IMG/VR virus record: IMGVR_UViG_3300030339_001052
Span: 1 to 64,000 of that record
Length of the DNA stretch: 64,000 nt
DNA from: a virus
Direction: 5' to 3' (one strand)
In this document: positions 1-64,000 of the stretch, one piece after another
How positions within the stretch are numbered: the stretch's first letter is position 1
Layout of the letters: each line of letters opens with the position of its first letter
Notes under the pieces: generated by a model
What the model was told of the DNA's origin: nothing
Databases searched by the model: none
The model's input: only the letters and a program-made list of their open reading frames with translations
Made by a program: the position numbers and the translations under genes

Positions 1-39
1 TACAACGATATTTGGAAAGGAATTTTAAGTGAGACTTTG

Positions 40-87
40 AAAGTCGAACAAATTACAATCCAAATGTAGTTTGTTCGACTTTTTTAT
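40..87 (+). terminator. Intrinsic terminator upstream of tRNA array
   Basis: A 13-bp perfect inverted repeat (AAAGTCGAACAAA at 40-52, TTTGTTCGACTTT at 70-82) is followed by a T-rich tract. It probably ends a gene lying mostly before the window; frames open from base 1 stop at about 28 or 32, so only a handful of C-terminal codons would be inside. Confidence 0.75.
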
Positions 88-99
88 TTTAAAATACTT

Positions 100-174
100 G
101 CCGAAGTAGTTCAGTGATAGAACAAATGATTTGTAATCATTAGGTCGTGAGTTTGACCCTCACCTTTGGCTCCA
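100..174 (+). tRNA. tRNA-Thr (TGT)
   Basis: Acceptor GCCGAAG pairs with CTTTGGC, D stem GTTC/GAAC, anticodon arm AATGA-TTTGTAA-TCATT with anticodon TGT, T arm GTGAG/CTCAC. Discriminator T followed by an encoded CCA. Confidence 0.93.
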
Positions 175-207
175 AAAAAAGATCTTTGACATATTGTACA
201 AAAAAAT

Positions 208-279
208 GCTCAATTCGACTATCGGTTAGGTCGTCAGGTTTTCATCCTGGAAAGAGGGGTCCAACTCCCCTATTGAGTA
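208..279 (+). tRNA. tRNA-Glu (TTC)
   Basis: Acceptor GCTCAAT/ATTGAGT, anticodon arm TCAGG-TTTTCAT-CCTGG giving TTC, T arm AGGGG-TCCAACT-CCCCT. The 3' CCA is not encoded. Confidence 0.88.
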
Positions 280-285
280 CTAAAT

Positions 286-361
286 GGTCCATTAGAGGAG
301 TCTGGCCGTCCCCGTTTCCCTGTCACGGAAAAAATCACGGATTCGAATTCCGTATGGACCG
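286..361 (+). tRNA. tRNA-Asp (GTC)
   Basis: Acceptor GGTCCAT/ATGGACC, anticodon arm TTTCC-CTGTCAC-GGAAA with GTC, T arm with TTCGAAT loop and CACGG/CCGTA stem. Discriminator G, as usual for Asp. The D arm is less regular than in neighbours. Confidence 0.88.
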
Positions 362-367
362 CATATT

Positions 368-410
368 GGGAAGTATATCAATTGGTTAGATTGCTTCATT
401 TTATATCGAT
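368..410 (+). pseudogene. tRNA fossil, 5' half only
   Basis: GGGAAGT followed by a tRNA-like D-arm segment (TCAATTGGTTAGA) starts 7 nt after tRNA-Asp, but no anticodon stem, T stem or matching 3' acceptor strand follows. A lone TTCGAA occurs near 434. It looks like the 5' part of a tRNA gene whose 3' half was lost, directly before an endonuclease gene. The identity cannot be read. Confidence 0.4.
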
Positions 411-464
411 TATTATTTTTATAAAGTTTTTAAGTTCGAAACGCACTTTTTTGACAATTCACAC

Positions 465-478
465 TATTTATATTAAAA
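465..478 (+). promoter_or_regulatory. Candidate phage late promoter (TATTTATA)
   Basis: TATTTATATTAAAA lies 12 nt before the ATG of the endonuclease gene at 485. The same octamer precedes most virion operons in this window. It is the reverse complement of the T4 late promoter; the late-promoter role is inferred from recurrence. Confidence 0.55.
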
Positions 479-484
479 AATAGT

Positions 485-1375
485 ATGAACGAAGATGAAG
501 AGTTAATTGATTTAATAAAAAAATCGAAATCAAAAAACGAAATATCCCTTAAATTTTATGGATATTCAAATAAAAAAACTTATAAAAAGATAGATGAGTT
601 TATATCTAAAAATGGAATTAATGATGAACATTTAAATAAAAAAATTAAATATTGTCCTAATTGTGGTAATATAGTAACAAAGAAAGGAAATACATTTTGT
701 AATAGGAGTTGTTCTGCTTCTTATACTAATAAGGGTAAAATTAAAACAACTGAAGAAAAAATAAATATTTCAAATGGATTATTACTATATCATTTTAATA
801 ATTATGATAATAAAAAATATACCATTGTAGATTCAGATAATAAAAATAATAATAGCAAAATAGTAGTTAAAAGATTAACAAAATTTTGCGAATATTGTAA
901 TACTGAGTTTACACCTAAAAAAGGAAAACAAAAATTTTGCTCACCGTCTTGCGGAACAAAAAATAAACATACTTCAGATGAAACTAAAGAAAAATTAAGA
1001 AATATAATGAATAAAAAGGTTAAAAATGGTACCCATCAAGGGTGGAAATCAAGATCTAAATTAGATAGATCTTATCCTGAGAAATATTTTGAGGGTTATT
1101 TTAATAATGAAAATATTATAGGATGGGAACCAGAGCTACCTGTTGGTAAATATTTTATTGATTTTGGATTTATTGAAAGAAAGATAGCTTTAGAAATTGA
1201 TGGTAAACAACATGAATACAGTGAAAGAAAAATTAAAGATAAAGAAAAAGACACATTCTTAACGGAAAATGGCTGGGCGGTTTTTAGAATTAAATGGTAT
1301 AACCCAATTAATAAGAAAAATAAACAACTACTTTATGAACAAATTGAAATCTTTAAAAAATTAATGAATAAATAA
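485..1375 (+). CDS. Free-standing homing endonuclease, Vsr/EDxHD-like
   Basis: 296 aa, no close functional name beyond the nuclease class. Residues 1-90 form a DNA-binding module shared with the genes at 2422 and 4240: a helical start, then a zinc finger (CPNC at 57-60, FCNRSCSASY at 71-80). A second CxxC...CxxxC finger follows at 135-156. The C-terminal 100 residues match the Vsr-like PD-(D/E)XK fold: E199, IDF with D226, EIDGKQH (237-243), a K/D-rich helix (KDKEKD), then GWAVFRIKW. This arrangement is that of EDxHD homing endonucleases, which cut DNA so that the gene copies itself into cut sites. The target is probably in the tRNA array. It has its own TATTTATA promoter and is followed after 1 nt by tRNA-Pro. 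Nuclease type fairly sure, target unknown. Confidence 0.8.
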   Translation: MNEDEELIDLIKKSKSKNEISLKFYGYSNKKTYKKIDEFISKNGINDEHLNKKIKYCPNCGNIVTKKGNTFCNRSCSASYTNKGKIKTTEEKINISNGLLLYHFNNYDNKKYTIVDSDNKNNNSKIVVKRLTKFCEYCNTEFTPKKGKQKFCSPSCGTKNKHTSDETKEKLRNIMNKKVKNGTHQGWKSRSKLDRSYPEKYFEGYFNNENIIGWEPELPVGKYFIDFGFIERKIALEIDGKQHEYSERKIKDKEKDTFLTENGWAVFRIKWYNPINKKNKQLLYEQIEIFKKLMNK

Positions 1376-1376
1376 A

Positions 1377-1450
1377 CGAGATGCGATCCATTGGTGCGGT
1401 TACCTCACTTGGAATGAGGGTTATTGGGTGTTCAATTCGCCTCATCTCGA
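1377..1450 (+). tRNA. tRNA-Pro (TGG)
   Basis: Acceptor CGAGATG/CATCTCG, anticodon arm CCTCA-CTTGGAA-TGAGG with TGG, T arm GGGTG-TTCAATT-CGCCT. Begins one base after the stop codon of the endonuclease gene. CCA not encoded in full. Confidence 0.92.
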
Positions 1451-1465
1451 CAAATTAAAATATAT

Positions 1466-1547
1466 TGCGGGGGAATGAAACAGACATATAAATCATGATA
1501 GTCTCATAAGCTATTTATAATAGGCGCGACTCCTATACCCGCAACCA
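1466..1547 (+). tRNA. tRNA with CAT anticodon (Met, fMet or Ile2)
   Basis: Acceptor TGCGGGG/ACCCGCA (six pairs and one G-A mismatch), D stem ATGA/TCAT around an unusually long 14-nt loop without the usual GG, anticodon arm ATAGT-CTCATAA-GCTAT, T arm ATAGG-CGCGACT-CCTAT, encoded A-CCA. One of three CAT tRNAs, so it may be an Ile (AUA) isoacceptor needing lysidine. Confidence 0.8.
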
Positions 1548-1552
1548 ATAAT

Positions 1553-1624
1553 GTTTCCTTAGTTCAATGGATAGAACAAAAAACTTCTAATTTTTAGATA
1601 TTGGTTCGATTCCAATAGGAAATA
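1553..1624 (+). tRNA. tRNA-Arg (TCT)
   Basis: Acceptor GTTTCCT/AGGAAAT, D stem GTTC/GAAC, anticodon arm AAAAA-CTTCTAA-TTTTT with TCT, T loop TTCGATT. Decodes AGA/AGG, the Arg codons favoured in this AT-rich genome. Confidence 0.92.
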
Positions 1625-1631
1625 CTTAAAT

Positions 1632-1702
1632 CTCTCATAAGTCATGCGGTATGGCGATGCTCTGCAAAAGCATGTAGGTTTGTTCAACTCAAACATGGGA
1701 GT
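1632..1702 (+). tRNA. tRNA-Cys (GCA)
   Basis: Acceptor CTCTCAT/ATGGGAG, anticodon arm ATGCT-CTGCAAA-AGCAT with GCA, T arm with TTCAACT loop. Discriminator T (U73), as expected for Cys. Confidence 0.9.
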
Positions 1703-1712
1703 CAAATAATAT

Positions 1713-1797
1713 TCCCCTATGGTAGAATTGGCTAAATACGCCAGACTTTGATTCTGGTATCCTAACGGATGTGTACGTTCGAGTCGTGCTGGGGGAA
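1713..1797 (+). tRNA. tRNA with TTG (Gln) anticodon on a class II body
   Basis: Acceptor TCCCCTA/TGGGGGA, anticodon arm CCAGA-CTTTGAT-TCTGG, T arm GTACG-TTCGAGT-CGTGC, discriminator A. The variable region is long (about 14 nt) and can form an ATCC/GGAT stem, as in Leu, Ser or Tyr tRNAs. The D region resembles the two tRNA-Leu genes at 3997 and 4086. Anticodon says Gln, body says Leu; see findings. Confidence 0.85.
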
Positions 1798-1804
1798 CAA
1801 AAAT

Positions 1805-1891
1805 GGAAAGTTGGGTGAGAGGATTATACCACCTGTTTGCTAAACAGACGATCAGTTAAATGGTCCACAGATTCGAATTCTGTACTTTCCG
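1805..1891 (+). tRNA. tRNA-Ser (GCT)
   Basis: Acceptor GGAAAGT/ACTTTCC, anticodon loop TTGCTAA with GCT on a CTGT/ACAG stem, long variable arm typical of Ser, T arm ACAGA-TTCGAAT-TCTGT, discriminator G. Confidence 0.93.
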
Positions 1892-1904
1892 CAAAAAATA
1901 ATAT

Positions 1905-1976
1905 GGGGCTTTCATATATCGACTATTATGACTGGTTTGCATCCAGTACAGAGGGTTTCGACTACCCTAAGTTCCA
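1905..1976 (+). tRNA. tRNA-Ala (TGC)
   Basis: Anticodon arm ACTGG-TTTGCAT-CCAGT with TGC, T arm AGGGT-TTCGACT-ACCCT, acceptor GGGGCTT/AAGTTCC with two G-T pairs. The D arm is weak, so the tRNA is degenerate but foldable. Confidence 0.82.
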
Positions 1977-2001
1977 CAAACAAAATAGTTTTATTATATA
2001 A

Positions 2002-2075
2002 TGGGATATAGCTCAACTGGTTAGATCACAAAACTGATAATTTTGAGGCTGGGGATTCAAGTTCCTCTATCCCAA
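2002..2075 (+). tRNA. tRNA-Ile (GAT)
   Basis: Acceptor TGGGATA/TATCCCA perfect, anticodon arm CAAAA-CTGATAA-TTTTG with GAT, T arm GGGGA-TTCAAGT-TCCTC, discriminator A. Confidence 0.92.
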
Positions 2076-2089
2076 CAAAAATTAAACAT

Positions 2090-2161
2090 TGGAGATTAGC
2101 TCAGTGGTAGAGCATCTATTTTACATGTAGAGGGTCCACGGTCCAATTCCGTGATTTCCAA
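2090..2161 (+). tRNA. tRNA-Val (TAC)
   Basis: Acceptor TGGAGAT/ATTTCCA, D stem GCTC/GAGC, anticodon arm TCTAT-TTTACAT-GTAGA with TAC, T arm CACGG-TCCAATT-CCGTG. Confidence 0.92.
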
Positions 2162-2166
2162 CAAAT

Positions 2167-2239
2167 GGTGACGTAGCTCAGTTGATAGAGCGTTCCCTTC
2201 ATGCGGGAAATGTCGGTGGTTTGAGTCCATCCGTCGCTA
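2167..2239 (+). tRNA. tRNA-Met (CAT)
   Basis: Acceptor GGTGACG/CGTCGCT, D stem GCTC/GAGC, anticodon arm TTCCC-TTCATGC-GGGAA with CAT, T arm GGTGG-TTTGAGT-CCATC. The anticodon stem has CCC on its 5' side, not the GGG of bacterial initiators, so an elongator or Ile2 role is likelier than fMet. Confidence 0.88.
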
Positions 2240-2248
2240 CAATAATAA

Positions 2249-2321
2249 TGGGGTGTGACAGACGTGGTGTATGTGATGGTCTGAAAAACCATTTAAAGAG
2301 ATTCGATTTCTCTCACTCCAA
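2249..2321 (+). tRNA. tRNA-Phe (GAA)
   Basis: Acceptor TGGGGTG/CACTCCA, anticodon arm ATGGT-CTGAAAA-ACCAT with GAA, T arm AGAGA-TTCGATT-TCTCT, discriminator A. Confidence 0.9.
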
Positions 2322-2336
2322 CTTTTAAAACTATTT

Positions 2337-2374
2337 TCGAACTTAGTAAATTATTTAAAAATAAATTAGTTCGA
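2337..2374 (+). terminator. Hairpin after the first tRNA block, possible terminator
   Basis: TCGAACT (2337-2343) pairs with AGTTCGA (2368-2374) and the AT-rich interior can extend the stem. Only a short T run follows. It separates the first tRNA block from the endonuclease gene at 2422. Confidence 0.4.
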
Positions 2375-2399
2375 TTTCATACTTTTCCACTTTTTTTCA

Positions 2400-2407
2400 T
2401 ATTTATA
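2400..2407 (+). promoter_or_regulatory. Candidate phage late promoter (TATTTATA)
   Basis: TATTTATA 14 nt before the ATG at 2422, in the same position relative to the start as before the other free-standing endonucleases. Confidence 0.5.
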
Positions 2408-2421
2408 TGTAAAGTATTAAT

Positions 2422-3488
2422 ATGGAAAATAAAAAAGAAACGTATGATATATTAAATTCATTTAAAACAAAAACAGAAGCTTATAAATATTTTGGAATAT
2501 CAACAAACTCTAATGGTATACTCGAACTAAATAAGTTATCCAATTCAGTTGGTTTTGATCTAAATATATATAAACTGAAAAGAAACCCGAAAAGATATTG
2601 TTTAAACTGTAATAAAGAATTAACTAAAGGTCAAAAAAAGTTTTGTTCTACAAGCTGTTCTACAACATACAATAATACTGGTAGAATTTTAGATGAGAAA
2701 ACTAAAAATAATATACGACTTGGAAGAATTAAATATAATAATGAACACAATGTAAAAAAATAAAATTATGTAAAATATGTGGGCAAGAAAAATGCACTAA
2801 CTTAGAAGTTTGTAATCATATGTATAGTTGGTTCGAGAATTTAAGTTGTTTTGGATTTGACATAAAAAAGCTTGGGACTATTAATATTTATCTTGAATAT
2901 TATAGAATCAAAGAATTATTACTAAAAGAATATTTTGATAATGAAATGTCTCCTAAGGATATTTCAATTAAATATAATTATAATAAAACATATGAAAATT
3001 TATTACATATATTAAAGACATTCGGGATTAAGACAAGAAATCCTTCAGAAAGTGCATTAAATTCATGTTTACAAAATACAAATACATCGGTCTATTCAAA
3101 TGATACAAATTATAGTTTTAAACATGGGTGGCATGAAACATGGGATAAAAAATTAATATATTATAGAAGTTCTTATGAACTTGAATATGCATTAGAATTA
3201 GATGAAAAGAAAATTATTTATGAAGTTGAATTTTTTAGAATAAAATATTGGGATAGTGTAAAATTAAAATATAGGGCTGCAATTCCAGATTTTTATATTA
3301 AAAGTGATAATTTAATTGTTGAAATAAAATCTAAAGTAACATTCAATAAACAGAATATAATTGATAAATTTAATGAGTATATTAAAATTGGTTATAATGT
3401 GTGCTTATTATACGAAAAACAATATTATTCATATGATAATATGCTAAATATGAGTGAAAATAAATACTTATTTAAATCTTACATGTAA
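2422..3488 (+). pseudogene. Homing endonuclease split by a frameshift (PD-(D/E)XK type)
   Basis: Two reading frames form one gene. The first part (2422-2763, 113 aa) has the helical start and zinc finger (YCLNC, FCSTSCSTTYNN) shared with 485 and 4240. At the A-run 2754-2760 the frame changes: reading on in the other frame gives KLCKICGQEKCTNLEVCNH, a CxxC...CxxxxxxC motif, joined without stop to the second part (ATG at 2820, 222 aa to 3488). The second part ends in a PD-(D/E)XK nuclease: RSSYELEYAL, then IPDFYI and IVEIKSK. The missing middle coding makes a start at 2820 unlikely to be native. Options are a decaying gene, slippage on the A-run, or a sequencing error in the homopolymer. Confidence 0.72.
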
Positions 3489-3492
3489 AAAT

Positions 3493-3568
3493 GGTCTTGT
3501 AGCTCAGTGAACAGAGCGTCTGAATACGAATCAGAAGGTCGGGAGTCTAATTCTCTCCAGGATCACCA
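3493..3568 (+). tRNA. tRNA-Arg (ACG)
   Basis: Acceptor GGTCTTG/CAGGATC, D stem GCTC/GAGC, anticodon arm TCTGA-ATACGAA-TCAGA with ACG, encoded ACCA. A34 would need deamination to inosine by the host enzyme TadA to read all CGN codons it normally serves. Confidence 0.9.
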
Positions 3569-3614
3569 AAAATGGTTTTTTAAAGTTGTACCATCTCCAA
3601 AAACAACAATGTAA

Positions 3615-3691
3615 GCTCCCTTAGCTCAGTTGGTTAGAGCTGCTGACTCATAATCAGAGGATCGGATGTTCAAATCATTCAGGGAGCACCA
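3615..3691 (+). tRNA. tRNA-Met (CAT), elongator-like
   Basis: Acceptor GCTCCCT/AGGGAGC perfect, D arm GCTCAGTTGGTTAGAGC, anticodon arm with loop CTCATAA on CTGA/TCAG, encoded ACCA. The D arm and loop resemble bacterial elongator tRNA-Met. Confidence 0.92.
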
Positions 3692-3693
3692 AT

Positions 3694-3770
3694 GATCTAA
3701 TGGCTCAAATGGATAGAGCTTCACACTTTTAATGTGAAGGTTCTGGGATCATACCCCAGTTAGGTCACCA
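3694..3770 (+). tRNA. tRNA-Lys (TTT)
   Basis: Acceptor GATCTAA/TTAGGTC, anticodon arm TCACA-CTTTTAA-TGTGA with TTT, T arm CTGGG-ATCATAC-CCCAG, encoded ACCA. Begins 2 nt after the preceding tRNA. Confidence 0.92.
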
Positions 3771-3818
3771 AAAATCGGCAGTAATTCAATTTTACTACCA
3801 ATAATTTGAATAATAAAT

Positions 3819-3891
3819 GCGATAGTAGCTCAGTTGATAGAGCGTTAGATTTCCAATCTGAGGGTCGCGAGTTTGAGCCTCGCCTATCGCT
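3819..3891 (+). tRNA. tRNA-Gly (TCC)
   Basis: Acceptor GCGATAG/CTATCGC perfect, D stem GCTC/GAGC, anticodon arm TTAGA-TTTCCAA-TCTGA with TCC, T arm GCGAG-TTTGAGC-CTCGC. Confidence 0.92.
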
Positions 3892-3913
3892 CTAATAATC
3901 AATATAATACAAT

Positions 3914-3986
3914 GGGGATGTAGCTGGAGGGTCTTATGCACTTGACTGTTAATCAAGAGAAGAGGTTTCGATTACCTCCATCCCCG
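3914..3986 (+). tRNA. tRNA-Asn (GTT)
   Basis: Acceptor GGGGATG/CATCCCC perfect, anticodon arm CTTGA-CTGTTAA-TCAAG with GTT, T arm GAGGT-TTCGATT-ACCTC, discriminator G. Confidence 0.92.
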
Positions 3987-3996
3987 CAAATAAAAT

Positions 3997-4077
3997 GCTC
4001 AAATGGTGGAATGGTAGACACGTATGCCTTAGAAGTATATACCGAAAGGCGTGAGGGTTCGAGTCCCTCTTTGAGTA
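3997..4077 (+). tRNA. tRNA-Leu (TAG)
   Basis: Acceptor GCTCAAA/TTTGAGT, anticodon arm TATGC-CTTAGAA-GTATA with TAG, long variable arm, T arm GAGGG-TTCGAGT-CCCTC, discriminator A. Class II body. Confidence 0.9.
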
Positions 4078-4085
4078 CAAACAAT

Positions 4086-4166
4086 GTTTCAATGGTGGAA
4101 TGGTAGACACTACGGTCTTAAACACCGTTGCTTTGCGGCTTACAGATTCGAGTTCTGTTTGGGGTA
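4086..4166 (+). tRNA. tRNA-Leu (TAA)
   Basis: Anticodon arm ACGGT-CTTAAAC-ACCGT with TAA, long variable arm, T arm ACAGA-TTCGAGT-TCTGT, acceptor GTTTCAA/TTGGGGT with several G-T pairs. The D arm is nearly identical to that of the tRNA-Leu just upstream, so this may be a duplicated pair. Confidence 0.88.
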
Positions 4167-4218
4167 CAAAAAAATTAAAATAATAAAGTTCAAAACCTGT
4201 TTTTTCCGTTTTTCCATG

Positions 4219-4226
4219 TATTTATA
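4219..4226 (+). promoter_or_regulatory. Candidate phage late promoter (TATTTATA)
   Basis: GTATTTATATTAAAA 13 nt before the ATG at 4240. It is the fullest form of the recurrent motif. Confidence 0.55.
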
Positions 4227-4239
4227 TTAAAATATAATA

Positions 4240-5019
4240 ATGGAAAACAATGAACTACTGAAAATTTTTGACGAATCAAAAAATGTAACTGATTTACTTA
4301 AAAAATTAAATTTATCTGATAATACTATTAATAGAAATAAAATTAAAAATATTTCGATTGAGATAAATTTTGATTTAGACTTATATAGAATAAGAAAATT
4401 AAAATATTGTTTAAATTGTGGAAAAATATTAATAGGAGATCGACATAAATTTTGTTCTAATAGTTGTTCTGCAACATATAATAATACTGGACGAAAAGTA
4501 AGTAATGCCACGAGAGATAAAATAAGAAAAACATTAGCAATTGTTAGGCCTAAAAAACCTAAAGTTAAAAAGGAAAAACTAACTAAGGAAGTTAATTTAA
4601 CTAATTCTTGTCCAATATGCGGTATTAAAATAACAAATGATAAAATATGTTGTTCAAATAAATGTTCTAATATAAAGAAACATAAAGAGAATTATATTTA
4701 TTTTTTAGAACACCCAAGTGAATATAACAACGGAGGATATACACCAAAACAATATAAAGATTTCTTCTTATTAGAGCAAAATAATAAATGTGCTATTTGT
4801 GGAATGAACGACGAATGGAATGAAAAAAAATTAATATTTGTTTTAGATCATATAGATGGGGATGCTTCAAATAATATAAGAAAAAATTATAGAATGATAT
4901 GTCCGAATTGCGACTCCCAAACAAGTACATTTAAAAACAAAAATAAAAACTCAACCAGACGAAATTATTGGAAAGAAAAAATAATAAGAGATTTACAAAA
5001 TAAAATGGAGGTGGTCTGA
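4240..5019 (+). CDS. HNH homing endonuclease
   Basis: 259 aa. The N-terminal 95 residues are the same zinc-finger module as in the genes at 485 and 2422 (YCLNC 57-60 region, FCSNSCSATYNNTGR 71-85). A second Cys cluster (CPIC 124-127, CCSNKC 137-142) follows. The C-terminal HNH domain is clear: CAIC at 184-187, LDHIDGD at 202-208 with the catalytic H204, NN at 211-212, and CPNC at 221-224. HNH enzymes of this type make single- or double-strand cuts for homing. The last 13 nt of the gene overlap the 5' acceptor strand of tRNA-Ser at 5007, so the gene sits flush against its neighbour on both sides. It is driven by its own TATTTATA motif. Confidence 0.88.
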   Translation: MENNELLKIFDESKNVTDLLKKLNLSDNTINRNKIKNISIEINFDLDLYRIRKLKYCLNCGKILIGDRHKFCSNSCSATYNNTGRKVSNATRDKIRKTLAIVRPKKPKVKKEKLTKEVNLTNSCPICGIKITNDKICCSNKCSNIKKHKENYIYFLEHPSEYNNGGYTPKQYKDFFLLEQNNKCAICGMNDEWNEKKLIFVLDHIDGDASNNIRKNYRMICPNCDSQTSTFKNKNKNSTRRNYWKEKIIRDLQNKMEVV

Positions 5020-5093
5020 ATGGACGAAGGGCTAATCTTGAAAATTAGTAGTACGTTAATACCGTATTGGGGGTTCAATTCCTCTCGCCTCCG
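5007..5093 (+). tRNA. tRNA-Ser (TGA)
   Basis: Acceptor GGAGGTG/CGCCTCC, anticodon arm CTAAT-CTTGAAA-ATTAG with TGA, long variable arm, T arm with TTCAATT loop, discriminator G. Its first 13 nt are also the last codons of the HNH gene. Confidence 0.92.
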
Positions 5094-5098
5094 CAAAT

Positions 5099-5155
5099 AG
5101 ACAAGTGTATAACGTTTGGAAAACGTAGCAGATTTGAAAAATCATGGCTTGTCTT
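5099..5155 (+). ncRNA. Compact tRNA-like RNA lacking a D arm
   Basis: A perfect 7-bp closing stem (AGACAAG 5099-5105, CTTGTCT 5148-5154) encloses an anticodon-like hairpin (ACGT-TTGGAAA-ACGT, GGA at the anticodon place, which would be Ser) and a second hairpin (GATT/AATC at 5131-5143). There is no D arm, only 6 nt, and the second hairpin is 4 nt away from the closing stem rather than stacked on it. A T run follows, so a terminator function is also possible. Confidence 0.45.
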
Positions 5156-5237
5156 TTTAATATTAATCAATTAAATAAATAGCAATTAAATGAAAAAACT
5201 ATTCGATGCTCATTAGGTAAATTAAAACCTAATTAAA

Positions 5238-5429
5238 ATGAGTAAAAACAAAGAAATTTTAGAAACAACTGATAAACCGTCGGTTTATCGAAAAGCTTTT
5301 ATAAAGCTTTATAGTGCTTGTCCAATGTGTTCTCCAAATCGAGGATGTAATAAGCAAAGAAAATATAATCATGATTGTGAAAATTGGAAATCAAATAGAA
5401 AATCCCAATGGAAAGGATCTGAATTATGA
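5238..5429 (+). CDS. Small Cys-rich protein, unknown function
   Basis: 63 aa, basic, with a CPMC...GC...DC pattern (ACPMCSPNRGCNKQ, then HDCENW) that could bind one zinc. No recognised family. Its last four bases (ATGA) are the start of the next gene, which implies translational coupling. ATG is preceded by an A-rich leader without Shine-Dalgarno sequence, as is usual in this genome. Confidence 0.6.
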   Translation: MSKNKEILETTDKPSVYRKAFIKLYSACPMCSPNRGCNKQRKYNHDCENWKSNRKSQWKGSEL

Positions 5430-5644
5430 GCACTAACAATTTTAACAGAAAACGTGGTTATACAATTACAGATAACCACGCTTATCGTGTTTTGGTAGTA
5501 TTAGATGATGACCCTTATTGGGACGAAGGTTTGAATTACTATAAATCAAAAGGTAAAAGAGGTAATAAGAAACAAATCTTTAATTATCAACGTAGAATGT
5601 ATAGAACGTGGAAACACAATAGGAATACTCAATATAAAAGTTGA
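5426..5644 (+). CDS. Small basic protein, unknown function
   Basis: 72 aa, rich in Arg, Lys, Tyr and Asn, with a central acidic patch (LDDDPYWDEG). No recognised domain. It overlaps the preceding Cys-rich gene by 4 nt and probably forms a two-gene unit with it inside the tRNA array. Confidence 0.58.
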   Translation: MSTNNFNRKRGYTITDNHAYRVLVVLDDDPYWDEGLNYYKSKGKRGNKKQIFNYQRRMYRTWKHNRNTQYKS

Positions 5645-5650
5645 GTTTAA

Positions 5651-5690
5651 TACAAGTGAGTGGCCGAAGACAACAGACTCCAAATTTTTA
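5651..5690 (+). pseudogene. tRNA fossil, possibly tRNA-Trp (CCA) 5' half
   Basis: GTGAGTGGCCGAAGACAACA followed by GACTCCAAA resembles the 5' half of a tRNA ending in an anticodon loop CTCCAAA (CCA, Trp). No complementary 3' anticodon strand or T arm follows; the loop sequence instead forms part of a terminator stem. Trp is the only isotype without an intact gene in the array. Identity is tentative. Confidence 0.35.
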
Positions 5691-5719
5691 AAATTAATTA
5701 TTAAAATTTGGAGTTTTTT
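5677..5719 (+). terminator. Intrinsic terminator
   Basis: ACTCCAAATTTT (5677-5688) pairs with AAAATTTGGAGT (5703-5714) and is followed by TTTTT. It ends the transcript of the small genes at 5238-5644. Confidence 0.8.
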
Positions 5720-5732
5720 CTTTTTAATTATA

Positions 5733-5740
5733 TATTTATA
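5733..5740 (+). promoter_or_regulatory. Candidate phage late promoter (TATTTATA)
   Basis: TATTTATAATAAAA 14 nt before the ATG at 5755, directly behind a terminator, so the endonuclease gene needs its own promoter here. Confidence 0.55.
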
Positions 5741-5754
5741 ATAAAATATATAAT

Positions 5755-6411
5755 ATGAAAATTTGTTCTACCTGCGGAATTTCTAAAACAAATGAGTCTT
5801 TTTCTGTTAATAAATCTAAAAATGACGGCCTCGCTTCTATTTGTAAAAATTGTCACTCGACATATAGAAAACAAGATTACTTAAAAAATAAAGAAAAAGT
5901 TATAAAGCAGGTAAATAAATATAAGGTTAAAAATCCAGATAAATATAATAAAAAATCTGGACAAACCATTAAAAGTTCTTGTAAATTATGTGGCGAAGAA
6001 ATGTACATTACAAAAAAAGACGTTTCGGATAAAAAACAAAGATATTGTTCTGTTGATTGTAAAAATAATGATTACACTAAAGATTATTATCGTTATTTAA
6101 AAGATGTTGAAAAAAGAGCGATAAAAACAAATAAAGAATTTAATTTAACAGAAGAATTCATTAAAGATTTATTAGAAAATAAACAACAAAATAAATGTAA
6201 AATTACCAACGTAAATATATTAATAAAAAATAAAAACAATAAAACTTCTATTTATAATACAGCATCTCTTGATAGAATAAACAACAATAAAGGTTATTTG
6301 ATGGACAATGTTCAATGGGTTTGCTTAGGTATTAATTATATGAAATCAAAATTTAGTGATGGTGATTTATTTGAAATGTTGAAATTAATCAGAGAAAATT
6401 ATAAAGGATAA
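5755..6411 (+). CDS. HNH-type endonuclease with two zinc-binding regions
   Basis: 218 aa. It opens with KICSTCGISKTNESF...ICKNCHS, the CxxC...CxxC motif common at the start of phage HNH proteins. A second Cys set (CKLCGEE...RYCSVDC) follows at about 81-100. The C-terminal part contains ASLDRINNNKGYLMDNVQWVC, typical of a phage endonuclease family in which D and N residues of the SLDRI..GY..DNVQWV signature form the active centre. It differs from the 485/2422/4240 group in its N terminus. It lies between a tRNA fossil and tRNA-Tyr. Family fairly sure, cleavage site unknown. Confidence 0.75.
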   Translation: MKICSTCGISKTNESFSVNKSKNDGLASICKNCHSTYRKQDYLKNKEKVIKQVNKYKVKNPDKYNKKSGQTIKSSCKLCGEEMYITKKDVSDKKQRYCSVDCKNNDYTKDYYRYLKDVEKRAIKTNKEFNLTEEFIKDLLENKQQNKCKITNVNILIKNKNNKTSIYNTASLDRINNNKGYLMDNVQWVCLGINYMKSKFSDGDLFEMLKLIRENYKG

Positions 6412-6440
6412 TTTGTTATTTTTTTATATCATACTATTAT

Positions 6441-6523
6441 GCCTACATAGCGAAGTGGTCAAACGCGGCTGACTGTAAATCAGCTCTCTTACGAGTTCGG
6501 AGGTTCAAATCCTTCTGTGGGCA
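6441..6523 (+). tRNA. tRNA-Tyr (GTA)
   Basis: Acceptor GCCTACA/TGTGGGC, anticodon arm GCTGA-CTGTAAA-TCAGC with GTA, long variable arm normal for bacterial Tyr, T arm GGAGG-TTCAAAT-CCTTC, discriminator A. Confidence 0.93.
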
Positions 6524-6525
6524 CT

Positions 6526-6598
6526 GTGTTGTTAGTACAATTGGAGTAGTACGCTAGTTTGTGATTCTGGAGAATAGGGTTCGAGTCCCTGCAACACC
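6526..6598 (+). tRNA. tRNA-His (GTG)
   Basis: Acceptor GTGTTGT/GCAACAC, anticodon loop TTGTGAT with GTG on an imperfect CTAG/CTGG stem, T arm AGGG-TTCGAGT-CCCT, C at the discriminator position as usual for His. No clear extra G at -1. Confidence 0.85.
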
Positions 6599-6669
6599 CA
6601 TGTAATAAAATTAAATTAACTTTTTGTACAATATCTCAAAATAAAATTTCAAAAAACAAATGTTTTTTT

Positions 6670-6704
6670 AATCCTGTTAGTATTTATATTGACAGGATTT
6701 TTTT
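6670..6704 (+). terminator. Hairpin terminator whose loop carries TATTTATA
   Basis: AATCCTGT (6670-6677) pairs with ACAGGATT (6692-6699), followed by a T run. The loop contains GTATTTATATT (TATTTATA at 6681-6688), the recurrent promoter octamer. It may end the tRNA transcript, start transcription of the small genes beginning at 6746, or both. Confidence 0.6.
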
Positions 6705-6745
6705 ATAAAATACTCTAAATAACCAATTAAAAAAAATGTGAATAT

Positions 6746-6895
6746 ATGTTTAAAATACAATGTGCTGGTTGTTTGAGAGATTTTGATATAATTGAAACTA
6801 AACGTATTGGTAAATATAGATATTGCCAGGATTGTCAAAAATATATTGTAGATAAATTGGTTAATAAAAGTAATGGTAATTCTGATAACGTTTAA
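6746..6895 (+). CDS. 49-aa zinc-ribbon peptide
   Basis: ATG at 6746 opens a 49-residue frame with QCAGCLRDF (CxxC) and RYCQDCQKY (CxxC), spaced like a single zinc ribbon, then a polar tail. No signal peptide. Function unknown. It is the first of four short genes on the same strand; the even CxxC spacing argues for a real protein. Confidence 0.6.
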   Translation: MFKIQCAGCLRDFDIIETKRIGKYRYCQDCQKYIVDKLVNKSNGNSDNV

Positions 6896-6995
6896 TATAA
6901 TGGTACAAATATGGTGTTTTTGAATGATATATCATACATTATGACCGATTTTTTATTTTAGTGAATGAAATAACCAACATTAAATAAATTAACTT

Positions 6996-7088
6996 ATGTT
7001 TTTAGATATTCTTTTAGGTGTTTTAGTTATTATTGGTATAATAATATATTTAGTTATCGATTATTCGAAATTTTGCGATGAAAAATAA
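6996..7088 (+). CDS. 30-aa single-pass membrane peptide
   Basis: MFLDILLGVLVIIGIIIYLV is one hydrophobic helix, followed by a short polar tail (IDYSKFCDEK). Size and make-up are those of a phage membrane micropeptide. Unknown function; very short, so coding status is uncertain. Confidence 0.4.
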   Translation: MFLDILLGVLVIIGIIIYLVIDYSKFCDEK

Positions 7089-7116
7089 CCTAAAAACTCT
7101 ATTTATTTAAAATTAT

Positions 7117-7227
7117 ATGAATTGTAACGATGTAATATGTAGTTGTGGTCAGGGTAAAAATAGGACTCCTGATAATTTAATATGGAAAGATGGACTCCCA
7201 TACTGTCCTAATTGTAATAATTTTTAA
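7117..7227 (+). CDS. 36-aa Cys-rich peptide
   Basis: Contains CNDVICSCGQGK and YCPNCNN: a CxC or CxxxxC pair and a C-terminal CPNC, a zinc-ribbon pattern similar to the peptide at 6746. The stop at 7225 is 10 nt before the next gene start at 7238. Confidence 0.5.
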   Translation: MNCNDVICSCGQGKNRTPDNLIWKDGLPYCPNCNNF

Positions 7228-7237
7228 AAACGTTAAT

Positions 7238-7651
7238 ATGACAAAAATAAAAGTTAAAGAAAGTGTTTTACGGAATATGATAAAAGAAGCATTATTGAAA
7301 GAATATAATAATAATTATCATGATATAAGGCCAGGTAGTTTAGGAAATCATTCTGGTGGAGAAAGTAGTATAAATTCCGTACCACAGACTAATGATTTAA
7401 ACATAGTCGATATGGGTTATGCAAGTCCAGAAAAAAGGCAGCAATGGAAATCTATGGGACGTGTGCCGAACGTAGAATTTTATCCAGGAAAAGATCCCAT
7501 TAAAATGAGTGCTCATATGCGCCATTTAAAAAGTTTATACGGGGGTAGAATTGAATTTTTTGCTTATAATAATGGAACGTATGTTTTTTTTAAGTTTGAT
7601 GGAAAACCAGAATATTTAAAACCCGCATCTTTAAATTCAGAATATAAATAA
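7238..7651 (+). CDS. Unknown 137-aa protein with KES-type N-terminal helix
   Basis: I place the start at the ATG at 7238 rather than an upstream ATG at 7190, which would overlap the preceding Cys-rich gene. The protein then begins MTKIKVKESVLRNMIKEALL, an amphipathic helix of a kind I associate with virion-related proteins of Bacteroidota myoviruses (recollection, not a search). Gly/Ser-rich residues follow, then a compact C-terminal region with an FFAYNNGTYVFFKF beta hairpin. No catalytic motif is visible. It could be a packaged or head-associated protein. Confidence 0.6.
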   Translation: MTKIKVKESVLRNMIKEALLKEYNNNYHDIRPGSLGNHSGGESSINSVPQTNDLNIVDMGYASPEKRQQWKSMGRVPNVEFYPGKDPIKMSAHMRHLKSLYGGRIEFFAYNNGTYVFFKFDGKPEYLKPASLNSEYK

Positions 7652-7652
7652 T

Positions 7653-7760
7653 ATGGTTAAATGTTGTTTATGTACATCAACGAATGTTGTAACTACAGTT
7701 AATTATAACCACTATTGTAAAACATGTTATGATAATAATTTTAAATTAATAACATATTAA
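7653..7760 (+). CDS. 35-aa zinc-ribbon peptide
   Basis: MVKCCLCTSTNVV...HYCKTCYDN has a CCxxC and a CxxC pair 18 residues apart, again a mini zinc ribbon. It starts one base after the previous stop and ends against the terminator at 7761. Confidence 0.5.
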   Translation: MVKCCLCTSTNVVTTVNYNHYCKTCYDNNFKLITY

Positions 7761-7802
7761 AAAAATGGCTACTGAAATCTAAAATTTTCGGTAGCCATTT
7801 TT
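7761..7802. terminator. Bidirectional terminator between convergent genes
   Basis: AAAAATGGCTACTGAAA pairs with TTTCGGTAGCCATTTTT, an A tract on one side and a T tract on the other, so it can end transcripts from both strands. It overlaps the stop codon of the minus-strand gene. Confidence 0.85.
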
Positions 7803-8937
7803 ATTTATTTTGAATATCATGTGTTAATATTCCATATTCAGTAATATATGAATTATCTGGACTATCAGTTAAAATACCAACTACATCTCCGAATCCGACT
7901 GATTCTATATTTTTAATATATCTGCCAACTTTATATTTTTCAGGAGTATAATAAATATCAGCTTTTCTTTTTATTCTAAAAGGGTTTATTCCAGCTGGCA
8001 TTTTAATGTTTAAACGGTAAGCTCTTCTACATAAATGTTTAACTCCATCTTTGGTATATGAACCTATTTTTGATTTCATTCTAACTATTCCACCTAAGCT
8101 ATGCACAATTTCAGCAACATCGTTAGCTAATTGTTCTGATACTGTTGAATATTCTGTACCGCCAAACGACCCATTTTTTCGATGACTAATAACACAATAA
8201 CCATCCGTGTCCATTAACCCTTGAAGCATTGAGATTCTATTTTCAATACTTGAATATTTATAAATATCAGGGATAAATTTATCCCATGACCTGTGTTCGT
8301 TTAACCCTATTCCAGTAAGTTTTATTTCCGTGTCCGAAATAGCGCCAAATCTAATATTAGGTCTCTTAACATTTGTTTTTAGTTCATTAATAGTTATATC
8401 TTCAAATAGTTCATCGTAATCATCTTTATGGACAGCAAATTTTATTTGATTATGTGAAAAATGGCCATCTCCAAGTCCTAAACCCAATAAATATGGTTCT
8501 ATAGGTAAATTATTAAAATTATTAAAACCTATTGGTTTTACAATCGGTATCTGCCATCTTGGGGATTTATCTTTATGTTTAAAATAAGTACCAAATTCAT
8601 ACTCCCTAATTTTAGAATTACCATTTTGTTGCTTCTGTTTTAATATTAAATCTTTATCCAACATTTGTTTTGTGGTTAATAAAAAAATTTTATTTTTTCT
8701 ATTTGTATGATTTTCTCCACTATTACTTGAATACAATGTACACAAATGTTCTCCGTCAACAATTAATGAATAACCATCATTAAAAGTTATTTTAAAAAGT
8801 TCTACGTTCGTTTCTGAATGTACTTCCATTACGTTACAATAACTACCATTATTACCAACTATTTTATCACCAATATTAACATCACCAATTCTTTTTCTTC
8901 CATTTAATGTAAATAATTTATTTTCAATAAACTCCAT
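7801..8937 (-). CDS. Stand-alone intein-derived LAGLIDADG endonuclease
   Basis: 378 aa with the whole layout of an intein but no exteins. Residues 6-28 match the Hint N-terminal block (LNGRKRIGDVNIGDKIVG), 52-66 the block with DGEH (H64). LAGLIDADG helices are LLGLGLGDG (150-158) and MLQGLMDTDG (237-246). The end, SPDNSYITEYGILTHD (359-374), matches the intein C-terminal block. The N-terminal nucleophile is absent (begins MEFIENK), the final Asn is Asp, and only IQNK follows, so protein splicing should not occur. I infer an intein that became a free-standing homing endonuclease. Its second LAGLIDADG region is close to that of the helicase intein at 43986 (SIENRI..L.GLMDTDG). It is downstream of the SNF2 helicase gene, separated by a structured segment. 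Confidence 0.85.
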   Translation of the reverse strand: MEFIENKLFTLNGRKRIGDVNIGDKIVGNNGSYCNVMEVHSETNVELFKITFNDGYSLIVDGEHLCTLYSSNSGENHTNRKNKIFLLTTKQMLDKDLILKQKQQNGNSKIREYEFGTYFKHKDKSPRWQIPIVKPIGFNNFNNLPIEPYLLGLGLGDGHFSHNQIKFAVHKDDYDELFEDITINELKTNVKRPNIRFGAISDTEIKLTGIGLNEHRSWDKFIPDIYKYSSIENRISMLQGLMDTDGYCVISHRKNGSFGGTEYSTVSEQLANDVAEIVHSLGGIVRMKSKIGSYTKDGVKHLCRRAYRLNIKMPAGINPFRIKRKADIYYTPEKYKVGRYIKNIESVGFGDVVGILTDSPDNSYITEYGILTHDIQNK

Positions 8938-8971
8938 TTTTAAGTTCTTTTTAACTCTTTATTTTTTCGTA

Positions 8972-9062
8972 CAAAAAAATCTGGTCCAGAATAATAATGA
9001 AGCTACTACCTTTCATTAAATATCTAAACCAGATTCCTATATTTCTATAACCAAGTAGTAGT
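8972..9062 (-). ncRNA. Structured RNA segment with nested hairpin and possible pseudoknot
   Basis: Read on the minus strand, an outer stem (AATCTGGT from 9035-9028 with ACCAGATT from 8985-8978) encloses an inner 6-bp stem (AATGAA/TTCATT, 9017-9012 with 9001-8996). The inner loop contains GGTAGTAG, complementary to CTACTAC at 9061-9055 just upstream. T residues follow the outer stem. This fits a terminator or attenuator with loop-to-upstream pairing between the helicase and LAGLIDADG genes. A further GTGAA/TTCAC hairpin lies upstream near 9080-9105. No known riboswitch class recognised. Confidence 0.5.
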
Positions 9063-9132
9063 TGGGTTTATTAATAAATAGTGTGAATATTTATTTTTTC
9101 ACCAATTCTACTTAATTATTTTCAATAAATTT

Positions 9133-11049
9133 TTATTTATCTTCTTCTTTTTTTACAATTGTATTAATTACTATTTCTTTTTTTATTACATTTTCCCACA
9201 TATCTTCAGATATTGTATTTCTAAATAATTGATAATAAATATGACATAAATGCTTTTGACCAATCCTCACGACTCTATCTTGTATCTGAGAATTATTAGC
9301 TGGAATCCACGAGTATGAGTTGAAAAGACATATATGACTGGAAATTAATGTCAGTCCGACACCCGCAGATTCTATATTTCCTAAAAAGACCATTATTTCA
9401 GGGTCTTCCATAAACTTTCGTTCTGCTTCATCCTTTTTCTTTTGTGTCATACCTCCTTTATATATCACACATTTTTTTCCGAAATATTTTTGTAATTCAA
9501 AAATTTCATCATTAAATGCACAGGCAATTAACACCTTCTCTCCTTTTAAAATGAATGAATCTGCTAATTTTTTAGTATTTTCAATCATATATCGTGAGAT
9601 AGCCATTCGCATTAAAATACCCTCAGTCAAATCTTGATTGAATTCAGTTTTACCTAACTCTCTCTGACTTGTTTCATATTCATTCCATAGTTGTGAATAT
9701 TCAATTTCTTGTTCTGGTGATAAATCATAATAAACTTCGTGAATTTCCTTCCCCATCATTCCTGGGATCATATCTTTTAATCTTCTTAAATATACATTTT
9801 TTGTTTTTTCAAATAATTCTTTCAAATTTGAATTACCAGAAGTTATCCATAGTTTTTTTGCATATTTATCAATATAATCAACTAAATCATCTTTTTCCTT
9901 AAATGTAAGATCAAACCAACTATTTTTTCTTTTAGAATCTAAAAACATATTTGTGAGACGCTCTTTTTCTCCTTTTCTACAAATTTGATGTCCATCACAA
10001 TATCTCTCAATAAATGATTGCCATTGGTCTGTAACTGGATGAAAAATAAGTTTTAGAATATTCATATAGTTAATTGGAGATTTTGTTATAATAGTTCCAG
10101 TTAATAACCAAATATTCTCTAAATTACTTCGTTTTAAATAATCATATATTGATTCATATCTAATAGAAGTATCCTTTGATATTTTATGTACTTCATCTAT
10201 GATTACTAAATCAAAATTTTCTTTTAAAAAATTACTCTTAGCTAATGCTATATCAACAATGGTTTTTTTCCTTGAAATTTTACCATTTTCTTTTGGTACT
10301 ATATGATGCCTATCAATAATATCATAATTAATAATTGTATATCTTTTATTTGAAATCCAATTATCACCATCAATAACACAAATATCATCTTCTGAAATAA
10401 ACGTTTGTAATTGTTTTTGCCATCCTCTAACTCCTTTTAAAGACGCTGGGCATATAATTAAAACTTTTTTAAAATCACCTGATATTGAGGCTACTATACT
10501 ACTTAAGCTTTTTCCCAAACCCATATCGTCGGCTAAAATACATCGTTTTCTTGATCTTAAAAATTTTACTGCTGTTTTTTGGTGCTCATAAAGTTCCTTA
10601 TCTTCCAATGCAAGTACTTTATTAAATTCACTGAAATCAACTTCTAATTTTTCAAAATCTTCAATAAACAAATCATCCAATAAATCTTTCTTAGGTATAA
10701 AGCACATAATCGGCTTCACCTGATTATGTTTGTAATTAACATTACAATGATAATGATTATCCGTTTCTCCCAGTAAGGTTACCACTTGTAATTTATTTAC
10801 TTTGTGGTCATATTTCCAGTCGGCAGCTTTTTTTTCACCAAACTCTTCCGTTATTTTTACAATTTTATTAATTTCAATTGATTGAAACTCGTAGTTTTTC
10901 AAAATATAATTTAATTCAAAATCGCTAGCTACCTGTGTTTTTTTTATTAAAACTGAATTTTTTATCATTTTGATATAAGGGTTTGAATCAGAATATGATT
11001 CTAATATATCAAGTGCTAATTTATTATTCTTAATTGATAATTTTGACAT
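9133..11049 (-). CDS. SNF2-type DNA helicase/translocase
   Basis: 638 aa. Helicase motifs are complete and in order: LYEHQKTAVKFL (Q-like, 153-164), ILADDMGLGKS (Walker A, 171-181), IIDEVHKIS (Walker B near 285), LLTGTIITKS (motif III), LGNIESAGVGLTL (motif V) and QIQDRVVRIGQ (motif VI). ADDMGLGKS and RVVRIGQ are the SNF2 hallmark forms. The N-terminal 140 residues are probably substrate-binding. T4-like phages use UvsW for branch migration and for moving from early to late replication; this protein may fill such a role, but it is SNF2-like, not a clear UvsW orthologue. Promoter at 11074-11104. The gene is transcribed away from the tail fibre genes. Confidence 0.85.
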   Translation of the reverse strand: MSKLSIKNNKLALDILESYSDSNPYIKMIKNSVLIKKTQVASDFELNYILKNYEFQSIEINKIVKITEEFGEKKAADWKYDHKVNKLQVVTLLGETDNHYHCNVNYKHNQVKPIMCFIPKKDLLDDLFIEDFEKLEVDFSEFNKVLALEDKELYEHQKTAVKFLRSRKRCILADDMGLGKSLSSIVASISGDFKKVLIICPASLKGVRGWQKQLQTFISEDDICVIDGDNWISNKRYTIINYDIIDRHHIVPKENGKISRKKTIVDIALAKSNFLKENFDLVIIDEVHKISKDTSIRYESIYDYLKRSNLENIWLLTGTIITKSPINYMNILKLIFHPVTDQWQSFIERYCDGHQICRKGEKERLTNMFLDSKRKNSWFDLTFKEKDDLVDYIDKYAKKLWITSGNSNLKELFEKTKNVYLRRLKDMIPGMMGKEIHEVYYDLSPEQEIEYSQLWNEYETSQRELGKTEFNQDLTEGILMRMAISRYMIENTKKLADSFILKGEKVLIACAFNDEIFELQKYFGKKCVIYKGGMTQKKKDEAERKFMEDPEIMVFLGNIESAGVGLTLISSHICLFNSYSWIPANNSQIQDRVVRIGQKHLCHIYYQLFRNTISEDMWENVIKKEIVINTIVKKEEDK

Positions 11050-11073
11050 CTACCGTATATTATTTAATTTAAT

Positions 11074-11104
11074 CAAATATACTTTTTTTTTATTTAATAA
11101 ACAA
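11074..11104 (-). promoter_or_regulatory. Bacteroidota-type promoter for the SNF2 helicase
   Basis: On the minus strand TTG, exactly 20 nt, TATATTTG. This matches the TTTG / TAnnTTTG pattern of the Bacteroidota housekeeping sigma factor. The octamer is 25 nt from the helicase start. Confidence 0.7.
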
Positions 11105-11124
11105 GTTTTTTTTTAATTATTTGA

Positions 11125-11138
11125 TATTTATAATAAAA
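11125..11138 (+). promoter_or_regulatory. Candidate phage late promoter (TATTTATA)
   Basis: TATTTATAATAAAA 19 nt (from the octamer) upstream of the first tail fibre gene. Back to back with the minus-strand host-type promoter, which marks the boundary between a non-late and a late transcription unit. Confidence 0.6.
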
Positions 11139-11151
11139 ATAACATATCTAG

Positions 11152-11664
11152 ATGGATATCCCGCAAATTTCAAAAAAAATAAACGATTACTATGGTTCTA
11201 TTATAGAACCAAATCCATCTACCATTAATCACGATGCTGATATTTTTCCATTTACAAGGGCTGAAAAAATAAAATTAGAATCACTTTATAGTACTAAATC
11301 AATTGCATCAACTATTATTAAAGAGGTACCGATTGGACTTATTAATAACGATAATGATACATTTACACTAAGTCGTGTACCTATAAATACAGATTTTTTA
11401 ACTGTTTATGTTAATGGTATTAAAAGAGATGTTATTTCACTAACTAAAAATAAGTTTTCAATTGGATTTGCTCCTCTTCTAGGAAGTAAAATAGATGTAA
11501 TTTATTTTATAACAACAACAGTGGTAGACCCATCAATAACTAATTTAAATTTAGATAGATTAACAAATTTTTATAATGCATATATGTTAACAAATAACGT
11601 TCTAGTAGATAATACTAATGATGTTATTACTGACAGTAGTGGAGAGTTAATTTTTACAACATAA
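11152..11664 (+). CDS. Tail fibre/baseplate-associated protein
   Basis: 170 aa. The central part (about 57-125: KEVPIGLINNDNDTFTLSRV, then LTVYVNGIKR and SKIDVIYF) matches a beta-sandwich repeat common in phage tail fibres, of the type GLINGxNxxFTL..P...L.VYVNG...D..Y. The C-terminal 40 residues are low-complexity. It is first in a virion operon behind a TATTTATA motif. Likely a fibre connector or adhesin subunit. Confidence 0.6.
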   Translation: MDIPQISKKINDYYGSIIEPNPSTINHDADIFPFTRAEKIKLESLYSTKSIASTIIKEVPIGLINNDNDTFTLSRVPINTDFLTVYVNGIKRDVISLTKNKFSIGFAPLLGSKIDVIYFITTTVVDPSITNLNLDRLTNFYNAYMLTNNVLVDNTNDVITDSSGELIFTT

Positions 11665-11690
11665 TAAATAAAATAATAAATAAAAATAAT

Positions 11691-13211
11691 ATGTCAAAAT
11701 TAAGTGATTTTATCGCAACTAGCATTAACGATATAGATAAAACAAAGTTAGTACCTCTTTCGTTACTGGATGGAATTGGTAATAGTATTGAAGTAATAAC
11801 CAGCTCTCAATATAAAGACCCATTAATTGACACTACCATAATTACATTTTCCACGAATGGTCTAATGTATGGTTTACCTAATGCTATTGGAATTGAAGGT
11901 AAAAAAGTAATTATTAAACCATTATCAGATATTGTAAAATCAATATTTATTAGTACTACTACAGTAGATGCTGGTGATACATTTCAAAAGATTGATGGTA
12001 TAGATAAATTTGGAGCTGGATGGGAATTTACAAAACAGACAATTCTTATATCAGATGGTGCAAATTGGTGGACTATTTCAGATGCTAGTAATCTTATAAT
12101 ACCTAAACAATTAGAGGGTACTAATTATATAGTCGTGTATGGGAAAGGAACTCCTACAGAAAATGGTTTAGAATTACAGGCTGCTTATGATGATGCTAAA
12201 AAGCTTCCGAGATATTTAGGTACTCTTATAAGTCAACCTGGAAATTATTATAAAGGACAAACATTTTTTCATGGTGGAGCTGAGGAATATAGAAGAGTAT
12301 TAATAGATTTAATTAATTCTACATACCCTCCTAATGTAGAAGGTTACTTTGAAATAATTACTGAAGCACAAGCAAAAGCTCTTCCTCATATAAATGTTAT
12401 TGTAGCTCCTGGTACTTATAATATGGAGAGTATTCCATTACAACTTTCTGCAGAATCTATTAATTTAGTGTCATTAACAGGTAATTCTGATGTAGTAATA
12501 GACCTAATGGGTGTTGATATAAATGTTAATGATATTTATGTAAAAGGAATATATTTTGCAGGAGCAGTTAATTTATCATCAATACATGATAAACTTATTC
12601 TTGAAAATTGTGAAAGTGCTGGTTCCATAGGACCTAGCTCATTCCAAGGATTAGCTATAAATTGTATAGGTAGTCAAGATTCTTTTGGAGCAGATTATGG
12701 TACACTAACAGGAACATTGAGGGGATGTACACTTAGGTCGGGAACATTTATAACTCCAACAGGAAATGGTAAAATTATAGATTGTATTGATGGTAATAAT
12801 AATCTAATAAATTATCCTGCTATTGGAGGAGTGTCTTTTAAATATACTAAAGAAACATTACTTGCAGCAATAGCAGCAGGAGTTAATGTTATGGGCGAGA
12901 ATTTAGTCGGATTAATACTAGACAACTCTAATTTAGATGGTGCTGATTTAACTGGTATAAATTTAATTGGTGGTACCTTAGAAAATGCAAGTTTGATTGG
13001 AACTATATTAATTGGTGCTCATTTATCGCCAGGTGTTATAATGGGGGCGAAACTTAATGGTGCGATTTTAACTGGTGTTATTGGATTAAATTCCTCTATA
13101 GATGTTGCACTTTTAAATACAGTGAAAGTTAGCAATGTTACTAACGTAACTTGGACTGATGGATTTCCATACACATACAATGGTACAACCTGGACACAAG
13201 ACGTTGCATAA
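11691..13211 (+). CDS. Tail fibre/adhesin with pentapeptide-repeat C terminus
   Basis: 506 aa. The N-terminal 60 residues (SDFIATSINDIDKTK...) look like a virion attachment segment. The middle has beta-helix-like strands (VIVAPGTYNMESIPL, LTGNSDVVIDL) as in pectate-lyase-type fibre proteins. Residues about 405-465 form pentapeptide repeats of the A(D/N)LxG type (NLDGADLTGINLIG, ASLIGTILIGAHL, AKLNGAILTG), a right-handed quadrilateral beta helix. The last 30 residues are W/T-rich and could be a trimerisation or receptor-contact tip. Ends 2 nt before the next gene. Receptor binding is inferred. Confidence 0.65.
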   Translation: MSKLSDFIATSINDIDKTKLVPLSLLDGIGNSIEVITSSQYKDPLIDTTIITFSTNGLMYGLPNAIGIEGKKVIIKPLSDIVKSIFISTTTVDAGDTFQKIDGIDKFGAGWEFTKQTILISDGANWWTISDASNLIIPKQLEGTNYIVVYGKGTPTENGLELQAAYDDAKKLPRYLGTLISQPGNYYKGQTFFHGGAEEYRRVLIDLINSTYPPNVEGYFEIITEAQAKALPHINVIVAPGTYNMESIPLQLSAESINLVSLTGNSDVVIDLMGVDINVNDIYVKGIYFAGAVNLSSIHDKLILENCESAGSIGPSSFQGLAINCIGSQDSFGADYGTLTGTLRGCTLRSGTFITPTGNGKIIDCIDGNNNLINYPAIGGVSFKYTKETLLAAIAAGVNVMGENLVGLILDNSNLDGADLTGINLIGGTLENASLIGTILIGAHLSPGVIMGAKLNGAILTGVIGLNSSIDVALLNTVKVSNVTNVTWTDGFPYTYNGTTWTQDVA

Positions 13212-13213
13212 TC

Positions 13214-15904
13214 ATGGAACAAGCAATTATAAATATCGAGGATGATCTGATTGATGGCAAATCTCTTGTTAAAAGAGATGAGCTGAACGCTTATGAACCT
13301 AAACACGTAGGTCCTGACCCCGTACACCCAGGTATAATCACGACTATTGTAACGGAATTCAATCTCACACTCCGTAAAGTAAATACAGTTTATAAAAATG
13401 GATGGATTCAGATATCACATACTTCACAATTAAATACAGGAAAAGAAGTAACAGATGTAACGCTCAGGGTTAATTCTATTACTGGAACTAAAACCCTTGA
13501 GCCTGTAATTAATTATCCATCAGCTGAAACATGGAACGGACAACCTTATGTGGGTTTTTTGCTTAAAGATTCTGACGGATTACTTTCTGAAACAAATGAT
13601 TGGGACATTGCAACTTTATCGTACAACATAAAAACAAATAATGACACCAATCCCAAGTACGACGGAACTAAACAGGTTTTAGGAAATGGTGTTATTTCAG
13701 ACCATAACAGTATTGTAGATACGGCACACTCAAACTGGACACTGCATGCATGGTGGGATACAGTATATCCTGAATTTAAAGGAGTAAGGATTCAATCCGA
13801 ACAAAATGTTCTTACTAATTATGGAGGAGTAGCACCAAACTTTACTCCAACACTCGCAACTAAAACAGGATGTGAGCTTATTTTACGTCCATATACAGGA
13901 GCTTCGTATAGTGAAAATCCTGGTTCTAATGCCAATCTTTTTACCGTTGGTGCACATGGTGGAAATCTGTACAATGGTGAAACAGTTGGAGCGAGAAAAA
14001 ATAACGGGTTTGTCCCTGATACTGATTTAAGTGAGAATTACAGGCCTGAATTTTTCTTTGATAACTTAGTATTAGTTAGTGCATGTAAAGAGGAAGGAAC
14101 TACCTTAGAACAAGCCCCTACTCAATGGAACTCTACTCATGGATATGGATGTGAATTTTATGAGAAATTAAATCAACAAAGCCCTACAACTGCTGTAGTG
14201 GGTGCTAAAATGAAAAAGATTAAAGACTTGACAGGCTGTAATTGGTCAATAGTTAGATTAGCATGTAGAAAGACTGCGAGCACAACTACAATGGCTGTAA
14301 TAGATGATAAAAAGATATATACCTACCATTGGAATCAGTACATGGGTTTCGGGATTATTGATGTAGATGCTGCAATTGCGTATATAAATGAGAATTATAA
14401 ATCACAAGCCTATCGTGATATGCTTGCTGATGATTTAGAGGGAAACAGAGGACTTGCAAGCGAATTACAATACGAAGATTTGCTTCCAAATTCTCCTGTT
14501 GCAAAACGGATGATTGAGGATAAACTTTCAAATGTTGATTTCCTGAATTTTCCTGTTGTGAACCCTACAATTATAGGCGGGATTTCTATTTCAGAGAATA
14601 CTGTACCGTTTAAAGTTGTTGCCGATAAAACGATTGGATTTAAAACTATTGATGGAGCGGTTAAATATGGATTAGAAGTTAGTCCTGAGGTTTTGGTTGG
14701 TGGTACGATGTTGAGTATTCCAAAGAGTGCAAAAAGTTTGGCGGTAGGATATCCAGTAGGAGAGAATTTGGTTCCAAATAGTTTAATAAATCAAACATTC
14801 AGTGGCGATTCAACTACTAATGCATCAAGAATTATAAATCTGATAGCTGGAAAAACTTACACGCTTAGTGTTAATTTGAAGTTATCCAACATAGGTTCAA
14901 GTGTAGATATATATCTTCATAATAACGATTGGACATTCTCACTGAATATAAGCTATAGAACAGAGATTGTTGATACTATTAAAACAATAGCAGTTAGCGT
15001 TCCGACAACAGGGGTTTATAATTTAGATGATTTTGTCATCTCAGGAAGTAATACTCTAAATTGGTATAAGCTTGAGGAGGGTTCTGTTGCGACCCCTAAT
15101 ATATTAGACGTAAACTCAAAAACACTCGGAATTTCAGGCTCTTTAAATTTATCTGAATTAAAAGAACTGGAAACTTTAAACGTTGCGAATAACGCAATTA
15201 CCGAGGTATCGGTCGATAATTCGAAAGGATTAAAAACTATGGATGTAAGTAATACGGATGTAGAATCATTGAAACTTATTAATCTAAAGGATTTTACTTA
15301 TTTAAATGCAAATAGATGTACTAAATTAATTACTCTGTTTTGCGATTATGGGAATATATCATCCCTACTATTAAGTGGATGTATTAAACTATCTCAGCTA
15401 GTTTGTAAATTCAATAAGATAACTAGTTTAGATTTATCTGACTCAGCTCTGCTTACTCAAATTTACGCTAATAATAATAATCTTACTGATTTCTCACTTG
15501 TCGGATTATCATCCCTTAGAGAGCTTTATTTAGATTTCAATTTACTAACTACTTTAGAGAAGCCAAATTCGACTATTCAATATCTTACTGCTTCGAGTAA
15601 TCAGTTAGTAACGCAGGATTTAAGTGGATTAAATCAATTAGTTGTTGCTGATTTTAGAAGTAATTTACTTACTTCGGTGGATGTAGCAGGATGTAGCTCT
15701 TTAACGGCTTTAAGATTGCAAAACAACTTGCTTTCTAAGGTCGAAATTGAAAGCATCATTGCACAGGTTACGGCAAGTGTAGGAAATAATACTAATGTGG
15801 ACTACCCTAACAGATTGGAATTTATAGGTAATCCTGGATCTGTAGAGATGATAGAAACCGATTACGAGTTACATAACACCAAAGGGTGGATAATAAGTTT
15901 TTAA
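13214..15904 (+). CDS. Large leucine-rich-repeat tail adhesin, possible S8-like domain
   Basis: 896 aa, clearly less AT-rich than its neighbours. About residues 270-400 echo the second half of a subtilisin (S8) fold: LVLVSACKEEG, STHGYGCEFYE, QSPTTAVVGAK (place of the catalytic Ser) and FGIIDVDAAIAYI; the His/Asp part of the triad is not identifiable, so activity is doubtful. About 525-635 is jelly-roll-like (AGKTYTLSVNLKL, NWYKLEEGS), as in carbohydrate-binding fibre domains. From 640 to the end run at least nine leucine-rich repeats of the bacterial surface type (LSELKELETLNVANNAITEV, LTQIYANNNNLTDF, LRELYLDFNLLT). Likely a receptor-binding protein with a domain taken from a bacterial surface protein. 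Confidence 0.65.
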   Translation: MEQAIINIEDDLIDGKSLVKRDELNAYEPKHVGPDPVHPGIITTIVTEFNLTLRKVNTVYKNGWIQISHTSQLNTGKEVTDVTLRVNSITGTKTLEPVINYPSAETWNGQPYVGFLLKDSDGLLSETNDWDIATLSYNIKTNNDTNPKYDGTKQVLGNGVISDHNSIVDTAHSNWTLHAWWDTVYPEFKGVRIQSEQNVLTNYGGVAPNFTPTLATKTGCELILRPYTGASYSENPGSNANLFTVGAHGGNLYNGETVGARKNNGFVPDTDLSENYRPEFFFDNLVLVSACKEEGTTLEQAPTQWNSTHGYGCEFYEKLNQQSPTTAVVGAKMKKIKDLTGCNWSIVRLACRKTASTTTMAVIDDKKIYTYHWNQYMGFGIIDVDAAIAYINENYKSQAYRDMLADDLEGNRGLASELQYEDLLPNSPVAKRMIEDKLSNVDFLNFPVVNPTIIGGISISENTVPFKVVADKTIGFKTIDGAVKYGLEVSPEVLVGGTMLSIPKSAKSLAVGYPVGENLVPNSLINQTFSGDSTTNASRIINLIAGKTYTLSVNLKLSNIGSSVDIYLHNNDWTFSLNISYRTEIVDTIKTIAVSVPTTGVYNLDDFVISGSNTLNWYKLEEGSVATPNILDVNSKTLGISGSLNLSELKELETLNVANNAITEVSVDNSKGLKTMDVSNTDVESLKLINLKDFTYLNANRCTKLITLFCDYGNISSLLLSGCIKLSQLVCKFNKITSLDLSDSALLTQIYANNNNLTDFSLVGLSSLRELYLDFNLLTTLEKPNSTIQYLTASSNQLVTQDLSGLNQLVVADFRSNLLTSVDVAGCSSLTALRLQNNLLSKVEIESIIAQVTASVGNNTNVDYPNRLEFIGNPGSVEMIETDYELHNTKGWIISF

Positions 15905-15911
15905 ATATATT

Positions 15912-16424
15912 ATGAAACATAAAAAAATTACACGTAATAGTCTTTTTTATTCTGAGTCTGATTTTTTATTTGATTCTGAAATGGGTGAAAACTATTTCAA
16001 GCAAGATATAAATCAAACTATTACTTTGTTTAAAATAGATAGAGTTAAAACTGTATCTAGTAGGTGGGGTGAAACAACATCTGAGGGGGTTGTTTATAAG
16101 GAACCTGTTGAATTGGTATGTCGTTATTTAATTGATAAAGCAAAAAATAAATCACACGATGGAACACAAAATTTAGGTCATTTTCAACAAATTGGTAATC
16201 TTAAAATAGATATTTATATTAAAACATTGAAGGATAAAAATGTTGATATAGAATATGGTGATTACATTGGTGTTCAAATAACATCTGATCAAATGGAATA
16301 TTTTGTTGTAACGCAGGATGGTAGAACTGATTTTGATAATTTTCATACATTGTTTGGTACGCAATTACTTTATAAAACAATACTTTGTTCACCAGTCGAT
16401 AAAAAAGAATTTTTAGGTAAATAA
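15912..16424 (+). CDS. Candidate neck/head-closure protein (gp14-like position)
   Basis: 170 aa, mixed beta-rich. Features are FKIDRVKTVSSRWGETTSEG, VELVCRYLID, LGHFQQIGNLKIDIYI and IEYGDYIGV...EYFVV. This run (short N terminus, E-rich turn, strand, then GDYIxV..xxYFVV) resembles T4-like neck gp14 and related head-closure proteins, which seal the portal after packaging. The assignment rests on this pattern and on the position just before gp15-like and sheath genes. The small gap to the fibre gene (7 nt) suggests co-transcription. Confidence 0.4.
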   Translation: MKHKKITRNSLFYSESDFLFDSEMGENYFKQDINQTITLFKIDRVKTVSSRWGETTSEGVVYKEPVELVCRYLIDKAKNKSHDGTQNLGHFQQIGNLKIDIYIKTLKDKNVDIEYGDYIGVQITSDQMEYFVVTQDGRTDFDNFHTLFGTQLLYKTILCSPVDKKEFLGK

Positions 16425-16425
16425 A

Positions 16426-17442
16426 ATGGGAAACATAAACTTTAATAAGTTAGAATTACTGAAACCGAAAATAGGGTTAGACAGAATAGATCAAATAAAC
16501 CAAAAATTATTTGTTAATGGGAATATTTTACCAAAACCAGTAACACATAATGAAATTCACGATGATGTAATCCGATTTGTATCAGATGATCTCGCTGTTA
16601 CTTATGATGGCGTTAAAGTTCCATCATTTTATTTGAATCAACAACGTTTTTCTGAATTCACAAAAACATGGGAATATGTAGATGAAAATAAAAATATTCA
16701 ATCAAACTTTATTATTATAACAAGAGAAAATAACCCGAAGAAAGGAACACAACAGCAAGATTATTGTAATATTCCTGGGAATTCTTTTTATACTATTGGT
16801 ACGTCTGATAAATGGGATGGTAATAAAAATATCACAATTTCATATAAAATGCGCCAGCCATATACGATTGATTTCATATATAATATTAAGGTAATTTCTA
16901 ATAAGCTTGACTTGATTAATACGGTTAATAATAAATTTAACGATATGTTTAAATCAAAACAAGCTTACATATACCCAAATGGTCATTACATGCCTGTTGA
17001 ACTTGAAGATATAACAGATGATAGTGATTATGAATTGGATGAAAGAAAAGTTTTTATTCAGACTTTTCAATTGTTAGTAAAAGGATATATTATAAATGAA
17101 TCAGATTTATTAATCGAGGAGAACATATGTGCCAAGTTAGTTGGATTTGAAATAGAAAATAAAATATATCAAAATATTATAGGTGATTCAAATGAAAATC
17201 TAATAGTAGAATTTCCAATTAATTCAAAAAATATAAATCGATTAAAATCTTCTACTTATTATACAGTTAAACATATAACAACAAATAACATAGAGAGTTA
17301 TACAATTAAAATTAATGGAGTTTTTGCTGGTCCTATTTTTGACCTGAATAAATATGATAAAATAGAAGTTAAAATTAATAAGATTGATGATTCTAAGATT
17401 TCTAAAATTATATTCTCCACCAAAATTCCTGCTTCTTACTAA
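16426..17442 (+). CDS. Candidate tail terminator/sheath stabiliser (gp15-like)
   Basis: 338 aa. The region at about 145-240 (MRQPYTIDFIYNIKVISNKL, LINTVNNKFNDMF, AYIYPNGHYMPVELEDI, FIQTFQLLVKGYII) has the plan of T4 gp15-type proteins, in which a conserved strand-helix-strand ends with the NGH turn. The C-terminal 90 residues are an extra polar beta domain. It immediately precedes the sheath gene, as gp15 precedes gp18 in T4 apart from the terminase genes. It overlaps no neighbour; 1 nt separates it from the gene upstream. Confidence 0.5.
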   Translation: MGNINFNKLELLKPKIGLDRIDQINQKLFVNGNILPKPVTHNEIHDDVIRFVSDDLAVTYDGVKVPSFYLNQQRFSEFTKTWEYVDENKNIQSNFIIITRENNPKKGTQQQDYCNIPGNSFYTIGTSDKWDGNKNITISYKMRQPYTIDFIYNIKVISNKLDLINTVNNKFNDMFKSKQAYIYPNGHYMPVELEDITDDSDYELDERKVFIQTFQLLVKGYIINESDLLIEENICAKLVGFEIENKIYQNIIGDSNENLIVEFPINSKNINRLKSSTYYTVKHITTNNIESYTIKINGVFAGPIFDLNKYDKIEVKINKIDDSKISKIIFSTKIPASY

Positions 17443-17506
17443 ATTTATGTTTTAAAATATTATTAAAATAAATTATGTAATTTATTATTTTTTATTATTT
17501 TTTAAG

Positions 17507-17520
17507 TATTTATATTAAAA
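17507..17520 (+). promoter_or_regulatory. Candidate phage late promoter (TATTTATA)
   Basis: GTATTTATATTAAAA 34 nt (from the octamer end) before the sheath start, the longest leader seen among these motifs, in a 106-nt gap. Confidence 0.6.
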
Positions 17521-17548
17521 TAAATATTTTAAAAATAAATTAATAAAA

Positions 17549-20083
17549 ATGGCAACTAACGCAAGAGGAACGAATACAGCTCCAGATATTTATACAAGGG
17601 AGATGAGTTTACCATATTCAGTTAAATCGTTGGGTATTACTACTCTTGGTTTAGTTGGTGAAACACAAATTGGACCAGCATTTCAACCTGTGTCTATCTC
17701 AGATTGGACTGAATTTAATAATTTTTTTGGTGGTACGAATACTGAAAAATATAGTAATGGATATCCTCGTTATGAATTACCTTATATAGCAAAATCATAT
17801 TTGACTGAATCAAGTCAATTATACGTAACTAGAGTTCTTGGACTTAGTGGTTTTGAATATAGTGGTCTTTGGACTTTATATAATGATGATGCCACAAATG
17901 GTGAAACAGCGTCTAATCCTATTAGTCCTAATACTGTTATTGCCACTTTAAGGTCAAAAGCGATATATAATGGGGCAGATGAATTAGTTCCATCTGTTAC
18001 AGGTATCACAATACAAGAGGGTGTTTCTATTACTGGTAATACAACGGATTTTCAAATATTAGCTTATATTAATAGTGGATCAACGGAAACATATAACGTA
18101 TCATTAGACCCAAATAAAAAAAATTACATATTGAATGTTCTTGGTAATTCACCTGTTGGGTCTAGTAATGCCAAAATATTTGTTGAAGAAATGTTTGAAG
18201 TTGCATTGAAAGGTTTGATTGACCCTGTAACAAATAATGGTAAATTTTATAATGGAACTACTATTATGATGTCTTTAAAAGATAATGACCATAATAACTA
18301 TCATAGTACATATTCTGGTGCAAAAACACCTTGGTTTGTTTCTGAATTAAAAGGAGGTTTAATTATACCACTTTTTAGATTCTTCACTATTTCCGATGGT
18401 GAAAATGCTAATAATATGTTTAAAATTAGTATTACTAATATTGATGTTGATGTACTAACATTTAATGTTTTAGTTCGTGGAATTAATGATACCGATGCTA
18501 ATCCAAATATTTTAGAAACATTTAGTAATTGTTCATTGGATATTAAAAGCGGTAATAATTATATTGGTGCTAAAATTGGAACAAATGATGGTGTATTTAC
18601 AAATAAATCGAAATATATTATTATTGATATTGATGATAATCCTCTGGTTGCACAATCTGTACCAATGGGATTTACAGGGTATGAAGTTAAAAAAATAGGC
18701 GATTATACATGTTCTAAAATCATTTATAATACATTGTTTAATGATGCGGTAAAAATTAAAAAACAATATTTTGGGTTAAGTAATTTAACTGGTGTCGATA
18801 GTGATTTTTTCAAATTTAATGGTATTGACCCTGTAAGTTTAAATATAACAGATGGCTTCCATTTGGAGAGTGGTGCTTCTAATGTTACAGGTGTTACAGG
18901 TGTAGGTACTATTAATTTTCAAACTATTCAGACTGGTGAAACTGAGGATTTAGTTCTTTCAGATATAAATTTAAGAAAATTTACCACTTATTTTTATGGT
19001 GGTTTTGATGGTTGGGATATTTTTCGAGATAATAGAACAACTACTAATAATTACCAATATAATCAATTTAATAGAAATCACTTGAATCAAATTGGTGTAG
19101 ATGCATATTCTGGAAAACAATTCTATAAATTTGGTGGTTCAGATTTAGATTCAAAGCTTGGTATCCCTAATATAACTGAAACATACGGATTAACTTCTGA
19201 TTTTTATGCATTTTGGTCTGCTATTAGAACATTTTCAAATCCAGAGGCGGCTGATATTAATGTTTTTGCTACCCCTGGTATTGATACTATTAATAATAGC
19301 ATATTGGTTAATGAAGTTTTAGATATGATTGAAACAGAAAGAAAAGATTCAATATATATCGTAACAACCCCTGATAAACCAATAGGAACGTTTGATGATG
19401 CTAAATCTTCAATGTATTCCGTTAATGATATTGTAAATGCTTTTTCAGATACTGGAATTGATTCAAGTTATGCTGCAACTTATTTTCCTTGGATTCAATA
19501 TTTTGACAAGGACAACTCACAATATATCTATCTTTCACCAACAAAAGATGTTGTTAGAAATATAGCAATGACGGATAATACAGCTGCAGCTTGGATTGCA
19601 CCTGCTGGTATGTCTCGTGGTATTGTTGATTGTATTAAGGCTAAAAAGAACTTAGTAATTGGGGAACTTAATAAATTATCATCTAGTAGAATTAACGCTC
19701 TTAGGACTTTCTCTGTTGAGGGTGTTAGAGTATTTAAACAAGATACATTACAAATTAATGAAGCACAATTAAATAAAGTTGGTGTTAGACGTTTAATGTT
19801 ATTTCTTCGTAAATCTATTCGTAGAGGTAATTTACCTTTGATTTTTGAACCAGAAGATAATACAACTAAAAATAAATTTTTAGAAATAGTTAACCCTATA
19901 CTAACTGCTGTTAAAAGTGGTCGTGGAATCTCAGATTCTTTTATTAAAATAGATGACTCTGTTGAAGCAAAATTAAAACATGAAATGAATGTTCAGATTG
20001 GAGTAAAACCAATTGGAGCTCTTGAATTTATTAATATTGACTTTATTATAGCCGATGATGGATTTGATTTTAAATCACTTTAA
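17549..20083 (+). CDS. Contractile tail sheath protein (gp18-like)
   Basis: 844 aa, longer than T4 gp18 (659 aa). The start is typical: TAPDIYTREMSLPYSVKSLG, TLGLVGETQIGPAFQPV and FFGGTNTE, with YVTRVLG near residue 96. The C-terminal part (from about 660, IAMTDNTAAAWIAPAGMSRG, LNKVGVRRLMLFLRKSIRRG, FIKIDDSV, IGALEFINIDFII) is the conserved sheath core. The middle, about 130-480, is the variable outward-facing insertion and is larger than in T4. The sheath polymer contracts to drive the tube through the envelope. Monocistronic by appearance: own TATTTATA promoter and a strong terminator. Confidence 0.95.
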   Translation: MATNARGTNTAPDIYTREMSLPYSVKSLGITTLGLVGETQIGPAFQPVSISDWTEFNNFFGGTNTEKYSNGYPRYELPYIAKSYLTESSQLYVTRVLGLSGFEYSGLWTLYNDDATNGETASNPISPNTVIATLRSKAIYNGADELVPSVTGITIQEGVSITGNTTDFQILAYINSGSTETYNVSLDPNKKNYILNVLGNSPVGSSNAKIFVEEMFEVALKGLIDPVTNNGKFYNGTTIMMSLKDNDHNNYHSTYSGAKTPWFVSELKGGLIIPLFRFFTISDGENANNMFKISITNIDVDVLTFNVLVRGINDTDANPNILETFSNCSLDIKSGNNYIGAKIGTNDGVFTNKSKYIIIDIDDNPLVAQSVPMGFTGYEVKKIGDYTCSKIIYNTLFNDAVKIKKQYFGLSNLTGVDSDFFKFNGIDPVSLNITDGFHLESGASNVTGVTGVGTINFQTIQTGETEDLVLSDINLRKFTTYFYGGFDGWDIFRDNRTTTNNYQYNQFNRNHLNQIGVDAYSGKQFYKFGGSDLDSKLGIPNITETYGLTSDFYAFWSAIRTFSNPEAADINVFATPGIDTINNSILVNEVLDMIETERKDSIYIVTTPDKPIGTFDDAKSSMYSVNDIVNAFSDTGIDSSYAATYFPWIQYFDKDNSQYIYLSPTKDVVRNIAMTDNTAAAWIAPAGMSRGIVDCIKAKKNLVIGELNKLSSSRINALRTFSVEGVRVFKQDTLQINEAQLNKVGVRRLMLFLRKSIRRGNLPLIFEPEDNTTKNKFLEIVNPILTAVKSGRGISDSFIKIDDSVEAKLKHEMNVQIGVKPIGALEFINIDFIIADDGFDFKSL

Positions 20084-20094
20084 CAAATAAATCA

Positions 20095-20130
20095 AAAATC
20101 CCCGTTAGAAACCAATCTAACGGGGATTTT
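20095..20130 (+). terminator. Strong intrinsic terminator after the sheath gene
   Basis: A 15-bp perfect stem (AAAATCCCCGTTAGA / TCTAACGGGGATTTT) around a 6-nt loop, followed by CTTTT. The most GC-rich stem in the window; the A/T symmetry also allows use by the minus-strand genes beyond it. Confidence 0.92.
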
Positions 20131-20167
20131 CTTTTCTGAACTTCGAGAGAGGTTGACAGTTTTATTG

Positions 20168-20350
20168 TTAACTAAAAAACACATTAAAAAATCCACCCCA
20201 ATAAAGAATTGCGGCTGTGATTATAATACTGGCACTTGTTGTGTAAATATTATATTTTTGACCAATTTCTGGTCGTGGTTTACCATGTCTTAAAGATGTT
20301 ATAATTAAATTAAATAACCATAGTACTAAAGTGATTATCTGTGGAGTCAT
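20168..20350 (-). CDS. Small two-pass membrane protein
   Basis: 60 aa: a hydrophobic helix (IITLVLWLFNLIITSL), a basic loop RHGKPRPEIGQKYN, and a second helix (ASIIITAAILYWGGFFNVFF). The RHGKPRPE loop and YWGGFF end look conserved-type rather than random. Possibly a holin-like or superinfection-related membrane protein; no proof. Last gene of a minus-strand group driven from 21504-21534. Confidence 0.6.
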   Translation of the reverse strand: MTPQIITLVLWLFNLIITSLRHGKPRPEIGQKYNIYTTSASIIITAAILYWGGFFNVFFS

Positions 20351-20356
20351 AGTTAT

Positions 20357-20506
20357 TTATATTTCTAAATCTTTAAATATTAATAACACTAACGTTAGAT
20401 CTATCCCGAATTCCCATAATTTACTTGCTTGGTAAGCAATAGCTGCATCTCTAAAGCATAAAATTATTACCAACACACATATTATATTCCATATAAATTT
20501 CCACAT
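20357..20506 (-). CDS. 49-aa membrane peptide
   Basis: MWKFIWNIICVLVIILCF forms an N-terminal membrane helix; the rest (RDAAIAYQASKLWEFGIDLT, LVLLIFKDLEI) is amphipathic. It lies 6 nt upstream of the membrane protein gene at 20350 and 5 nt downstream of the gene ending at 20512, spacing that supports a real gene in the operon. Confidence 0.55.
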   Translation of the reverse strand: MWKFIWNIICVLVIILCFRDAAIAYQASKLWEFGIDLTLVLLIFKDLEI

Positions 20507-20511
20507 ATTAT

Positions 20512-20880
20512 TTATTTTTCTGAATATTTCCAATCTATTTTGTAATTTATTGTTGAATAAATTCCTGGTTTTAACCCTACACCAATAAATTGTACTAATA
20601 AACTCATTATAAATTCAATATTATCAACAAGATACATATGGTAAGATAACATTTCTGTCTCTGCTTCAAATCCAAATTTTTTACCATTGTAATCCGTTTC
20701 GGTTCCTGGTGTGAATTTATCCCATTTACCTAAAATAATAGCAAGATCTTCCATTAAATAATCTCCGCCATAAGGGCTGTATACATCTAATTCGATTTTA
20801 TAATCGCCGACCTTAGTAAATTTAAAATTTTTTATTAATAAAATGTGCTCGTTTGTTAAATTTAATTTTATTTTTGACAT
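20512..20880 (-). CDS. Unknown 122-aa protein
   Basis: Polar protein, strands at the start (KIKLNLTNEHILLIKNFKF) and end (STINYKIDWKYSE), with YSPYGGDYLMEDLAIILGKW in the middle and a hydrophobic helix (IEFIMSLLVQFIGVGLK) at about 90-106. No family recognised. It overlaps the upstream gene by 13 nt, which indicates coupled translation. Confidence 0.6.
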   Translation of the reverse strand: MSKIKLNLTNEHILLIKNFKFTKVGDYKIELDVYSPYGGDYLMEDLAIILGKWDKFTPGTETDYNGKKFGFEAETEMLSYHMYLVDNIEFIMSLLVQFIGVGLKPGIYSTINYKIDWKYSEK

Positions 20881-21095
20881 GTTTTAATTAATTTTATTAT
20901 ATTATTTTTATTAATTATTCTTGTATTTTCAAAACCATCTATTTTGACTTCAATAACATCTTCTATTTCCATTTTAGTAGGATTAAATAATTTATCAATA
21001 GAAATTATTTTACCTTTTAATTCATTAAGATTGTTTTCTTTAAAGTTAATAGTTTTAATACTATCTCCTGTGTTAAAATAATTTTCCCCTATCAT
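20868..21095 (-). CDS. Unknown 75-aa protein
   Basis: Small charged beta-type protein: GENYFNTGDSIKTINF, LKGKIISIDKLF, IEDVIEVKIDG. The order (turn, K-G-K-I-I-S-I) recalls a KOW or SH3-like barrel, but this is only a shape impression. Part of the minus-strand operon, one base behind the gene at 21097. Confidence 0.55.
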   Translation of the reverse strand: MIGENYFNTGDSIKTINFKENNLNELKGKIISIDKLFNPTKMEIEDVIEVKIDGFENTRIINKNNIIKLIKTCQK

Positions 21096-21096
21096 T

Positions 21097-21492
21097 TTAC
21101 TCTAAAATTTTAATATAACCACAAAAATTATTTTTATATTCCTTAACTAATTTTTTTGGTACATTTTTTATGTTTGTTAGTTCAACACATTCAAACTCGT
21201 TATTATTTTGAATTGATATGTATTTAATAGTAAATATATCATCTCTATATATATAAATTATATTTTTTAATGTTTTTTTAAAAATAACTCTATATCTTAA
21301 GTCTAATATTTCATTATTATAATGATCTAATTTTTCAAATTCATTCTGGTATTTCAGTGGGACTTCAATAGTATTTGCACCACCAATTAGTGTTTCGGAA
21401 CATATCTTATTTGATATCTCCTTAATTATAATTAATAAATACAACTTTAAATCTTTATAATAAATCTCCTCATAAAATTTACAGTTTTTCAT
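21097..21492 (-). CDS. Unknown 131-aa protein, first gene of minus-strand operon
   Basis: Lys/Ile/Asn-rich with no recognised motif; it contains KLYLLIIIKEISNKI (helix) and IYIYRDDIFTIKYISI (strands). It is the promoter-proximal gene of a five-gene minus-strand group with a very clear host-type promoter just upstream. Such groups on the strand opposite to tail genes are usually early host-takeover genes; that role is inferred. Confidence 0.55.
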   Translation of the reverse strand: MKNCKFYEEIYYKDLKLYLLIIIKEISNKICSETLIGGANTIEVPLKYQNEFEKLDHYNNEILDLRYRVIFKKTLKNIIYIYRDDIFTIKYISIQNNNEFECVELTNIKNVPKKLVKEYKNNFCGYIKILE

Positions 21493-21503
21493 GTTATTTT
21501 ATA

Positions 21504-21534
21504 CAAATGTACGAATAATATTTAAGAAAAACAA
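21504..21534 (-). promoter_or_regulatory. Bacteroidota-type promoter for the 20168-21492 operon
   Basis: On the minus strand TTG, 20 nt, TACATTTG, 12 nt from the first start codon. Identical in layout to the promoters at 37362 and 39505. Confidence 0.78.
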
Positions 21535-21579
21535 CTTTATTTTAATTTATTTTATTAAAAAAATAAAAAACACTATATT

Positions 21580-21592
21580 TATTTATATAAAA
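21580..21592 (+). promoter_or_regulatory. Candidate phage late promoter (TATTTATA)
   Basis: TATTTATATAAAA 13 nt before the ATG at 21601, back to back with the minus-strand host-type promoter at 21504-21534. Confidence 0.55.
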
Positions 21593-21600
21593 TTAATATT

Positions 21601-21858
21601 ATGGATACAATAAAATTAAAACAGTGGTTTAAAATTAGTTTTACATTAGATTTTACTAGTAGTAAACTTTTAGCTTATATTATTGTAGGGCTTGGCACCT
21701 GGGTCTCATTAGCTTTAAAATCTGAAGCGCCTTTTACTATTTCTGTTTTGGCTGGTACCGCTTTATTCGGCGTTAAAATGTACACAGATAATAAAGTTAA
21801 TAAGCTTGGTGATAAGATTATTGAAAATGTTGAAAATAAAATTGAAAATACAATATAA
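21601..21858 (+). CDS. 85-aa membrane protein, holin-like candidate
   Basis: Two hydrophobic segments (LLAYIIVGLGTWVSLAL at 23-39 and FTISVLAGTALFGVKMY at 45-61) around a short SEAP turn, with a charged N terminus and a helical C-terminal tail (KLGDKIIENVENKIE). Size and layout fit a class II holin, but no lysis gene is adjacent, and any small membrane protein would look alike. It has its own late-type promoter within the tail gene run. Confidence 0.6.
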   Translation: MDTIKLKQWFKISFTLDFTSSKLLAYIIVGLGTWVSLALKSEAPFTISVLAGTALFGVKMYTDNKVNKLGDKIIENVENKIENTI

Positions 21859-21896
21859 TATTTTAAAGATAATTACCAAAAAAATAAAAATATCTG

Positions 21897-21904
21897 TATT
21901 TATA
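21897..21904 (+). promoter_or_regulatory. Candidate phage late promoter (TATTTATA)
   Basis: GTATTTATATTTAAA 28 nt before the start at 21933. Confidence 0.5.
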
Positions 21905-21932
21905 TTTAAATAAGAAATTTATATACTATCCA

Positions 21933-22289
21933 ATGACTAATAACGAAGAACAAGATATTCGCGAAATATTAAATGAAATAAGAACTACATTTGATAAATC
22001 AAAGATTTTAGCTGAAGCATTTACATTTCCTACAGATACCCACGAAAAACCATCTGAGGTACTTAAAATAAATACCGATTTGCGTCCTGAAATGAAACCA
22101 GAGGGTATTAATAAACCTATTGATTCTATAATTGATAAAATAAATATAATTAGAAAATCAGCAATTTCAATTATGGGTGAAATCGACCCATCTGAAAAGG
22201 CTGATGATTATAAATCAATAAGAACAATTTTAGATGCTTGTGATAAACTAATTACGCCTAAAGCTGAAAAATCAGAATTAAATAACTAA
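21933..22289 (+). CDS. Unknown 118-aa helical protein before the tail tube gene
   Basis: Mainly helical and charged (DIREILNEIRTTFDKSKILA, SIIDKINIIRKSAISIMGEI, IRTILDACDKLI), with a Pro/Glu-rich stretch between (TDTHEKPSEVL...EMKPEG). No family recognised. It lies 16 nt before the tube gene in the same transcript, so a role in tail assembly is likely but unproven. Confidence 0.6.
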   Translation: MTNNEEQDIREILNEIRTTFDKSKILAEAFTFPTDTHEKPSEVLKINTDLRPEMKPEGINKPIDSIIDKINIIRKSAISIMGEIDPSEKADDYKSIRTILDACDKLITPKAEKSELNN

Positions 22290-22305
22290 TTTAAAAAATA
22301 AAAAT

Positions 22306-22794
22306 ATGTCAGAATTATTAAACCAAATCCCTCTCAAATTTGAACCGTTGAAAAATAATAGATTCATTGTTAAATTTCCATCTGATATGGGTATTCAATC
22401 TTGGTTTGTTTCTTCTTCTGGTATGCCATCTATTAATCAAAATTCTGTCGAAATTCCTTGGATGAATACATCTACTTATGTATTGGGTCGTTATACTTGG
22501 GAAAAAATAGATGTTACTTTTAGAAATTTAATAGGTCCATCAACAGCACAAGCTATAATGGAATGGGTTAGATTAGAATCAGAAGAAGTAACTGGAAGGC
22601 AGGGTTACGCTGCTGGATATAAACGCGATGTTTCAATTGAATTATTAGACCCAACAGGGGTTTCGGTTCAAAAGTGGATATTAAAAAATGCATTTCCAAC
22701 TACCGTATCTTTTGGGTCATTAAAGTATGATGATGATGCAATTAATGAGATAACTTGTAGTTTAGCGTATGATTATGGAATTTTGGTTTTTTAA
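22306..22794 (+). CDS. Tail tube protein (gp19-like)
   Basis: 162 aa, almost the length of T4 gp19 (163). Typical features are PLKFEPLKNNRFIVKFPSDM, VSSSGMPSINQNSVEIPW, YVLGRYTWEKIDVTF, and at the end FPTTVSFGSLKYDDDAINEI, followed by CSLAYDYGILVF. These are the conserved strands of the tube hexamer. The tube is pushed through the host envelope by sheath contraction. It is followed by a strong terminator. Confidence 0.95.
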   Translation: MSELLNQIPLKFEPLKNNRFIVKFPSDMGIQSWFVSSSGMPSINQNSVEIPWMNTSTYVLGRYTWEKIDVTFRNLIGPSTAQAIMEWVRLESEEVTGRQGYAAGYKRDVSIELLDPTGVSVQKWILKNAFPTTVSFGSLKYDDDAINEITCSLAYDYGILVF

Positions 22795-22831
22795 AAATTA
22801 AATACAATTTCTTTATATATTCTTTTTTTTT

Positions 22832-22872
22832 ATTTGGTTTGATATATTAATATGTCAAACCAAATTTTTTTG
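22832..22872 (+). terminator. Intrinsic terminator after the tail tube gene
   Basis: ATTTGGTTTGA (22832-22842) pairs with TCAAACCAAAT (22855-22865), then a T run. It isolates the tube gene from the endonuclease gene downstream. Confidence 0.9.
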
Positions 22873-22901
22873 CTTAAATGAATAAAAAAATAATTATAAT
22901 A

Positions 22902-22909
22902 TATTTATA
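22902..22909 (+). promoter_or_regulatory. Candidate phage late promoter almost touching a start codon
   Basis: TATTTATAATAA lies only 4 nt before the ATG at 22914. If transcription starts 5-10 nt downstream of the octamer, the mRNA would be nearly leaderless or use a later start. Confidence 0.45.
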
Positions 22910-22913
22910 ATAA

Positions 22914-23396
22914 ATGAAACAACCTATTAATAACAATACAGGTATTAAACCTAAAAAAAAGAAAGAGGTTAAAGAATATAAATGTGGCTATGGAACATCT
23001 AAGCTTGAAATATATTTTAAAGAAAATTTTTTAGATAAATTGGAAATTGAATATGAATATCAAAAGGAATTCAAATCATTAAAACGTGTTTGGGATTTTT
23101 ATTTACCTAAATGCTTGATACTCATTGAAATAGATGGGGATTATTATCATAATAATCCTGAAACAAATAAAAAACCACCAAATAGAATGCAAAATAAAAA
23201 TAAACGTTCTGATGAAGCCAAAAATAGGTGGGCGGCTATAAATGGAATAGTTTTAATAAGAATATGGGAAAATGATATTCATAAAAAACCAGAAATGGTT
23301 ATGGAGATGCTGCGAAAAAGAACTGGTGCCGAAAAAGAAAAACAAATTATTATTGAGAAAAAGAAAACTGGTGAATTTTACCATAATAAAACCTAA
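22914..23396 (+). CDS. Vsr-like (EDxHD) homing endonuclease
   Basis: 160 aa, a single nuclease domain with a basic N-terminal tail. Catalytic pattern: SKLEIYF (E32), WDFYLP (D61), LILIEIDGDYYHNNPE (E72, D74, H79), SDEAKNRW (D100) and GIVLIRIWENDI. This is the very-short-patch-repair-like fold used by many T4-like free-standing endonucleases. It is wedged between the terminator of the tail tube gene and the gp26-like gene, and carries its own TATTTATA motif, so it looks like an insertion in the tail cluster. The nuclease part is like that of the 485 gene but lacks the zinc-finger module. Confidence 0.82.
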   Translation: MKQPINNNTGIKPKKKKEVKEYKCGYGTSKLEIYFKENFLDKLEIEYEYQKEFKSLKRVWDFYLPKCLILIEIDGDYYHNNPETNKKPPNRMQNKNKRSDEAKNRWAAINGIVLIRIWENDIHKKPEMVMEMLRKRTGAEKEKQIIIEKKKTGEFYHNKT

Positions 23397-23455
23397 CCAA
23401 TTATTTAAACATAAAATAATTAAGCTAAAATATTTAATATAATAACTAATATCTA

Positions 23456-24604
23456 ATGATGACAAAAGAAGAAAAAATGCGTGAGTCCGAAAGTGAATTT
23501 TTAAATGAAGCTTTACGTGAGGCGATAGAAAAAAATAGCCAGGGTGTAAATGCGTTGGAAAAAATAACACCTAAAATATCAAACCAACAAAAACTGTCCC
23601 CAAAAATAGTTGAAGATTATATTGAAGATGATTATATACCAGAGGTTAGTAATTATGAAAATGAAGAATTTGAAGGTGAAGAATCATATGATGTGGCTTA
23701 CGATAAAATTAAATTACCAAGTAATGGATTAATCTATGGTAAAAACTTTAAAAATTCTAAGATAGCTGTTAGTTATTTAACTGGATCAGATGAAGATATT
23801 ATATCTAATCCTGGTATTTATACGGAAACAATTAATGGTGAGAGTCAATTATTCGATGTTTTATTACGCCGAAAAATTTTAGATAAAAATATTAGGCCAG
23901 AGTTACTTTGTAATGCTGATAGGGATGCTATAATTGTATGGCTTCGATCTACTAGTTATGGTAATTATCCAATTTCAACTGTTGATCCAGATACTGGTGA
24001 ACGTTTTGATACGGAAATTGATTTAAGTCAGATTAAACCAAAAGAATTTACTCTTACACCAAACGAAAATGGTTATTTCCAATTTGTGTTACCACAGTCA
24101 AATGATGTAATTGAATTTAGATTTCTGGTACATAAAGATGAACTTGATTATAATAAGTTATTACAAAAATCCAACAAAAAATTAAAAAAACACGCATTAA
24201 ATAGTGCTAAGGATTTATTAATTGAAATTATAGGTGAAGATACATCTATTGATAAATTATCAAAAACAAAATTAGATAACGCATTAAAACTTGTCGATGA
24301 ATACGTTGGTTCTATAGAGGATACAGATGATTATTTAAATGCAAAGGGTATTACGTTTAGACTTGAAAAATCAGTTATTTCAATAAATGGTGAAAAAAAT
24401 AGAAATTATATTCATAATTATATTAAAAACATACGTGTATATGATTCGTTGGCATTAAGAAGGTTTATAACAGATAATATACCTTCTTTGAATTATCAAA
24501 TAACCATTACCCGACCTGAAACAACAAATTCGAGTCTTGGAGGTGGCTCTGAATTTACTACGTTTCTTACGCTCGACGAAACTATTTTTCTCAATTACAA
24601 GTGA
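23456..24604 (+). CDS. gp26-like baseplate hub/tail assembly protein
   Basis: 382 aa. The stretch from about 140 to 200 (LLRRKILDKNIRPELLCNAD, RDAIIVWLRSTSYG, then YPISTVDPDTGERFDTEIDL) is the signature of the T4 gp26 family (phage T4 baseplate protein). T4 gp26 is 208 aa; this protein has an acidic 90-residue N-terminal extension and a longer C terminus. In T4, gp26 with gp51 and gp28 acts in hub assembly. Position between tail tube and tape measure is that of tail assembly chaperones in other phages. Its 3' end overlaps a small frame encoding a gp51-like sequence. Confidence 0.75.
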   Translation: MMTKEEKMRESESEFLNEALREAIEKNSQGVNALEKITPKISNQQKLSPKIVEDYIEDDYIPEVSNYENEEFEGEESYDVAYDKIKLPSNGLIYGKNFKNSKIAVSYLTGSDEDIISNPGIYTETINGESQLFDVLLRRKILDKNIRPELLCNADRDAIIVWLRSTSYGNYPISTVDPDTGERFDTEIDLSQIKPKEFTLTPNENGYFQFVLPQSNDVIEFRFLVHKDELDYNKLLQKSNKKLKKHALNSAKDLLIEIIGEDTSIDKLSKTKLDNALKLVDEYVGSIEDTDDYLNAKGITFRLEKSVISINGEKNRNYIHNYIKNIRVYDSLALRRFITDNIPSLNYQITITRPETTNSSLGGGSEFTTFLTLDETIFLNYK

Positions 24605-24788
24605 TTTTAAAGGAAAATTATGGGATGAGTTTTGGGGGTGTCAGGCATATATTGGTCTTGATATGCCTTTAATAAAAAGTATGCCAGTTTATGAACGTAA
24701 ATACCAAATAGCAAGGCATAATGATAAAACAAAAACAGATGCTGAGGAACGAGAATCCGCAATAAGAAATAGGAAGAATAAAAAATAA
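24537..24788 (+). CDS. Small gp51-like assembly factor in an overlapping frame
   Basis: The frame is open from 24504 but has no ATG before 24663; the only early start is TTG at 24537 (83 aa). The conserved-looking part, FKGKLWDEFWGCQAYIGLDM then MPVYERKYQIARHN, resembles the MPIxxRKxxIxxHN motif of T4-like gp51 and similar hub assembly catalysts. Because that part begins right where the gp26-like frame stops (24604), the product may come from TTG initiation, from coupled re-initiation, or from a +1 (or -2) ribosomal shift that fuses it to the gp26-like protein. The start given is therefore uncertain. Confidence 0.55.
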   Translation: MEVALNLLRFLRSTKLFFSITSDFKGKLWDEFWGCQAYIGLDMPLIKSMPVYERKYQIARHNDKTKTDAEERESAIRNRKNKK

Positions 24789-24789
24789 T

Positions 24790-24825
24790 AAAACGGTAGG
24801 ACTAATTAAACTGTTCTACCGTTTT
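24790..24825. terminator. Bidirectional terminator between convergent genes
   Basis: AAAACGGTAG (24790-24799) pairs with CTACCGTTTT (24816-24825), with further inner pairs GAC/GTT. Located between a plus gene ending at 24788 and a minus gene ending at 24830. Confidence 0.8.
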
Positions 24826-24829
24826 ATCG

Positions 24830-24988
24830 TTATGCTATCCACGCAAATAGGAAGAATATCCCAACTATTATAGCTATTCCAATAATTCTAGCAAAAAACC
24901 AAAGTAAAGTAACACCCCACCAATCATTTGAATCGTAAATTTCCTGTGTTCCCTTGACTGGCTCGTGTATCCAATATCTCTTTTCCAT
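24830..24988 (-). CDS. 52-aa membrane peptide on the minus strand
   Basis: MEKRYWIHEPVKGTQEIYDS is a polar head, then WWGVTLLWFFARIIGIAIIV and GIFFLFAWIA make one long or two short membrane spans. It sits alone between two tail genes, with a clear host-type promoter upstream (25032-25063) and a terminator directly after. A single-gene early unit; function unknown, plausibly host-membrane modification. Confidence 0.62.
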   Translation of the reverse strand: MEKRYWIHEPVKGTQEIYDSNDWWGVTLLWFFARIIGIAIIVGIFFLFAWIA

Positions 24989-25031
24989 AATAATTTAATT
25001 TAAATTGTTTTAATTCTGTGTTAGTGAAATA

Positions 25032-25063
25032 CAAAAATAAAACAATGTTTTCAAATAAACAAA
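25032..25063 (-). promoter_or_regulatory. Bacteroidota-type promoter for the 52-aa membrane peptide
   Basis: On the minus strand TTTG, 20 nt, TATTTTTG, 43 nt upstream of the start at 24988. Matches the TTTG / TAnnTTTG consensus exactly. Confidence 0.65.
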
Positions 25064-25101
25064 TAATTTAAGTATTCTTAAATCAAATTTTTAAAACCAT
25101 A

Positions 25102-25109
25102 TATTTATA
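25102..25109 (+). promoter_or_regulatory. Candidate phage late promoter (TATTTATA)
   Basis: TATTTATACTAAA 16 nt before the tape measure start. Confidence 0.5.
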
Positions 25110-25125
25110 CTAAACAACTTTTAAT

Positions 25126-27612
25126 ATGGCAGATCCAGCATTAACCCAAAGAGATATAAATAAATTAATCGATACACTTGATAAGATTAACAATACATTA
25201 GGTAAAGTTAATTCTAATAGTGGTAAAGGGGGTACTGCACCTAAATCAGAAGTTAATTCTGAGCAACTAATGAGTAAAATGCTCACAAAAAAACTAAAAG
25301 ATAACAAGGCTTATTTAGATATTATATCAAAAATAGAAAAAATTTCTCAATCAAATTTAAAATTGGGATCTGAAAACGAAAAATTAGATAAACAAAAATT
25401 AATTTATATTAAAAAGCAAGAGGAGTTAGAAAAGCTTCGTAATGCCAATACTACGTCTATGAAAAAAGCACAAGAAGTGGCTCATAGAAAAATGTTAAAA
25501 ACTGCTTCGGATGATTATAAAAGAGAAGCCGATAAATATAAATTATTAGAAAAAGAAATAAAATTAGAAGAAGAAAAAGCACGAATAATTAAAGATGCTG
25601 GTATAGACGAATCAAAAGCTATAAAAAAAGAAGAGGATAGAGAAACAAGTAGACGAAAAAGAAAAGAAGCTTTCGATAATACAACAAAAGCTACAGAAAA
25701 ATATTTATTAAAACAAGCTGGTGCTGCGTTGAATATAATGTTAGATGCTGATAGTGCAATTAGTAAAATGTCAGCTAATTATGGACTTTCTAAAAATGAA
25801 TCTGGTGAATTAAAGAAAAATATTGGTGAAATTGCTTGGAAAACACAATTAATTGGTATTGGTACGGCTGATTTAGTTAAAATGCAAACATCCTATACTG
25901 ATCAGATGGGTAGATCTGTTATGTTAGGTAAAGAAAATTTAGTATCAATGGCTGATACATCCGTGGCTTTAGGTTTAGGGGTGGAAGCGACTGGTCAAAT
26001 GGCAGCAGATATGAACCTATTTGGTTCTGGTGTTGCTGATAGTATGGAAACACTTCACCAATTATCGGATTTATCAAAACAATCTGGTGTTTCATCAACA
26101 ATTGCAGCTAAAAAATTTGAAGGGAATTTAAAGCTTGCAAATACTTATAATTTTAAGAATGGTATTGATGGTGTAAAGGAAATGTCTGTTTACGCTACAA
26201 AGATGGGTATTAAAATGGAATCGGTAGCTTCGTTTGCTGATAAAATTTCATCTCCAGAAGGAGCTTTACAGACAGCAGCTTCACTACAAGTTCTTGGTGG
26301 TGGATTCGCATCTATGGCAGATCCAATGAAATTAATGAATCAGGGTATAACTGATATGGAAGGCTTAACACAAACATACTCAAAAATGTTAGATGGTGTT
26401 ATTTCTATTGATAAAACTACTGGTAAATTAAATGAAAATGGGTATGAAAAAATACGTATAAAAGCGGCTGCTGAAGCTGCTGGTATTTCTTTTGATGACA
26501 TGATGACAGCTGCAAGAACAAAGGCTCAACGAACAGCAATAACACATGATGTTTCTTTAAATACAAATATTAAAACAGACGAACAAAAAGATTTATTAAC
26601 TTCTCTCGCTACATTTGATAATAAAAATGGTGGCTATACTGTAAATGTCAATGGAACTCAAAAATCAATTACTAAATTAGACGCAAAAGATTTACAATCA
26701 ATAAAACCCGATAAAGTTCAAATACGAGATATAGCAGAAAATACATTAGGAATAAAAGAAATATTAGATAATGGACTAAAAGCTCTTTTAACTGCTATTG
26801 TTGGTCCATTATTAACTGCGGTTAATACTGTTGCTAAATATATATTACAAGCATTTCATTTTTTAATGCCAACCGTTGAAAATGGGGCTAAAGGTATTTC
26901 AAATGTAGCGAATTCCTCAATGGGAGGAAAAGTTCTTGGTGATATTGGACAGGTTGGTGGAAAAGTGATGGCAACAAATGGGCTAAAAAGTTTAACTAAG
27001 GCTGGTTTAGGAATGGGATTGAGAGCTATTCCATACGTTGGAGGTGCTATTGATGCTGGTTTTGCGGTTAATGACCTGATACACGGTAATTATCGTAGTG
27101 CTGGTATGAATGCTGCAGCTGCAGGTGCTAATTTTATCCCAGGTGTTGGTCCTGCTATTGGGTTAGGAATAAATGCAGCAAATGCTGGTATGGATATTTA
27201 TGGTGCAACTCACCCTGATTCAGCACAAGATTTATTAATACCTTCTGGTGGTGGAAGACCTATAAAATTAAATACTAAAGATGATGTATATGCTATGAAA
27301 CCTGGCGGTGCTATTGAACAGTCTATAATGCCTCGTAATGATAGTTCTCATATTTTTAGTGGAGTTTCCCCATCTCATAATAATAATTCCAACAGTGGGG
27401 CTTATAATAATGGAAATGGAAATCATAAAGTTGATATTGGTGGTGCAATTACTTTAAATATGTCTGGTGGTGCATCAGCTAAAATAGATGTAAATGAATT
27501 AATGAAAAATCCTGCTTTTTTAAGGGGGTTGGCAAGAAAGATAGGACAAAGTCTTAATAAAGATGAAAATGGTGGTGGCTATAATGGATCATTTGGACCA
27601 GACTCATATTAA
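25126..27612 (+). CDS. Tail tape measure protein
   Basis: 828 aa (T4 gp29 is 590). Residues about 30-190 are a charged coiled coil. The middle (about 195-450) is helical and rich in Ala, Gly and Met (KMSANYGLSKNESGELKKNI, MADTSVALGLGVEATGQMA, TAASLQVLGGGFASMADPM), typical of tape measures. A hydrophobic region at about 545-690 (LLTAIVGPLLTAVNTVAKY, AIPYVGGAIDAGFAVNDLI, GANFIPGVGPAIGLGI) could insert in the host membrane during DNA entry. The C terminus is Gly/Asn-rich. Position after tube and assembly genes agrees. Tail length is set by its length. Confidence 0.88.
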   Translation: MADPALTQRDINKLIDTLDKINNTLGKVNSNSGKGGTAPKSEVNSEQLMSKMLTKKLKDNKAYLDIISKIEKISQSNLKLGSENEKLDKQKLIYIKKQEELEKLRNANTTSMKKAQEVAHRKMLKTASDDYKREADKYKLLEKEIKLEEEKARIIKDAGIDESKAIKKEEDRETSRRKRKEAFDNTTKATEKYLLKQAGAALNIMLDADSAISKMSANYGLSKNESGELKKNIGEIAWKTQLIGIGTADLVKMQTSYTDQMGRSVMLGKENLVSMADTSVALGLGVEATGQMAADMNLFGSGVADSMETLHQLSDLSKQSGVSSTIAAKKFEGNLKLANTYNFKNGIDGVKEMSVYATKMGIKMESVASFADKISSPEGALQTAASLQVLGGGFASMADPMKLMNQGITDMEGLTQTYSKMLDGVISIDKTTGKLNENGYEKIRIKAAAEAAGISFDDMMTAARTKAQRTAITHDVSLNTNIKTDEQKDLLTSLATFDNKNGGYTVNVNGTQKSITKLDAKDLQSIKPDKVQIRDIAENTLGIKEILDNGLKALLTAIVGPLLTAVNTVAKYILQAFHFLMPTVENGAKGISNVANSSMGGKVLGDIGQVGGKVMATNGLKSLTKAGLGMGLRAIPYVGGAIDAGFAVNDLIHGNYRSAGMNAAAAGANFIPGVGPAIGLGINAANAGMDIYGATHPDSAQDLLIPSGGGRPIKLNTKDDVYAMKPGGAIEQSIMPRNDSSHIFSGVSPSHNNNSNSGAYNNGNGNHKVDIGGAITLNMSGGASAKIDVNELMKNPAFLRGLARKIGQSLNKDENGGGYNGSFGPDSY

Positions 27613-27613
27613 A

Positions 27614-27668
27614 TTGTTCAATAAATTAAGGTGTTCATTGGCAATGAACATTTAACTATATTGAACAA
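27614..27668. repeat. Nested perfect hairpin
   Basis: Outer 10-bp arms TTGTTCAATA (27614-27623) and TATTGAACAA (27659-27668) enclose an inner hairpin TGTTCATT/AATGAACA (27632-27650). All arms share TGTTCA. It directly follows the tape measure stop and may act as a terminator or processing site, though no T tract follows. Confidence 0.75.
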
Positions 27669-27713
27669 AATATTTATCCAAAATAAGTTGTTTATTTAAA
27701 ATATTATTAGTAG

Positions 27714-27955
27714 AATCGCGCGCGCCTGTTCCGTAATGTAAAATCTTAAGAACATATGTTTAAACATTTTTCATTTAAACGATTGATAAAAATAAAATTT
27801 TAAAAAGAAAAACAAATTTTTCTAACATATGTTTTAAACAATTGTTTAAACATATTTTAAAAAATATGTTAGAAAATAAAATTTTAAAAGAAAAACATTT
27901 GTTTAAAACATACGTTATGAAAATATGTTAGAATTTTTTGAAAATGTTTAAATAG
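27714..27955. repeat. Palindrome- and repeat-rich AT segment with a CG run; no gene
   Basis: Part of a 517-nt gap (27613-28129) with no convincing gene. It starts with a TCGCGCGCGCC run (27716-27726), out of character in this genome. Then come palindromes built from AACATATGTT and GTTTAAAC: CTAACATAT at about 27822 with ATATGTTAG at about 27863, centred on GTTTAAACAATTGTTTAAAC. A near-repeat of AAAATAAAATTTTAAAA plus GAAAAACA occurs twice (about 27788 and 27874). Possible replication origin, recombination site or protein-binding array. The rest of the gap (27956-28088) shows only an AT-rich leader. Confidence 0.65.
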
Positions 27956-28088
27956 TAAAAATATTAAAAATTACAATAGTTAAAAACGTTTGGCTTTCAG
28001 CCTTATTTCCATTCGTTTATTTTTTTTAAATTTTTATTGTTGTTTTTACAAATGTTATTCAAATTCCAACAAAAAAATTATTTCAAGG

Positions 28089-28096
28089 TATTTATC
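28089..28096 (+). promoter_or_regulatory. Variant late promoter (TATTTATC)
   Basis: GTATTTATCATCAAA, one mismatch from the recurrent octamer, 33 nt before the start at 28130. Confidence 0.4.
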
Positions 28097-28129
28097 ATCA
28101 AAGGAATATTTTAATTAAATAAAATCAAT

Positions 28130-31100
28130 ATGTTAGGTAAAGATATCAATAGCGTTTCACCAAAATTAAGAGATAATTTACTTATGCAGACAATAGGTAA
28201 ATATCCAATGGTTACAGTTCCATTAATTAATCCAATAGGTACATCTGTTGATATATATAATTCTGTTCCTATATTAAAAAGCTATATTGCTCCTGATGGA
28301 TTATTAACACATACCAACAATACAATCAACAATGATTTTTATTCTGAATATAGAAATTTAGATTCTAATGTAGTTGAATATATAAAAACAAAAAACATAT
28401 ATACCAAGGATAATACTTATTTAGATAAAACATCGAAAAGCATTGCTCAACAATCAGCCAATGCAGTTTTAGGATATTTATTTGGGGATACTGTAGGAGT
28501 AAGTATTACTGGAAATAATACTTTTAATATAAGTTCAAGCTATGAGATAGGTAATACATTAGCGGGAATGGCCGCAGGTGTTGCATTAGGCACAGAAAGC
28601 AAATTAGGCACCATAGCTCTACGTTCTCTTGGTTTGACATTAGCTAATTCAGTTCTCAATAAAACACGTCAAAATGAGGATTTATTTGGTTGGATAAAAC
28701 AACCGTTGAGTTATTTAGATGCGGTTGATAAGTTGGATACTGAAAAGTTGAATTTATCAAGTGGATTATCAAATATAATTGGTGGATACTTTCCAATATA
28801 TCTTTATTCTGAAATAAAAAAAGATGGTGGTGATGATTTTAATATTTATAAAAATGATTATACTTGGACTAATTTTTCAAGTGGAAAATATGCTTTTAAT
28901 ATAAATCATCCAGGATCGATAATTGATACGAGTAATATTATCACAAATAAGCAGTCTCTATTATATAAAACCCAACAAATGTTTATTAGTGGAAAGATAA
29001 AAACACTTGTTACTGATTATGAAAGAAATGATGGTGAAATTGGTACAATTACTAAAGGTAGAGCATTAAAAAATAAAGATGGCATTAATTATAGTAGAAT
29101 TTGGACTGCAAATAACCAATATAATAATATAAAAAATTTAATAAGACCTTTTAATTCCGATACTGAAAATACACAAATATTAGAAAAAGATTTAAAACGT
29201 GTAAGGCCAGGGGCTAACGCATTAAAAACTTTTGGTGTTTTACAAGATGATGGATTTGTTAAAATATCACCTTATAAGGATTTCAATTCAAAGACAGACG
29301 TCCATAAATATATGTTATCTATTGAAAATTTAGCTTGGAAACAAAAGTCAGGATTTTTAGATACATTGATTCAAGGTAGTTCACAGGATGGTCCTAATGG
29401 TGGTAGAATTATGTGGTTTCCACCTTATGATATTAAATTCACGGATCAATCAAGTACATCGTGGAATTCTGATAACTTTATTGGTAGAGGAGAGCCAGTA
29501 TATACATATTTAAACAATGAAAGAAGTGGAACTCTTAGTTTTAAATTAATTGTTGACCATCCAAGTATTCTTAATTACTATAAACAAAAAGACCCAAGCG
29601 GTATTAATATTAAAGATGATGATTATCTTAGATTTATTGCTGGTGTAGATGTTATTGATTTAGAAAATGATATAAAGGTAGAAAATACAACACCAATACC
29701 TGTAACTCCAGTAAAAGAAACAAAAACAAATACATTTACTTTTAAAATATATTTCCCAAATAATTTTAGTGGTATTGATTACACAGATCCACGAGATGTT
29801 ATGAATTATTTATATAGTGGAAATGGGTGTAATTGGTCGGGTGGAAATGGATATGAAATTTTCACTGGTGATTGGTATGGGTTAAGTTCAGAAACTGAGT
29901 CACCTTGCCAGAATAATAAATATTATTATAAAGTTGACTCGGCATATGAAAATCAAGGTTTAACACCATTAACAAATTATAAAGATATTAATGCTAATGG
30001 TTTGAATTCTAAAAAAAATGAAAATGAAACATATTCGTTTTATGATTTAATTACTACGTTTGGTAATATTGATGCAAATAATAATAGTGCTGATCAATCA
30101 ATTTTAGATGTATTAAAGACAATTACTAAAATTGAAATAAATGGTTATGCAAGTAATCAAGGAAGTAGTAGTCAAAACGTTGAATTATCAAAAAATAGAG
30201 GTAAGGTGGTTGAAAATTGGTTAAAAAAATATATTAATTTATATAATCCGAATATAAAAAAGGAAAATATAACATCTAAGGGTGTATTTAAAACAGTAAA
30301 AACAACTAATAAAGATACTAATTCATTAGAAATGAAAAAAGAAAGAGTTGTTTTGGTTAGATTAACAACGAGTTCAGAAACAGTTTTTAATGCACCAGAT
30401 AAAACATCATATTCATCAATAAAAGATATTATTTCAGCTAAACCCCAATCATCAACGACCACTCGTAAAAAGGTGGATATGTACGGATATTCAGCCAGCA
30501 ATCCTTCTAATGGTAGTAATTCAAAATTATATAATGATGAAGCTCAATTTTTTGAAAAATTAGGTGGTGATAAGGGTGGAACTGGTGATTTTATATTAAA
30601 TAAATTTAGTGAAAAAATTAAATATTTTAGTCCAGCGTTTCATAGTACTACACCTGAGGGTTTTAATTCGAGATTAACGTTTCTACAACAATGTATGAAA
30701 CAAGGTAATACTGATACTAATAATAATACTACATTAGGTGCTAATTTAGCATTTGGTAGACCGCCTATTTGTGTTCTTAGAATTGGTGATTTTTATAATA
30801 CAAAGGTTATTTTTGATAATTTAAATATTGATTTCGAGCCTCTTGTTTGGGATTTAAATGTAGAAGGAATAGGTGTTCAACCAATGTTAGCAAACGTTAA
30901 TTTATCATTTAAATTTATTGGTGGTTCAGATTTAACAGGCCCAATTGCAAGATTACAAAATGCAATTACATTTAATTTCTTTGCGAATACTGGTGTTTAC
31001 GATGATAGGAATGATAGATTTATAACAGATGAACAAACTGGACAGTCAACAAATAATTATTACCCATTATATAATCCAGGTGTTTATGATGATCAAAATC

Positions 31101-31171
31101 TAAATACAGCCCTATTAAGTGATATGAAAGATTCTATAATAACTGGTATAAATAATAATATTAAAATATGA
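28130..31171 (+). CDS. Large baseplate/tube-tip protein with OmpA-like domain
   Basis: 1013 aa. The N-terminal half is structural, with an Ala/Gly-rich hydrophobic patch (ANAVLGYLFGD, GNTLAGMAAGVALG). Residues about 533-745 form an OmpA-like peptidoglycan-binding domain: FTFKIYFPNNFS (first strand), ITKIEINGYASNQGSSSQNV (about 663-682), ELSKNRGKVVENWLKKY and KKERVVLVRL. The last 230 residues (RPPICVLRIGDFYNTKVIFD, WDLNVEGIGVQPMLANVNLS) match baseplate proteins around gp48/gp54/gp53 of T4-like phages. Likely contacts cell-wall peptidoglycan during entry. It overlaps the next gene by 4 nt. Confidence 0.7.
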   Translation: MLGKDINSVSPKLRDNLLMQTIGKYPMVTVPLINPIGTSVDIYNSVPILKSYIAPDGLLTHTNNTINNDFYSEYRNLDSNVVEYIKTKNIYTKDNTYLDKTSKSIAQQSANAVLGYLFGDTVGVSITGNNTFNISSSYEIGNTLAGMAAGVALGTESKLGTIALRSLGLTLANSVLNKTRQNEDLFGWIKQPLSYLDAVDKLDTEKLNLSSGLSNIIGGYFPIYLYSEIKKDGGDDFNIYKNDYTWTNFSSGKYAFNINHPGSIIDTSNIITNKQSLLYKTQQMFISGKIKTLVTDYERNDGEIGTITKGRALKNKDGINYSRIWTANNQYNNIKNLIRPFNSDTENTQILEKDLKRVRPGANALKTFGVLQDDGFVKISPYKDFNSKTDVHKYMLSIENLAWKQKSGFLDTLIQGSSQDGPNGGRIMWFPPYDIKFTDQSSTSWNSDNFIGRGEPVYTYLNNERSGTLSFKLIVDHPSILNYYKQKDPSGINIKDDDYLRFIAGVDVIDLENDIKVENTTPIPVTPVKETKTNTFTFKIYFPNNFSGIDYTDPRDVMNYLYSGNGCNWSGGNGYEIFTGDWYGLSSETESPCQNNKYYYKVDSAYENQGLTPLTNYKDINANGLNSKKNENETYSFYDLITTFGNIDANNNSADQSILDVLKTITKIEINGYASNQGSSSQNVELSKNRGKVVENWLKKYINLYNPNIKKENITSKGVFKTVKTTNKDTNSLEMKKERVVLVRLTTSSETVFNAPDKTSYSSIKDIISAKPQSSTTTRKKVDMYGYSASNPSNGSNSKLYNDEAQFFEKLGGDKGGTGDFILNKFSEKIKYFSPAFHSTTPEGFNSRLTFLQQCMKQGNTDTNNNTTLGANLAFGRPPICVLRIGDFYNTKVIFDNLNIDFEPLVWDLNVEGIGVQPMLANVNLSFKFIGGSDLTGPIARLQNAITFNFFANTGVYDDRNDRFITDEQTGQSTNNYYPLYNPGVYDDQNLNTALLSDMKDSIITGINNNIKI

Positions 31172-31485
31172 GTATAGATAGATACAAGCAATTTAGAATA
31201 AATGGAATGACAAAAAACATCCCATTTATTAAATTAAAATTTAAAACATCCGATAAAATAGAATATTATAAATTAGGTACATCACGAATGGATTTAATTT
31301 CTTATAAATACTATCAAGACGCAAGCTATGGCTGGTTAATAATGTTAGCGAATCCAGAATATGGTGGATTAGAATTCAATATTCCAGATGGTGTTCCATT
31401 AGTAGTTCCATTTCCACTTGAAACATCGATTACTCAATATAATTTTGAAATTGATAAATATATTAGATATTATGGAATTGTATAA
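31168..31485 (+). CDS. Baseplate wedge protein (gp53-like)
   Basis: 105 aa, overlapping the previous gene by ATGA. Core: YYKLGTSRMDLISYKYYQDA, SYGWLIMLANPEYGG and IPDGVPLVVPFPLE, the LysM-like plan of T4 gp53 and related wedge proteins (the xxRLDLxAxKYYGDxxxWWxIxxxN pattern). T4 gp53 is 196 aa, so this is a short form. It joins wedge sectors or wedge to hub. Confidence 0.8.
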   Translation: MSIDRYKQFRINGMTKNIPFIKLKFKTSDKIEYYKLGTSRMDLISYKYYQDASYGWLIMLANPEYGGLEFNIPDGVPLVVPFPLETSITQYNFEIDKYIRYYGIV

Positions 31486-31534
31486 TTCTTTAAATAGCAC
31501 AAAAATAAACTATAATATTATTAAAACCAAATAA

Positions 31535-34500
31535 ATGTCAGATTCACCAACAATTGGAAAAGTTTTATATTTCGATCCAAACAACAGCATTGTAGATATA
31601 AATGGAAATATAAGTGATAAACCATCTGATCTAATGCAAAACCCAGAAGATCTTTGTATTGGGGTTGACTTACAGGTAACAGTTAAAAATCAGAGTAATA
31701 TAACTTCAAGTGATAAAAAAACAACTTATAATTTAATTGGTCCGAATACTAAAATAAATTTTTTAGAAGGTGAAAATTTGGGTGGCGTAAATGTACTAAC
31801 TGATTTTTTTGCTAATTTAGGCGATAAGGATAATGATGTTGAAAATATTCATGAGGCAATGTGTGTTAGTTCAATTGATATTGAATTTAGTTCATGGTAT
31901 GCTGCATCGGTTGTTATTAATTTTACAGATGTTAGGGGTGCGTCCCTAATGTCATCGGCTGATTATGTGGATACTTTAAAGGATAGTAATTTAAGTGTTG
32001 GTGATAAAAATCAAAGTCTATTTAAATCATTTTTTGATTTTCCATATCCAATATATATCTTAAAGATTAAAGGGTTTTATGGTGATGCCGTTTCTTATCC
32101 TCTACATTGTTCTGATTTCAAAGCAACTTTTAATGCAACAACAGGTAATTTTGATATAGTTGTTAGTTTCATTGGTTACACATACGCAATGCTAAATGAT
32201 GTACAAATGTCATATTTAATGGCTGCTCCTTATTGTAAATTTGCTGGTGCTGGTTCTGATTATTGGGATGCTCAGGTGGCTAATGGTAGATTTTTATCAT
32301 CGGATGGGTCACCATTACCCAAATTAGTTTCATTGATGAATAAAGTCAAAGAAGGTGATTATCAAATAAAAAAAATATCGCAAAATTCAGTTTCAAGCGG
32401 GTTACAAGAAAAAAAGAACGAACGAAATATGCTATTTGATATTAAGGATAATTATTTAAAACCTTATTTATCTGAAATAAAAACAACTTACAATAGTGGT
32501 ATTTATGATTACGAACTTAATTTAGTGAATATAAATTCAAAAGCAGCTACCTTAATAGATGGGACGCTAAACAATATATTAAATACACAAATAGATAATA
32601 TAGATAAAAAAATACTTGAATATAAAGAAATATTTCCAACATCGATTGTTTTTAATTCATATAGTGGTAAAAGCTGGTTAAAACCAAAAAAATCGAGCGA
32701 TGGTAATTTTGAAGTTATATTTAAACCAATAGGCGTTGCAATGGTTGATTTAAATAATAAATTAACCGAACAAATAGCCGACCTAAGTAATTTATTAAAC
32801 AACGAAAAAAACAATAGTCTTACTGAGGTATATGAAATGAAACCAAATATATATAATTATTTTAAGGTGTTGGTTGCTCATATGGAAACATTTTATAATC
32901 TGATTTATATTTGCAAACATAAAATCCCTGAAGATAGACATTTTGATAAAAATATGGGTTTAAATTCAACAGATTTAAAAATTAAATATGATAAACAAGG
33001 GCAACCAATTTTATCTCCATTTCCTTGGTATTCACAACTTGGAAAAGATGGTAGAATGGAAGATGCTTGGATTGGAGAAGTTGCGCCTAATTTATTAGAA
33101 GTTGAACTTATCGATGCGTTAATAAATGCTAAGACAGATATACAAAAAGAATTAGATAAAATAAAAGTAAATGAAGTAATAAAAGAACCTAATAATATAG
33201 ACCCAAAGGCTACTGTTACGATTGGTGAGCTTTATTATCCAATGAATGCATTTGATAATACAATTAATTTAATTGGAGGAAAAACAGAAAACCCATATAA
33301 AGATTTTAAAGAAAATGATATAAATACTATTTATGATCGCTTATTTTTAAGAACCTATATATCTAATTTATTATCTGGGGCTGCTACACATGTGGATTAT
33401 AATCAAAATTTTGCATTAGCAGAATCAAGAAATATATTTGAGGAAGTTGGTGGAAATACTTTTAAATTAGAACAAATTCAAAATCAAATAAGAGTATTAG
33501 ATGGTAAGACGGTTACCGATATGAGTAAATATAATAATACTTTTAGGGATAAATGGGCAAATACAGATAAATGGGTTTCAAAGTTTTTACCATTATTTGA
33601 AGATATTAATGTTAATTACACTTCTTATGGTAAACAAGTTGATTTATTAGAAAAAAGAAATAAACATTGGGTTTCGTTTGATCCAGATTATAATGGACAA
33701 TTATTTAAGAAACAAACTAATTTTTCTATTGTTGAAGGTACAGAAAACGCAAATAAAATAACAAACGATTATTATTTAAAAATTATTAATAATATTAAAA
33801 ACAGTGGTCAAAATTTTGATAAAATAATGAATAACTATTATTTTATTGATGATAAAAATGACCCAATTTCCTATAAGTATATAGGGGGTGATAGCTCAGG
33901 CACTAATATATTTAATAAAATATGTGAAGCTAAAAGACATCCACTTGATAATGTTAAGGCTAAAGAAAATTCAGTAAATACAAATGCCTTTATTGTTTAC
34001 GATAAAGCTAAAATAAATCCAAAGTTTATATATCAAGAAAGTATTAATTTTGATACTTTATATAATATTTATTTACCAGCAGGAGGAAAAATATTAAATA
34101 GTAATTCTGATATATTTAAAAACTATCAAAAAAGTAAAGATCCTTCAGTGTCTAATAATTATTCATACCCATTTATTGGTGGATATTATTTTGATATTCC
34201 GTTTTCGCTTTTCGGTCATCCTTTCTATTATAATCAAGCTGGAACTTTTAATACATCCAATGATAAAAACTTACAAGTATCCGATTTTCATAAGGCTATA
34301 TTATTTTTAAATTCATTGAATATTAATGTAAAAGAAACTGAATCTTTATTTTTAGAAAATAAAAATAATGGGGTTTACAATTCAAGTAATTATTTAAATA
34401 GAGCTTCATTTATGGCTCGTTTACCAAAAGCTTCTATATTATTAATAGGTGGAATGCTTTGGCAATTTAATAATTCATTTCCTTTTAAAGGATTAAAAGG

Positions 34501-37342
34501 TATTAAATTACCAAATAGAAATCAATATTTTAAAAAAAATAATTTATTTACATTAATAGGAGAGGAACAAACTAGTGTTAATTATGAAAATTGTAATTTA
34601 TTTTTTAAAGATGAAAACAATCAATCAGTGGATAAATATAAAAGTATATTTAGTGTAGCTGAAGAAGATTTTCTAATTAAGGAATTTACAAATTGGGCAA
34701 TAATTGATTGGCAAAAAATTAAAAATCAATTTGAACTAAGAATTAAAACTAAAGACGTTAACACAAATAAGACAGTTATTGGGCCACGGGGCTTGAAATC
34801 TTTAGTAGAAAATATATCAGAAATTTATTTAGAAAATAATATAAGCAATTTATATAATTATATTAATATTTCTAATAATAATTTTATTGAAAGATCAAAA
34901 GAGATAGAAAAAGAACATTCAAGTCAATATAAAGCTCTACAGGTATTAGATTTTTTAATTTTAATTAATAAAGATGATACCGTTGGAGTTAAAACAATTA
35001 TTAATTTATTATTAACAGACTGCGTATTAGCATATAGTGGAAACAATATGAATGGTAATATTATTAATGTTAGCACTATGCAAAAAACAATGCTGTCTAC
35101 AATAAACAACAATTTAGGTAGTATTAAAAACCCATCAGTTCAAACAGCACTCGGCATCACGAATATTAAAAATTCAGATAAAAAAGGTATTGCATCGATT
35201 GATTATAATCCCGATATGAAATTAGCTGTTTATTCTTATATAAAAACACTTAATGATAAGTGGGTTAGTGGATTTTCCGATCCATCTGAATACCAATGGA
35301 TAACAAGTAAAAAAGATATTAACACAAAAGTTAGTCAATTTAAAGCACTACCAAATGTTGTTGGCGATTATTATATCCGAAATTTTAGGTTCATTGATAG
35401 GGCACATAATGATATAGGTGTGGATATGTTAATAAATTATAGACAATTATTTGATTTAATAGATTCAAACACAACCCAGAAAACGTTATTTTCAGCGATG
35501 ACAGATGTTTTACAACAAAATCAAATGTTATTTTTACCAATGCCAAGCTACCAATCATTTGATAACGCAAAAGATTTTAGTAAAATATTTAAACCAATAC
35601 CATTTGTTGAATCTAAATTAATGACTAATGATGTTGATTATGACACATCAATGTATTTATGTATGTATGCTGGTAGACCATCAAGTAAATTAGATCAAGG
35701 AAAAAATGGAATGTTTGATAATGATGGGTATTCATTTAATAAACCACATGAATTACCAAGTGATTATAAAACACACGATAATAATCAAGAAGAACAAGCT
35801 CAAGTACCAGCAATTGCTGTAAACTTTGGTCAACAGAATCAACAATATTTTAAAAATGTGCAGTTGAATATGTCAAATCCGAATACGACAGATGCATCTA
35901 TTAGAATTCTTAAAAATTTAAATGACAGAGCAAGTCAAAACGCAACGGTAGAACCAATCGGACAAGATTTATTTAGTTTATATAGTCAATATTCATATTC
36001 TTGTGAAGTTGAGATGATGGGTTGTCCTCAAATACAACCAATGATGTATTTCCAATTGAATAATATACCAATGTGGAATGGTGCATATATGATTTTTAAA
36101 ATAAAACATTCAATTAAACCTGGAACTATGACAACAAGTTTCACAGGTATGAGAATGGCAAAAACTTATCCAAAATTGATATCACAAAATGCTATTTCCT
36201 TTAAATTAGTTGGTGATTTAGAAAATTATGGGAATTTTACCGTACCAGTAGAGGGTAAAGATGAAGATAAATTTACAGATATAACAGCACCTGAAAACTC
36301 CAAATTAAAGTTTATTGATGGAAATCATTTCTTTGTAAAGGATTATTTTGTTTTTGGTGGAGAAGGATTGAAAGGTAAAAAAGTAACGGAAAAAGTTTAT
36401 AATAGGATTAGTTATTTATCGCAGGTAGTTGAAAAAATTTATTCTGAATGGACAGGATTAGGATATAATTCATTTAATATATTATCAGCGTTTAGGGATA
36501 AACTAATTAACGGAAATAATGGATCAGCACATCTAATGGGTTTAGGTGTGGATATTCAAATACCGACAGATACATCAAAGGATGCTCAAAACTCTTTATT
36601 TTCATATATTCAAACAATGATGACAAAAGGATTACCTATTGACCAATTAATATTAGAAACTCGTAATAGTACATCTTATTTAATACATATTGGGTTAGCA
36701 TCACAAACAGGTAATAAAAATGATGATAATAGAATACCAAAAATAGAAAGTAGTAGGTATGTATCTCGCGGAGAAGTTAAAACAATTAATTATAAAACAG
36801 ATAATAATAAATATACCGAATTAACGAAAATACCTGAAGCTATGTGGCCTCAAACAGGTGAACAATCGATTAAAGATACAACAAAACCAACAAATACAAA
36901 AGACGTACAATTATATGTAAAAACAACATTAAAAAATAGTGGGTTAAGTAAATTTCAAGTGGCTGGTGTAATGGGTAATATTTACCAAGAGAGTACTTTT
37001 AATTTAAACGCAAATCCAGCGACAACAGCCCATAATATGTATTATGGTTTAATCCAATGGAGTTTAGCATCATACAATCAAGGTGGAACATATGAAGGGT
37101 TAAAAACAAAGGTTGGTAATACAAAAGAATCACAAATGACATATTTGATTAACCACACAAATGGTTATTCTAATTTCGTTAACTTAAGTCAATCAAGTAA
37201 AACCCCAGAAGAAGCGTCGTTGATATTTTCAAATAAAGTTGAGATTTGTGGTAAATCATGTGTAAATGCGGATAGAGATGCTTTTTCTCGAAGTTTTTAT
37301 CAAAGATTTAATGATCCTAATGATTATTTATATTGGGGGTAA
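31535..37342 (+). CDS. Giant baseplate hub protein with two peptidoglycan hydrolase domains
   Basis: 1935 aa. The N-terminal 250 residues (WYAASVVINFTDVRGASLMS, FDFPYPIYILKIKGFYGDAV, FNATTGNFDIVVSFIGYTYA) look like a hub barrel region of the gp27/gp5 kind. A long central structural part follows. From about 1595 to 1725 is an M15-type peptidase fold: SAHLMGLGVD carries S1664, H1666 and D1673, and YLIHIGL carries H1718, the zinc-ligand pattern of D-Ala-D-Ala carboxypeptidase-like endopeptidases. From about 1790 to 1930 is a phage tail lysozyme domain: VAGVMGNIYQESTFN with E1819 as likely catalytic acid, then YGLIQWS. One protein would thus cut both peptide stems and glycan strands at entry. Confidence 0.82.
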   Translation: MSDSPTIGKVLYFDPNNSIVDINGNISDKPSDLMQNPEDLCIGVDLQVTVKNQSNITSSDKKTTYNLIGPNTKINFLEGENLGGVNVLTDFFANLGDKDNDVENIHEAMCVSSIDIEFSSWYAASVVINFTDVRGASLMSSADYVDTLKDSNLSVGDKNQSLFKSFFDFPYPIYILKIKGFYGDAVSYPLHCSDFKATFNATTGNFDIVVSFIGYTYAMLNDVQMSYLMAAPYCKFAGAGSDYWDAQVANGRFLSSDGSPLPKLVSLMNKVKEGDYQIKKISQNSVSSGLQEKKNERNMLFDIKDNYLKPYLSEIKTTYNSGIYDYELNLVNINSKAATLIDGTLNNILNTQIDNIDKKILEYKEIFPTSIVFNSYSGKSWLKPKKSSDGNFEVIFKPIGVAMVDLNNKLTEQIADLSNLLNNEKNNSLTEVYEMKPNIYNYFKVLVAHMETFYNLIYICKHKIPEDRHFDKNMGLNSTDLKIKYDKQGQPILSPFPWYSQLGKDGRMEDAWIGEVAPNLLEVELIDALINAKTDIQKELDKIKVNEVIKEPNNIDPKATVTIGELYYPMNAFDNTINLIGGKTENPYKDFKENDINTIYDRLFLRTYISNLLSGAATHVDYNQNFALAESRNIFEEVGGNTFKLEQIQNQIRVLDGKTVTDMSKYNNTFRDKWANTDKWVSKFLPLFEDINVNYTSYGKQVDLLEKRNKHWVSFDPDYNGQLFKKQTNFSIVEGTENANKITNDYYLKIINNIKNSGQNFDKIMNNYYFIDDKNDPISYKYIGGDSSGTNIFNKICEAKRHPLDNVKAKENSVNTNAFIVYDKAKINPKFIYQESINFDTLYNIYLPAGGKILNSNSDIFKNYQKSKDPSVSNNYSYPFIGGYYFDIPFSLFGHPFYYNQAGTFNTSNDKNLQVSDFHKAILFLNSLNINVKETESLFLENKNNGVYNSSNYLNRASFMARLPKASILLIGGMLWQFNNSFPFKGLKGIKLPNRNQYFKKNNLFTLIGEEQTSVNYENCNLFFKDENNQSVDKYKSIFSVAEEDFLIKEFTNWAIIDWQKIKNQFELRIKTKDVNTNKTVIGPRGLKSLVENISEIYLENNISNLYNYINISNNNFIERSKEIEKEHSSQYKALQVLDFLILINKDDTVGVKTIINLLLTDCVLAYSGNNMNGNIINVSTMQKTMLSTINNNLGSIKNPSVQTALGITNIKNSDKKGIASIDYNPDMKLAVYSYIKTLNDKWVSGFSDPSEYQWITSKKDINTKVSQFKALPNVVGDYYIRNFRFIDRAHNDIGVDMLINYRQLFDLIDSNTTQKTLFSAMTDVLQQNQMLFLPMPSYQSFDNAKDFSKIFKPIPFVESKLMTNDVDYDTSMYLCMYAGRPSSKLDQGKNGMFDNDGYSFNKPHELPSDYKTHDNNQEEQAQVPAIAVNFGQQNQQYFKNVQLNMSNPNTTDASIRILKNLNDRASQNATVEPIGQDLFSLYSQYSYSCEVEMMGCPQIQPMMYFQLNNIPMWNGAYMIFKIKHSIKPGTMTTSFTGMRMAKTYPKLISQNAISFKLVGDLENYGNFTVPVEGKDEDKFTDITAPENSKLKFIDGNHFFVKDYFVFGGEGLKGKKVTEKVYNRISYLSQVVEKIYSEWTGLGYNSFNILSAFRDKLINGNNGSAHLMGLGVDIQIPTDTSKDAQNSLFSYIQTMMTKGLPIDQLILETRNSTSYLIHIGLASQTGNKNDDNRIPKIESSRYVSRGEVKTINYKTDNNKYTELTKIPEAMWPQTGEQSIKDTTKPTNTKDVQLYVKTTLKNSGLSKFQVAGVMGNIYQESTFNLNANPATTAHNMYYGLIQWSLASYNQGGTYEGLKTKVGNTKESQMTYLINHTNGYSNFVNLSQSSKTPEEASLIFSNKVEICGKSCVNADRDAFSRSFYQRFNDPNDYLYWG

Positions 37343-37361
37343 TAATAATCCCTGAAACCAC

Positions 37362-37392
37362 TTGTTTTTCTCATATTTTATATGTACATTTG
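37362..37392 (+). promoter_or_regulatory. Bacteroidota-type promoter
   Basis: TTG, 20 nt, TACATTTG, 24 nt before the start at 37417. Sequence around it is nearly the same as at 39505 (CACTTG, then TTTTCTC and TATTTTAT), so the two promoters are probably co-regulated. Confidence 0.78.
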
Positions 37393-37416
37393 TTTGGAAT
37401 CATAAATAAGTTTTAA

Positions 37417-38022
37417 ATGTACATCGGTAATATAGTTTCATTGGTTGAATCAAACACCAACCAATTATTTAATTTAACAACAGATATAAATAATATAGAC
37501 TCAGAACTCCCAACACTAATAATAGGTTGGGAGTTTACAAAGTTGATATATGGAGAGAATAAACCATCCATATTAGAAAAGAAAATAGAAAATAGGTTAT
37601 ATTGGACATTTTCAAAAAAAGAACGTAGGGTAGATTACGAAGAAGATTATAAATCATTTATTGAAAACTGTATTGAATATGCATCCACCAAAATAGAGTA
37701 TCACTTTTTAAATGTATTAACAGATAAAAAAAGTTTTATTAAAAAACTTATTAAGAACCTTACTTCTACAAAGATTTTTTCTATTTATATTAAAAATAAT
37801 TCATTTATATATATATTTGATGAAACAAAAATAATAGGGGTAGATTTCAATGCTATTGATTTTTTGAAAATAGATCGCAAAAAAATTTACCGAATACTAT
37901 ATCATAACAAAAATAATTTATTCTTTAATTCGGATTTTTTAGATAAGGAAATAAGTATAAATATTCAAGTTAAAAATAATAAATTAATACCGTACCTATA
38001 TAAAGTAATAAATAATGGATAG
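37417..38022 (+). CDS. Unknown 201-aa protein
   Basis: Lys/Ile/Asn-rich, no recognised motif. It begins MYIGNIVSLVESNTNQLF and has paired strands (KIFSIYIKNNSFIYIFDETK) and a C-terminal region of alternating helices and strands. It starts a transcription unit behind a host-type promoter, immediately after the tail hub gene, and overlaps the next gene by 8 nt. Its place at the head of the replication region suggests a middle-phase role; this is only inferred. Confidence 0.6.
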   Translation: MYIGNIVSLVESNTNQLFNLTTDINNIDSELPTLIIGWEFTKLIYGENKPSILEKKIENRLYWTFSKKERRVDYEEDYKSFIENCIEYASTKIEYHFLNVLTDKKSFIKKLIKNLTSTKIFSIYIKNNSFIYIFDETKIIGVDFNAIDFLKIDRKKIYRILYHNKNNLFFNSDFLDKEISINIQVKNNKLIPYLYKVINNG

Positions 38023-38437
38023 TAATAAAAAATGTATGTTAATAGCAACCTTTATACCAAAATTAAAGGTTGAGTCGTTTATCGGTTATGTAAGTAAAAA
38101 ATTCAATATAAAAAATGAATTTATATTTATATATGAAATTGAGGATAACGAATTTGATTATTTACTTACATTTAAATTGAAAAATGATAAGCGAATTGAT
38201 TTAAAATTTCACTTTACAAACGCAACAATAGTTAACACTAAGTCTGGTTGTATTTTTTCGATTAATGGATTAAATAGATTAATTGAAGGTGAAACAGGTT
38301 GTGATATTGGGAATACAATTTATTCCAATCATCAAATAAATTGGGGGGATTATAGTGGAAAGCTTATATTATCAAATAAAAGCCAGCTTTCAATCAAAAA
38401 TATTAAAAAAATTGATATAAAAACTACAATTATTTAA
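38015..38437 (+). CDS. Unknown 140-aa protein coupled to the 37417 gene
   Basis: Alpha/beta protein, MLIATFIPKLKVESFIGYVS, FIFIYEIEDNEFDYLLTFKL, SIKNIKKIDIKT. The first strand-helix-strand unit (about 7-60) resembles a ferredoxin-like or ACT-like fold, without identifiable family. Overlap with the upstream gene implies a two-gene functional unit. Confidence 0.6.
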   Translation: MDSNKKCMLIATFIPKLKVESFIGYVSKKFNIKNEFIFIYEIEDNEFDYLLTFKLKNDKRIDLKFHFTNATIVNTKSGCIFSINGLNRLIEGETGCDIGNTIYSNHQINWGDYSGKLILSNKSQLSIKNIKKIDIKTTII

Positions 38438-38446
38438 TTTTTTATA

Positions 38447-38459
38447 TATTTATATTAAA
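38447..38459 (+). promoter_or_regulatory. Candidate phage late promoter (TATTTATA)
   Basis: TATTTATATTAAA 47 nt before the ATG at 38502 (26 nt before an alternative ATG at 38481). Confidence 0.5.
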
Positions 38460-38501
38460 TAACAAGTTCATCTATATTCGATGAATATAAAATTATATAT
38501 T

Positions 38502-38717
38502 ATGGCAGTTAAAATTATAACCAAACAAATGCATGAAAGACTTGATTCTTTTATTCAAAATGTACCAGCAAATAATATTAAACCATTAGAAGTAGTGGCT
38601 AACGAACAACAAATCGTTCCAACCAAGAAGACATTAAAAAAAACAGATGGTCTAATTGAACGTATAGATAGTAAAATATTTATTACAGAAGATAATCGTC
38701 AGCTACTCCAAGATTAA
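38502..38717 (+). CDS. Unknown 71-aa protein
   Basis: I take the ATG at 38502 (MAVKIITKQMHERLDSFIQN) because ATGGCA after an AT-rich leader is the common start form here; an in-frame ATG at 38481 would add seven hydrophobic residues. The rest is polar, with a Lys/Thr-rich centre and a C-terminal IERIDSKIFITEDNRQLL. No family. It shares the late-type promoter with the next gene, so it may be a small head or core protein. Confidence 0.55.
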   Translation: MAVKIITKQMHERLDSFIQNVPANNIKPLEVVANEQQIVPTKKTLKKTDGLIERIDSKIFITEDNRQLLQD

Positions 38718-38730
38718 TATAGTTAAAATT

Positions 38731-39471
38731 ATGAAATATAGAGAACTAAACGAAAACGAACTTAAATCCGTTAAGAAAAAATTTGGAATGATAACAGAAT
38801 ATTCATTTATTACAAATCGAGATGATATGTTATTAGATGAAGATGATGAAGACCCTAATAATAATCTTCCTGTACTAGATCAAACACAAGATGCAGTAAC
38901 GCCAACAGAGCCAGCAATGATTGACCCAGCTTCATCAGCACCAGCAGACCCATCAATGGATTTACAACCAGAACAGCCAATTGAAGGACCACAAGCTCCA
39001 GATCCAATGGAAATGCCACCAATGGATACGGCACCTATTGAAACACCAGAAGTTGAAGTTGATGTCACACAATTAACCCAAGATCAAAAACAAGTTGATG
39101 ATAAGGTTAGTTCATTAGCAGATCAAACATCTCAAATGATGGAGTTACTTGCTTCTATTACGGATAAAGTAGATGGTATTACATCTAAAATTGACAGCGA
39201 CACCGAAGCTATTAGACAGGAAATTGAAAAACGAAATCCAACACCAAAAGAAGTATTACAAAAACGTCAAACACTTGGTGATCCATTCAATCAAACTCCA
39301 GAGGATTTTTGGAATCAGAAAGAAGAAGAAGGGCAATATGAATTGAGTGATGATAAAAACCTTGAAATTAAGCCATCCGACCTCGATGATAATGCAATGA
39401 ATGTTTACAAAAGCTTTGGAATTAAAGATAATGAAGTAAACCAATCACTTAAAGGTGTAATGGGATATTAA
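38731..39471 (+). CDS. Pro/Asp-rich coiled-coil virion or core protein
   Basis: 246 aa. The N terminus (MKYRELNENELKSVKKKFGM) is a basic helix. Residues about 32-110 are highly acidic and Pro/Met/Gln-rich (PVLDQTQDAVTPTEPAMIDP, PMEMPPMDTAPIE). A coiled coil follows (DDKVSSLADQTSQMMELLAS, ITDKVDGITSKIDSDTEAIR), then a polar tail. This make-up is typical of head-core or internal virion proteins, but no homologue is recognised. Behind a late-type promoter and before a host-type promoter. Confidence 0.55.
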   Translation: MKYRELNENELKSVKKKFGMITEYSFITNRDDMLLDEDDEDPNNNLPVLDQTQDAVTPTEPAMIDPASSAPADPSMDLQPEQPIEGPQAPDPMEMPPMDTAPIETPEVEVDVTQLTQDQKQVDDKVSSLADQTSQMMELLASITDKVDGITSKIDSDTEAIRQEIEKRNPTPKEVLQKRQTLGDPFNQTPEDFWNQKEEEGQYELSDDKNLEIKPSDLDDNAMNVYKSFGIKDNEVNQSLKGVMGY

Positions 39472-39504
39472 ATTTAATATAACCAAAATAAATTCAATCC
39501 ACAC

Positions 39505-39535
39505 TTGCTTTTCTCGTATTTTATTGGTACATTTG
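39505..39535 (+). promoter_or_regulatory. Bacteroidota-type promoter for the gp32-like SSB operon
   Basis: TTG, 20 nt, TACATTTG. It lies 90 nt before the SSB start, leaving a leader with one strong hairpin. Confidence 0.78.
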
Positions 39536-39557
39536 TTGAGAAAGTAGGAGAAAAAAT

Positions 39558-39592
39558 AACACCGATTACATAATTAATGGTCGGTGTTTTTA
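39558..39592 (+). promoter_or_regulatory. Leader hairpin in the SSB mRNA (attenuator or operator)
   Basis: AACACCGA (39558-39565) pairs with TCGGTGTT (39581-39588), followed by TTTAAAAC and a 30-nt unstructured A/T leader to the ATG. It lies between promoter and gene, so it is not an end-of-gene terminator for the SSB. In T4, gp32 represses its own mRNA by binding an unstructured AU leader behind a pseudoknot; the layout here is similar. Confidence 0.55.
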
Positions 39593-39624
39593 AAACTTAA
39601 AATAATAATTTAAATTAAATAAAA

Positions 39625-40596
39625 ATGAGTGAAAATGTAAATGCATTTGATGCAAAACGAAATGAAATTAAGGCTTCCAAACCGAAGGCTTATGAAAAAA
39701 AAGAGGTTAAATATAGTGAGAAAAATTATTTAGACACCCGAATCACCAAAGGTGAGAAAAAAGAGTTACAATTTAGGTTAATCCAACTATCAAACGAATC
39801 AGACGAAATTTTTGAAGAAGTTTTTTTTCATTGGGACAGCAACGCAAAAAAGTCATTCGTATGTGCTAAGCACACTAAAAACGTTCCAGAAGGAACTGAA
39901 AAAGAATGTCCTTATTGTGATTTAGAAGAGGGTTATTGGACTGAATATAATATAGAAAAGAATAGGCCAGTAAAACCAAATAATATCAATGAAATTGAAA
40001 AAGATGTTATTTATAAAAATGACTTAAAAGTGGATAGTGCTAAAAAATCCGCATTGGCAAATAAAGCACAAGCAAATTTTGTTTTTAGGGGTATTGAAAG
40101 GGTAACTACCAAAAATGAAGTCTTAAATGAATCTAAATTTTGGAAGGTATCAGAAGCTGTTTTGGATAACATTGGTACTATTAAAGATCAGAATATTAAA
40201 TATAAAATCGATATTTTTGATTTAAAAACTGGAAAGGATTTATTAATCACGTATGTCCTGAAAGAAAAGAAATCTAAATACGGTGGTTTAACATCTGATA
40301 TGGTTCAGACACCACTTAGCGAAGATGAGTCAGAAAGTAAAGCATTTATTGAAAATGATTTAAAGTGGTATCAGGTATATACAATTAAGAGTTATGATTA
40401 TCTTAGTTTAATTATTAATGGAAAAACACCTTGGTTTGATAAACCATCCAACAAGTGGATTGATAAAGCCACATTAAATAGTTTAAAACCCGAAGAAGTA
40501 CCAAATAACGAGGAGGATGAAGAAGAAGATGTAGAAGATGTGGTAGTTACAAAAAAAGTTTCTTCCGAATCAGAAACAGACGACTTACCATTTTAA
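39625..40596 (+). CDS. Single-stranded DNA-binding protein (gp32-like)
   Basis: 323 aa (T4 gp32 is 301). Zinc site in the OB-fold core: FFHWD (H69), SFVCAKH (C80, H83) and KECPYCD (C95, C98), as in T4 gp32. The N-terminal basic region (NAFDAKRNEIKASKPKAYEK) corresponds to the cooperative-binding domain. The C-terminal tail is strongly acidic and ends DDLPF, the usual protein-interaction tail. It coats ssDNA at the replication fork and recruits recombination and helicase proteins encoded downstream. First gene of the replication operon; possibly self-regulated through the leader hairpin. Confidence 0.9.
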   Translation: MSENVNAFDAKRNEIKASKPKAYEKKEVKYSEKNYLDTRITKGEKKELQFRLIQLSNESDEIFEEVFFHWDSNAKKSFVCAKHTKNVPEGTEKECPYCDLEEGYWTEYNIEKNRPVKPNNINEIEKDVIYKNDLKVDSAKKSALANKAQANFVFRGIERVTTKNEVLNESKFWKVSEAVLDNIGTIKDQNIKYKIDIFDLKTGKDLLITYVLKEKKSKYGGLTSDMVQTPLSEDESESKAFIENDLKWYQVYTIKSYDYLSLIINGKTPWFDKPSNKWIDKATLNSLKPEEVPNNEEDEEEDVEDVVVTKKVSSESETDDLPF

Positions 40597-40617
40597 GAAA
40601 AAAGATATTTATTAATT

Positions 40618-40659
40618 AGCGGTAAAGCCTCTTCAGGTCATTATCTGAACGTAACCGCT
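40618..40659 (+). promoter_or_regulatory. Two-level hairpin between SSB and dUTPase genes
   Basis: Outer AGCGGT/ACCGCT encloses an inner TTCAG/CTGAA hairpin. No T tract follows, so RNA processing or translational control of the dUTPase (non-ATG start) is as likely as termination. Confidence 0.5.
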
Positions 40660-40692
40660 TCATAGTTTCATAAATCATTAAATAAAGTTATT

Positions 40693-41151
40693 TTGCAAGA
40701 AAAAATTAAATTAGAAATTAAAAATATTTCCCCAAATCCTGACCCAGTATATGCCAAAGTTGGTGATAGTGGTATGGATTTACGCGCTTGGCTATCCGAG
40801 CCAATTATATTAAAATCATTAGAAAGAATATTAATACCAACAGGTATTTATATTAACTTACCAAGTGGATGTGAAGCTCAGGTAAGGAGTCGTAGCGGGT
40901 GTGCTTTAAAACAGGCTCTATGCGTTGCTAATACCCCAGGAACTGTAGACGAACCATATGTTGGCCACGTTCAAATTATCGCAATTAACCTTTCCAAAGA
41001 AGATATAATTATTGAAAATGGTGATAGGATTGCTCAATTGGTGGTTTGTCCAGTCTATAATAGTAATTATGTTGATATTATTATTGTTGATGAGATAAAT
41101 AAAGTTACAGATAGAGGTGCTTCTGGTTTTGGTGCTTCTGGGTTAAAATAA
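40693..41151 (+). CDS. dut: dUTP diphosphatase
   Basis: 152 aa, full trimeric dUTPase with all five motifs: AKVGDSGMDLRA (I), RSRSGCALKQ (II), NTPGTVDEPYVGHVQI (III), GDRIAQLVV (IV) and RGASGFGASG (V). It hydrolyses dUTP to dUMP and PPi, keeping uracil out of phage DNA and feeding dTMP synthesis. The only start near the domain is TTG at 40693 (an in-frame ATT precedes it); no ATG exists between the last stop and the domain, so weak or non-ATG initiation is certain if the frame is right. Works with the ribonucleotide reductase at 45904. Confidence 0.93.
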   Translation: MQEKIKLEIKNISPNPDPVYAKVGDSGMDLRAWLSEPIILKSLERILIPTGIYINLPSGCEAQVRSRSGCALKQALCVANTPGTVDEPYVGHVQIIAINLSKEDIIIENGDRIAQLVVCPVYNSNYVDIIIVDEINKVTDRGASGFGASGLK

Positions 41152-41209
41152 AATTCAAAAATAGTTTTGTTTAAAATAGTTTCATATTAATAATTTAAAC
41201 AAATAAAAA

Positions 41210-42364
41210 ATGGCAACAAAGCAGCCTGTAAAAAAGAAAGAAGTGTCAACGAGTGGATTTGTTGATAAAAAAGATTTTGCAAATGCATTTAAAGCTAAGA
41301 ACGATTTAAATGGTGTAAAAGACAAGGATTTAGAATGGATTGTATTACCAGAAGGTTTTTATGATGCGGTTAAACTACCAGGAATTCCAAAAGGGTTTTG
41401 TAGTGATATAATGGGGCATAGTGATACTGGTAAATCTACTTTTAAATTAGAATTAATGGCTCAGTGTCAGAGAGAGAATATTCTACCTGTAATTTACGAA
41501 ACTGAAAGTAATTTTCCGTGGGAACACGCCCGTATGTGTGGTGTCGAATTTGACGATGTAATGGGGGATGTTGTTAATGAAGATACTGGAGAAGTAGAAA
41601 GTAAAGTTGTGGATCATAGTGGTTTTTTCTTATATTATGATGCGGAGATTTTATATAGAAAATACGGGAAGATGGATTATGCTCAAAGTAAAATGCTTGA
41701 AAAGCCAAATCGAAAAGTGGCTGTTCTTGAAGATATTGCGTATTCTATTAATGAATTATTAGATTTACAAGGTAATAAAGATGGGGAGATAGATTATGAA
41801 ATGTGTTTTATTTGGGATTCCGTTGGATCTATACCATCATATAGGTCCGTAATGTCGAAGACAGGTAATAATATGTTTGATGCTGGGGCTATTAAATCAA
41901 GCTTTAATATTATTGGGAATAATAGGATACCATTATCAAGGAAAGAGAGTAGTTCATATACAAACACTATGTTTTTTATAAATAAGGTATGGGTTGATAG
42001 TATGCAGATGGGTGCTCCTCAATTAAAAACTAGTGGTGGAGATGGTGTAAAATGGTTTAGTAGACTTAGAATACAATTAGGTGGTGTAACAACTGGTGCG
42101 GTTGAAAAACTAAGTGCAATTTCCGATAAAAAATCGTATAGATATGGAATCACAACTAAAATAAAAGTTGCTAAAAATCACGTAACTGGTATTGAATACG
42201 AAGGAAAAATTTCTTCTTTATCACACGGACTTTGGAATCCAGAAAAAATAGATGCTTATAAGAAACAGTATTCTAAATTTTTATTAAATAAATTGAGTGA
42301 ATTAACAGGTAAGCCAATTAAGGATGATACCGAATTAGAATTTTCAGTAGAAAAGGAGGATTAA
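41210..42364 (+). CDS. uvsX: UvsX-type RecA-like recombinase
   Basis: 384 aa (T4 UvsX 391). Walker A IMGHSDTGKST (GHSDTGKS at 69-76), the catalytic-Glu strand PVIYETES, Walker B CFIWDSVGS near 204-212, and the L2-like region with FINKVWVDSM and KTSGGDGVKWFSRL. It forms filaments on ssDNA for strand exchange and recombination-dependent replication, with gp32 upstream as partner. The C terminus is acidic. 2 nt separate it from the next gene. Confidence 0.93.
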   Translation: MATKQPVKKKEVSTSGFVDKKDFANAFKAKNDLNGVKDKDLEWIVLPEGFYDAVKLPGIPKGFCSDIMGHSDTGKSTFKLELMAQCQRENILPVIYETESNFPWEHARMCGVEFDDVMGDVVNEDTGEVESKVVDHSGFFLYYDAEILYRKYGKMDYAQSKMLEKPNRKVAVLEDIAYSINELLDLQGNKDGEIDYEMCFIWDSVGSIPSYRSVMSKTGNNMFDAGAIKSSFNIIGNNRIPLSRKESSSYTNTMFFINKVWVDSMQMGAPQLKTSGGDGVKWFSRLRIQLGGVTTGAVEKLSAISDKKSYRYGITTKIKVAKNHVTGIEYEGKISSLSHGLWNPEKIDAYKKQYSKFLLNKLSELTGKPIKDDTELEFSVEKED

Positions 42365-42366
42365 AT

Positions 42367-43263
42367 ATGGAAGAAAAAAAAGATTTCAGTAAAATAGATT
42401 ATAGATTTTCATATGTATTATCTGTAAACGACTTGGAAAATACTAACAACGAGGTTATTATTTGTAAACGTGATTTTAACATTAATAATTTCGATGCCAG
42501 TTCATTAAGATCGATTGAATTAAAGGAGGCTATTGATGATATCGTTAGATTGATTGATAGGGATTTAAAATCTAAATCAAGAGTTTATACTTGGTGTAAT
42601 ATGCCATTGACAATTCAGAAAACTGTAAGAGGTAATAGAAAGTTAGGCGTGTATCATGGTGACTTAGAAGAATCGAAAGATATTTCTCCAGAATTCACTA
42701 ATACGATTAATGCATCACAAATAACTACCTTTAAGTTCACTTTTTTTGATGGGTTAAAACCTGTGATTACAAAAATTTGGTCTGGTGATAATTATCCTTT
42801 TACCGTTAGAAATTCAGTTGATTTAACGAATAAAAAATATAAATATGACTCGGTAAATATTCAAGCACTTGATTTCACAAGATCGATTGCTCAAAGGTCA
42901 GCAGTAGATAGACCAGATTTGACCGCTATCATCATGAAACACCTTTGTAGTGTGTGCTCGTCATTTTATTCAAAAGAACACGAACAAAGGGTTATTTACA
43001 AACAAAGTCTACCAGAGTTAATGTTAGATGAAATCGTATTTACCGACTTTACAAATGGGAAATTTGAATACGTAGATAATAAAATCACGCCAATTTGTAA
43101 ATCTTTCGATGAAAATCGCGGAGTTGACAGGGTAGTATATGAAGCCTATACAATGGAATTTGATGCTGGTAACGGTAAAGTATATCAAAACTATTCGCCA
43201 ATCGAAGATTGGGAAGATGACTTAGCAGCAGAATCAATGGCTAAAAAATGGGGAAATAGTTAA
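42367..43263 (+). CDS. Unknown 298-aa protein between recombinase and helicase
   Basis: No motif recognised. Features: an acidic C terminus (SPIEDWEDDLAAESMAKKWG, reminiscent of SSB-type interaction tails), central SQITTFKFTFFDGLKPVITK, and a small CSVCSSFYSKEH cluster. The gene follows uvsX by 2 nt and precedes the helicase. In T4 this stage needs a recombination mediator (UvsY) and helicase loader (gp59); this protein could be such an accessory factor, but length and sequence give no direct support. Confidence 0.65.
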   Translation: MEEKKDFSKIDYRFSYVLSVNDLENTNNEVIICKRDFNINNFDASSLRSIELKEAIDDIVRLIDRDLKSKSRVYTWCNMPLTIQKTVRGNRKLGVYHGDLEESKDISPEFTNTINASQITTFKFTFFDGLKPVITKIWSGDNYPFTVRNSVDLTNKKYKYDSVNIQALDFTRSIAQRSAVDRPDLTAIIMKHLCSVCSSFYSKEHEQRVIYKQSLPELMLDEIVFTDFTNGKFEYVDNKITPICKSFDENRGVDRVVYEAYTMEFDAGNGKVYQNYSPIEDWEDDLAAESMAKKWGNS

Positions 43264-43300
43264 ATATCTAATATAAATTTAGTTATTAAAACAAGTTTAA

Positions 43301-43331
43301 TTGCCGAAATACCATAAAAGTATTTCGGCAA
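43301..43331 (+). terminator. Perfect 12-bp hairpin before the helicase gene
   Basis: TTGCCGAAATAC and GTATTTCGGCAA around a 7-nt loop. Only TCTTATC follows, so termination would be weak; it may be a partial terminator or RNase processing point inside the replication operon. Confidence 0.65.
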
Positions 43332-43367
43332 TCTTATCAAAAAAAATAAAAAAGTTATAAATAAAAA

Positions 43368-45887
43368 ATGGCAAAGAGAGACGATTTAGGTTATTTAGGC
43401 ACAGAATTTCAGTATAGATTGGCTCATCATTTTATGGATGATAAGAAATTTTTTAGAGATGTTTCTGATATGGTTGATACAAATATGTTCACAGATGTAA
43501 ATGTTAGACGGTTCATGGGAACGCTTAAAAATTTTTTCGATATAAATGATTATGTTCCATCTTATGAACAGGCAGAAATAGAATTACGTTCAACAACAAA
43601 TAGTGATCAGGATATTGAATTTGTGGTTGAAATTGTTAAAAAGATTAAAAACACAACCTGTGAAGGTGCTGATTCAATTAAAACAAAGGCCCATAAATTT
43701 TTCAAACAACAAAATATGGCCAAAGTTTATAATCAAATGGGTAAATTTATTAGCGATGGTGATATTGATAAATATGATGAATTAGAAGAATTAATTAGAA
43801 ATGCATTAGCGACTGGCAACAGAGAAGAAATAGGTATTCACCTTAGAGACAACTTAGGTGAAGTACTTTCAGAAGATTATAGAAAAGTCGTACCAACTGG
43901 AGTTAAAGGCGTTGACGATGCGCTTGAAGGTGGGCTTGGGCGAGGTGAATTAGGTGTTATAATAGGACCTTCATCTTTTGGTAAAGAGCAACCAATCAGC
44001 GAGTTAGTGTGTACTCCAGATGGATTTAGAACTATGGGTTCAATTGAAGTAGGTGATTTTGTTATTGGTGGAAATGGAAAACCAGTCAAAGTAATTAATA
44101 CCTTTCCACAGGGAGTTAAAGACGTATATAAAGTTACTTTTTCTGATAAAGTTTCAGTAGAATGCGGTATAGATCATTTATGGAATGTTAATTCAGTATA
44201 TCAAAGGTGTGGTAAAAAATACGTTAGTGGTGTTAGTAAAAGTCGTGATGATAAATATTATATACCAGATCACACATATCAAACATTATCATTGAAACAA
44301 ATTTTAGAAAAAGGGTTATTTAAAAACTATGCTGGACACCCTAAAAGACATAACTTTAAAGTTCCAATGCCAGAAGCGGTTCAGTTTAACACAATAGATA
44401 TACCAGAAACATTACCACCTTATTTTATAGGGGCATTTATTGGAGATGGCTGTTTTTCAAGAATGGACATCACATCTGTTGACCAAGAAATAATTGATAA
44501 AATTTGTAAAATAACAAATGTAGTTTCATTAAATAATTCAACAAGAGACCCACATATTACCAAAATTCAATTATCTTATTTACTAAAAGAACAATTATAT
44601 AAATATTTTACATTAGAAGAAAAAAGTGAAGATAAGTTTATACCAAACGATTATTTATATAATTCAATTGAAAATCGGATAGAATTATTAAATGGTCTTA
44701 TGGATACCGATGGAACTTGTCAAAAAAATGGTTGTTCTTGTTATAATACAAAATCAAAACAATTAGCCGAAGATGTTAAAACACTTGTATTATCTTTAGG
44801 TGGATTTGCAATTGTTAGAGAAAAAAATGCTTCTTATTTTAATAAAAAATATAATATTGGAGTAGATTGTGGTATTCATTATGAAGTAACAATTACATTA
44901 ATAGATACAACTATCCCAATATTTAATTTAAAAAGAAAACAAGATAGAGTTAATTATAGAACAAGTAAGAAAACACTTAGATTTATTGAGTCGGTTGAGT
45001 TAGTTAGACAAGAAGAGTCCAAATGTATTATGCTGGAAAGTGAAGATGGATTATATTTAACGCGAGATTTTATTGTTACACATAATACCTCATTAACAAC
45101 AAGTTTTGCAAATCATGCCGCTTTAAACAATTTTAAAGTACTTCAAATAATTTTTGAGGATAAGGAAAAACAAATTCAACGAAAACATATTGGGAAGATT
45201 ACGGGTGTCGAGGCAAGAGATTTATCAAAACCAGAAAATATTGAAATGGTTAAAGATATTATGTCTTACACGGATGCTTTCGATGAAAATCTTGTAATTA
45301 AAAAATTTAATACAGGGGAAGTTAATCCAGTTCAAATCAGGACATATATTAAGAGACTTATCAATACTGGTTTTAATCCAGATATGGTTATAGTGGATTA
45401 TTTCGAATGTTTGGTAGCTTCAAAGAATTTCAAGGACCAGTGGACAGGAGAGGGTCATACAATGCGTCAATTAGAAGCAATAGCATCAGATTTAGATATT
45501 GCCTTATGGGTTCCAACCCAAGGAACGAAAGATTCATTAAATGCTGAAATTGTGACAATGGATAAAGCTGGTGGTAGTTTCAAAAAAATTCAAATTGCTC
45601 ACATTGTAATATCAATTGCCCGTTCAATGGAAGATATGGAAAATAATATTGCAACGATTGCTGTATTGAAAAATAGATCTGGTAAATCTGGTAGAGTAAT
45701 GGAAGGTGCTTCATTTAATAATGGTACTTGTGAGATAAACACTGATAATATCCAAATGTTTGAGGGAATGACAGATTATAATAGTTCTGAAGCTGAGAAA
45801 AAGCAAGAAAAAACAAAAGATATTTTGGAAGCCGCAAGATTAAGAAGAGAATTGGCGAAAAAAGAAAAAGAAGAACAAAACAATTAA
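43368..45887 (+). CDS. Replicative DNA helicase (DnaB/gp41-type) with intein
   Basis: 839 aa precursor; removal of residues 207-573 gives 472 aa, the size of T4 gp41 (475). The N-terminal domain (1-170) is helical. The RecA-like core begins VVPTGVKGVDDALEGGLGRG, with Walker A GPSSFGK interrupted after K206 and resumed by TSLTTSF. Later come LQIIFEDKEKQIQRKH, VIVDYFECL (Walker B) and QGTKDSLNAE. It unwinds DNA 5' to 3' ahead of the polymerase and binds primase. The C-terminal 40 residues are Lys/Glu-rich. Helicase function would depend on splicing, since the intein splits the ATP-binding loop. Confidence 0.92.
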   Translation: MAKRDDLGYLGTEFQYRLAHHFMDDKKFFRDVSDMVDTNMFTDVNVRRFMGTLKNFFDINDYVPSYEQAEIELRSTTNSDQDIEFVVEIVKKIKNTTCEGADSIKTKAHKFFKQQNMAKVYNQMGKFISDGDIDKYDELEELIRNALATGNREEIGIHLRDNLGEVLSEDYRKVVPTGVKGVDDALEGGLGRGELGVIIGPSSFGKEQPISELVCTPDGFRTMGSIEVGDFVIGGNGKPVKVINTFPQGVKDVYKVTFSDKVSVECGIDHLWNVNSVYQRCGKKYVSGVSKSRDDKYYIPDHTYQTLSLKQILEKGLFKNYAGHPKRHNFKVPMPEAVQFNTIDIPETLPPYFIGAFIGDGCFSRMDITSVDQEIIDKICKITNVVSLNNSTRDPHITKIQLSYLLKEQLYKYFTLEEKSEDKFIPNDYLYNSIENRIELLNGLMDTDGTCQKNGCSCYNTKSKQLAEDVKTLVLSLGGFAIVREKNASYFNKKYNIGVDCGIHYEVTITLIDTTIPIFNLKRKQDRVNYRTSKKTLRFIESVELVRQEESKCIMLESEDGLYLTRDFIVTHNTSLTTSFANHAALNNFKVLQIIFEDKEKQIQRKHIGKITGVEARDLSKPENIEMVKDIMSYTDAFDENLVIKKFNTGEVNPVQIRTYIKRLINTGFNPDMVIVDYFECLVASKNFKDQWTGEGHTMRQLEAIASDLDIALWVPTQGTKDSLNAEIVTMDKAGGSFKKIQIAHIVISIARSMEDMENNIATIAVLKNRSGKSGRVMEGASFNNGTCEINTDNIQMFEGMTDYNSSEAEKKQEKTKDILEAARLRRELAKKEKEEQNN
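43986..45086 (+). mobile_element. Class 3-like intein with LAGLIDADG endonuclease
   Basis: 367 aa (precursor residues 207-573) inserted exactly in Walker A GK^T. It begins with Glu (EQPISELVCTPDGFRTMG), not Cys or Ser. Block B reads GIDHLW with H270 and W272; block F carries C553 in SKCIMLESEDG; block G is DFIVTHN then Thr+1, with T571. Trp, Cys and Thr at these places form the WCT set of class 3 inteins, which start splicing from the internal Cys. LAGLIDADG motifs: YFIGAFIGDG (352-361) and LLNGLMDTDG (440-449), so homing is likely still active. Confidence 0.85.
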
Positions 45888-45903
45888 AAACAAAATAAAT
45901 AAA

Positions 45904-48162
45904 ATGCAAAAAGGTAAAAAATTTCTATCGGATTTAAAATTACATTCGGATTACTTGAAATGGAGAGAAGATTTAGGTCGATATGAAACGTGGGAAGAGG
46001 CTTGTGATTCAATTATTGAAACCCATTTAAAAAAATATGGGGATAAGATAAAACCGTATACTGACTCAGCTGTTCAAAGCATGAAGGACAAATTGGTATT
46101 AGCATCACAACGAAGCCTACAATATCGCGGTGAACAATTAGAGAAACATAATAGTAGATTATACAACTGCACGACTGGCTATGTAGCTTACAATAAGATT
46201 TTCCAAGAGGTATTTTATTTACTACTTAGTGGGTGTGGGTTCGGTGGCGGATTATTAATACCATTCGTTCAAAATATATCTAATATTGAGAAAAGAAATA
46301 ATGGAACAAAAACATTTATTATTCCAGACTCAATAGAGGGGTGGTCAGATTCTCTTGGTGTTTTAATGTCTTCGTATTTCAAAGATAACCAACCATTCCC
46401 AGAATATTATGGGTATGAAATTAAATTCGATTATTCAAAAATAAGAAAAAAAGGTGCTTTCATTAGTGGAGGGTTTAAAGCTCCTGGTTCTGAAGCATTA
46501 AAAAAATCATTAGAACAAATTGAAAATTTAATTGAAAATTGGTTATCTAAAGAAGGTAATGTTGTTAGACCTATTTTAGCATTCGACATACTTTGTTTTG
46601 CATCAAACGCTGTTCTTAGTGGTGGTGTTAGGCGATCAGCAATGGATATGATTATTGATGAAAATGATGATGAGATGATCAATGCAAAAATGGGGAATTG
46701 GTTTGAAACTAACCCACAGAGGGCAAGGTCCAATAACTCTATTCTATTAAAAAGAGATAAAGTTGGAAAAGCTCAATTCGAAGAAATTATCAAAATGAAC
46801 GATGGTGTTTCGGATATTGGTTTTGTTTTTGCAAATTCATATTTTGATATGTTTAATCCTTGTTTTGAGATTGCACAACTTCCAATATTATGGAATGATA
46901 CGATGGACTTAGAAAATATTAAGTACGAAGAATTAGGTGATTTCATTAAAAATAACAGCCATTTATTAGGTATACAAGGTTGTAATCTAACAGAAATTTC
47001 AGCCGAAGCTTGTACTACAAAAGAAAAGTTCTTTAAAGCCTGTGCTGATGCAACTATTTTGGGAACAATTCAAGCTGGTTTTACATCGTTTTCATATTTA
47101 GGTGAAACAAGTGAAAAAATATTTCAAAAAGAATCTTTATTGGGGGTGTCAATTACAGGCTGGATGAATAATCCAAAATTATTCAACGCTGAATTATTAC
47201 AAAAAGGAGTTGATATCATAAGAAAGACCAATGTAGAAGTAGCAAAACTAATTGGTATTAACCCAGCTGCAAGGCTAACTTGTTGTAAACCAAGTGGTAA
47301 TAGTAGTGTTATTTTAGGTACATCCTCTGGCATTCACCCAGAACACGCTCAATCATATTTCAGGTTAATGCAACTAAATAAAGAAGCTGAAACCGCTAAA
47401 TGGTTGAATGAAAATATGCCTTTCTTATTAGAAGAATCGGCGTGGTCTGATACTAATTCGGATTATGTTGTTTTTATACCAATAGAAAATTCAAAAGATG
47501 GTTTTTACAAAAAAGACATGACTGGTTTAGCACATCTTGAGAAAATCAAATTAGTTCAAGAAAATTGGGTAACTTACGGTACTAACCCAGAACTATGTGG
47601 ATATCCACACATTAATCACAACGTAAGCTGCACTGTTATTATTGATAATATTGAAGAAGTAATTGATTATATTTGGGATAATAAAAAGGCTTTTACGGCT
47701 GTATCATTTATATCAAATACAGCCGATAGAGAATTTAATCAAGCCCCTTTTACAACGGTAAATACTATGGAAGAAATTATTTCTCTATATGGTAAAGGTT
47801 CTTTATTTGCATCTGGGTTAATTGTAGATGGGTTACATTACTTTAAAAATAATTTATGGCTTGCTTGTGATAGCGTCCTTGATAGAGATTTATTAGTAAC
47901 AGGAACAAGGGAAGAAGTACTTCTTAAAAAATATTGGTTAAGCTGCGCAAAGAAGTTTGCTAAAAACTATTTTAAAGGAGATCTAAAGAAAATGGTATAT
48001 TGTTTAAAAGATATTCACCTAATTCATAAATGGGAGGTTATTAACCGACAAATGCGCGAGGTTGATTTTAATAAGATACTTAATAAACCAGCATTTAAAG
48101 ATGTATCTGATTATGCCGCCCAAGCCTGTTCTGGTGGGGCTTGTGAAATCAAAAGAGTGTAA
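45904..48162 (+). CDS. nrdJ: Adenosylcobalamin-dependent (class II) ribonucleotide reductase
   Basis: 752 aa, monomeric RTPR type. Signs: TTGYVAYNKIFQEVFYLLLS and GCGFGGGLLIPF, VLSGGVRRSAMDM, NPCFEIAQLP (active-site Cys and Glu), GCNLTEISAEACTTKEKF, LTCCKPSGNSSVILGTSSGI and the C-terminal redox pair C742 and C747 (ACSGGACEIKRV), the same spacing as the C-terminal pair of the Lactobacillus enzyme. It reduces ribonucleotides to deoxyribonucleotides using a radical from coenzyme B12, without an R2 subunit and without oxygen need. The phage must get B12 from the host. Starts 16 nt after the helicase. Confidence 0.93.
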   Translation: MQKGKKFLSDLKLHSDYLKWREDLGRYETWEEACDSIIETHLKKYGDKIKPYTDSAVQSMKDKLVLASQRSLQYRGEQLEKHNSRLYNCTTGYVAYNKIFQEVFYLLLSGCGFGGGLLIPFVQNISNIEKRNNGTKTFIIPDSIEGWSDSLGVLMSSYFKDNQPFPEYYGYEIKFDYSKIRKKGAFISGGFKAPGSEALKKSLEQIENLIENWLSKEGNVVRPILAFDILCFASNAVLSGGVRRSAMDMIIDENDDEMINAKMGNWFETNPQRARSNNSILLKRDKVGKAQFEEIIKMNDGVSDIGFVFANSYFDMFNPCFEIAQLPILWNDTMDLENIKYEELGDFIKNNSHLLGIQGCNLTEISAEACTTKEKFFKACADATILGTIQAGFTSFSYLGETSEKIFQKESLLGVSITGWMNNPKLFNAELLQKGVDIIRKTNVEVAKLIGINPAARLTCCKPSGNSSVILGTSSGIHPEHAQSYFRLMQLNKEAETAKWLNENMPFLLEESAWSDTNSDYVVFIPIENSKDGFYKKDMTGLAHLEKIKLVQENWVTYGTNPELCGYPHINHNVSCTVIIDNIEEVIDYIWDNKKAFTAVSFISNTADREFNQAPFTTVNTMEEIISLYGKGSLFASGLIVDGLHYFKNNLWLACDSVLDRDLLVTGTREEVLLKKYWLSCAKKFAKNYFKGDLKKMVYCLKDIHLIHKWEVINRQMREVDFNKILNKPAFKDVSDYAAQACSGGACEIKRV

Positions 48163-48175
48163 TAAATAATATTAA

Positions 48176-48220
48176 ATGGTTGGGTTTCTAAAGTTATTTA
48201 GGTTCCCAATCATTTTTTTT
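48176..48220 (+). terminator. Intrinsic terminator ending the replication operon
   Basis: ATGGTTGGG (48176-48184) pairs with CCCAATCAT (48205-48213) with one G-T pair, with inner AAC/GTT-type pairs, followed by eight T. Confidence 0.85.
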
Positions 48221-48228
48221 AATTTAAC

Positions 48229-48259
48229 TTGTTTTATTCAATAATTAAACGTATATTTG
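48229..48259 (+). promoter_or_regulatory. Bacteroidota-type promoter
   Basis: TTG, 20 nt, TATATTTG directly after the terminator and 20 nt before the ATG at 48280. Confidence 0.75.
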
Positions 48260-48279
48260 TGAAAATTAAATAAAAAACC

Positions 48280-48513
48280 ATGAAAGAAGAAAAAGAAATA
48301 TTACCAACAAAATGGTTTAAAACACAACAAATTTCAACCTGGATCGGAGAGCCACTTGGACAAATACCTGGAAAGCCTATTGAAGAATATGAGGGTGGTC
48401 ACGGTAAATTAATTATTATGCACCAATGTGGTGAAAATAAGCAAGAATTAAAAGGTCAAATACAAACTTTTTTATCTGGTTTAGATGAAGATTTTGAATA
48501 TTTCGCCTGTTAA
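48280..48513 (+). CDS. Unknown 77-aa protein
   Basis: Begins acidic/basic (MKEEKEILPTKWFKTQQIST), with a Gly/Pro-rich turn (GEPLGQIPGKPIEEYEGGHG), a strand KLIIMHQCGE and a C-terminal helix ending FEYFAC. No known family. First gene of a new host-promoter unit, 28 nt before the terminase-like gene. Confidence 0.6.
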   Translation: MKEEKEILPTKWFKTQQISTWIGEPLGQIPGKPIEEYEGGHGKLIIMHQCGENKQELKGQIQTFLSGLDEDFEYFAC

Positions 48514-48541
48514 ATAAAAAAAAAACAATTTAAATAAAATT

Positions 48542-49693
48542 ATGAAACAAACAATCGAAATACAAGTTCCAAGTGGTAAGAAAGTAGTTATGAATCAAAT
48601 GGAAAAAGGAATGTTATTTACTTTCGAGGATAAAAATAATTTAGAGCTCTTACAAGATGATATGGATTATGTTAGGAGCTCAATATTATCATATATGGGA
48701 ATTCCAAAAAAAATTTTTGGTAATTATGAATTAGAACAAAAATTGGAAAGACAGAAATGTTTTGACGATAAAACTCGTATTTATATGATCGAAAAATATT
48801 TCAAAGTTTTTGATGCTACCCAAATGAATAATGATAATCATGGAATGATTCCTTTCAAATTAATGGATCACCAAAAACTGATTTTAAGGTCACTGGTTGA
48901 TAATAAAGGAACGATAGTTAAATCATATCGCCAGGCAGGAAATACAGCTTTAATGGCAGCCTATTATGCCTGTGAGCTGATTTTAACTGAGGGTACGGAT
49001 ATATTATATATGTCAAGTAGCTTACAATGTAGTTCTATGTTTATGAAATTAGTAAGTGGTTTTATTGATCAATGGTTATTGGGAACTAATCAACCAATAT
49101 TTGATTACGATAAAAACTGGGTTATAAATAATGGAAATGAGATCAAATTAGCAACAGGTACAAACATTAGAGTTATTAATCCAAATAAAGTATATTCTTT
49201 ACAAAACATAGAATTAGATAAAATAACACATATTATTTATGATAATTCTGCTTTTATCGAATTTGATGATGGATTTAGAGAGCTTATGGGTTACAAATTA
49301 CCTGAAAATATTAAAACTACGATTATTTCAACAGACCAGAAGGTTAAGAATTGGTTTAAAGACAAATGGGATTCAGCTGATAAACAAGGTAATAAATTAA
49401 ATAAAATCGAACTTGAATGGTTTAATGACCCACGATACAATAAAGATTTAAAATGGGTTAAAGTCAGTCAAGAAGTTATCGAAAACGGTATTAATAAGAT
49501 TAAACAAGCTTATTTACCAACAAATGAGTGGTATGTTGGTATGTGTAGAATTTGGAATAATAAAGAAAGAATTGAACAGGAAATTGGTATTGGTTATAAT
49601 CCGAACGAAAATTATGTTGAAATAAAAAAGAATGATATTAGAGAACATATTTTACAATTAAATAATGAATTACAAAAATTAAAAAATCTATGA
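48542..49693 (+). CDS. Terminase-like ATPase domain, degenerate and without nuclease
   Basis: 383 aa; a T4-type large terminase is about 610. It has the terminase order: FKLMDHQKLIL (adenine/Q motif, 105-115), VKSYRQAGNTALMAAYYACE (P-loop, 126-145), ILYMSSSLQCSSMF, then ITHIIYDNSAFIEF (Walker B, 228-241) and TTIISTDQ (coupling motif, 259-266). The P-loop Lys of GKT is Asn (GNT), though the K/R before it is kept as in several phage terminases. The catalytic Glu after the Walker B Asp is Asn (DNSAF rather than DEAAF). The nuclease domain is missing. Possibly a regulatory or co-opted paralogue; the true terminase would be outside the window. Confidence 0.65.
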   Translation: MKQTIEIQVPSGKKVVMNQMEKGMLFTFEDKNNLELLQDDMDYVRSSILSYMGIPKKIFGNYELEQKLERQKCFDDKTRIYMIEKYFKVFDATQMNNDNHGMIPFKLMDHQKLILRSLVDNKGTIVKSYRQAGNTALMAAYYACELILTEGTDILYMSSSLQCSSMFMKLVSGFIDQWLLGTNQPIFDYDKNWVINNGNEIKLATGTNIRVINPNKVYSLQNIELDKITHIIYDNSAFIEFDDGFRELMGYKLPENIKTTIISTDQKVKNWFKDKWDSADKQGNKLNKIELEWFNDPRYNKDLKWVKVSQEVIENGINKIKQAYLPTNEWYVGMCRIWNNKERIEQEIGIGYNPNENYVEIKKNDIREHILQLNNELQKLKNL

Positions 49694-50130
49694 GTATAAT
49701 TTTAAATGAATACAATGAAGAAAATAGAATTGATAAAACTTGGTTCGATAGTTCTAACGTTAAATATTGTGAATGCGATGATAAATTGGATGCACTAAAA
49801 GAAGTTACTGTTTGCTTCTCAGACGGGCGAACTTACTCATACTCAGACGTTAAGGTAAACGATTACCTCATGTTTAGAAATTCTTTAAGCCAAGGTAAAG
49901 ATATATTTAAATACATTGCGGTTAAAGATAATGGTGTTCCAAGATATAAAACAACCAGATTAGAAAATACCGATTTAACTTTATTAGAGGTTCAAAAACA
50001 ACAAATTTTAGAATCACGCGTTGAAAAACTAAAAGAGTTCAATAAAACATTGGTTGAATCACAAGTTGATTTAGAACCAGAATTTTCTAAACATATTAAA
50101 GATAATATTGAAGATTTATTAATGAAATAA
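49690..50130 (+). CDS. KTSC-domain-like small protein
   Basis: 146 aa. Residues about 18-75 read TWFDSSNVKYCECDDKLD, VTVCFSDGRTYSYSDV and YLMFRNSLSQGKDIFKYI, the pattern of the KTSC domain (S..I...Y...L.V.F..G..Y.Y..V....Y..F..A.S.G..F...I). The rest is a charged helix. Biochemical role of KTSC proteins is unclear. It overlaps the terminase-like gene by 4 nt (ATGA) and the next start by 1 nt, so four genes here are tightly coupled. Confidence 0.65.
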   Translation: MSIILNEYNEENRIDKTWFDSSNVKYCECDDKLDALKEVTVCFSDGRTYSYSDVKVNDYLMFRNSLSQGKDIFKYIAVKDNGVPRYKTTRLENTDLTLLEVQKQQILESRVEKLKEFNKTLVESQVDLEPEFSKHIKDNIEDLLMK

Positions 50131-50351
50131 TGGAAAATAAAGGTTTTTTTGATACAGGAGAGTTAACTTTAGCAGACTTAAAAAAATGGGTAAACATGAT
50201 TCCAGATGTTTATTTGGATTATAATGTTGTATGTTGTCAAGAAGTTTATTTAGTTGGGGAAATTGGAATTCGAAAAGATATGCCAGTTGTAGGATTAGCA
50301 TTAGATGTGGAAACATCGGAAGTTTTAATTAAAATTGAGTTAAACGAATGA
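50130..50351 (+). CDS. Unknown 73-aa protein, paralogue of the next gene
   Basis: Core LTLADLKKWVNMIPDVYLDY then GIRKDMPVVGLALDVETSEV and VLIKIEL matches in plan the following protein (ITIKQLKELVKELPETDEIT ... LYFSIKL): a helix L.DLK..V..(I/L)P followed by two strands ending .IKL. Starts in the TAATG overlap with the upstream stop. Confidence 0.6.
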   Translation: MENKGFFDTGELTLADLKKWVNMIPDVYLDYNVVCCQEVYLVGEIGIRKDMPVVGLALDVETSEVLIKIELNE

Positions 50352-50533
50352 TAAATAAAGACGGTATAACTATTAAGCAATTAAAAGAGTTGGTAAAAGA
50401 ATTACCTGAGACGGATGAAATAACGGGTGAAGATTTTACTATCTGGATGGAAACTGGGAATATGCTTTCAAGTCCAATATTGGAATGTTTACAATTAAAT
50501 AGAGGTGATTTATATTTTAGCATAAAATTATGA
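50348..50533 (+). CDS. Unknown 61-aa protein, paralogue of the previous gene
   Basis: Same helix-then-two-strand outline as the 73-aa protein upstream, suggesting tandem duplication. Joined to both neighbours by 4-nt ATGA overlaps. Confidence 0.6.
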   Translation: MINKDGITIKQLKELVKELPETDEITGEDFTIWMETGNMLSSPILECLQLNRGDLYFSIKL

Positions 50534-51288
50534 TAAATAACAAACAATTTGATTATTTTTCAGTATTGGTTATTGGAATAAATCCAGAGGAACAAATTTC
50601 AAAGTATGATGAGATGTCAGATGCTAAAGAACCATATATTTTATATCAATATAAGGATATGGGTAAGCTAAGAAAACTCCAAATAGAAATTTATAAGGGT
50701 TATTTAAAATCGATTAAAGATTTACAATCAAAGAATATTCTAATCGATAAAATAAATGATTTAAAAAGCATCTCAGATGAAAATTATTATCTTCGGTTAA
50801 GTGATTATTATCAATTTGATATTAATAAAAATATTATTAGTAATGATAATCCAGACGGTAAATGGTTAACTTGTGAGGTTGGTGGGCGAATGTATTCTGA
50901 AAAACTTATTAATCTTGATAATATATATGTAACATCTGGTAAAAAAACAGATATAAATTGGTCGGTTATACATTTAAACCCTGGAATAGTCAATAAATAC
51001 AAACGCGCTTGGGAACTTTGTAATGAGAATTCACCAATAACAACACCCGAAGACTTCAAAATTTTAGAAAATATGAAGGGGTTTGTTAATTATTTTGAAC
51101 ATTTTACTGATAAAAATCAATATATAAAATATAACTCATCTTTTTTTACTAATGCTATAATAGTTAATGGAAAATGGTTGGATATGGAGAATAGTAGTTA
51201 CGTGGATTGGGTAATAAATTATTATGATAATTTTATTTCTGGGTTAAAACCAAATGATTTGATTACAATTTTTGAGTGTACAAAATAA
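50530..51288 (+). CDS. Unknown 252-aa protein
   Basis: No named family, though it looks like a conserved phage protein: FDYFSVLVIGINPEEQISKY at the start; VGGRMYSEKLINL, WSVIHLNPGIVNKYKRAWEL and a C-terminal block NSSFFTNAIIVNGKWLDME, YVDWVINYYDNFISGLKPND, LITIFECTK. The C-terminal block with W, Y and ECTK is compact and could be enzymatic, but no catalytic set stands out. Last gene of the unit, followed by a terminator. Confidence 0.65.
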   Translation: MINNKQFDYFSVLVIGINPEEQISKYDEMSDAKEPYILYQYKDMGKLRKLQIEIYKGYLKSIKDLQSKNILIDKINDLKSISDENYYLRLSDYYQFDINKNIISNDNPDGKWLTCEVGGRMYSEKLINLDNIYVTSGKKTDINWSVIHLNPGIVNKYKRAWELCNENSPITTPEDFKILENMKGFVNYFEHFTDKNQYIKYNSSFFTNAIIVNGKWLDMENSSYVDWVINYYDNFISGLKPNDLITIFECTK

Positions 51289-51305
51289 TAATTTAATTAT
51301 ATCAT

Positions 51306-51340
51306 AAAGGTAGGGAACTTAATTGTTTTCTACCTTTTTT
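51306..51340 (+). terminator. Intrinsic terminator
   Basis: AAAGGTAG (51306-51313) pairs with CTACCTTT (51330-51337), with inner GAAC/GTTT, then T residues. Separates replication-type genes from the baseplate wedge genes. Confidence 0.88.
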
Positions 51341-51377
51341 ATTTTAAAAATTTAAACACAAAAAAAAAATTCTAAAG

Positions 51378-51385
51378 TATTTATA
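51378..51385 (+). promoter_or_regulatory. Candidate phage late promoter (TATTTATA)
   Basis: GTATTTATATGGAAA 17 nt before the gp25-like start. It appears to serve the whole baseplate run to the window end, since no other promoter motif was noticed inside. Confidence 0.6.
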
Positions 51386-51402
51386 TGGAAAGTAGTTAGT
51401 AT

Positions 51403-51795
51403 ATGGCACTAAATAGAAAATATCTTGGAATTAGATTCCCATTCACTGTTAAAGACGAGGAAGGGTTCTTTATAGATTTAGAATATGATCCGTATAAAGA
51501 AATTAAATCTGATTTAATGCATTTAATCTTTACACCAAAGGGGCAACGACTTAGAATGCCAACTTTTGGTACTAATTTAATTCGGTATATATTTGATCAA
51601 AACGATGAAAAATCTTATACTGATATGAAAGTAGAGATACAGGAATCTATTAAAAAATTTATTCCAAATGTGAAGATAACAAGTTTATTAGTTACAAACA
51701 GCACCGATGAAAATTACACTGCAAATATAGAGATAAAATATGATATAGATGAAGGTAGTTTTGTAACATCAGATTCCATAAATACATCAGTTTAA
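51403..51795 (+). CDS. Baseplate wedge protein (gp25-like)
   Basis: 130 aa, like T4 gp25 (132). GPW/gp25 family signs: GIRFPFTVKDEEGFFIDLEY, IKSDLMHLIFTPKGQRLRMP and TFGTNLIRYIFDQND, then IKKFIPNVKITSLLVTNS. It links wedge and sheath at the start of contraction. 11 nt before the gp6-like gene, the T4 order. Confidence 0.93.
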   Translation: MALNRKYLGIRFPFTVKDEEGFFIDLEYDPYKEIKSDLMHLIFTPKGQRLRMPTFGTNLIRYIFDQNDEKSYTDMKVEIQESIKKFIPNVKITSLLVTNSTDENYTANIEIKYDIDEGSFVTSDSINTSV

Positions 51796-51806
51796 TAAAA
51801 TATAAA

Positions 51807-53753
51807 ATGGCAAACCCAATTAATTACAACACACGAACATTCGAGGAATATAAAGAGCAATTAAAAATATATATCCAAAGAAATTACCCAAACATAATTA
51901 ATGATTTTCAGGATTCATCAATTGGTTCATTTTTTATGGATTTAAGTGCTGCTATTGGGGATGATCTAGGCTTCCTTATAGATAATAGATTTCAAGAGAC
52001 ACAGATTGATTATATGCAAGAAAGAAAGTCTTTACTATCAACAGCAAGGACTAATAATTTAAAGGTACCTGGAAAGCGCCCATCAATGTTAGAAGCTGTT
52101 TGGTCATGTTATATACCAGTCGTTATTGGTGGTAGTACTCCAGATTGGGATTATGCTCCTATTTTAAATAAAGGAACGCAAGCATCAGGTGGTGGTCAAA
52201 AATTCGAATTACAATCAGACGTTAATTTTTCCCAGCAATTTAATTCTCTTGGTATATCAGATAGAACAATTTTACCACTTAAAAATTCAACTACTGGTAG
52301 TTTGGTTGGATATACTATAACAAAGACCTGCGTCATGATAAGCGGGGAAAGTAAAATATATAAACAAACGATTAGTCCATCAGATGTATCTCCATTTATG
52401 GAAATTATTTTACCAGAGCCAAACGTGATAAACGTGCAATCAGTCCTAGTATTTGATGGGTACAACCAAATTACCCCAACAATTTCGGACTTTGTTAGTA
52501 ACACAGAAAATAGGTGGTATGAAGTTGATAATTTAATAGACGATAAAATATTTGGAAAAGATATAATACAAAGTGCAAATTTTATTGATAAATTATTATT
52601 TGATTTAAATCAAAATGGGATAACAGGTTCAACAAATTATGGAAATACCTATTGTGGAAATTTGGAAGATGGTTCAATAGTATATGGATATATACCAACT
52701 GTTGCAAAATGGAATTCTGTAACTCAAAAATTTATAACAGAATATACTGATAATTATTATTTAAAACTTATTTTTGGTGCTGGATCAAACGAAAATTTAG
52801 ATAATATTAAAAATTCAACTGACTATACTCAGTATCAATTAAATAAAGCTATAAATAATAAATACCTTGGGATGATACCAGCATCTAATTCAACTATATA
52901 TATTTATTATACTGTAGGGGGTGGAAAGTCATCAAACATTGGTACTGGAATAATGAACACAATAGGTTATTTAGATTGCACGATAGGTGGGTCTAATGAG
53001 TCAAAAATAGCACAGGTTAAAAACTCACTAAAGGTTACAAATTCTATCCCATCTGTTTCTGGTAGAGATGAATTAACAAATGAAGAAATAAAATATTTAA
53101 TTAAATATAATAATTTATCTCAAAATAGATGTGTAACATTAAATGATTATAAAAATAAAATATTAACAATGCCATCCGAGTATGGGGCACCATTAAAAAT
53201 AGGGGTAGAGGAGGTTAATAATAAAATACTTATAACGATGCTAGGCCTCGATTATGATGGTACGCTATCTAATAATTTAAGCGAAACATTAATCAATAAT
53301 ATAGTAGAATATCTTAGTGAATATAAAATGATAAACGATTATGTTGAAATTCAACCAGGTTTAATAAATAATATTCAGTTTGAAATCGATATTACTATAG
53401 ATACATCTAAATCAAAACAAGATGTACTCAAGGCTGTAATTTTATATGTTGGTAATTATATGGACATAAATAATCATAAAATGGGAGATGAAATATTTAC
53501 TAGTAAAATGAAGTCTGATATCGGTGCAATAAGTGGGGTGATAAATCTAATCGATTTAAGGGTTTATAGTATTTATTCTACGGGGTATTCCCCTAACCAA
53601 ATAAAACAGCCAACAATAACAAATACAGAATACATGAATCGAGTACAAATAGATTTAATTGCCACCGATGGTATATTGTATTCAAATTCAGATACTATGT
53701 TTGAAATTAAAAACCCAAAATCAGACATAATTATTAGGGTAAAATCAAAATAA
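51807..53753 (+). CDS. Baseplate wedge protein (gp6/J-like)
   Basis: 648 aa (T4 gp6 is 660). The N terminus YNTRTFEEYKEQLKIYIQRN, NIINDFQDSSIGSFFMDLSA, and DNRFQETQIDYMQERKSLLS is the conserved gp6 segment; the C-terminal half (SGRDELTNEEIKYLIKYNNL, CVTLNDYKNKILTMPSEYGA) is the baseplate J-like core. Two copies per wedge form the inner ring that widens upon contraction. Its stop overlaps the next start by one base. Confidence 0.92.
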   Translation: MANPINYNTRTFEEYKEQLKIYIQRNYPNIINDFQDSSIGSFFMDLSAAIGDDLGFLIDNRFQETQIDYMQERKSLLSTARTNNLKVPGKRPSMLEAVWSCYIPVVIGGSTPDWDYAPILNKGTQASGGGQKFELQSDVNFSQQFNSLGISDRTILPLKNSTTGSLVGYTITKTCVMISGESKIYKQTISPSDVSPFMEIILPEPNVINVQSVLVFDGYNQITPTISDFVSNTENRWYEVDNLIDDKIFGKDIIQSANFIDKLLFDLNQNGITGSTNYGNTYCGNLEDGSIVYGYIPTVAKWNSVTQKFITEYTDNYYLKLIFGAGSNENLDNIKNSTDYTQYQLNKAINNKYLGMIPASNSTIYIYYTVGGGKSSNIGTGIMNTIGYLDCTIGGSNESKIAQVKNSLKVTNSIPSVSGRDELTNEEIKYLIKYNNLSQNRCVTLNDYKNKILTMPSEYGAPLKIGVEEVNNKILITMLGLDYDGTLSNNLSETLINNIVEYLSEYKMINDYVEIQPGLINNIQFEIDITIDTSKSKQDVLKAVILYVGNYMDINNHKMGDEIFTSKMKSDIGAISGVINLIDLRVYSIYSTGYSPNQIKQPTITNTEYMNRVQIDLIATDGILYSNSDTMFEIKNPKSDIIIRVKSK

Positions 53754-54055
53754 TGATAAAAAATAAAGACTGTAATTGCAAAGCAACGAAAAACATTATT
53801 AAGATGATAAAAACTGTCGATGATATTAACTTATCAACAAGTAAGACTCATCTAAAAGAAAGAAGGTGTTTTAATAAAATATTTTTTAAAATATTAAAAT
53901 ATTTAGTTTACTCGATATTATTACTATTATTATTTACGTTAGCAATACCGATATTAATATTAATATTTATTTTGCATGGGATATTAAAAAAACCAACAAT
54001 ATTAAATATTAATTTTTTAAAACTATTCAATAGAAGTAAAAATGGTGGAAAATAA
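53753..54055 (+). CDS. 100-aa membrane protein inside the baseplate operon
   Basis: Basic, Cys-containing N terminus (MIKNKDCNCKATKNIIKMIK), then a strongly hydrophobic segment at about 48-78 (YLVYSILLLLLFTLAIPILI, LIFILHGIL), and a basic tail. One long or two short membrane spans. It overlaps the gp6-like gene by 1 nt and the following gene by 14 nt, so it is expressed with the baseplate. A virion protein that is also a membrane protein is uncommon; a membrane-tethered assembly or entry role is possible. Confidence 0.68.
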   Translation: MIKNKDCNCKATKNIIKMIKTVDDINLSTSKTHLKERRCFNKIFFKILKYLVYSILLLLLFTLAIPILILIFILHGILKKPTILNINFLKLFNRSKNGGK

Positions 54056-57000
54056 TAAAACTTTCAGAATAAAATACGACCAATTAAATCCAGTCGATCA
54101 TATTAATGTTAAACTTGATCAAGACTTTGATTTATTAGAGGTATTATCATTATCAATATCACAAGAAGATGTTTATAGAATGTATACATCTGAATATGGT
54201 GTTGTAGTGGGACGCGTTCTAGCAAACGATGGTTTTGGAATTCCAAACGCAAAAATTTCTATATTTATATCAAACAAATCAACAAATCAGGCAATTGATA
54301 AAAATATATTATATCCTTTTAATACAACAGCTGATAAAAACTCAGATGGTATAAGATATAATTTACTACCAGATAAAAAGGTTAATAAATGTCACCAAAA
54401 CGTAGGGTCATTGCCGTCAAAAAGAGATATATTAGATAATAATATTAAATTAGATACTTTTAATGATTTTTATAAATATACAACTATAACGAACGAATCT
54501 GGTGACTATATGTTTTTCGGTATACCTACTGGATCACAGCAAATTCATGTTGATATTGATTTATCAGATATAGGTGTTTTATCACAAGCACCAAGAGATA
54601 TGGAATATAAAGGTTATAATATAAAACAATTTGATAGTCCAAATAAATTTAAAACAAGTACAAACTTAGATTCATTACCACAAATAATAAGCCAAGATAC
54701 TACTATCTTTGTATATCCATTTTGGGGAGATGAATCACAATCAGAATTAGCAATTACAAAAAAAACTATTAATATACAATATAAATTCGAGCCAACCTGT
54801 GTTTTCATGGGAAGTATTTTCACAGATTCACAAAAAAGTTCAATTAGTAAAACTTGTCGGCCAGATACAACAACTGGTGTTATGAGTGAATTAACTACAT
54901 CTCAAGGTTCAATTGAAATGATACGTAAAACGATAAATGATGAAATTGAATTATTTGATATTAATGGTGGTAGGTTAATTAATAACGATGGGGTTTGGTG
55001 CTATCAAATACCAATGAATTTAGACTATGTTGTTACAGATGAATTTGGTAATTTGGTACCAACAACAGATCCAACAAAAGGAATACCAACAAGCGCAAAA
55101 GTAAGGTTTAGAATAACGCTAGATGATAATGGAGATGACTTCGTACAAAGTAAAACAGGTGTATATTTAATACCAAATAAACCAAAATCAGAGTTATATG
55201 ATGATTATGAGTTTAGTTCAAATTGTAAAGAATTTAGTTTTGTTAATTTAATGTGGAATAAGGTATATTCAGTAAAAAATTATATACCTAGAACTGGAAA
55301 GAGTGCTTTTTTAAAGGATATTTCTGCAGATAGACATTTCACAGGACTAAAGTCCGTGAATTATCATGGAAATAATAACCCAGCCCCATATAATAATATT
55401 TGGGTCAACATTAATTTGAGATTTATGTTAATATGTTTGTTAACGACTTTTTTTATTAAGACAGTTGGATATATAAACTATATAATTACCCTTATAAATC
55501 ATAATGTTCCATTAATTGTTATGGGTTTTTTAGCTTTGGATGTTAAATTAGCTGGGGATGTATGTTCAACAATAGATTGGAAAGGAAAATCTTTATTTGT
55601 ACCATTTTCTAAGATACATAAGTGGATGTACGGAGATGAAGAAGCCGCTACGAATAGTATTTATGGTATCGATAATTGGTTCAAAGGTGATGGTATAGAT
55701 GGAAGTGGTGGACCTGGAATTTCCAATAATACATTAATTGGTAATATAATAAGTTGTGTTGAAACACAGTTATCATCTGAGAATGAAGTTGTTAATTTTG
55801 ATTTTACAAATGACTGGATAAATGGAAGTTTATACGCCCCCAGATTTTTAACAAAAACAAAGAAAAATAGAAAGACTGGTAAGCAAGACCCAGTGTATTG
55901 TGGGTCGTGGGTTCAGAAGTATACTAATTTATTTTTGGTACAATCATGCGCCCCATCTATTAGTAAAGATGGCATTATTAATGTTGATACGACAATAAAC
56001 TGTAATGATAAACAAAATTGTTATAAAAAGAAATCAATAGATCAGATATATAGAGGGACAATAAATAGAAATGAAGTAGATGACATTTTTTATTATAGGG
56101 CGGTTGAATTTCCAGGTAATAAATATTTATATAGTACAGATATTATTCTATTAGGTAGTTTATTGGATTGTGACCAGGATGGTATACCACAATTACATCA
56201 ACTATTACCAAGTACGTCGTTTAAATTACCACCTGATAGCTTTGAACCAGATGGTGATTATACAGATGTAAAAGAGAATTCACCTAGTATACAAAAAGAA
56301 ATGTCTGGTATTGATTGGGGTAATACCCCAGGATATGAAATAAATGGTTTATTTGTGGGTGTTAGTTGTATGGACAGTAATACTATTGTTAAATCTTGTG
56401 TTAACGCCACGAGATTATGCGAAATAGGTGTAGATTTCGATGAAAAACATGTTGGGTCTACATCTGATGGTTATGATTTAGTTAAATTAATTGATGGATA
56501 TATATCAACAGATGAAATCACTGACGGGGATGTTAGAGGTATGTTTTCAACATTAAATATTAATAATTTATCAACAAGTGTTAATTCTTTTAATCAACCA
56601 AAATATGATTTTATTTATAACTATCCAAATGGTTTTGATGGAAAATTGAGGTCGGTATTTGCGCAAGATGGGTTCATATTAGATTATTATACTTTTAGAT
56701 TTGGTACTGATAATTTAAATGGAAATTATTATACTGGGGATTATTCGTTTCCGAGATATGAGAATTCTTTTTATTTCTATTTTGGAATTAAACCTGGTTC
56801 TACAGCAATAGATTTATTTAACAATCAATATTTTGTACCATGCTCTACGATTGAAAAAGAAAAATTCACTTTAAATCTTATAGTTAAAACAAAAGAAGGT
56901 ATTTGTGAAATTGAAAATGGTATATTAAGCGTAAAAACTAGCAAAGCGGTTTATCCATATGATGTTTATCTGGATGATGTTATGTGTAGTTCAAATATTT

Positions 57001-57488
57001 CAAGTGATAATGAAATATTAATAGATGGGTTAAAATCTAAATATTATAGTATTAAAGTTATTGATGGTAATAATAATATAGTAGTAAAATCAATATTTTT
57101 ACCTAAAAACATAGGAATATCTTATAAATATTTGATAAAAAATACAACAACAATAGATTCGAATAAGGGTGAATTGTTAATTACAGATATTCTTAATGAT
57201 AACTCAAGTAATACATCAAACTCATATAAATTATATAAAAATGGCGTCTTATTGTTTAGCGGTGTAATATCTACTAACACTTTAGCTATAACAGATTTAG
57301 GTGTTGGTTTATATGTTATTATGATTTATGAAATAGGTTGTGCTACCAATATAAAACAATATACTTTTAATATTAATTATCTTTATACAAGTCAATTTAT
57401 CAACTATTTTATAGAAACTAAGCTTCCAGACTCAGGATATAATGCTGAATTTATAAATTATGTTGCTGAATTAGAAGAATCAAATTAA
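54042..57488 (+). CDS. Very large baseplate protein (gp7-position) with hydrophobic segment
   Basis: 1148 aa; T4 gp7, which also follows gp6, is 1032 aa. Begins KTFRIKYDQLNPVDHINVKL. Residues about 55-75 and 150-180 (VGRVLANDGFGIPNAKISIF; ESGDYMFFGIPTGSQQIHVD) look like carboxypeptidase-regulatory-type beta sandwiches. At about 460-510 a strongly hydrophobic run occurs (FMLICLLTTFFIKTVGYINY, VPLIVMGFLALDV), unusual for a wedge protein. Cys-rich patches follow (CNDKQNCYKKK). The C-terminal third has immunoglobulin-like repeats. Wedge identity is by position and size. Confidence 0.62.
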   Translation: MVENNKTFRIKYDQLNPVDHINVKLDQDFDLLEVLSLSISQEDVYRMYTSEYGVVVGRVLANDGFGIPNAKISIFISNKSTNQAIDKNILYPFNTTADKNSDGIRYNLLPDKKVNKCHQNVGSLPSKRDILDNNIKLDTFNDFYKYTTITNESGDYMFFGIPTGSQQIHVDIDLSDIGVLSQAPRDMEYKGYNIKQFDSPNKFKTSTNLDSLPQIISQDTTIFVYPFWGDESQSELAITKKTINIQYKFEPTCVFMGSIFTDSQKSSISKTCRPDTTTGVMSELTTSQGSIEMIRKTINDEIELFDINGGRLINNDGVWCYQIPMNLDYVVTDEFGNLVPTTDPTKGIPTSAKVRFRITLDDNGDDFVQSKTGVYLIPNKPKSELYDDYEFSSNCKEFSFVNLMWNKVYSVKNYIPRTGKSAFLKDISADRHFTGLKSVNYHGNNNPAPYNNIWVNINLRFMLICLLTTFFIKTVGYINYIITLINHNVPLIVMGFLALDVKLAGDVCSTIDWKGKSLFVPFSKIHKWMYGDEEAATNSIYGIDNWFKGDGIDGSGGPGISNNTLIGNIISCVETQLSSENEVVNFDFTNDWINGSLYAPRFLTKTKKNRKTGKQDPVYCGSWVQKYTNLFLVQSCAPSISKDGIINVDTTINCNDKQNCYKKKSIDQIYRGTINRNEVDDIFYYRAVEFPGNKYLYSTDIILLGSLLDCDQDGIPQLHQLLPSTSFKLPPDSFEPDGDYTDVKENSPSIQKEMSGIDWGNTPGYEINGLFVGVSCMDSNTIVKSCVNATRLCEIGVDFDEKHVGSTSDGYDLVKLIDGYISTDEITDGDVRGMFSTLNINNLSTSVNSFNQPKYDFIYNYPNGFDGKLRSVFAQDGFILDYYTFRFGTDNLNGNYYTGDYSFPRYENSFYFYFGIKPGSTAIDLFNNQYFVPCSTIEKEKFTLNLIVKTKEGICEIENGILSVKTSKAVYPYDVYLDDVMCSSNISSDNEILIDGLKSKYYSIKVIDGNNNIVVKSIFLPKNIGISYKYLIKNTTTIDSNKGELLITDILNDNSSNTSNSYKLYKNGVLLFSGVISTNTLAITDLGVGLYVIMIYEIGCATNIKQYTFNINYLYTSQFINYFIETKLPDSGYNAEFINYVAELEESN

Positions 57489-57502
57489 AAAAAAATAAAA
57501 AA

Positions 57503-58123
57503 ATGGGATTAATAGAAACAGGATATAAACGATCATTGGAGTTAATAATAACAAAAATGGATGATAATACGCCACCATCAGTTATAACAGAAACACATAA
57601 TGGCGTAATGTCGTTCGAGGTTACTGGAACAACATACGAACAATTAACTGGAACGTCATTCCAACAATTAACGGTTGCTGATTTTAATGAAAGGCTTGGT
57701 CATTTCAAAGATTATATAAAAGATTATTATCTTACATCAGACCCAAATCTATATGATACTATATTGTGGGATCAAACTAGAATACTTATGCCGATAGTGA
57801 AACCTACTGCGTATATTAAATTTACTTCAACACCTGGGTCAATTAGTACAACTGTAGTATTAAGATCAAGCATACCAGTTGGCAGCAATATAACACGAGT
57901 AATTAATTATTATGATAATAGTAAAGAATTATTGATTACAATTAGTCTTACCATATTTAAAGGTGGAACTACCTCGATGGGTACGAGTATACATAATACT
58001 TCTACGATAAATAATGTATATGTTGATCCTCTTGGTGAAATATTAAGTGATAATCTATGTAATTATAACTATAATGATACTATTGTTTTATCAACAGGGC
58101 CAATTCCAATGCCAATTGACTAG
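57503..58123 (+). CDS. Structural protein of the baseplate operon, unknown
   Basis: 206 aa. Beta-rich: YKRSLELIITKMDD, GVMSFEVTGTTYEQLTGTSF, YIKFTSTPGSISTTVVLRSS, LLITISLTIFKGGT. No family recognised. The order (gp25, gp6, gp7-like, then this) puts it where T4 has gp8 and gp9, so it may be a wedge or fibre-anchor protein. Ends with TAG, one of the few such stops seen. Confidence 0.58.
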   Translation: MGLIETGYKRSLELIITKMDDNTPPSVITETHNGVMSFEVTGTTYEQLTGTSFQQLTVADFNERLGHFKDYIKDYYLTSDPNLYDTILWDQTRILMPIVKPTAYIKFTSTPGSISTTVVLRSSIPVGSNITRVINYYDNSKELLITISLTIFKGGTTSMGTSIHNTSTINNVYVDPLGEILSDNLCNYNYNDTIVLSTGPIPMPID

Positions 58124-58129
58124 TAGCAT

Positions 58130-60415
58130 ATGAATATAAAAATAGCATTAAATAAGAATAAGAATAAGAAAGCTGTTAATACAGCTTTTTATCAAACCAT
58201 GGAGCTAGAACAAACTTCAAGGCAATTACCTATTTCTAACATTAATAAAATTGTTAATAGTTATCAAATATTTGATAACGAGATAAATTCTTGTACAAAA
58301 TACAGGTTAACTATCACAATAAATACAATTGCAACAAACGTGTTAATAAATCCAATAACTCAAATATATGATGGGGATATAGAAATAACTGGAAGTACTA
58401 GATTAAATGCTATTAAAACAATCAATCCAGAATTTACATATAATTGTGGGTATGATATTTTTGATAATCATTTTTTAAGAGTAAACACCTTTAAAAAAGG
58501 TACCTCATTAGATAGTTTTATTGGTACATCATTGAAAAATGTTAGTTCAATTCAAGATTCTGTAGATAATAATTTATTTGAAGATAATGGGTGGATGTAT
58601 TTTTTAAATGCTGGTAAGATTAATAATAATCGCATGTTTATAAATAAATTACCATGCGAAAAAATTGATTTATTTCCAACTAGAGAATATTTTAGTTTTA
58701 GCCCGATGATTATAAATGAAAAACCAGAGGATAATTGGGATTATTGCGTTACTTATCCATATAAAAATATTATAGATCATATATTAGTTACAGATGCGAA
58801 CGGAATAAATGGATTACCAATATCAGATGGTGTTATTGGATATGCAAATGAAAATGGTAATTACCTACAAATAACGACCTCATATAAAAATAAATTAAAT
58901 CAACACGATATAATTTCTTTTAAATATACTAATTCACCAATTGGTAAAACTTATCAAATTTATAATGTTGGTGATATTAATGGGTTGAATAAAGAATGTA
59001 CATTTATATTAGATATTGATAAATATTCAGATCTAAATGATGTAGACTTTTTAAATAGTATAAAAACAAAACGGATAGTTAAGATAGTGGATGGTGTCGA
59101 ATCAGATTATTACATTAGAGAATTAAGAAAAGTACCTAATTTTAAATTCGATACAGATGAAATAACAATCGAAAATATTGAAAGTAAAATAACAGGTAAT
59201 ACAACGCAGATAACATCAGATAATTATCAGCTTGCATTTTCAAGAAATATTTTTGGTGATAAAATTCATCAGATTCAATTTATTGATGATATTGATATAA
59301 GTCTTTTGTCTGATAACTTAGGTAGGCCAATCAGTGAATTATATTTAACAATAATAAAAAAAGGGAAGACATCCGATACTTTAGGTCATAATAATATATT
59401 TGGTAATGTAACATCTGGAATTGATGAAGCTCCATATGTTAATGGTTATTCAAATATAAGATTAATTAATTCGAACAATACTATAGAAATACCATTAGAA
59501 GAAGATATAACAATAAATGGCTCATCAAATAATAATAAATTTTTATGTGATATAGTCGAATATAATAAATCCTTAGTAAAGGAAATTGTATTAGATAATG
59601 TAATGCATAGATTTAATACGGTTCAGAGAGAACGATTAGATAATGTTTTTGAATATCATACTATAAATCACACATATACTTCATTCTACGATGAAGATCA
59701 AAAAATGTATCTCGAACCAAGAAATGAAGGCTATTTTTATAACCCACATTATAAAATACAAATTAAAAATTATTCCTCTATTATAAATCAAGGTGAATTA
59801 AATACAATTGTAAGTTGTGAAGACGATATATTTACTTTGGGGTTAAATAAAGATGGTAATATTATTAATTTAAATTCATATGTTGGTTCAGAAAGCGATA
59901 TACAATATTTAATTTTAAAGATAAGTAATTCAAAAAACTTTTTAGATTTTGATAGAATTAGAATAAATAAGGTAGATTCAAATAATAATATAATTAAAAC
60001 TTTAACTTTAAATATTAGAATAAGGGGAGATATAAATAAGTCAATTTTAATACCATATAATTCTATTTTTTTTGGTGCGATTGAAGATATAAATAATAAT
60101 ATATATCAATTCAAAAGATATTATAGTGATTCAATACCATCATATGGGAATGATATGAACAATGGTAGAATACTTTGGCGAGATATATTACCAGAAGGAA
60201 TTTTTGATAGTGAATCACAATTTAATAACGATATTCAATTTACAAATGGAAGGTTATACCTAAACAAAGCTATAAATTTAGTGGTAAAAAGACAAGATCC
60301 TTTTGGACTTTACGGTTTAAAGAGTAGGACATTTCCATCTGATTTATATGGTGATAATACAACAAACGATATTTTAATTAATAATAGATTCAGCAACCAA
60401 AATAGTATATGTTAA
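58130..60415 (+). CDS. Large structural protein, unknown
   Basis: 761 aa, Asn/Ile/Asp-rich and mostly beta, no cysteines of note and no membrane segment. Characteristic bits: KYRLTITINTIATNVLINPI, GDIEITGSTRLNAIKTINPE, KRQDPFGLYGLKSRTFPSDL near the end. Probably baseplate or short-fibre protein, given its place and its overlap (7 nt) with the next gene. Confidence 0.58.
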   Translation: MNIKIALNKNKNKKAVNTAFYQTMELEQTSRQLPISNINKIVNSYQIFDNEINSCTKYRLTITINTIATNVLINPITQIYDGDIEITGSTRLNAIKTINPEFTYNCGYDIFDNHFLRVNTFKKGTSLDSFIGTSLKNVSSIQDSVDNNLFEDNGWMYFLNAGKINNNRMFINKLPCEKIDLFPTREYFSFSPMIINEKPEDNWDYCVTYPYKNIIDHILVTDANGINGLPISDGVIGYANENGNYLQITTSYKNKLNQHDIISFKYTNSPIGKTYQIYNVGDINGLNKECTFILDIDKYSDLNDVDFLNSIKTKRIVKIVDGVESDYYIRELRKVPNFKFDTDEITIENIESKITGNTTQITSDNYQLAFSRNIFGDKIHQIQFIDDIDISLLSDNLGRPISELYLTIIKKGKTSDTLGHNNIFGNVTSGIDEAPYVNGYSNIRLINSNNTIEIPLEEDITINGSSNNNKFLCDIVEYNKSLVKEIVLDNVMHRFNTVQRERLDNVFEYHTINHTYTSFYDEDQKMYLEPRNEGYFYNPHYKIQIKNYSSIINQGELNTIVSCEDDIFTLGLNKDGNIINLNSYVGSESDIQYLILKISNSKNFLDFDRIRINKVDSNNNIIKTLTLNIRIRGDINKSILIPYNSIFFGAIEDINNNIYQFKRYYSDSIPSYGNDMNNGRILWRDILPEGIFDSESQFNNDIQFTNGRLYLNKAINLVVKRQDPFGLYGLKSRTFPSDLYGDNTTNDILINNRFSNQNSIC

Positions 60416-61221
60416 AATATAAAATAAATTTAGATACTGAAAATGTGGTCGATAATCATATATCAATTAAAATCGGGCAATTATTTTATCCAAATTCAGA
60501 ACAATACGAAGTTATTGAAAACAAATTTGATATTAGCAACCTGAACGTAATTAATCCAACAATCGATTTTGAAAAAGTTAGGTTACACCCAATAATTTCC
60601 AGCAATATTAATAACGATATTCAATCTATAACGTTTAAATTACATTTTTATATTTCAAATAATTGGACATATAATTCTACATTATTATCAGATATTGGCT
60701 ATACGAGCGATGATGTAATTAATAGAAGAAAAAGGTTAAGCAACAACTTCATTAGACTATCATTTTATGATTCAAATGATATAAAAGTACAGAATTTATT
60801 ATATTATTCAACTATTTTTATCAATTCAGGAGACTTATATGATAAATATATTAATAACGGCTTATCAATGAGTACATTAATGACTGATTTTACTATTTAT
60901 AATCCAAGAACAAGTTTAAAAATAGCTTCTTTTGAAGGTTTTTATATTTATTTATTTGGAAGTGATATATTAAAAAATACTATTACTACTATTTATATGA
61001 AAGTTGAATATAATAGCGCATTAAATGGTAAAACTTCATTATTTTTAAAAGATTATTCGCATGGATCAGTAAATGGATTTAATTTATCTGATTTAAAATC
61101 AAATATGTTTATCCCTATAAATATTGAATATAATACAAACTTAAATAAATATGTTTATTGGTTTAACGACTATAATACTGAAAATACGGTAATAAATTTA
61201 TATCAGGCTAAAGTTAAATAA
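60409..61221 (+). CDS. Structural protein, unknown
   Basis: 270 aa, beta-rich (HISIKIGQLFYPNSEQYEVI, SITFKLHFYISNNWTYNSTL, TTIYMKVEYNSALNGKTSLF). The start overlaps the previous gene by 7 nt and its stop overlaps the next start by one base, so it is a middle part of a coupled series of baseplate or fibre proteins. No family recognised. Confidence 0.58.
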   Translation: MLKYKINLDTENVVDNHISIKIGQLFYPNSEQYEVIENKFDISNLNVINPTIDFEKVRLHPIISSNINNDIQSITFKLHFYISNNWTYNSTLLSDIGYTSDDVINRRKRLSNNFIRLSFYDSNDIKVQNLLYYSTIFINSGDLYDKYINNGLSMSTLMTDFTIYNPRTSLKIASFEGFYIYLFGSDILKNTITTIYMKVEYNSALNGKTSLFLKDYSHGSVNGFNLSDLKSNMFIPINIEYNTNLNKYVYWFNDYNTENTVINLYQAKVK

Positions 61222-62126
61222 TGGAATTAATTAAAAAGACAATATACTTAAGTGATTATATTTGTAGAGTAAACCCTTATATAATTAATGGGTTGATTCC
61301 AGAAGATATTGATTATACAGGTATAACATCACACTGGGGTGAATTAATTGGAATAAAAGATAATGGTGAAGTTGAATATTACGTCGGTAAAAATACAACT
61401 TATACATCAAATTTGTGTTCTTTTAATATTTTATTTATACAGAGCGCAGATGATATTGGTGTATTAGAACCAAAAATTGAAAATTGGGTACCGAATAAAT
61501 TATATTTCGCAGGTGAAAGTAAATTATATAATGGACACAGTTATCGATGTACTAAAAATCAAAGTAAATTATCAATATTCGATTTAAGTGATTGGGAATT
61601 AAATACAATTGAACCAGCAGATAATAATATTATCACGTTTACAGGTGAAAGTAAGATTAATGAGTTTAGAAGATATTCAAAATCAAACAGTGATAGAGAC
61701 CTTTATAATCCAACATGGAATAGTGGATTTACCCAAGAAATTAAAAGCTCTTATGGTAATATAAATAAAATTATTTCAGAGAGTAGTGATTTTAGTGGTG
61801 AAAATCAAGGATTATATGAATATATAATAGGTGCCACAGAGAATGAATTAGAGACAACAGGTATTCATTATAAAGATGTATCCAGTGGAATTTCTAATAT
61901 TTCTTATTTAACAAATGGTCTGACTGCTGAGAATTCGATAAGTTCACCAAACATAAAATCAGACTATTTACTTGGAATAATAGAGACACCAAAAACTTTT
62001 ATTAATGTAAAAATTGATAGAGGTGTAAATTCGACTTTTGAAAAGAATTTAAAATTAGGTGATATTAGGACATTAGATGATTTAACAAAATATGGTAATG
62101 GATTTTTTAAAATAAAGGATAATTAA
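61221..62126 (+). CDS. Structural protein with chitin-binding-like motif
   Basis: 301 aa. Residues about 85-127 (NWVPNKLYFAGESKLYNGHS, then YRCTKNQSKL and DLSDWELN) match the W...Y..G..V.Y.G..Y.C....(S)...W layout of type 3 carbohydrate-binding (ChtBD3-like) modules in phage fibres. The N terminus (TIYLSDYICRVNPYIINGLI) may anchor it in the baseplate, and the rest is polar. Suggests a glycan-touching baseplate component. Confidence 0.55.
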   Translation: MELIKKTIYLSDYICRVNPYIINGLIPEDIDYTGITSHWGELIGIKDNGEVEYYVGKNTTYTSNLCSFNILFIQSADDIGVLEPKIENWVPNKLYFAGESKLYNGHSYRCTKNQSKLSIFDLSDWELNTIEPADNNIITFTGESKINEFRRYSKSNSDRDLYNPTWNSGFTQEIKSSYGNINKIISESSDFSGENQGLYEYIIGATENELETTGIHYKDVSSGISNISYLTNGLTAENSISSPNIKSDYLLGIIETPKTFINVKIDRGVNSTFEKNLKLGDIRTLDDLTKYGNGFFKIKDN

Positions 62127-62134
62127 TATAAATA

Positions 62135-63019
62135 ATGGCAAGTAGCTACGGAATTAATAGAGCCGCTGATTTTAACCCAGCAACAGATGCTGAGATCTTT
62201 TGGTCTTACAGTGAGAATAGAAGTATTGTTAATGATAATTATCAAACAGACAATATAACCAAATTTTTATCAGCGCAATTAGCGCCTGGTTCAACAGTAA
62301 ATCCTATTGGTGGAATATATAATTTAAAACTACCTTTAGATATTTTTAATAAAGTAGGTATTTATAATATATATATTAGACCAAAACAAGTAGAAGTTAA
62401 CATACAAGATATCGGTATTTTATCTGCATATCCAAATATTAGGGGTATTATTTTAAAATCTTCTGATTTAATTGGTATTTCAGTTGGTAACGATACACTT
62501 TCTGGTTATAGAATTGAATATTACGATTCCATTGGTAATAAAGTAAGTAATTTATTTAGGATAATAACATCAAATAATAGATGTGAACCAGTTAATCAAA
62601 ATATTATAAGCACTAGTCAAAAATCTGTTAGCTATAGATTTAATGATAGTTCTGATTTATTATTTTTAACTGTAACACCATCATCGGCAACAAATGCGAA
62701 TCCAAATTCAATACCATACATAGGGAATAGTGGAACAAAGATTATATTAAGTAATACTTTTTTTAATCCAGTACTATTAGAAATAGAATTAACTAATAAT
62801 GATATTGAGTCGTTATATACATCGATAAACGGAAATCAAATAAGAACACTAGACAATGGGTTAATAACCACATATGATAATAGTAATAATATATTTAGTC
62901 AAGCAGAACATTATGTAATCAAAGAATCTGCCACTGGAAAACCAGTATTTGAAGTGAAAGAAAACAAAACAAATATTGATTTCACACAAGACCATAACAC
63001 AATAATTGGAAACGCATAA
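62135..63019 (+). CDS. Structural protein, unknown
   Basis: 294 aa. Begins SSYGINRAADFNPATDAEIF, with KVGIYNIYIRPKQVEVNIQD and a C-terminal LDNGLITTYDNSNNIFSQAE, HYVIKESATGKPVFEVKENK. Beta-rich, no family recognised. Its position in the coupled series and even polar make-up suggest a fibre-attachment or wedge protein. Confidence 0.58.
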   Translation: MASSYGINRAADFNPATDAEIFWSYSENRSIVNDNYQTDNITKFLSAQLAPGSTVNPIGGIYNLKLPLDIFNKVGIYNIYIRPKQVEVNIQDIGILSAYPNIRGIILKSSDLIGISVGNDTLSGYRIEYYDSIGNKVSNLFRIITSNNRCEPVNQNIISTSQKSVSYRFNDSSDLLFLTVTPSSATNANPNSIPYIGNSGTKIILSNTFFNPVLLEIELTNNDIESLYTSINGNQIRTLDNGLITTYDNSNNIFSQAEHYVIKESATGKPVFEVKENKTNIDFTQDHNTIIGNA

Positions 63020-63023
63020 AAAA

Positions 63024-64000
63024 ATGGCTAAGAAATACACAAAATCATTTTCTAATTATATAAAAAAAAGTAATCCGATAGCTACAAATAGTGGGACCAT
63101 TTTAGAAAATGACCTCCTTACTTATGGTGAACCATATAATTACGTTAATAAAAATTTAACTATTAGAACAGAGGGTGGTTTTACATTTATAACAAATACA
63201 GACACTACCGATAAAAAAGAATATACAAACGGTGAATTTACTGGTAAATACACATTAAATGATTTATTATCTATACCAGATACAGGCAAAACCCCATTAG
63301 ATAAAAATATTTTAAATGTTAAGTTAACACCAGAAAAAACTTATATAAATTTTAAAAAATCATATTTTGATTTATCTAAATTTTGTTATTATGGTTCAAC
63401 AAATGATTTAATTAGATCTTCGGTAGAAGATATTATTAATAGATTTCCAGGTGGGTTATTTATTAGTGATAGTTCAATTATTAGTGGTAACAATACAAAA
63501 ATTATAACAATACCAATATCGAATATATCCAATCCATTTAACTTAAATTTATTAAGTTATGAATATGATAGAAATTTATCATATGATTTAAAAACATTAG
63601 CTACTTCTTATTCAGATTACATTATATTAACTGAAGATAATCAAACGGCATCGATTACTGGGTTTACTAGTTCAGGAAGTAATATTATTATAGATTTAGA
63701 TAAGGTAATATCACTCAGTACTTCATTTCACATTAAACCGTCATTAAAAAAACAAGATGAATTTTTTGATAGTTTAGATGATTTTCAAAGTACGTTATTA
63801 AACAGAAAAACACAACCAAAATATAAATCGACATTTAAAATCCCAGAAGAAACAGAAGACGGTATTTCAAGTAATTATCGTGATTTTATTTGGCGAACAT
63901 ATGATGGGTATAATATAGATATCACATCAGTAGATTACGAATTATTCATACAAGAATTAATAGATAGTTCAATTTTAGTAGATGAAAAATATTCTGATAA
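63024..64000 (+). CDS. Structural protein, truncated by the window end
   Basis: The ATG at 63024 opens a frame that stays open for 325 codons to base 64000; the 3' end lies outside. Begins MAKKYTKSFSNYIKKSNPIA; later DLIRSSVEDIINRFPGGLFI and SNYRDFIWRTYDGYNIDITS. The latter part resembles the opening of large T4-like structural proteins with a conserved WRTYDGxNxD-type segment, but no function can be given. Four nt after the previous stop, so in the same baseplate operon. Confidence 0.75.
   Translation, partial: MAKKYTKSFSNYIKKSNPIATNSGTILENDLLTYGEPYNYVNKNLTIRTEGGFTFITNTDTTDKKEYTNGEFTGKYTLNDLLSIPDTGKTPLDKNILNVKLTPEKTYINFKKSYFDLSKFCYYGSTNDLIRSSVEDIINRFPGGLFISDSSIISGNNTKIITIPISNISNPFNLNLLSYEYDRNLSYDLKTLATSYSDYIILTEDNQTASITGFTSSGSNIIIDLDKVISLSTSFHIKPSLKKQDEFFDSLDDFQSTLLNRKTQPKYKSTFKIPEETEDGISSNYRDFIWRTYDGYNIDITSVDYELFIQELIDSSILVDEKYSD

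Follow-up and report, generated by a model that had tools for sequence, protein, structure and literature searches.

How do three nucleases of different fold come to have the same zinc-binding N-terminus within a single phage tRNA array, and which part of each protein is associated with the tRNA genes? The question is raised by the window, a stretch of 64,000 nucleotides (positions 1 to 64,000 of the IMG/VR virus record IMGVR_UViG_3300030339_001052), in which an array of 22 tRNA genes houses the nuclease genes termed here A, B and C (Table 1). The likely answer is that all three are free-standing, intron-less homing endonuclease genes, in which the C-terminal nuclease carries the tRNA association and the N-terminal heads are exchanged.

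Three nuclease genes in a tRNA array

Genes A, B and C are intergenic, lying between tRNA genes and outside any splicing element, and the 147-kb virus record contains exactly three copies of the zinc-head module. The proteins and coordinates of an earlier reading made without database searches (the sequence-only reading) were borne out apart from one correction, which concerns gene B. The C-terminal domain of A, previously read as Vsr/EDxHD-like, matches Pfam DUF559 above the gathering threshold (E 3e-10) and contains the ExD...H motif as LEIDGKQH, placing it among the DUF559/EDxHD nucleases; the stop codon lies 1 nt ahead of tRNA-Pro(TGG). Gene C ends, as had been proposed, in an HNH nuclease, with a PHROG HNH match at E 7e-20 and the HNH motif and zinc cysteines LDHIDGDASNN...CPNC, while no Pfam HNH family scored above cut-off and Foldseek returned weak matches to PacI, EndoVII and DotN. 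The final 14 nt of gene C fall within tRNA-Ser(TGA), an isotype that also adjoins its nearest HNH relative (L006, nuclease domain 69% identical).

The head and PD-(D/E)XK domain of gene B had been assigned to two open reading frames; both parts are present, but ORFs 2422-2763 and 2820-3488 constitute one gene, whose reading frame moves by -1 within an A7 run. The frame is intact in the relatives L009, L010 and L515, and the same frameshift occurs in a second contig (L004) that is 99.98% identical over 8.3 kb. The core motif YRSSYE...PDFY...EIKSK corresponds to E-(x)n-PD-(x)n-ExK in an alpha/beta fold, and an AlphaFold2 model of the ortholog from L009 gave Foldseek matches in BFVD to TnsA-like and archaeal HJR-type nucleases, those to PDB structures being weak; motif, model and matches together predict a nuclease of the PD-(D/E)XK type. 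A tRNA-Phe(GAA) gene also lies upstream of the close relatives L009 and L515, and the tRNA-Phe gene upstream of L010 is interrupted.

Table 1. Coordinates of the nuclease genes, their domains and neighbouring elements in the window.
Feature	Position	Strand	Remark
tRNA array	100..6599	+	22 genes; houses nuclease genes
Leader box of A	434..472	+	GTTCGA-N25-TATTTATA
Gene A	485..1375	+	296 aa; EDxHD/DUF559 nuclease with zinc head
A: N-terminal head	about 485-770	+	four helices and treble-clef zinc
A: second treble clef	about 870-1005	+	
A: C-terminal EDxHD/DUF559 nuclease	about 1100-1330	+	
tRNA-Pro(TGG)	1377..1451	+	adjoins gene A; isotype next to 42/54 EDxHD relatives
tRNA-Phe(GAA)	2249..2322	+	closely upstream of gene B
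Leader box of B	2369..2407	+	GTTCGA-N25-TATTTATA
Gene B	2422..3488	+	355 aa across -1 frameshift; PD-(D/E)XK nuclease with zinc head
B: zinc head	2422-2706	+	
A7 run	2754..2760	+	GTA AAA AAA TAA; -1 frame shift of gene B, in linker from head to nuclease
B: second zinc cluster	about 2769-2822	+	
B: C-terminal PD-(D/E)XK nuclease	about 3110-3440	+	
Leader box of C	4188..4226	+	GTTCAA-N25-TATTTATA
Gene C	4240..5019	+	259 aa; HNH nuclease with zinc head
C: zinc head	4240-4495	+	
C: second treble clef	about 4603-4710	+	
C: HNH nuclease	about 4738-4970	+	
tRNA-Ser(TGA)	5006..5094	+	overlaps 3' end of gene C

One zinc head on unrelated nucleases

The head common to A, B and C consists of four HTH-like helices and a treble-clef zinc knuckle. 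That the three proteins share one head, as the sequence-only reading held, is confirmed by BLASTP of the N-termini (B-C, E 8e-16; A-C, 9e-9; A-B, 2e-7), the zinc knuckle being clearly common to all three. The helical part preceding the zinc is significantly alike in B and C (score 63 against a best of 47 in 500 shuffles) and not significantly so in A-B or A-C taken alone; the helical part of A is linked by way of its EDxHD relatives, and in one of these, L007, the region ahead of the zinc matches B at z 18 and C at z 15. The predicted secondary structure of the head is alike in two independent models, with helices at residues 3-12, 16-22, 29-41 and 46/47-52, the zinc hairpin, and helices at 74-86 and 89-104. 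Against the curated NUMOD profiles, the best score was 17.6 bits (NUMOD1), below the cut-off of 22.8. In 257 Gb of prokaryote genomes the module hardly occurs.

Among relatives in IMG/VR, the zinc knuckle is far from confined to one nuclease type and is attached to seven nuclease lineages or more. Head kinship across nuclease types far exceeds chance, the top cross-type matches being 45-57% identical (for example, HNH L005 and PD-(D/E)XK L010), and the head label requires 12 changes on the EDxHD nuclease tree; the swapping of heads between unrelated nucleases that had been suspected is thereby corroborated.

The adjacent tRNA follows the nuclease lineage

Across hundreds of related viruses, the isotype of the adjacent tRNA goes with the lineage of the C-terminal nuclease, whether or not the module is present, and not with the head. 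With degenerate tRNAs included, EDxHD genes lie next to tRNA-Pro(TGG) in 42 of 54 cases, members of a family labelled 'SRDH' (ISR; no established family name) next to Ala(TGC) in 32 of 62, and HNH genes next to Thr(TGT) in 36 of 95, each preferred isotype reaching about 0-6% in other lineages except that one PD-(D/E)XK lineage is also found at Pro. Summed matches of isotype and lineage amount to 110, compared with 31 for shuffled labels (shuffle maximum 45). Named phages show the same neighbours, an EDxHD gene adjoining Pro in LR756501, Lak-A1 and Lak-C1 and an HNH gene adjoining Thr in the Ochrobactrum OC and Cronobacter GAP32 phages; distant named DUF559 relatives in Rhizobium, Aeromonas and Leptolyngbya phages lie in arrays, not at Pro. 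The neighbours of all three window genes (Pro, Phe and Ser) fit this pattern, the pairings of B with Phe(GAA) and of C with Ser(TGA) resting on little data.

Tolerant, gap-rich arrays might merely accept whatever phage nuclease gene lands in them, the isotype preference then being a sampling or phylogenetic artefact. Such an account would suit SegB, a GIY-YIG protein whose genes gather near tRNAs without isotype preference (PMC13096335), and the 'RRS' EDxHD-like lineage (75 proteins), which has no strong isotype preference. It is nevertheless improbable in view of the frequencies expected from the same arrays, which EDxHD-Pro (34/47 against 8.8), ISR-Ala (26/52 against 5.6) and HNH-Thr (28/72 against 10.1) all exceed, the within-array nulls giving z of 10.4 (EDxHD-Pro), 9.8 and 7.5. 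After clustering at 60%, EDxHD-Pro stands at 14.1/22 against 3.4 expected and ISR falls to two clusters; HNH-Thr is weaker after lineage clustering (3.4/13 against 1.2). Degenerate tRNAs match as well, being Pro in 8 of 15 beside EDxHD genes (4/98 elsewhere) and Ala in 11 of 23 beside ISR genes (2/90 elsewhere). The tRNA genes beside a nuclease bear no mutated-target signature, no alignment column differing.

The sequence-only reading had assigned targeting to the head, which would recognise tRNA-gene DNA and bring any attached nuclease to the array, and the majority of module carriers do lie in tRNA arrays. The head is rejected as the tRNA-targeting part because module-free homologues of the same nuclease families are equally array-bound (88/110 without the module, 109/132 with it, p=0.62). 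The EDxHD-Pro association likewise holds at every zinc-score level (9/14 at 25 or above, 13/14 at intermediate scores, 11/17 with none), and ISR-Ala is alike with and without the module, whereas HNH genes are at Thr more commonly with it (14/24) than without (8/39). Of 8 pairs formed by the closest heads on different nucleases, 2 share the tRNA downstream, slightly above chance (p 0.008), and the head may therefore have a minor targeting role; among less close heads on different nucleases, sharing of neighbouring tRNAs was not significant. Any association of head with isotype is weak at best, and recognition of tRNA genes principally by the head is improbable.

Empty sites and broken tRNA genes

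The proposal that these nuclease genes are mobile elements of the tRNA array agrees with related phages, in which relatives of the genes are present or absent as polymorphic insertions with empty sites: L319 against L114/L115 (Cys-Leu), L423 and L115 against L114 (Pro-Lys), L428 against L107, and L382 against L342. For the three insertions of the window, as for every EDxHD gene, no empty allele was found. In three loci (L284, L179 and L457), a tRNA gene is broken at its anticodon loop by a nuclease gene together with an intact tRNA gene, the broken gene being of matching or closest isotype.

The anticodon loop is the classic site of group I introns, and the genes could be remnants of such introns in tRNA genes from which the ribozyme has been lost. 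This origin is exceedingly improbable: no Rfam group I or II intron is present in positions 1-8000 of the window or in 28 related loci, and the flanks within the broken tRNAs are too short to hold a ribozyme core. The output of ARAGORN with anticodon introns was too noisy for counting.

The genes could also be linked to their neighbours by simple inheritance of nuclease and tRNA as one cassette, without recognition of the tRNA gene. Transfer of tRNA genes with inserts is indeed seen, L173 having two extra tRNAs relative to L106, and an intact tRNA accompanies the ORF in the nested loci. Linkage alone would not, however, predict insertion into a tRNA of matching or closest isotype. Moreover, tRNA-Pro lies upstream of 30 EDxHD genes and downstream of 9; the two arrangements are interspersed on the tree, which requires six or more changes, and the second neighbours are many and different. 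Cassette inheritance alone is accordingly unlikely, if less so than the alternatives above.

A proposed route of homing

For the preferred reading, that of homing endonucleases whose C-terminal domain carries the tRNA association, we infer recognition, binding, cleavage, homing and the role of the head from sequence. Each protein combines an exchangeable zinc head and a further zinc cluster with a C-terminal nuclease that belongs to one of several unrelated types. The lineage of this nuclease goes with one tRNA gene: Pro(TGG) for A and, on few data, Phe(GAA) for B and Ser(TGA) for C. The nuclease would cut tRNA-array DNA at or near its own tRNA gene, probably in the DNA of the anticodon loop, and the cut phage would copy the cassette, made up of leader, ORF and often the tRNA next to it, from another phage infecting the same cell. 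The head may contribute DNA contacts that serve affinity, spacing or autoregulation, and would move between nucleases through recombination.

A more specific version, tentative and rated at somewhat less than an even chance, envisages a guild of homing cassettes in phage tRNA arrays, each lineage devoted to one tRNA isoacceptor gene. After a cut in the anticodon loop, the leader, the ORF and a complete replacement tRNA of the same isotype, its 5' end overlapping the ORF, would insert, so that the resident tRNA gene is disrupted and its loss made good, while heads are shuffled among lineages.

The lineages point to a guild of selfish genes, each living off one kind of tRNA gene, and a loose impression of nuclease genes in phage tRNA arrays becomes a bench-testable rule as to which domain picks which tRNA gene. 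If true, this would help to account for the building, reshuffling and breakage of phage tRNA arrays, would provide a natural panel of nucleases, each paired with its target and bearing a zinc head that can be exchanged, and would suggest a mobile cassette that repays a destroyed tRNA with a replacement copy.

Relation to known systems

Gene A resembles the EDxHD homing endonucleases, of which I-Bth0305I is the type, in its EDxHD/DUF559-like nuclease domain, but is free-standing, zinc-headed and located at tRNA-Pro, whereas the I-Bth0305I type is intron-encoded. The EDxHD family is listed in PMC6083498. SegB of phage T4/T6 is a free-standing GIY-YIG homing endonuclease (Brok-Volchanskaya 2008, via PMC2988022; PMC13096335) and, like A, B and C, is located in a tRNA array and tRNA-associated across phages; the reported recombination of segB 3' DNA with the 5' end of a tRNA resembles the ORF-tRNA overlaps of the present loci. 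In contrast to SegB, for which neither an isotype preference nor a zinc head common to other nuclease folds is reported, A, B and C contain no GIY-YIG domain.

Trading of DNA-binding regions, zinc modules included, is known from phage T5orf172 homing endonucleases and CapR zinc domains, the latter with the published pattern CxxC...CxC (PMC10448857); those swaps occur within one nuclease class, whereas the present head, in tRNA arrays, is found on HNH, EDxHD and PD-(D/E)XK nucleases and on a family that has no name. HNH endonuclease genes situated, like gene C, within phage tRNA clusters have been proposed to spread those clusters (PMC6409571), the available part of that report being without analysis of the module, isotype or insertion site.

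A GTTCRA leader box was considered as an operator bound by the head and rejected; it is not head-specific (27/60 against 69/301 overall) and not significant within any nuclease type. The leader box has three exact matches in the 64 kb, one each for A, B and C.

A zinc-binding head common to different nucleases

The window is part of a 147,145-bp IMG/VR virus record, which a tail-sheath gene links to T4-like myoviruses. Three nuclease genes of its tRNA array, A, B and C, end in EDxHD/DUF559, PD-(D/E)XK and HNH domains, respectively, and the sequence-only reading held that they share an N-terminal head, a short helical part followed by a zinc finger. This likeness is real (BLASTP E 8e-16 for B-C, 9e-9 for A-C and 2e-7 for A-B). 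In the part preceding the zinc knuckle, the B-C similarity is significant alone and that of A is not, A being linked through EDxHD relatives (for L007, z 18 with B and z 15 with C). Across phages, strong matches in this part link proteins whose nucleases differ, such as HNH L166 and B (z 27) or HNH L005 and PD-(D/E)XK L010 (z 25; heads 57% identical). Head secondary structure is predicted to be the same in AlphaFold2 models of C and the B ortholog L009, and weak profile matches to LuxR-type HTH proteins suggest that a helix-turn-helix precedes the treble clef.

Two viral-contig scans gave 54 and 60 module loci, with HNH, EDxHD (two lineages), ISR (our label for an unnamed SRDH/HPANC family) and at least three PD-(D/E)XK lineages as C-terminal nucleases. 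Among 84,980 prokaryote genomes one scan returned no loci and the other two; at the sensitivity of these scans, therefore, the module is all but confined to viruses.

What looks like two ORFs at B is a single gene carrying a -1 frameshift. The shift falls exactly in the linker between head and nuclease, identically in a second contig. It could be programmed slippage, yielding the head alone as well as the full protein, or else a recent decay of the gene. A degenerate tRNA-like sequence before gene A may be what an earlier insertion left of a tRNA.

Features of the window and of related viral loci (L-numbers)
Feature	Position	Remarks
tRNA array	100-6599	22 tRNA genes
Degenerate tRNA-like sequence	363-453	between tRNA-Asp and gene A; acceptor and D-arm part
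Gene A	485-1375	between tRNA genes
Gene B	2422-3488	between tRNA genes
Slippery run of B	2754-2760	perfect A AAA AAA, stop codon immediately after
Gene C	4240-5019	between tRNA genes
Gene D	5755-6411	between tRNA genes; endonuclease-VII-like, unrelated to A, B, C
378-aa ORF	7801-8937 (-)	Hint/LAGLIDADG intein-like, by reading the sequence only
GTTCRA to TATTTATA	434-472 (A), 2369-2407 (B), 4188-4226 (C)	leader boxes
TATTTATA	465, 2400, 4219, 5733, 11125, 25102, 51378	examples
Nested tRNA	L284:94-812	ISR ORF and intact Ala(TGC) inside Ala halves nt 1-33 and 43-74
Nested tRNA	L179:50-930	HNH ORF and intact Leu(TAA) inside split Leu(TAA)
Nested tRNA	L457:2674-3412	SSW ORF and intact Ile(TAT) inside halves nearest to Ile/Val
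tRNA with anticodon-loop insert	L010:3726-3884
tRNA with anticodon-loop insert	L176:2422-2574, 3556-3710
tRNA with anticodon-loop insert	L261:3443-3603
tRNA with anticodon-loop insert	L071:2634-2788
tRNA with anticodon-loop insert	L236:1942-2089, 3779-3939
tRNA with anticodon-loop insert	L061, about 920-1090

Nuclease lineage and adjacent tRNA

The proposal that the head explains location in the array, perhaps by recognising tRNA-gene DNA, is not supported. Among homologues collected with the nuclease domains alone as scan query, 88/110 without the module and 109/132 with it have a tRNA gene no more than 200 bp away (Fisher p 0.62); with a stricter motif, array adjacency was 168/208 versus 70/82 (p 0.40).

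The adjacent isotype follows the nuclease lineage, not the head. EDxHD adjoins Pro(TGG) (29/44 upstream, 10/33 downstream), ISR Ala(TGC) and HNH Thr(TGT). Compared with junctions drawn at random from the arrays concerned, EDxHD-Pro was observed in 34/47 (8.8 expected, z 10.4), ISR-Ala in 26/52 (5.6, z 9.8) and HNH-Thr in 28/72 (10.1, z 7.5). On clustering at 60% identity EDxHD-Pro survives (14.1/22 versus 3.4), while ISR-Ala and HNH-Thr lose power. Counting degenerate or broken tRNAs gives 42/54, 32/62 and 36/95, and near zero for these isotypes in other lineages, except that the PD-(D/E)XK lineage SSW is also at Pro (19/55). In the EDxHD tree, 39/52 core rows are next to Pro, with the two sides of placement interspersed. 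Part of the association may come from linkage inheritance and uneven sampling.

All three genes of the window agree with this pattern. A is at Pro, and its nearest named relatives (735-kb huge phage, Lak-A1, Lak-C1) all adjoin Pro(TGG). Thr is the neighbour of the HNH gene related to C in both Ochrobactrum phage OC and Cronobacter phage GAP32; C itself is at Ser(TGA), as is its nearest relative, L006. B is at Phe, as are L009 and L515, and L010 is preceded by an interrupted Phe.

Alongside the directly observed head sharing, array insertion and nuclease-isotype association, we infer DNA recognition, cleavage, homing and a role of the head: A, B, C and relatives would be free-standing homing endonucleases, with tRNA-gene specificity residing in the C-terminal lineage and zinc heads exchangeable between nucleases. 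SegB is tRNA-associated without isotype preference (PMC13096335), and T5orf172 nucleases show domain swapping within this class (PMC10448857); searches of the open-licence literature turned up neither a lineage-to-isotype rule nor nested tRNA cassettes.

Insertion sites and mobility

Empty junctions occur in related phages: Cys-Leu is empty in L114/L115 and holds an ISR gene in L319 (Cys-ISR-Leu), and Pro-Lys is empty in L114 and filled by a PD-(D/E)XK gene in both L115 and L423, with further filled/empty comparisons in L428/L107, L128/L106 and L382/L342. The ORF 3' end overlaps the next tRNA in 91/307 cases and lies within 10 nt of it in another 48, on either strand. In L173 compared with L106, an HNH insertion brought two additional tRNA genes (Thr, Lys) into the array.

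Insertions usually occupy spacers. At three loci (L284, L179, L457) a tRNA is split in its anticodon loop by an ORF together with an intact tRNA, which starts within the last codons of the ORF. Pairing of the two acceptor halves is 7/7 in L179 and L457, against no more than 6 in cross-locus controls; in L284, whose true ends fell outside the limits of the scripted test, it is 7/7 by eye. At a further four loci (L071 Pro, L010 Phe, L176 Thr, L261 Ala) the nuclease adjoins a cognate tRNA with an anticodon-loop insert of ~80 nt. These split and insert-bearing tRNAs, few and not systematically sampled, suggest that anticodon-loop DNA is the cut or insertion site. The tabulated inserts are structured, about 70-90 nt long, with a small hairpin, A-rich linker, long stem and sometimes a T-arm-like hairpin; they have no Rfam match and may be short tRNA introns of phages that form a family not described before.

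Leader elements and possible recoding

A T-loop-like box, GTTCRA, occurs in 64/166 tRNA-to-ORF leaders, versus 5.6 in shuffles and 33/255 control leaders, usually 43-60 nt upstream of the start codon, and is a candidate promoter, operator or recombination site. Its spacing to TATTTATA is an identical 25 nt in A, B and C. TATTTATA recurs 20-27 nt upstream of start codons of several window genes and is probably a promoter element of this phage; TATTTATAT is enriched in the window (31 versus 11 expected). In-frame stops in the nuclease genes of L014, L015 and L040, consistent with TAG read as glutamine, suggest phages with a recoded stop codon.
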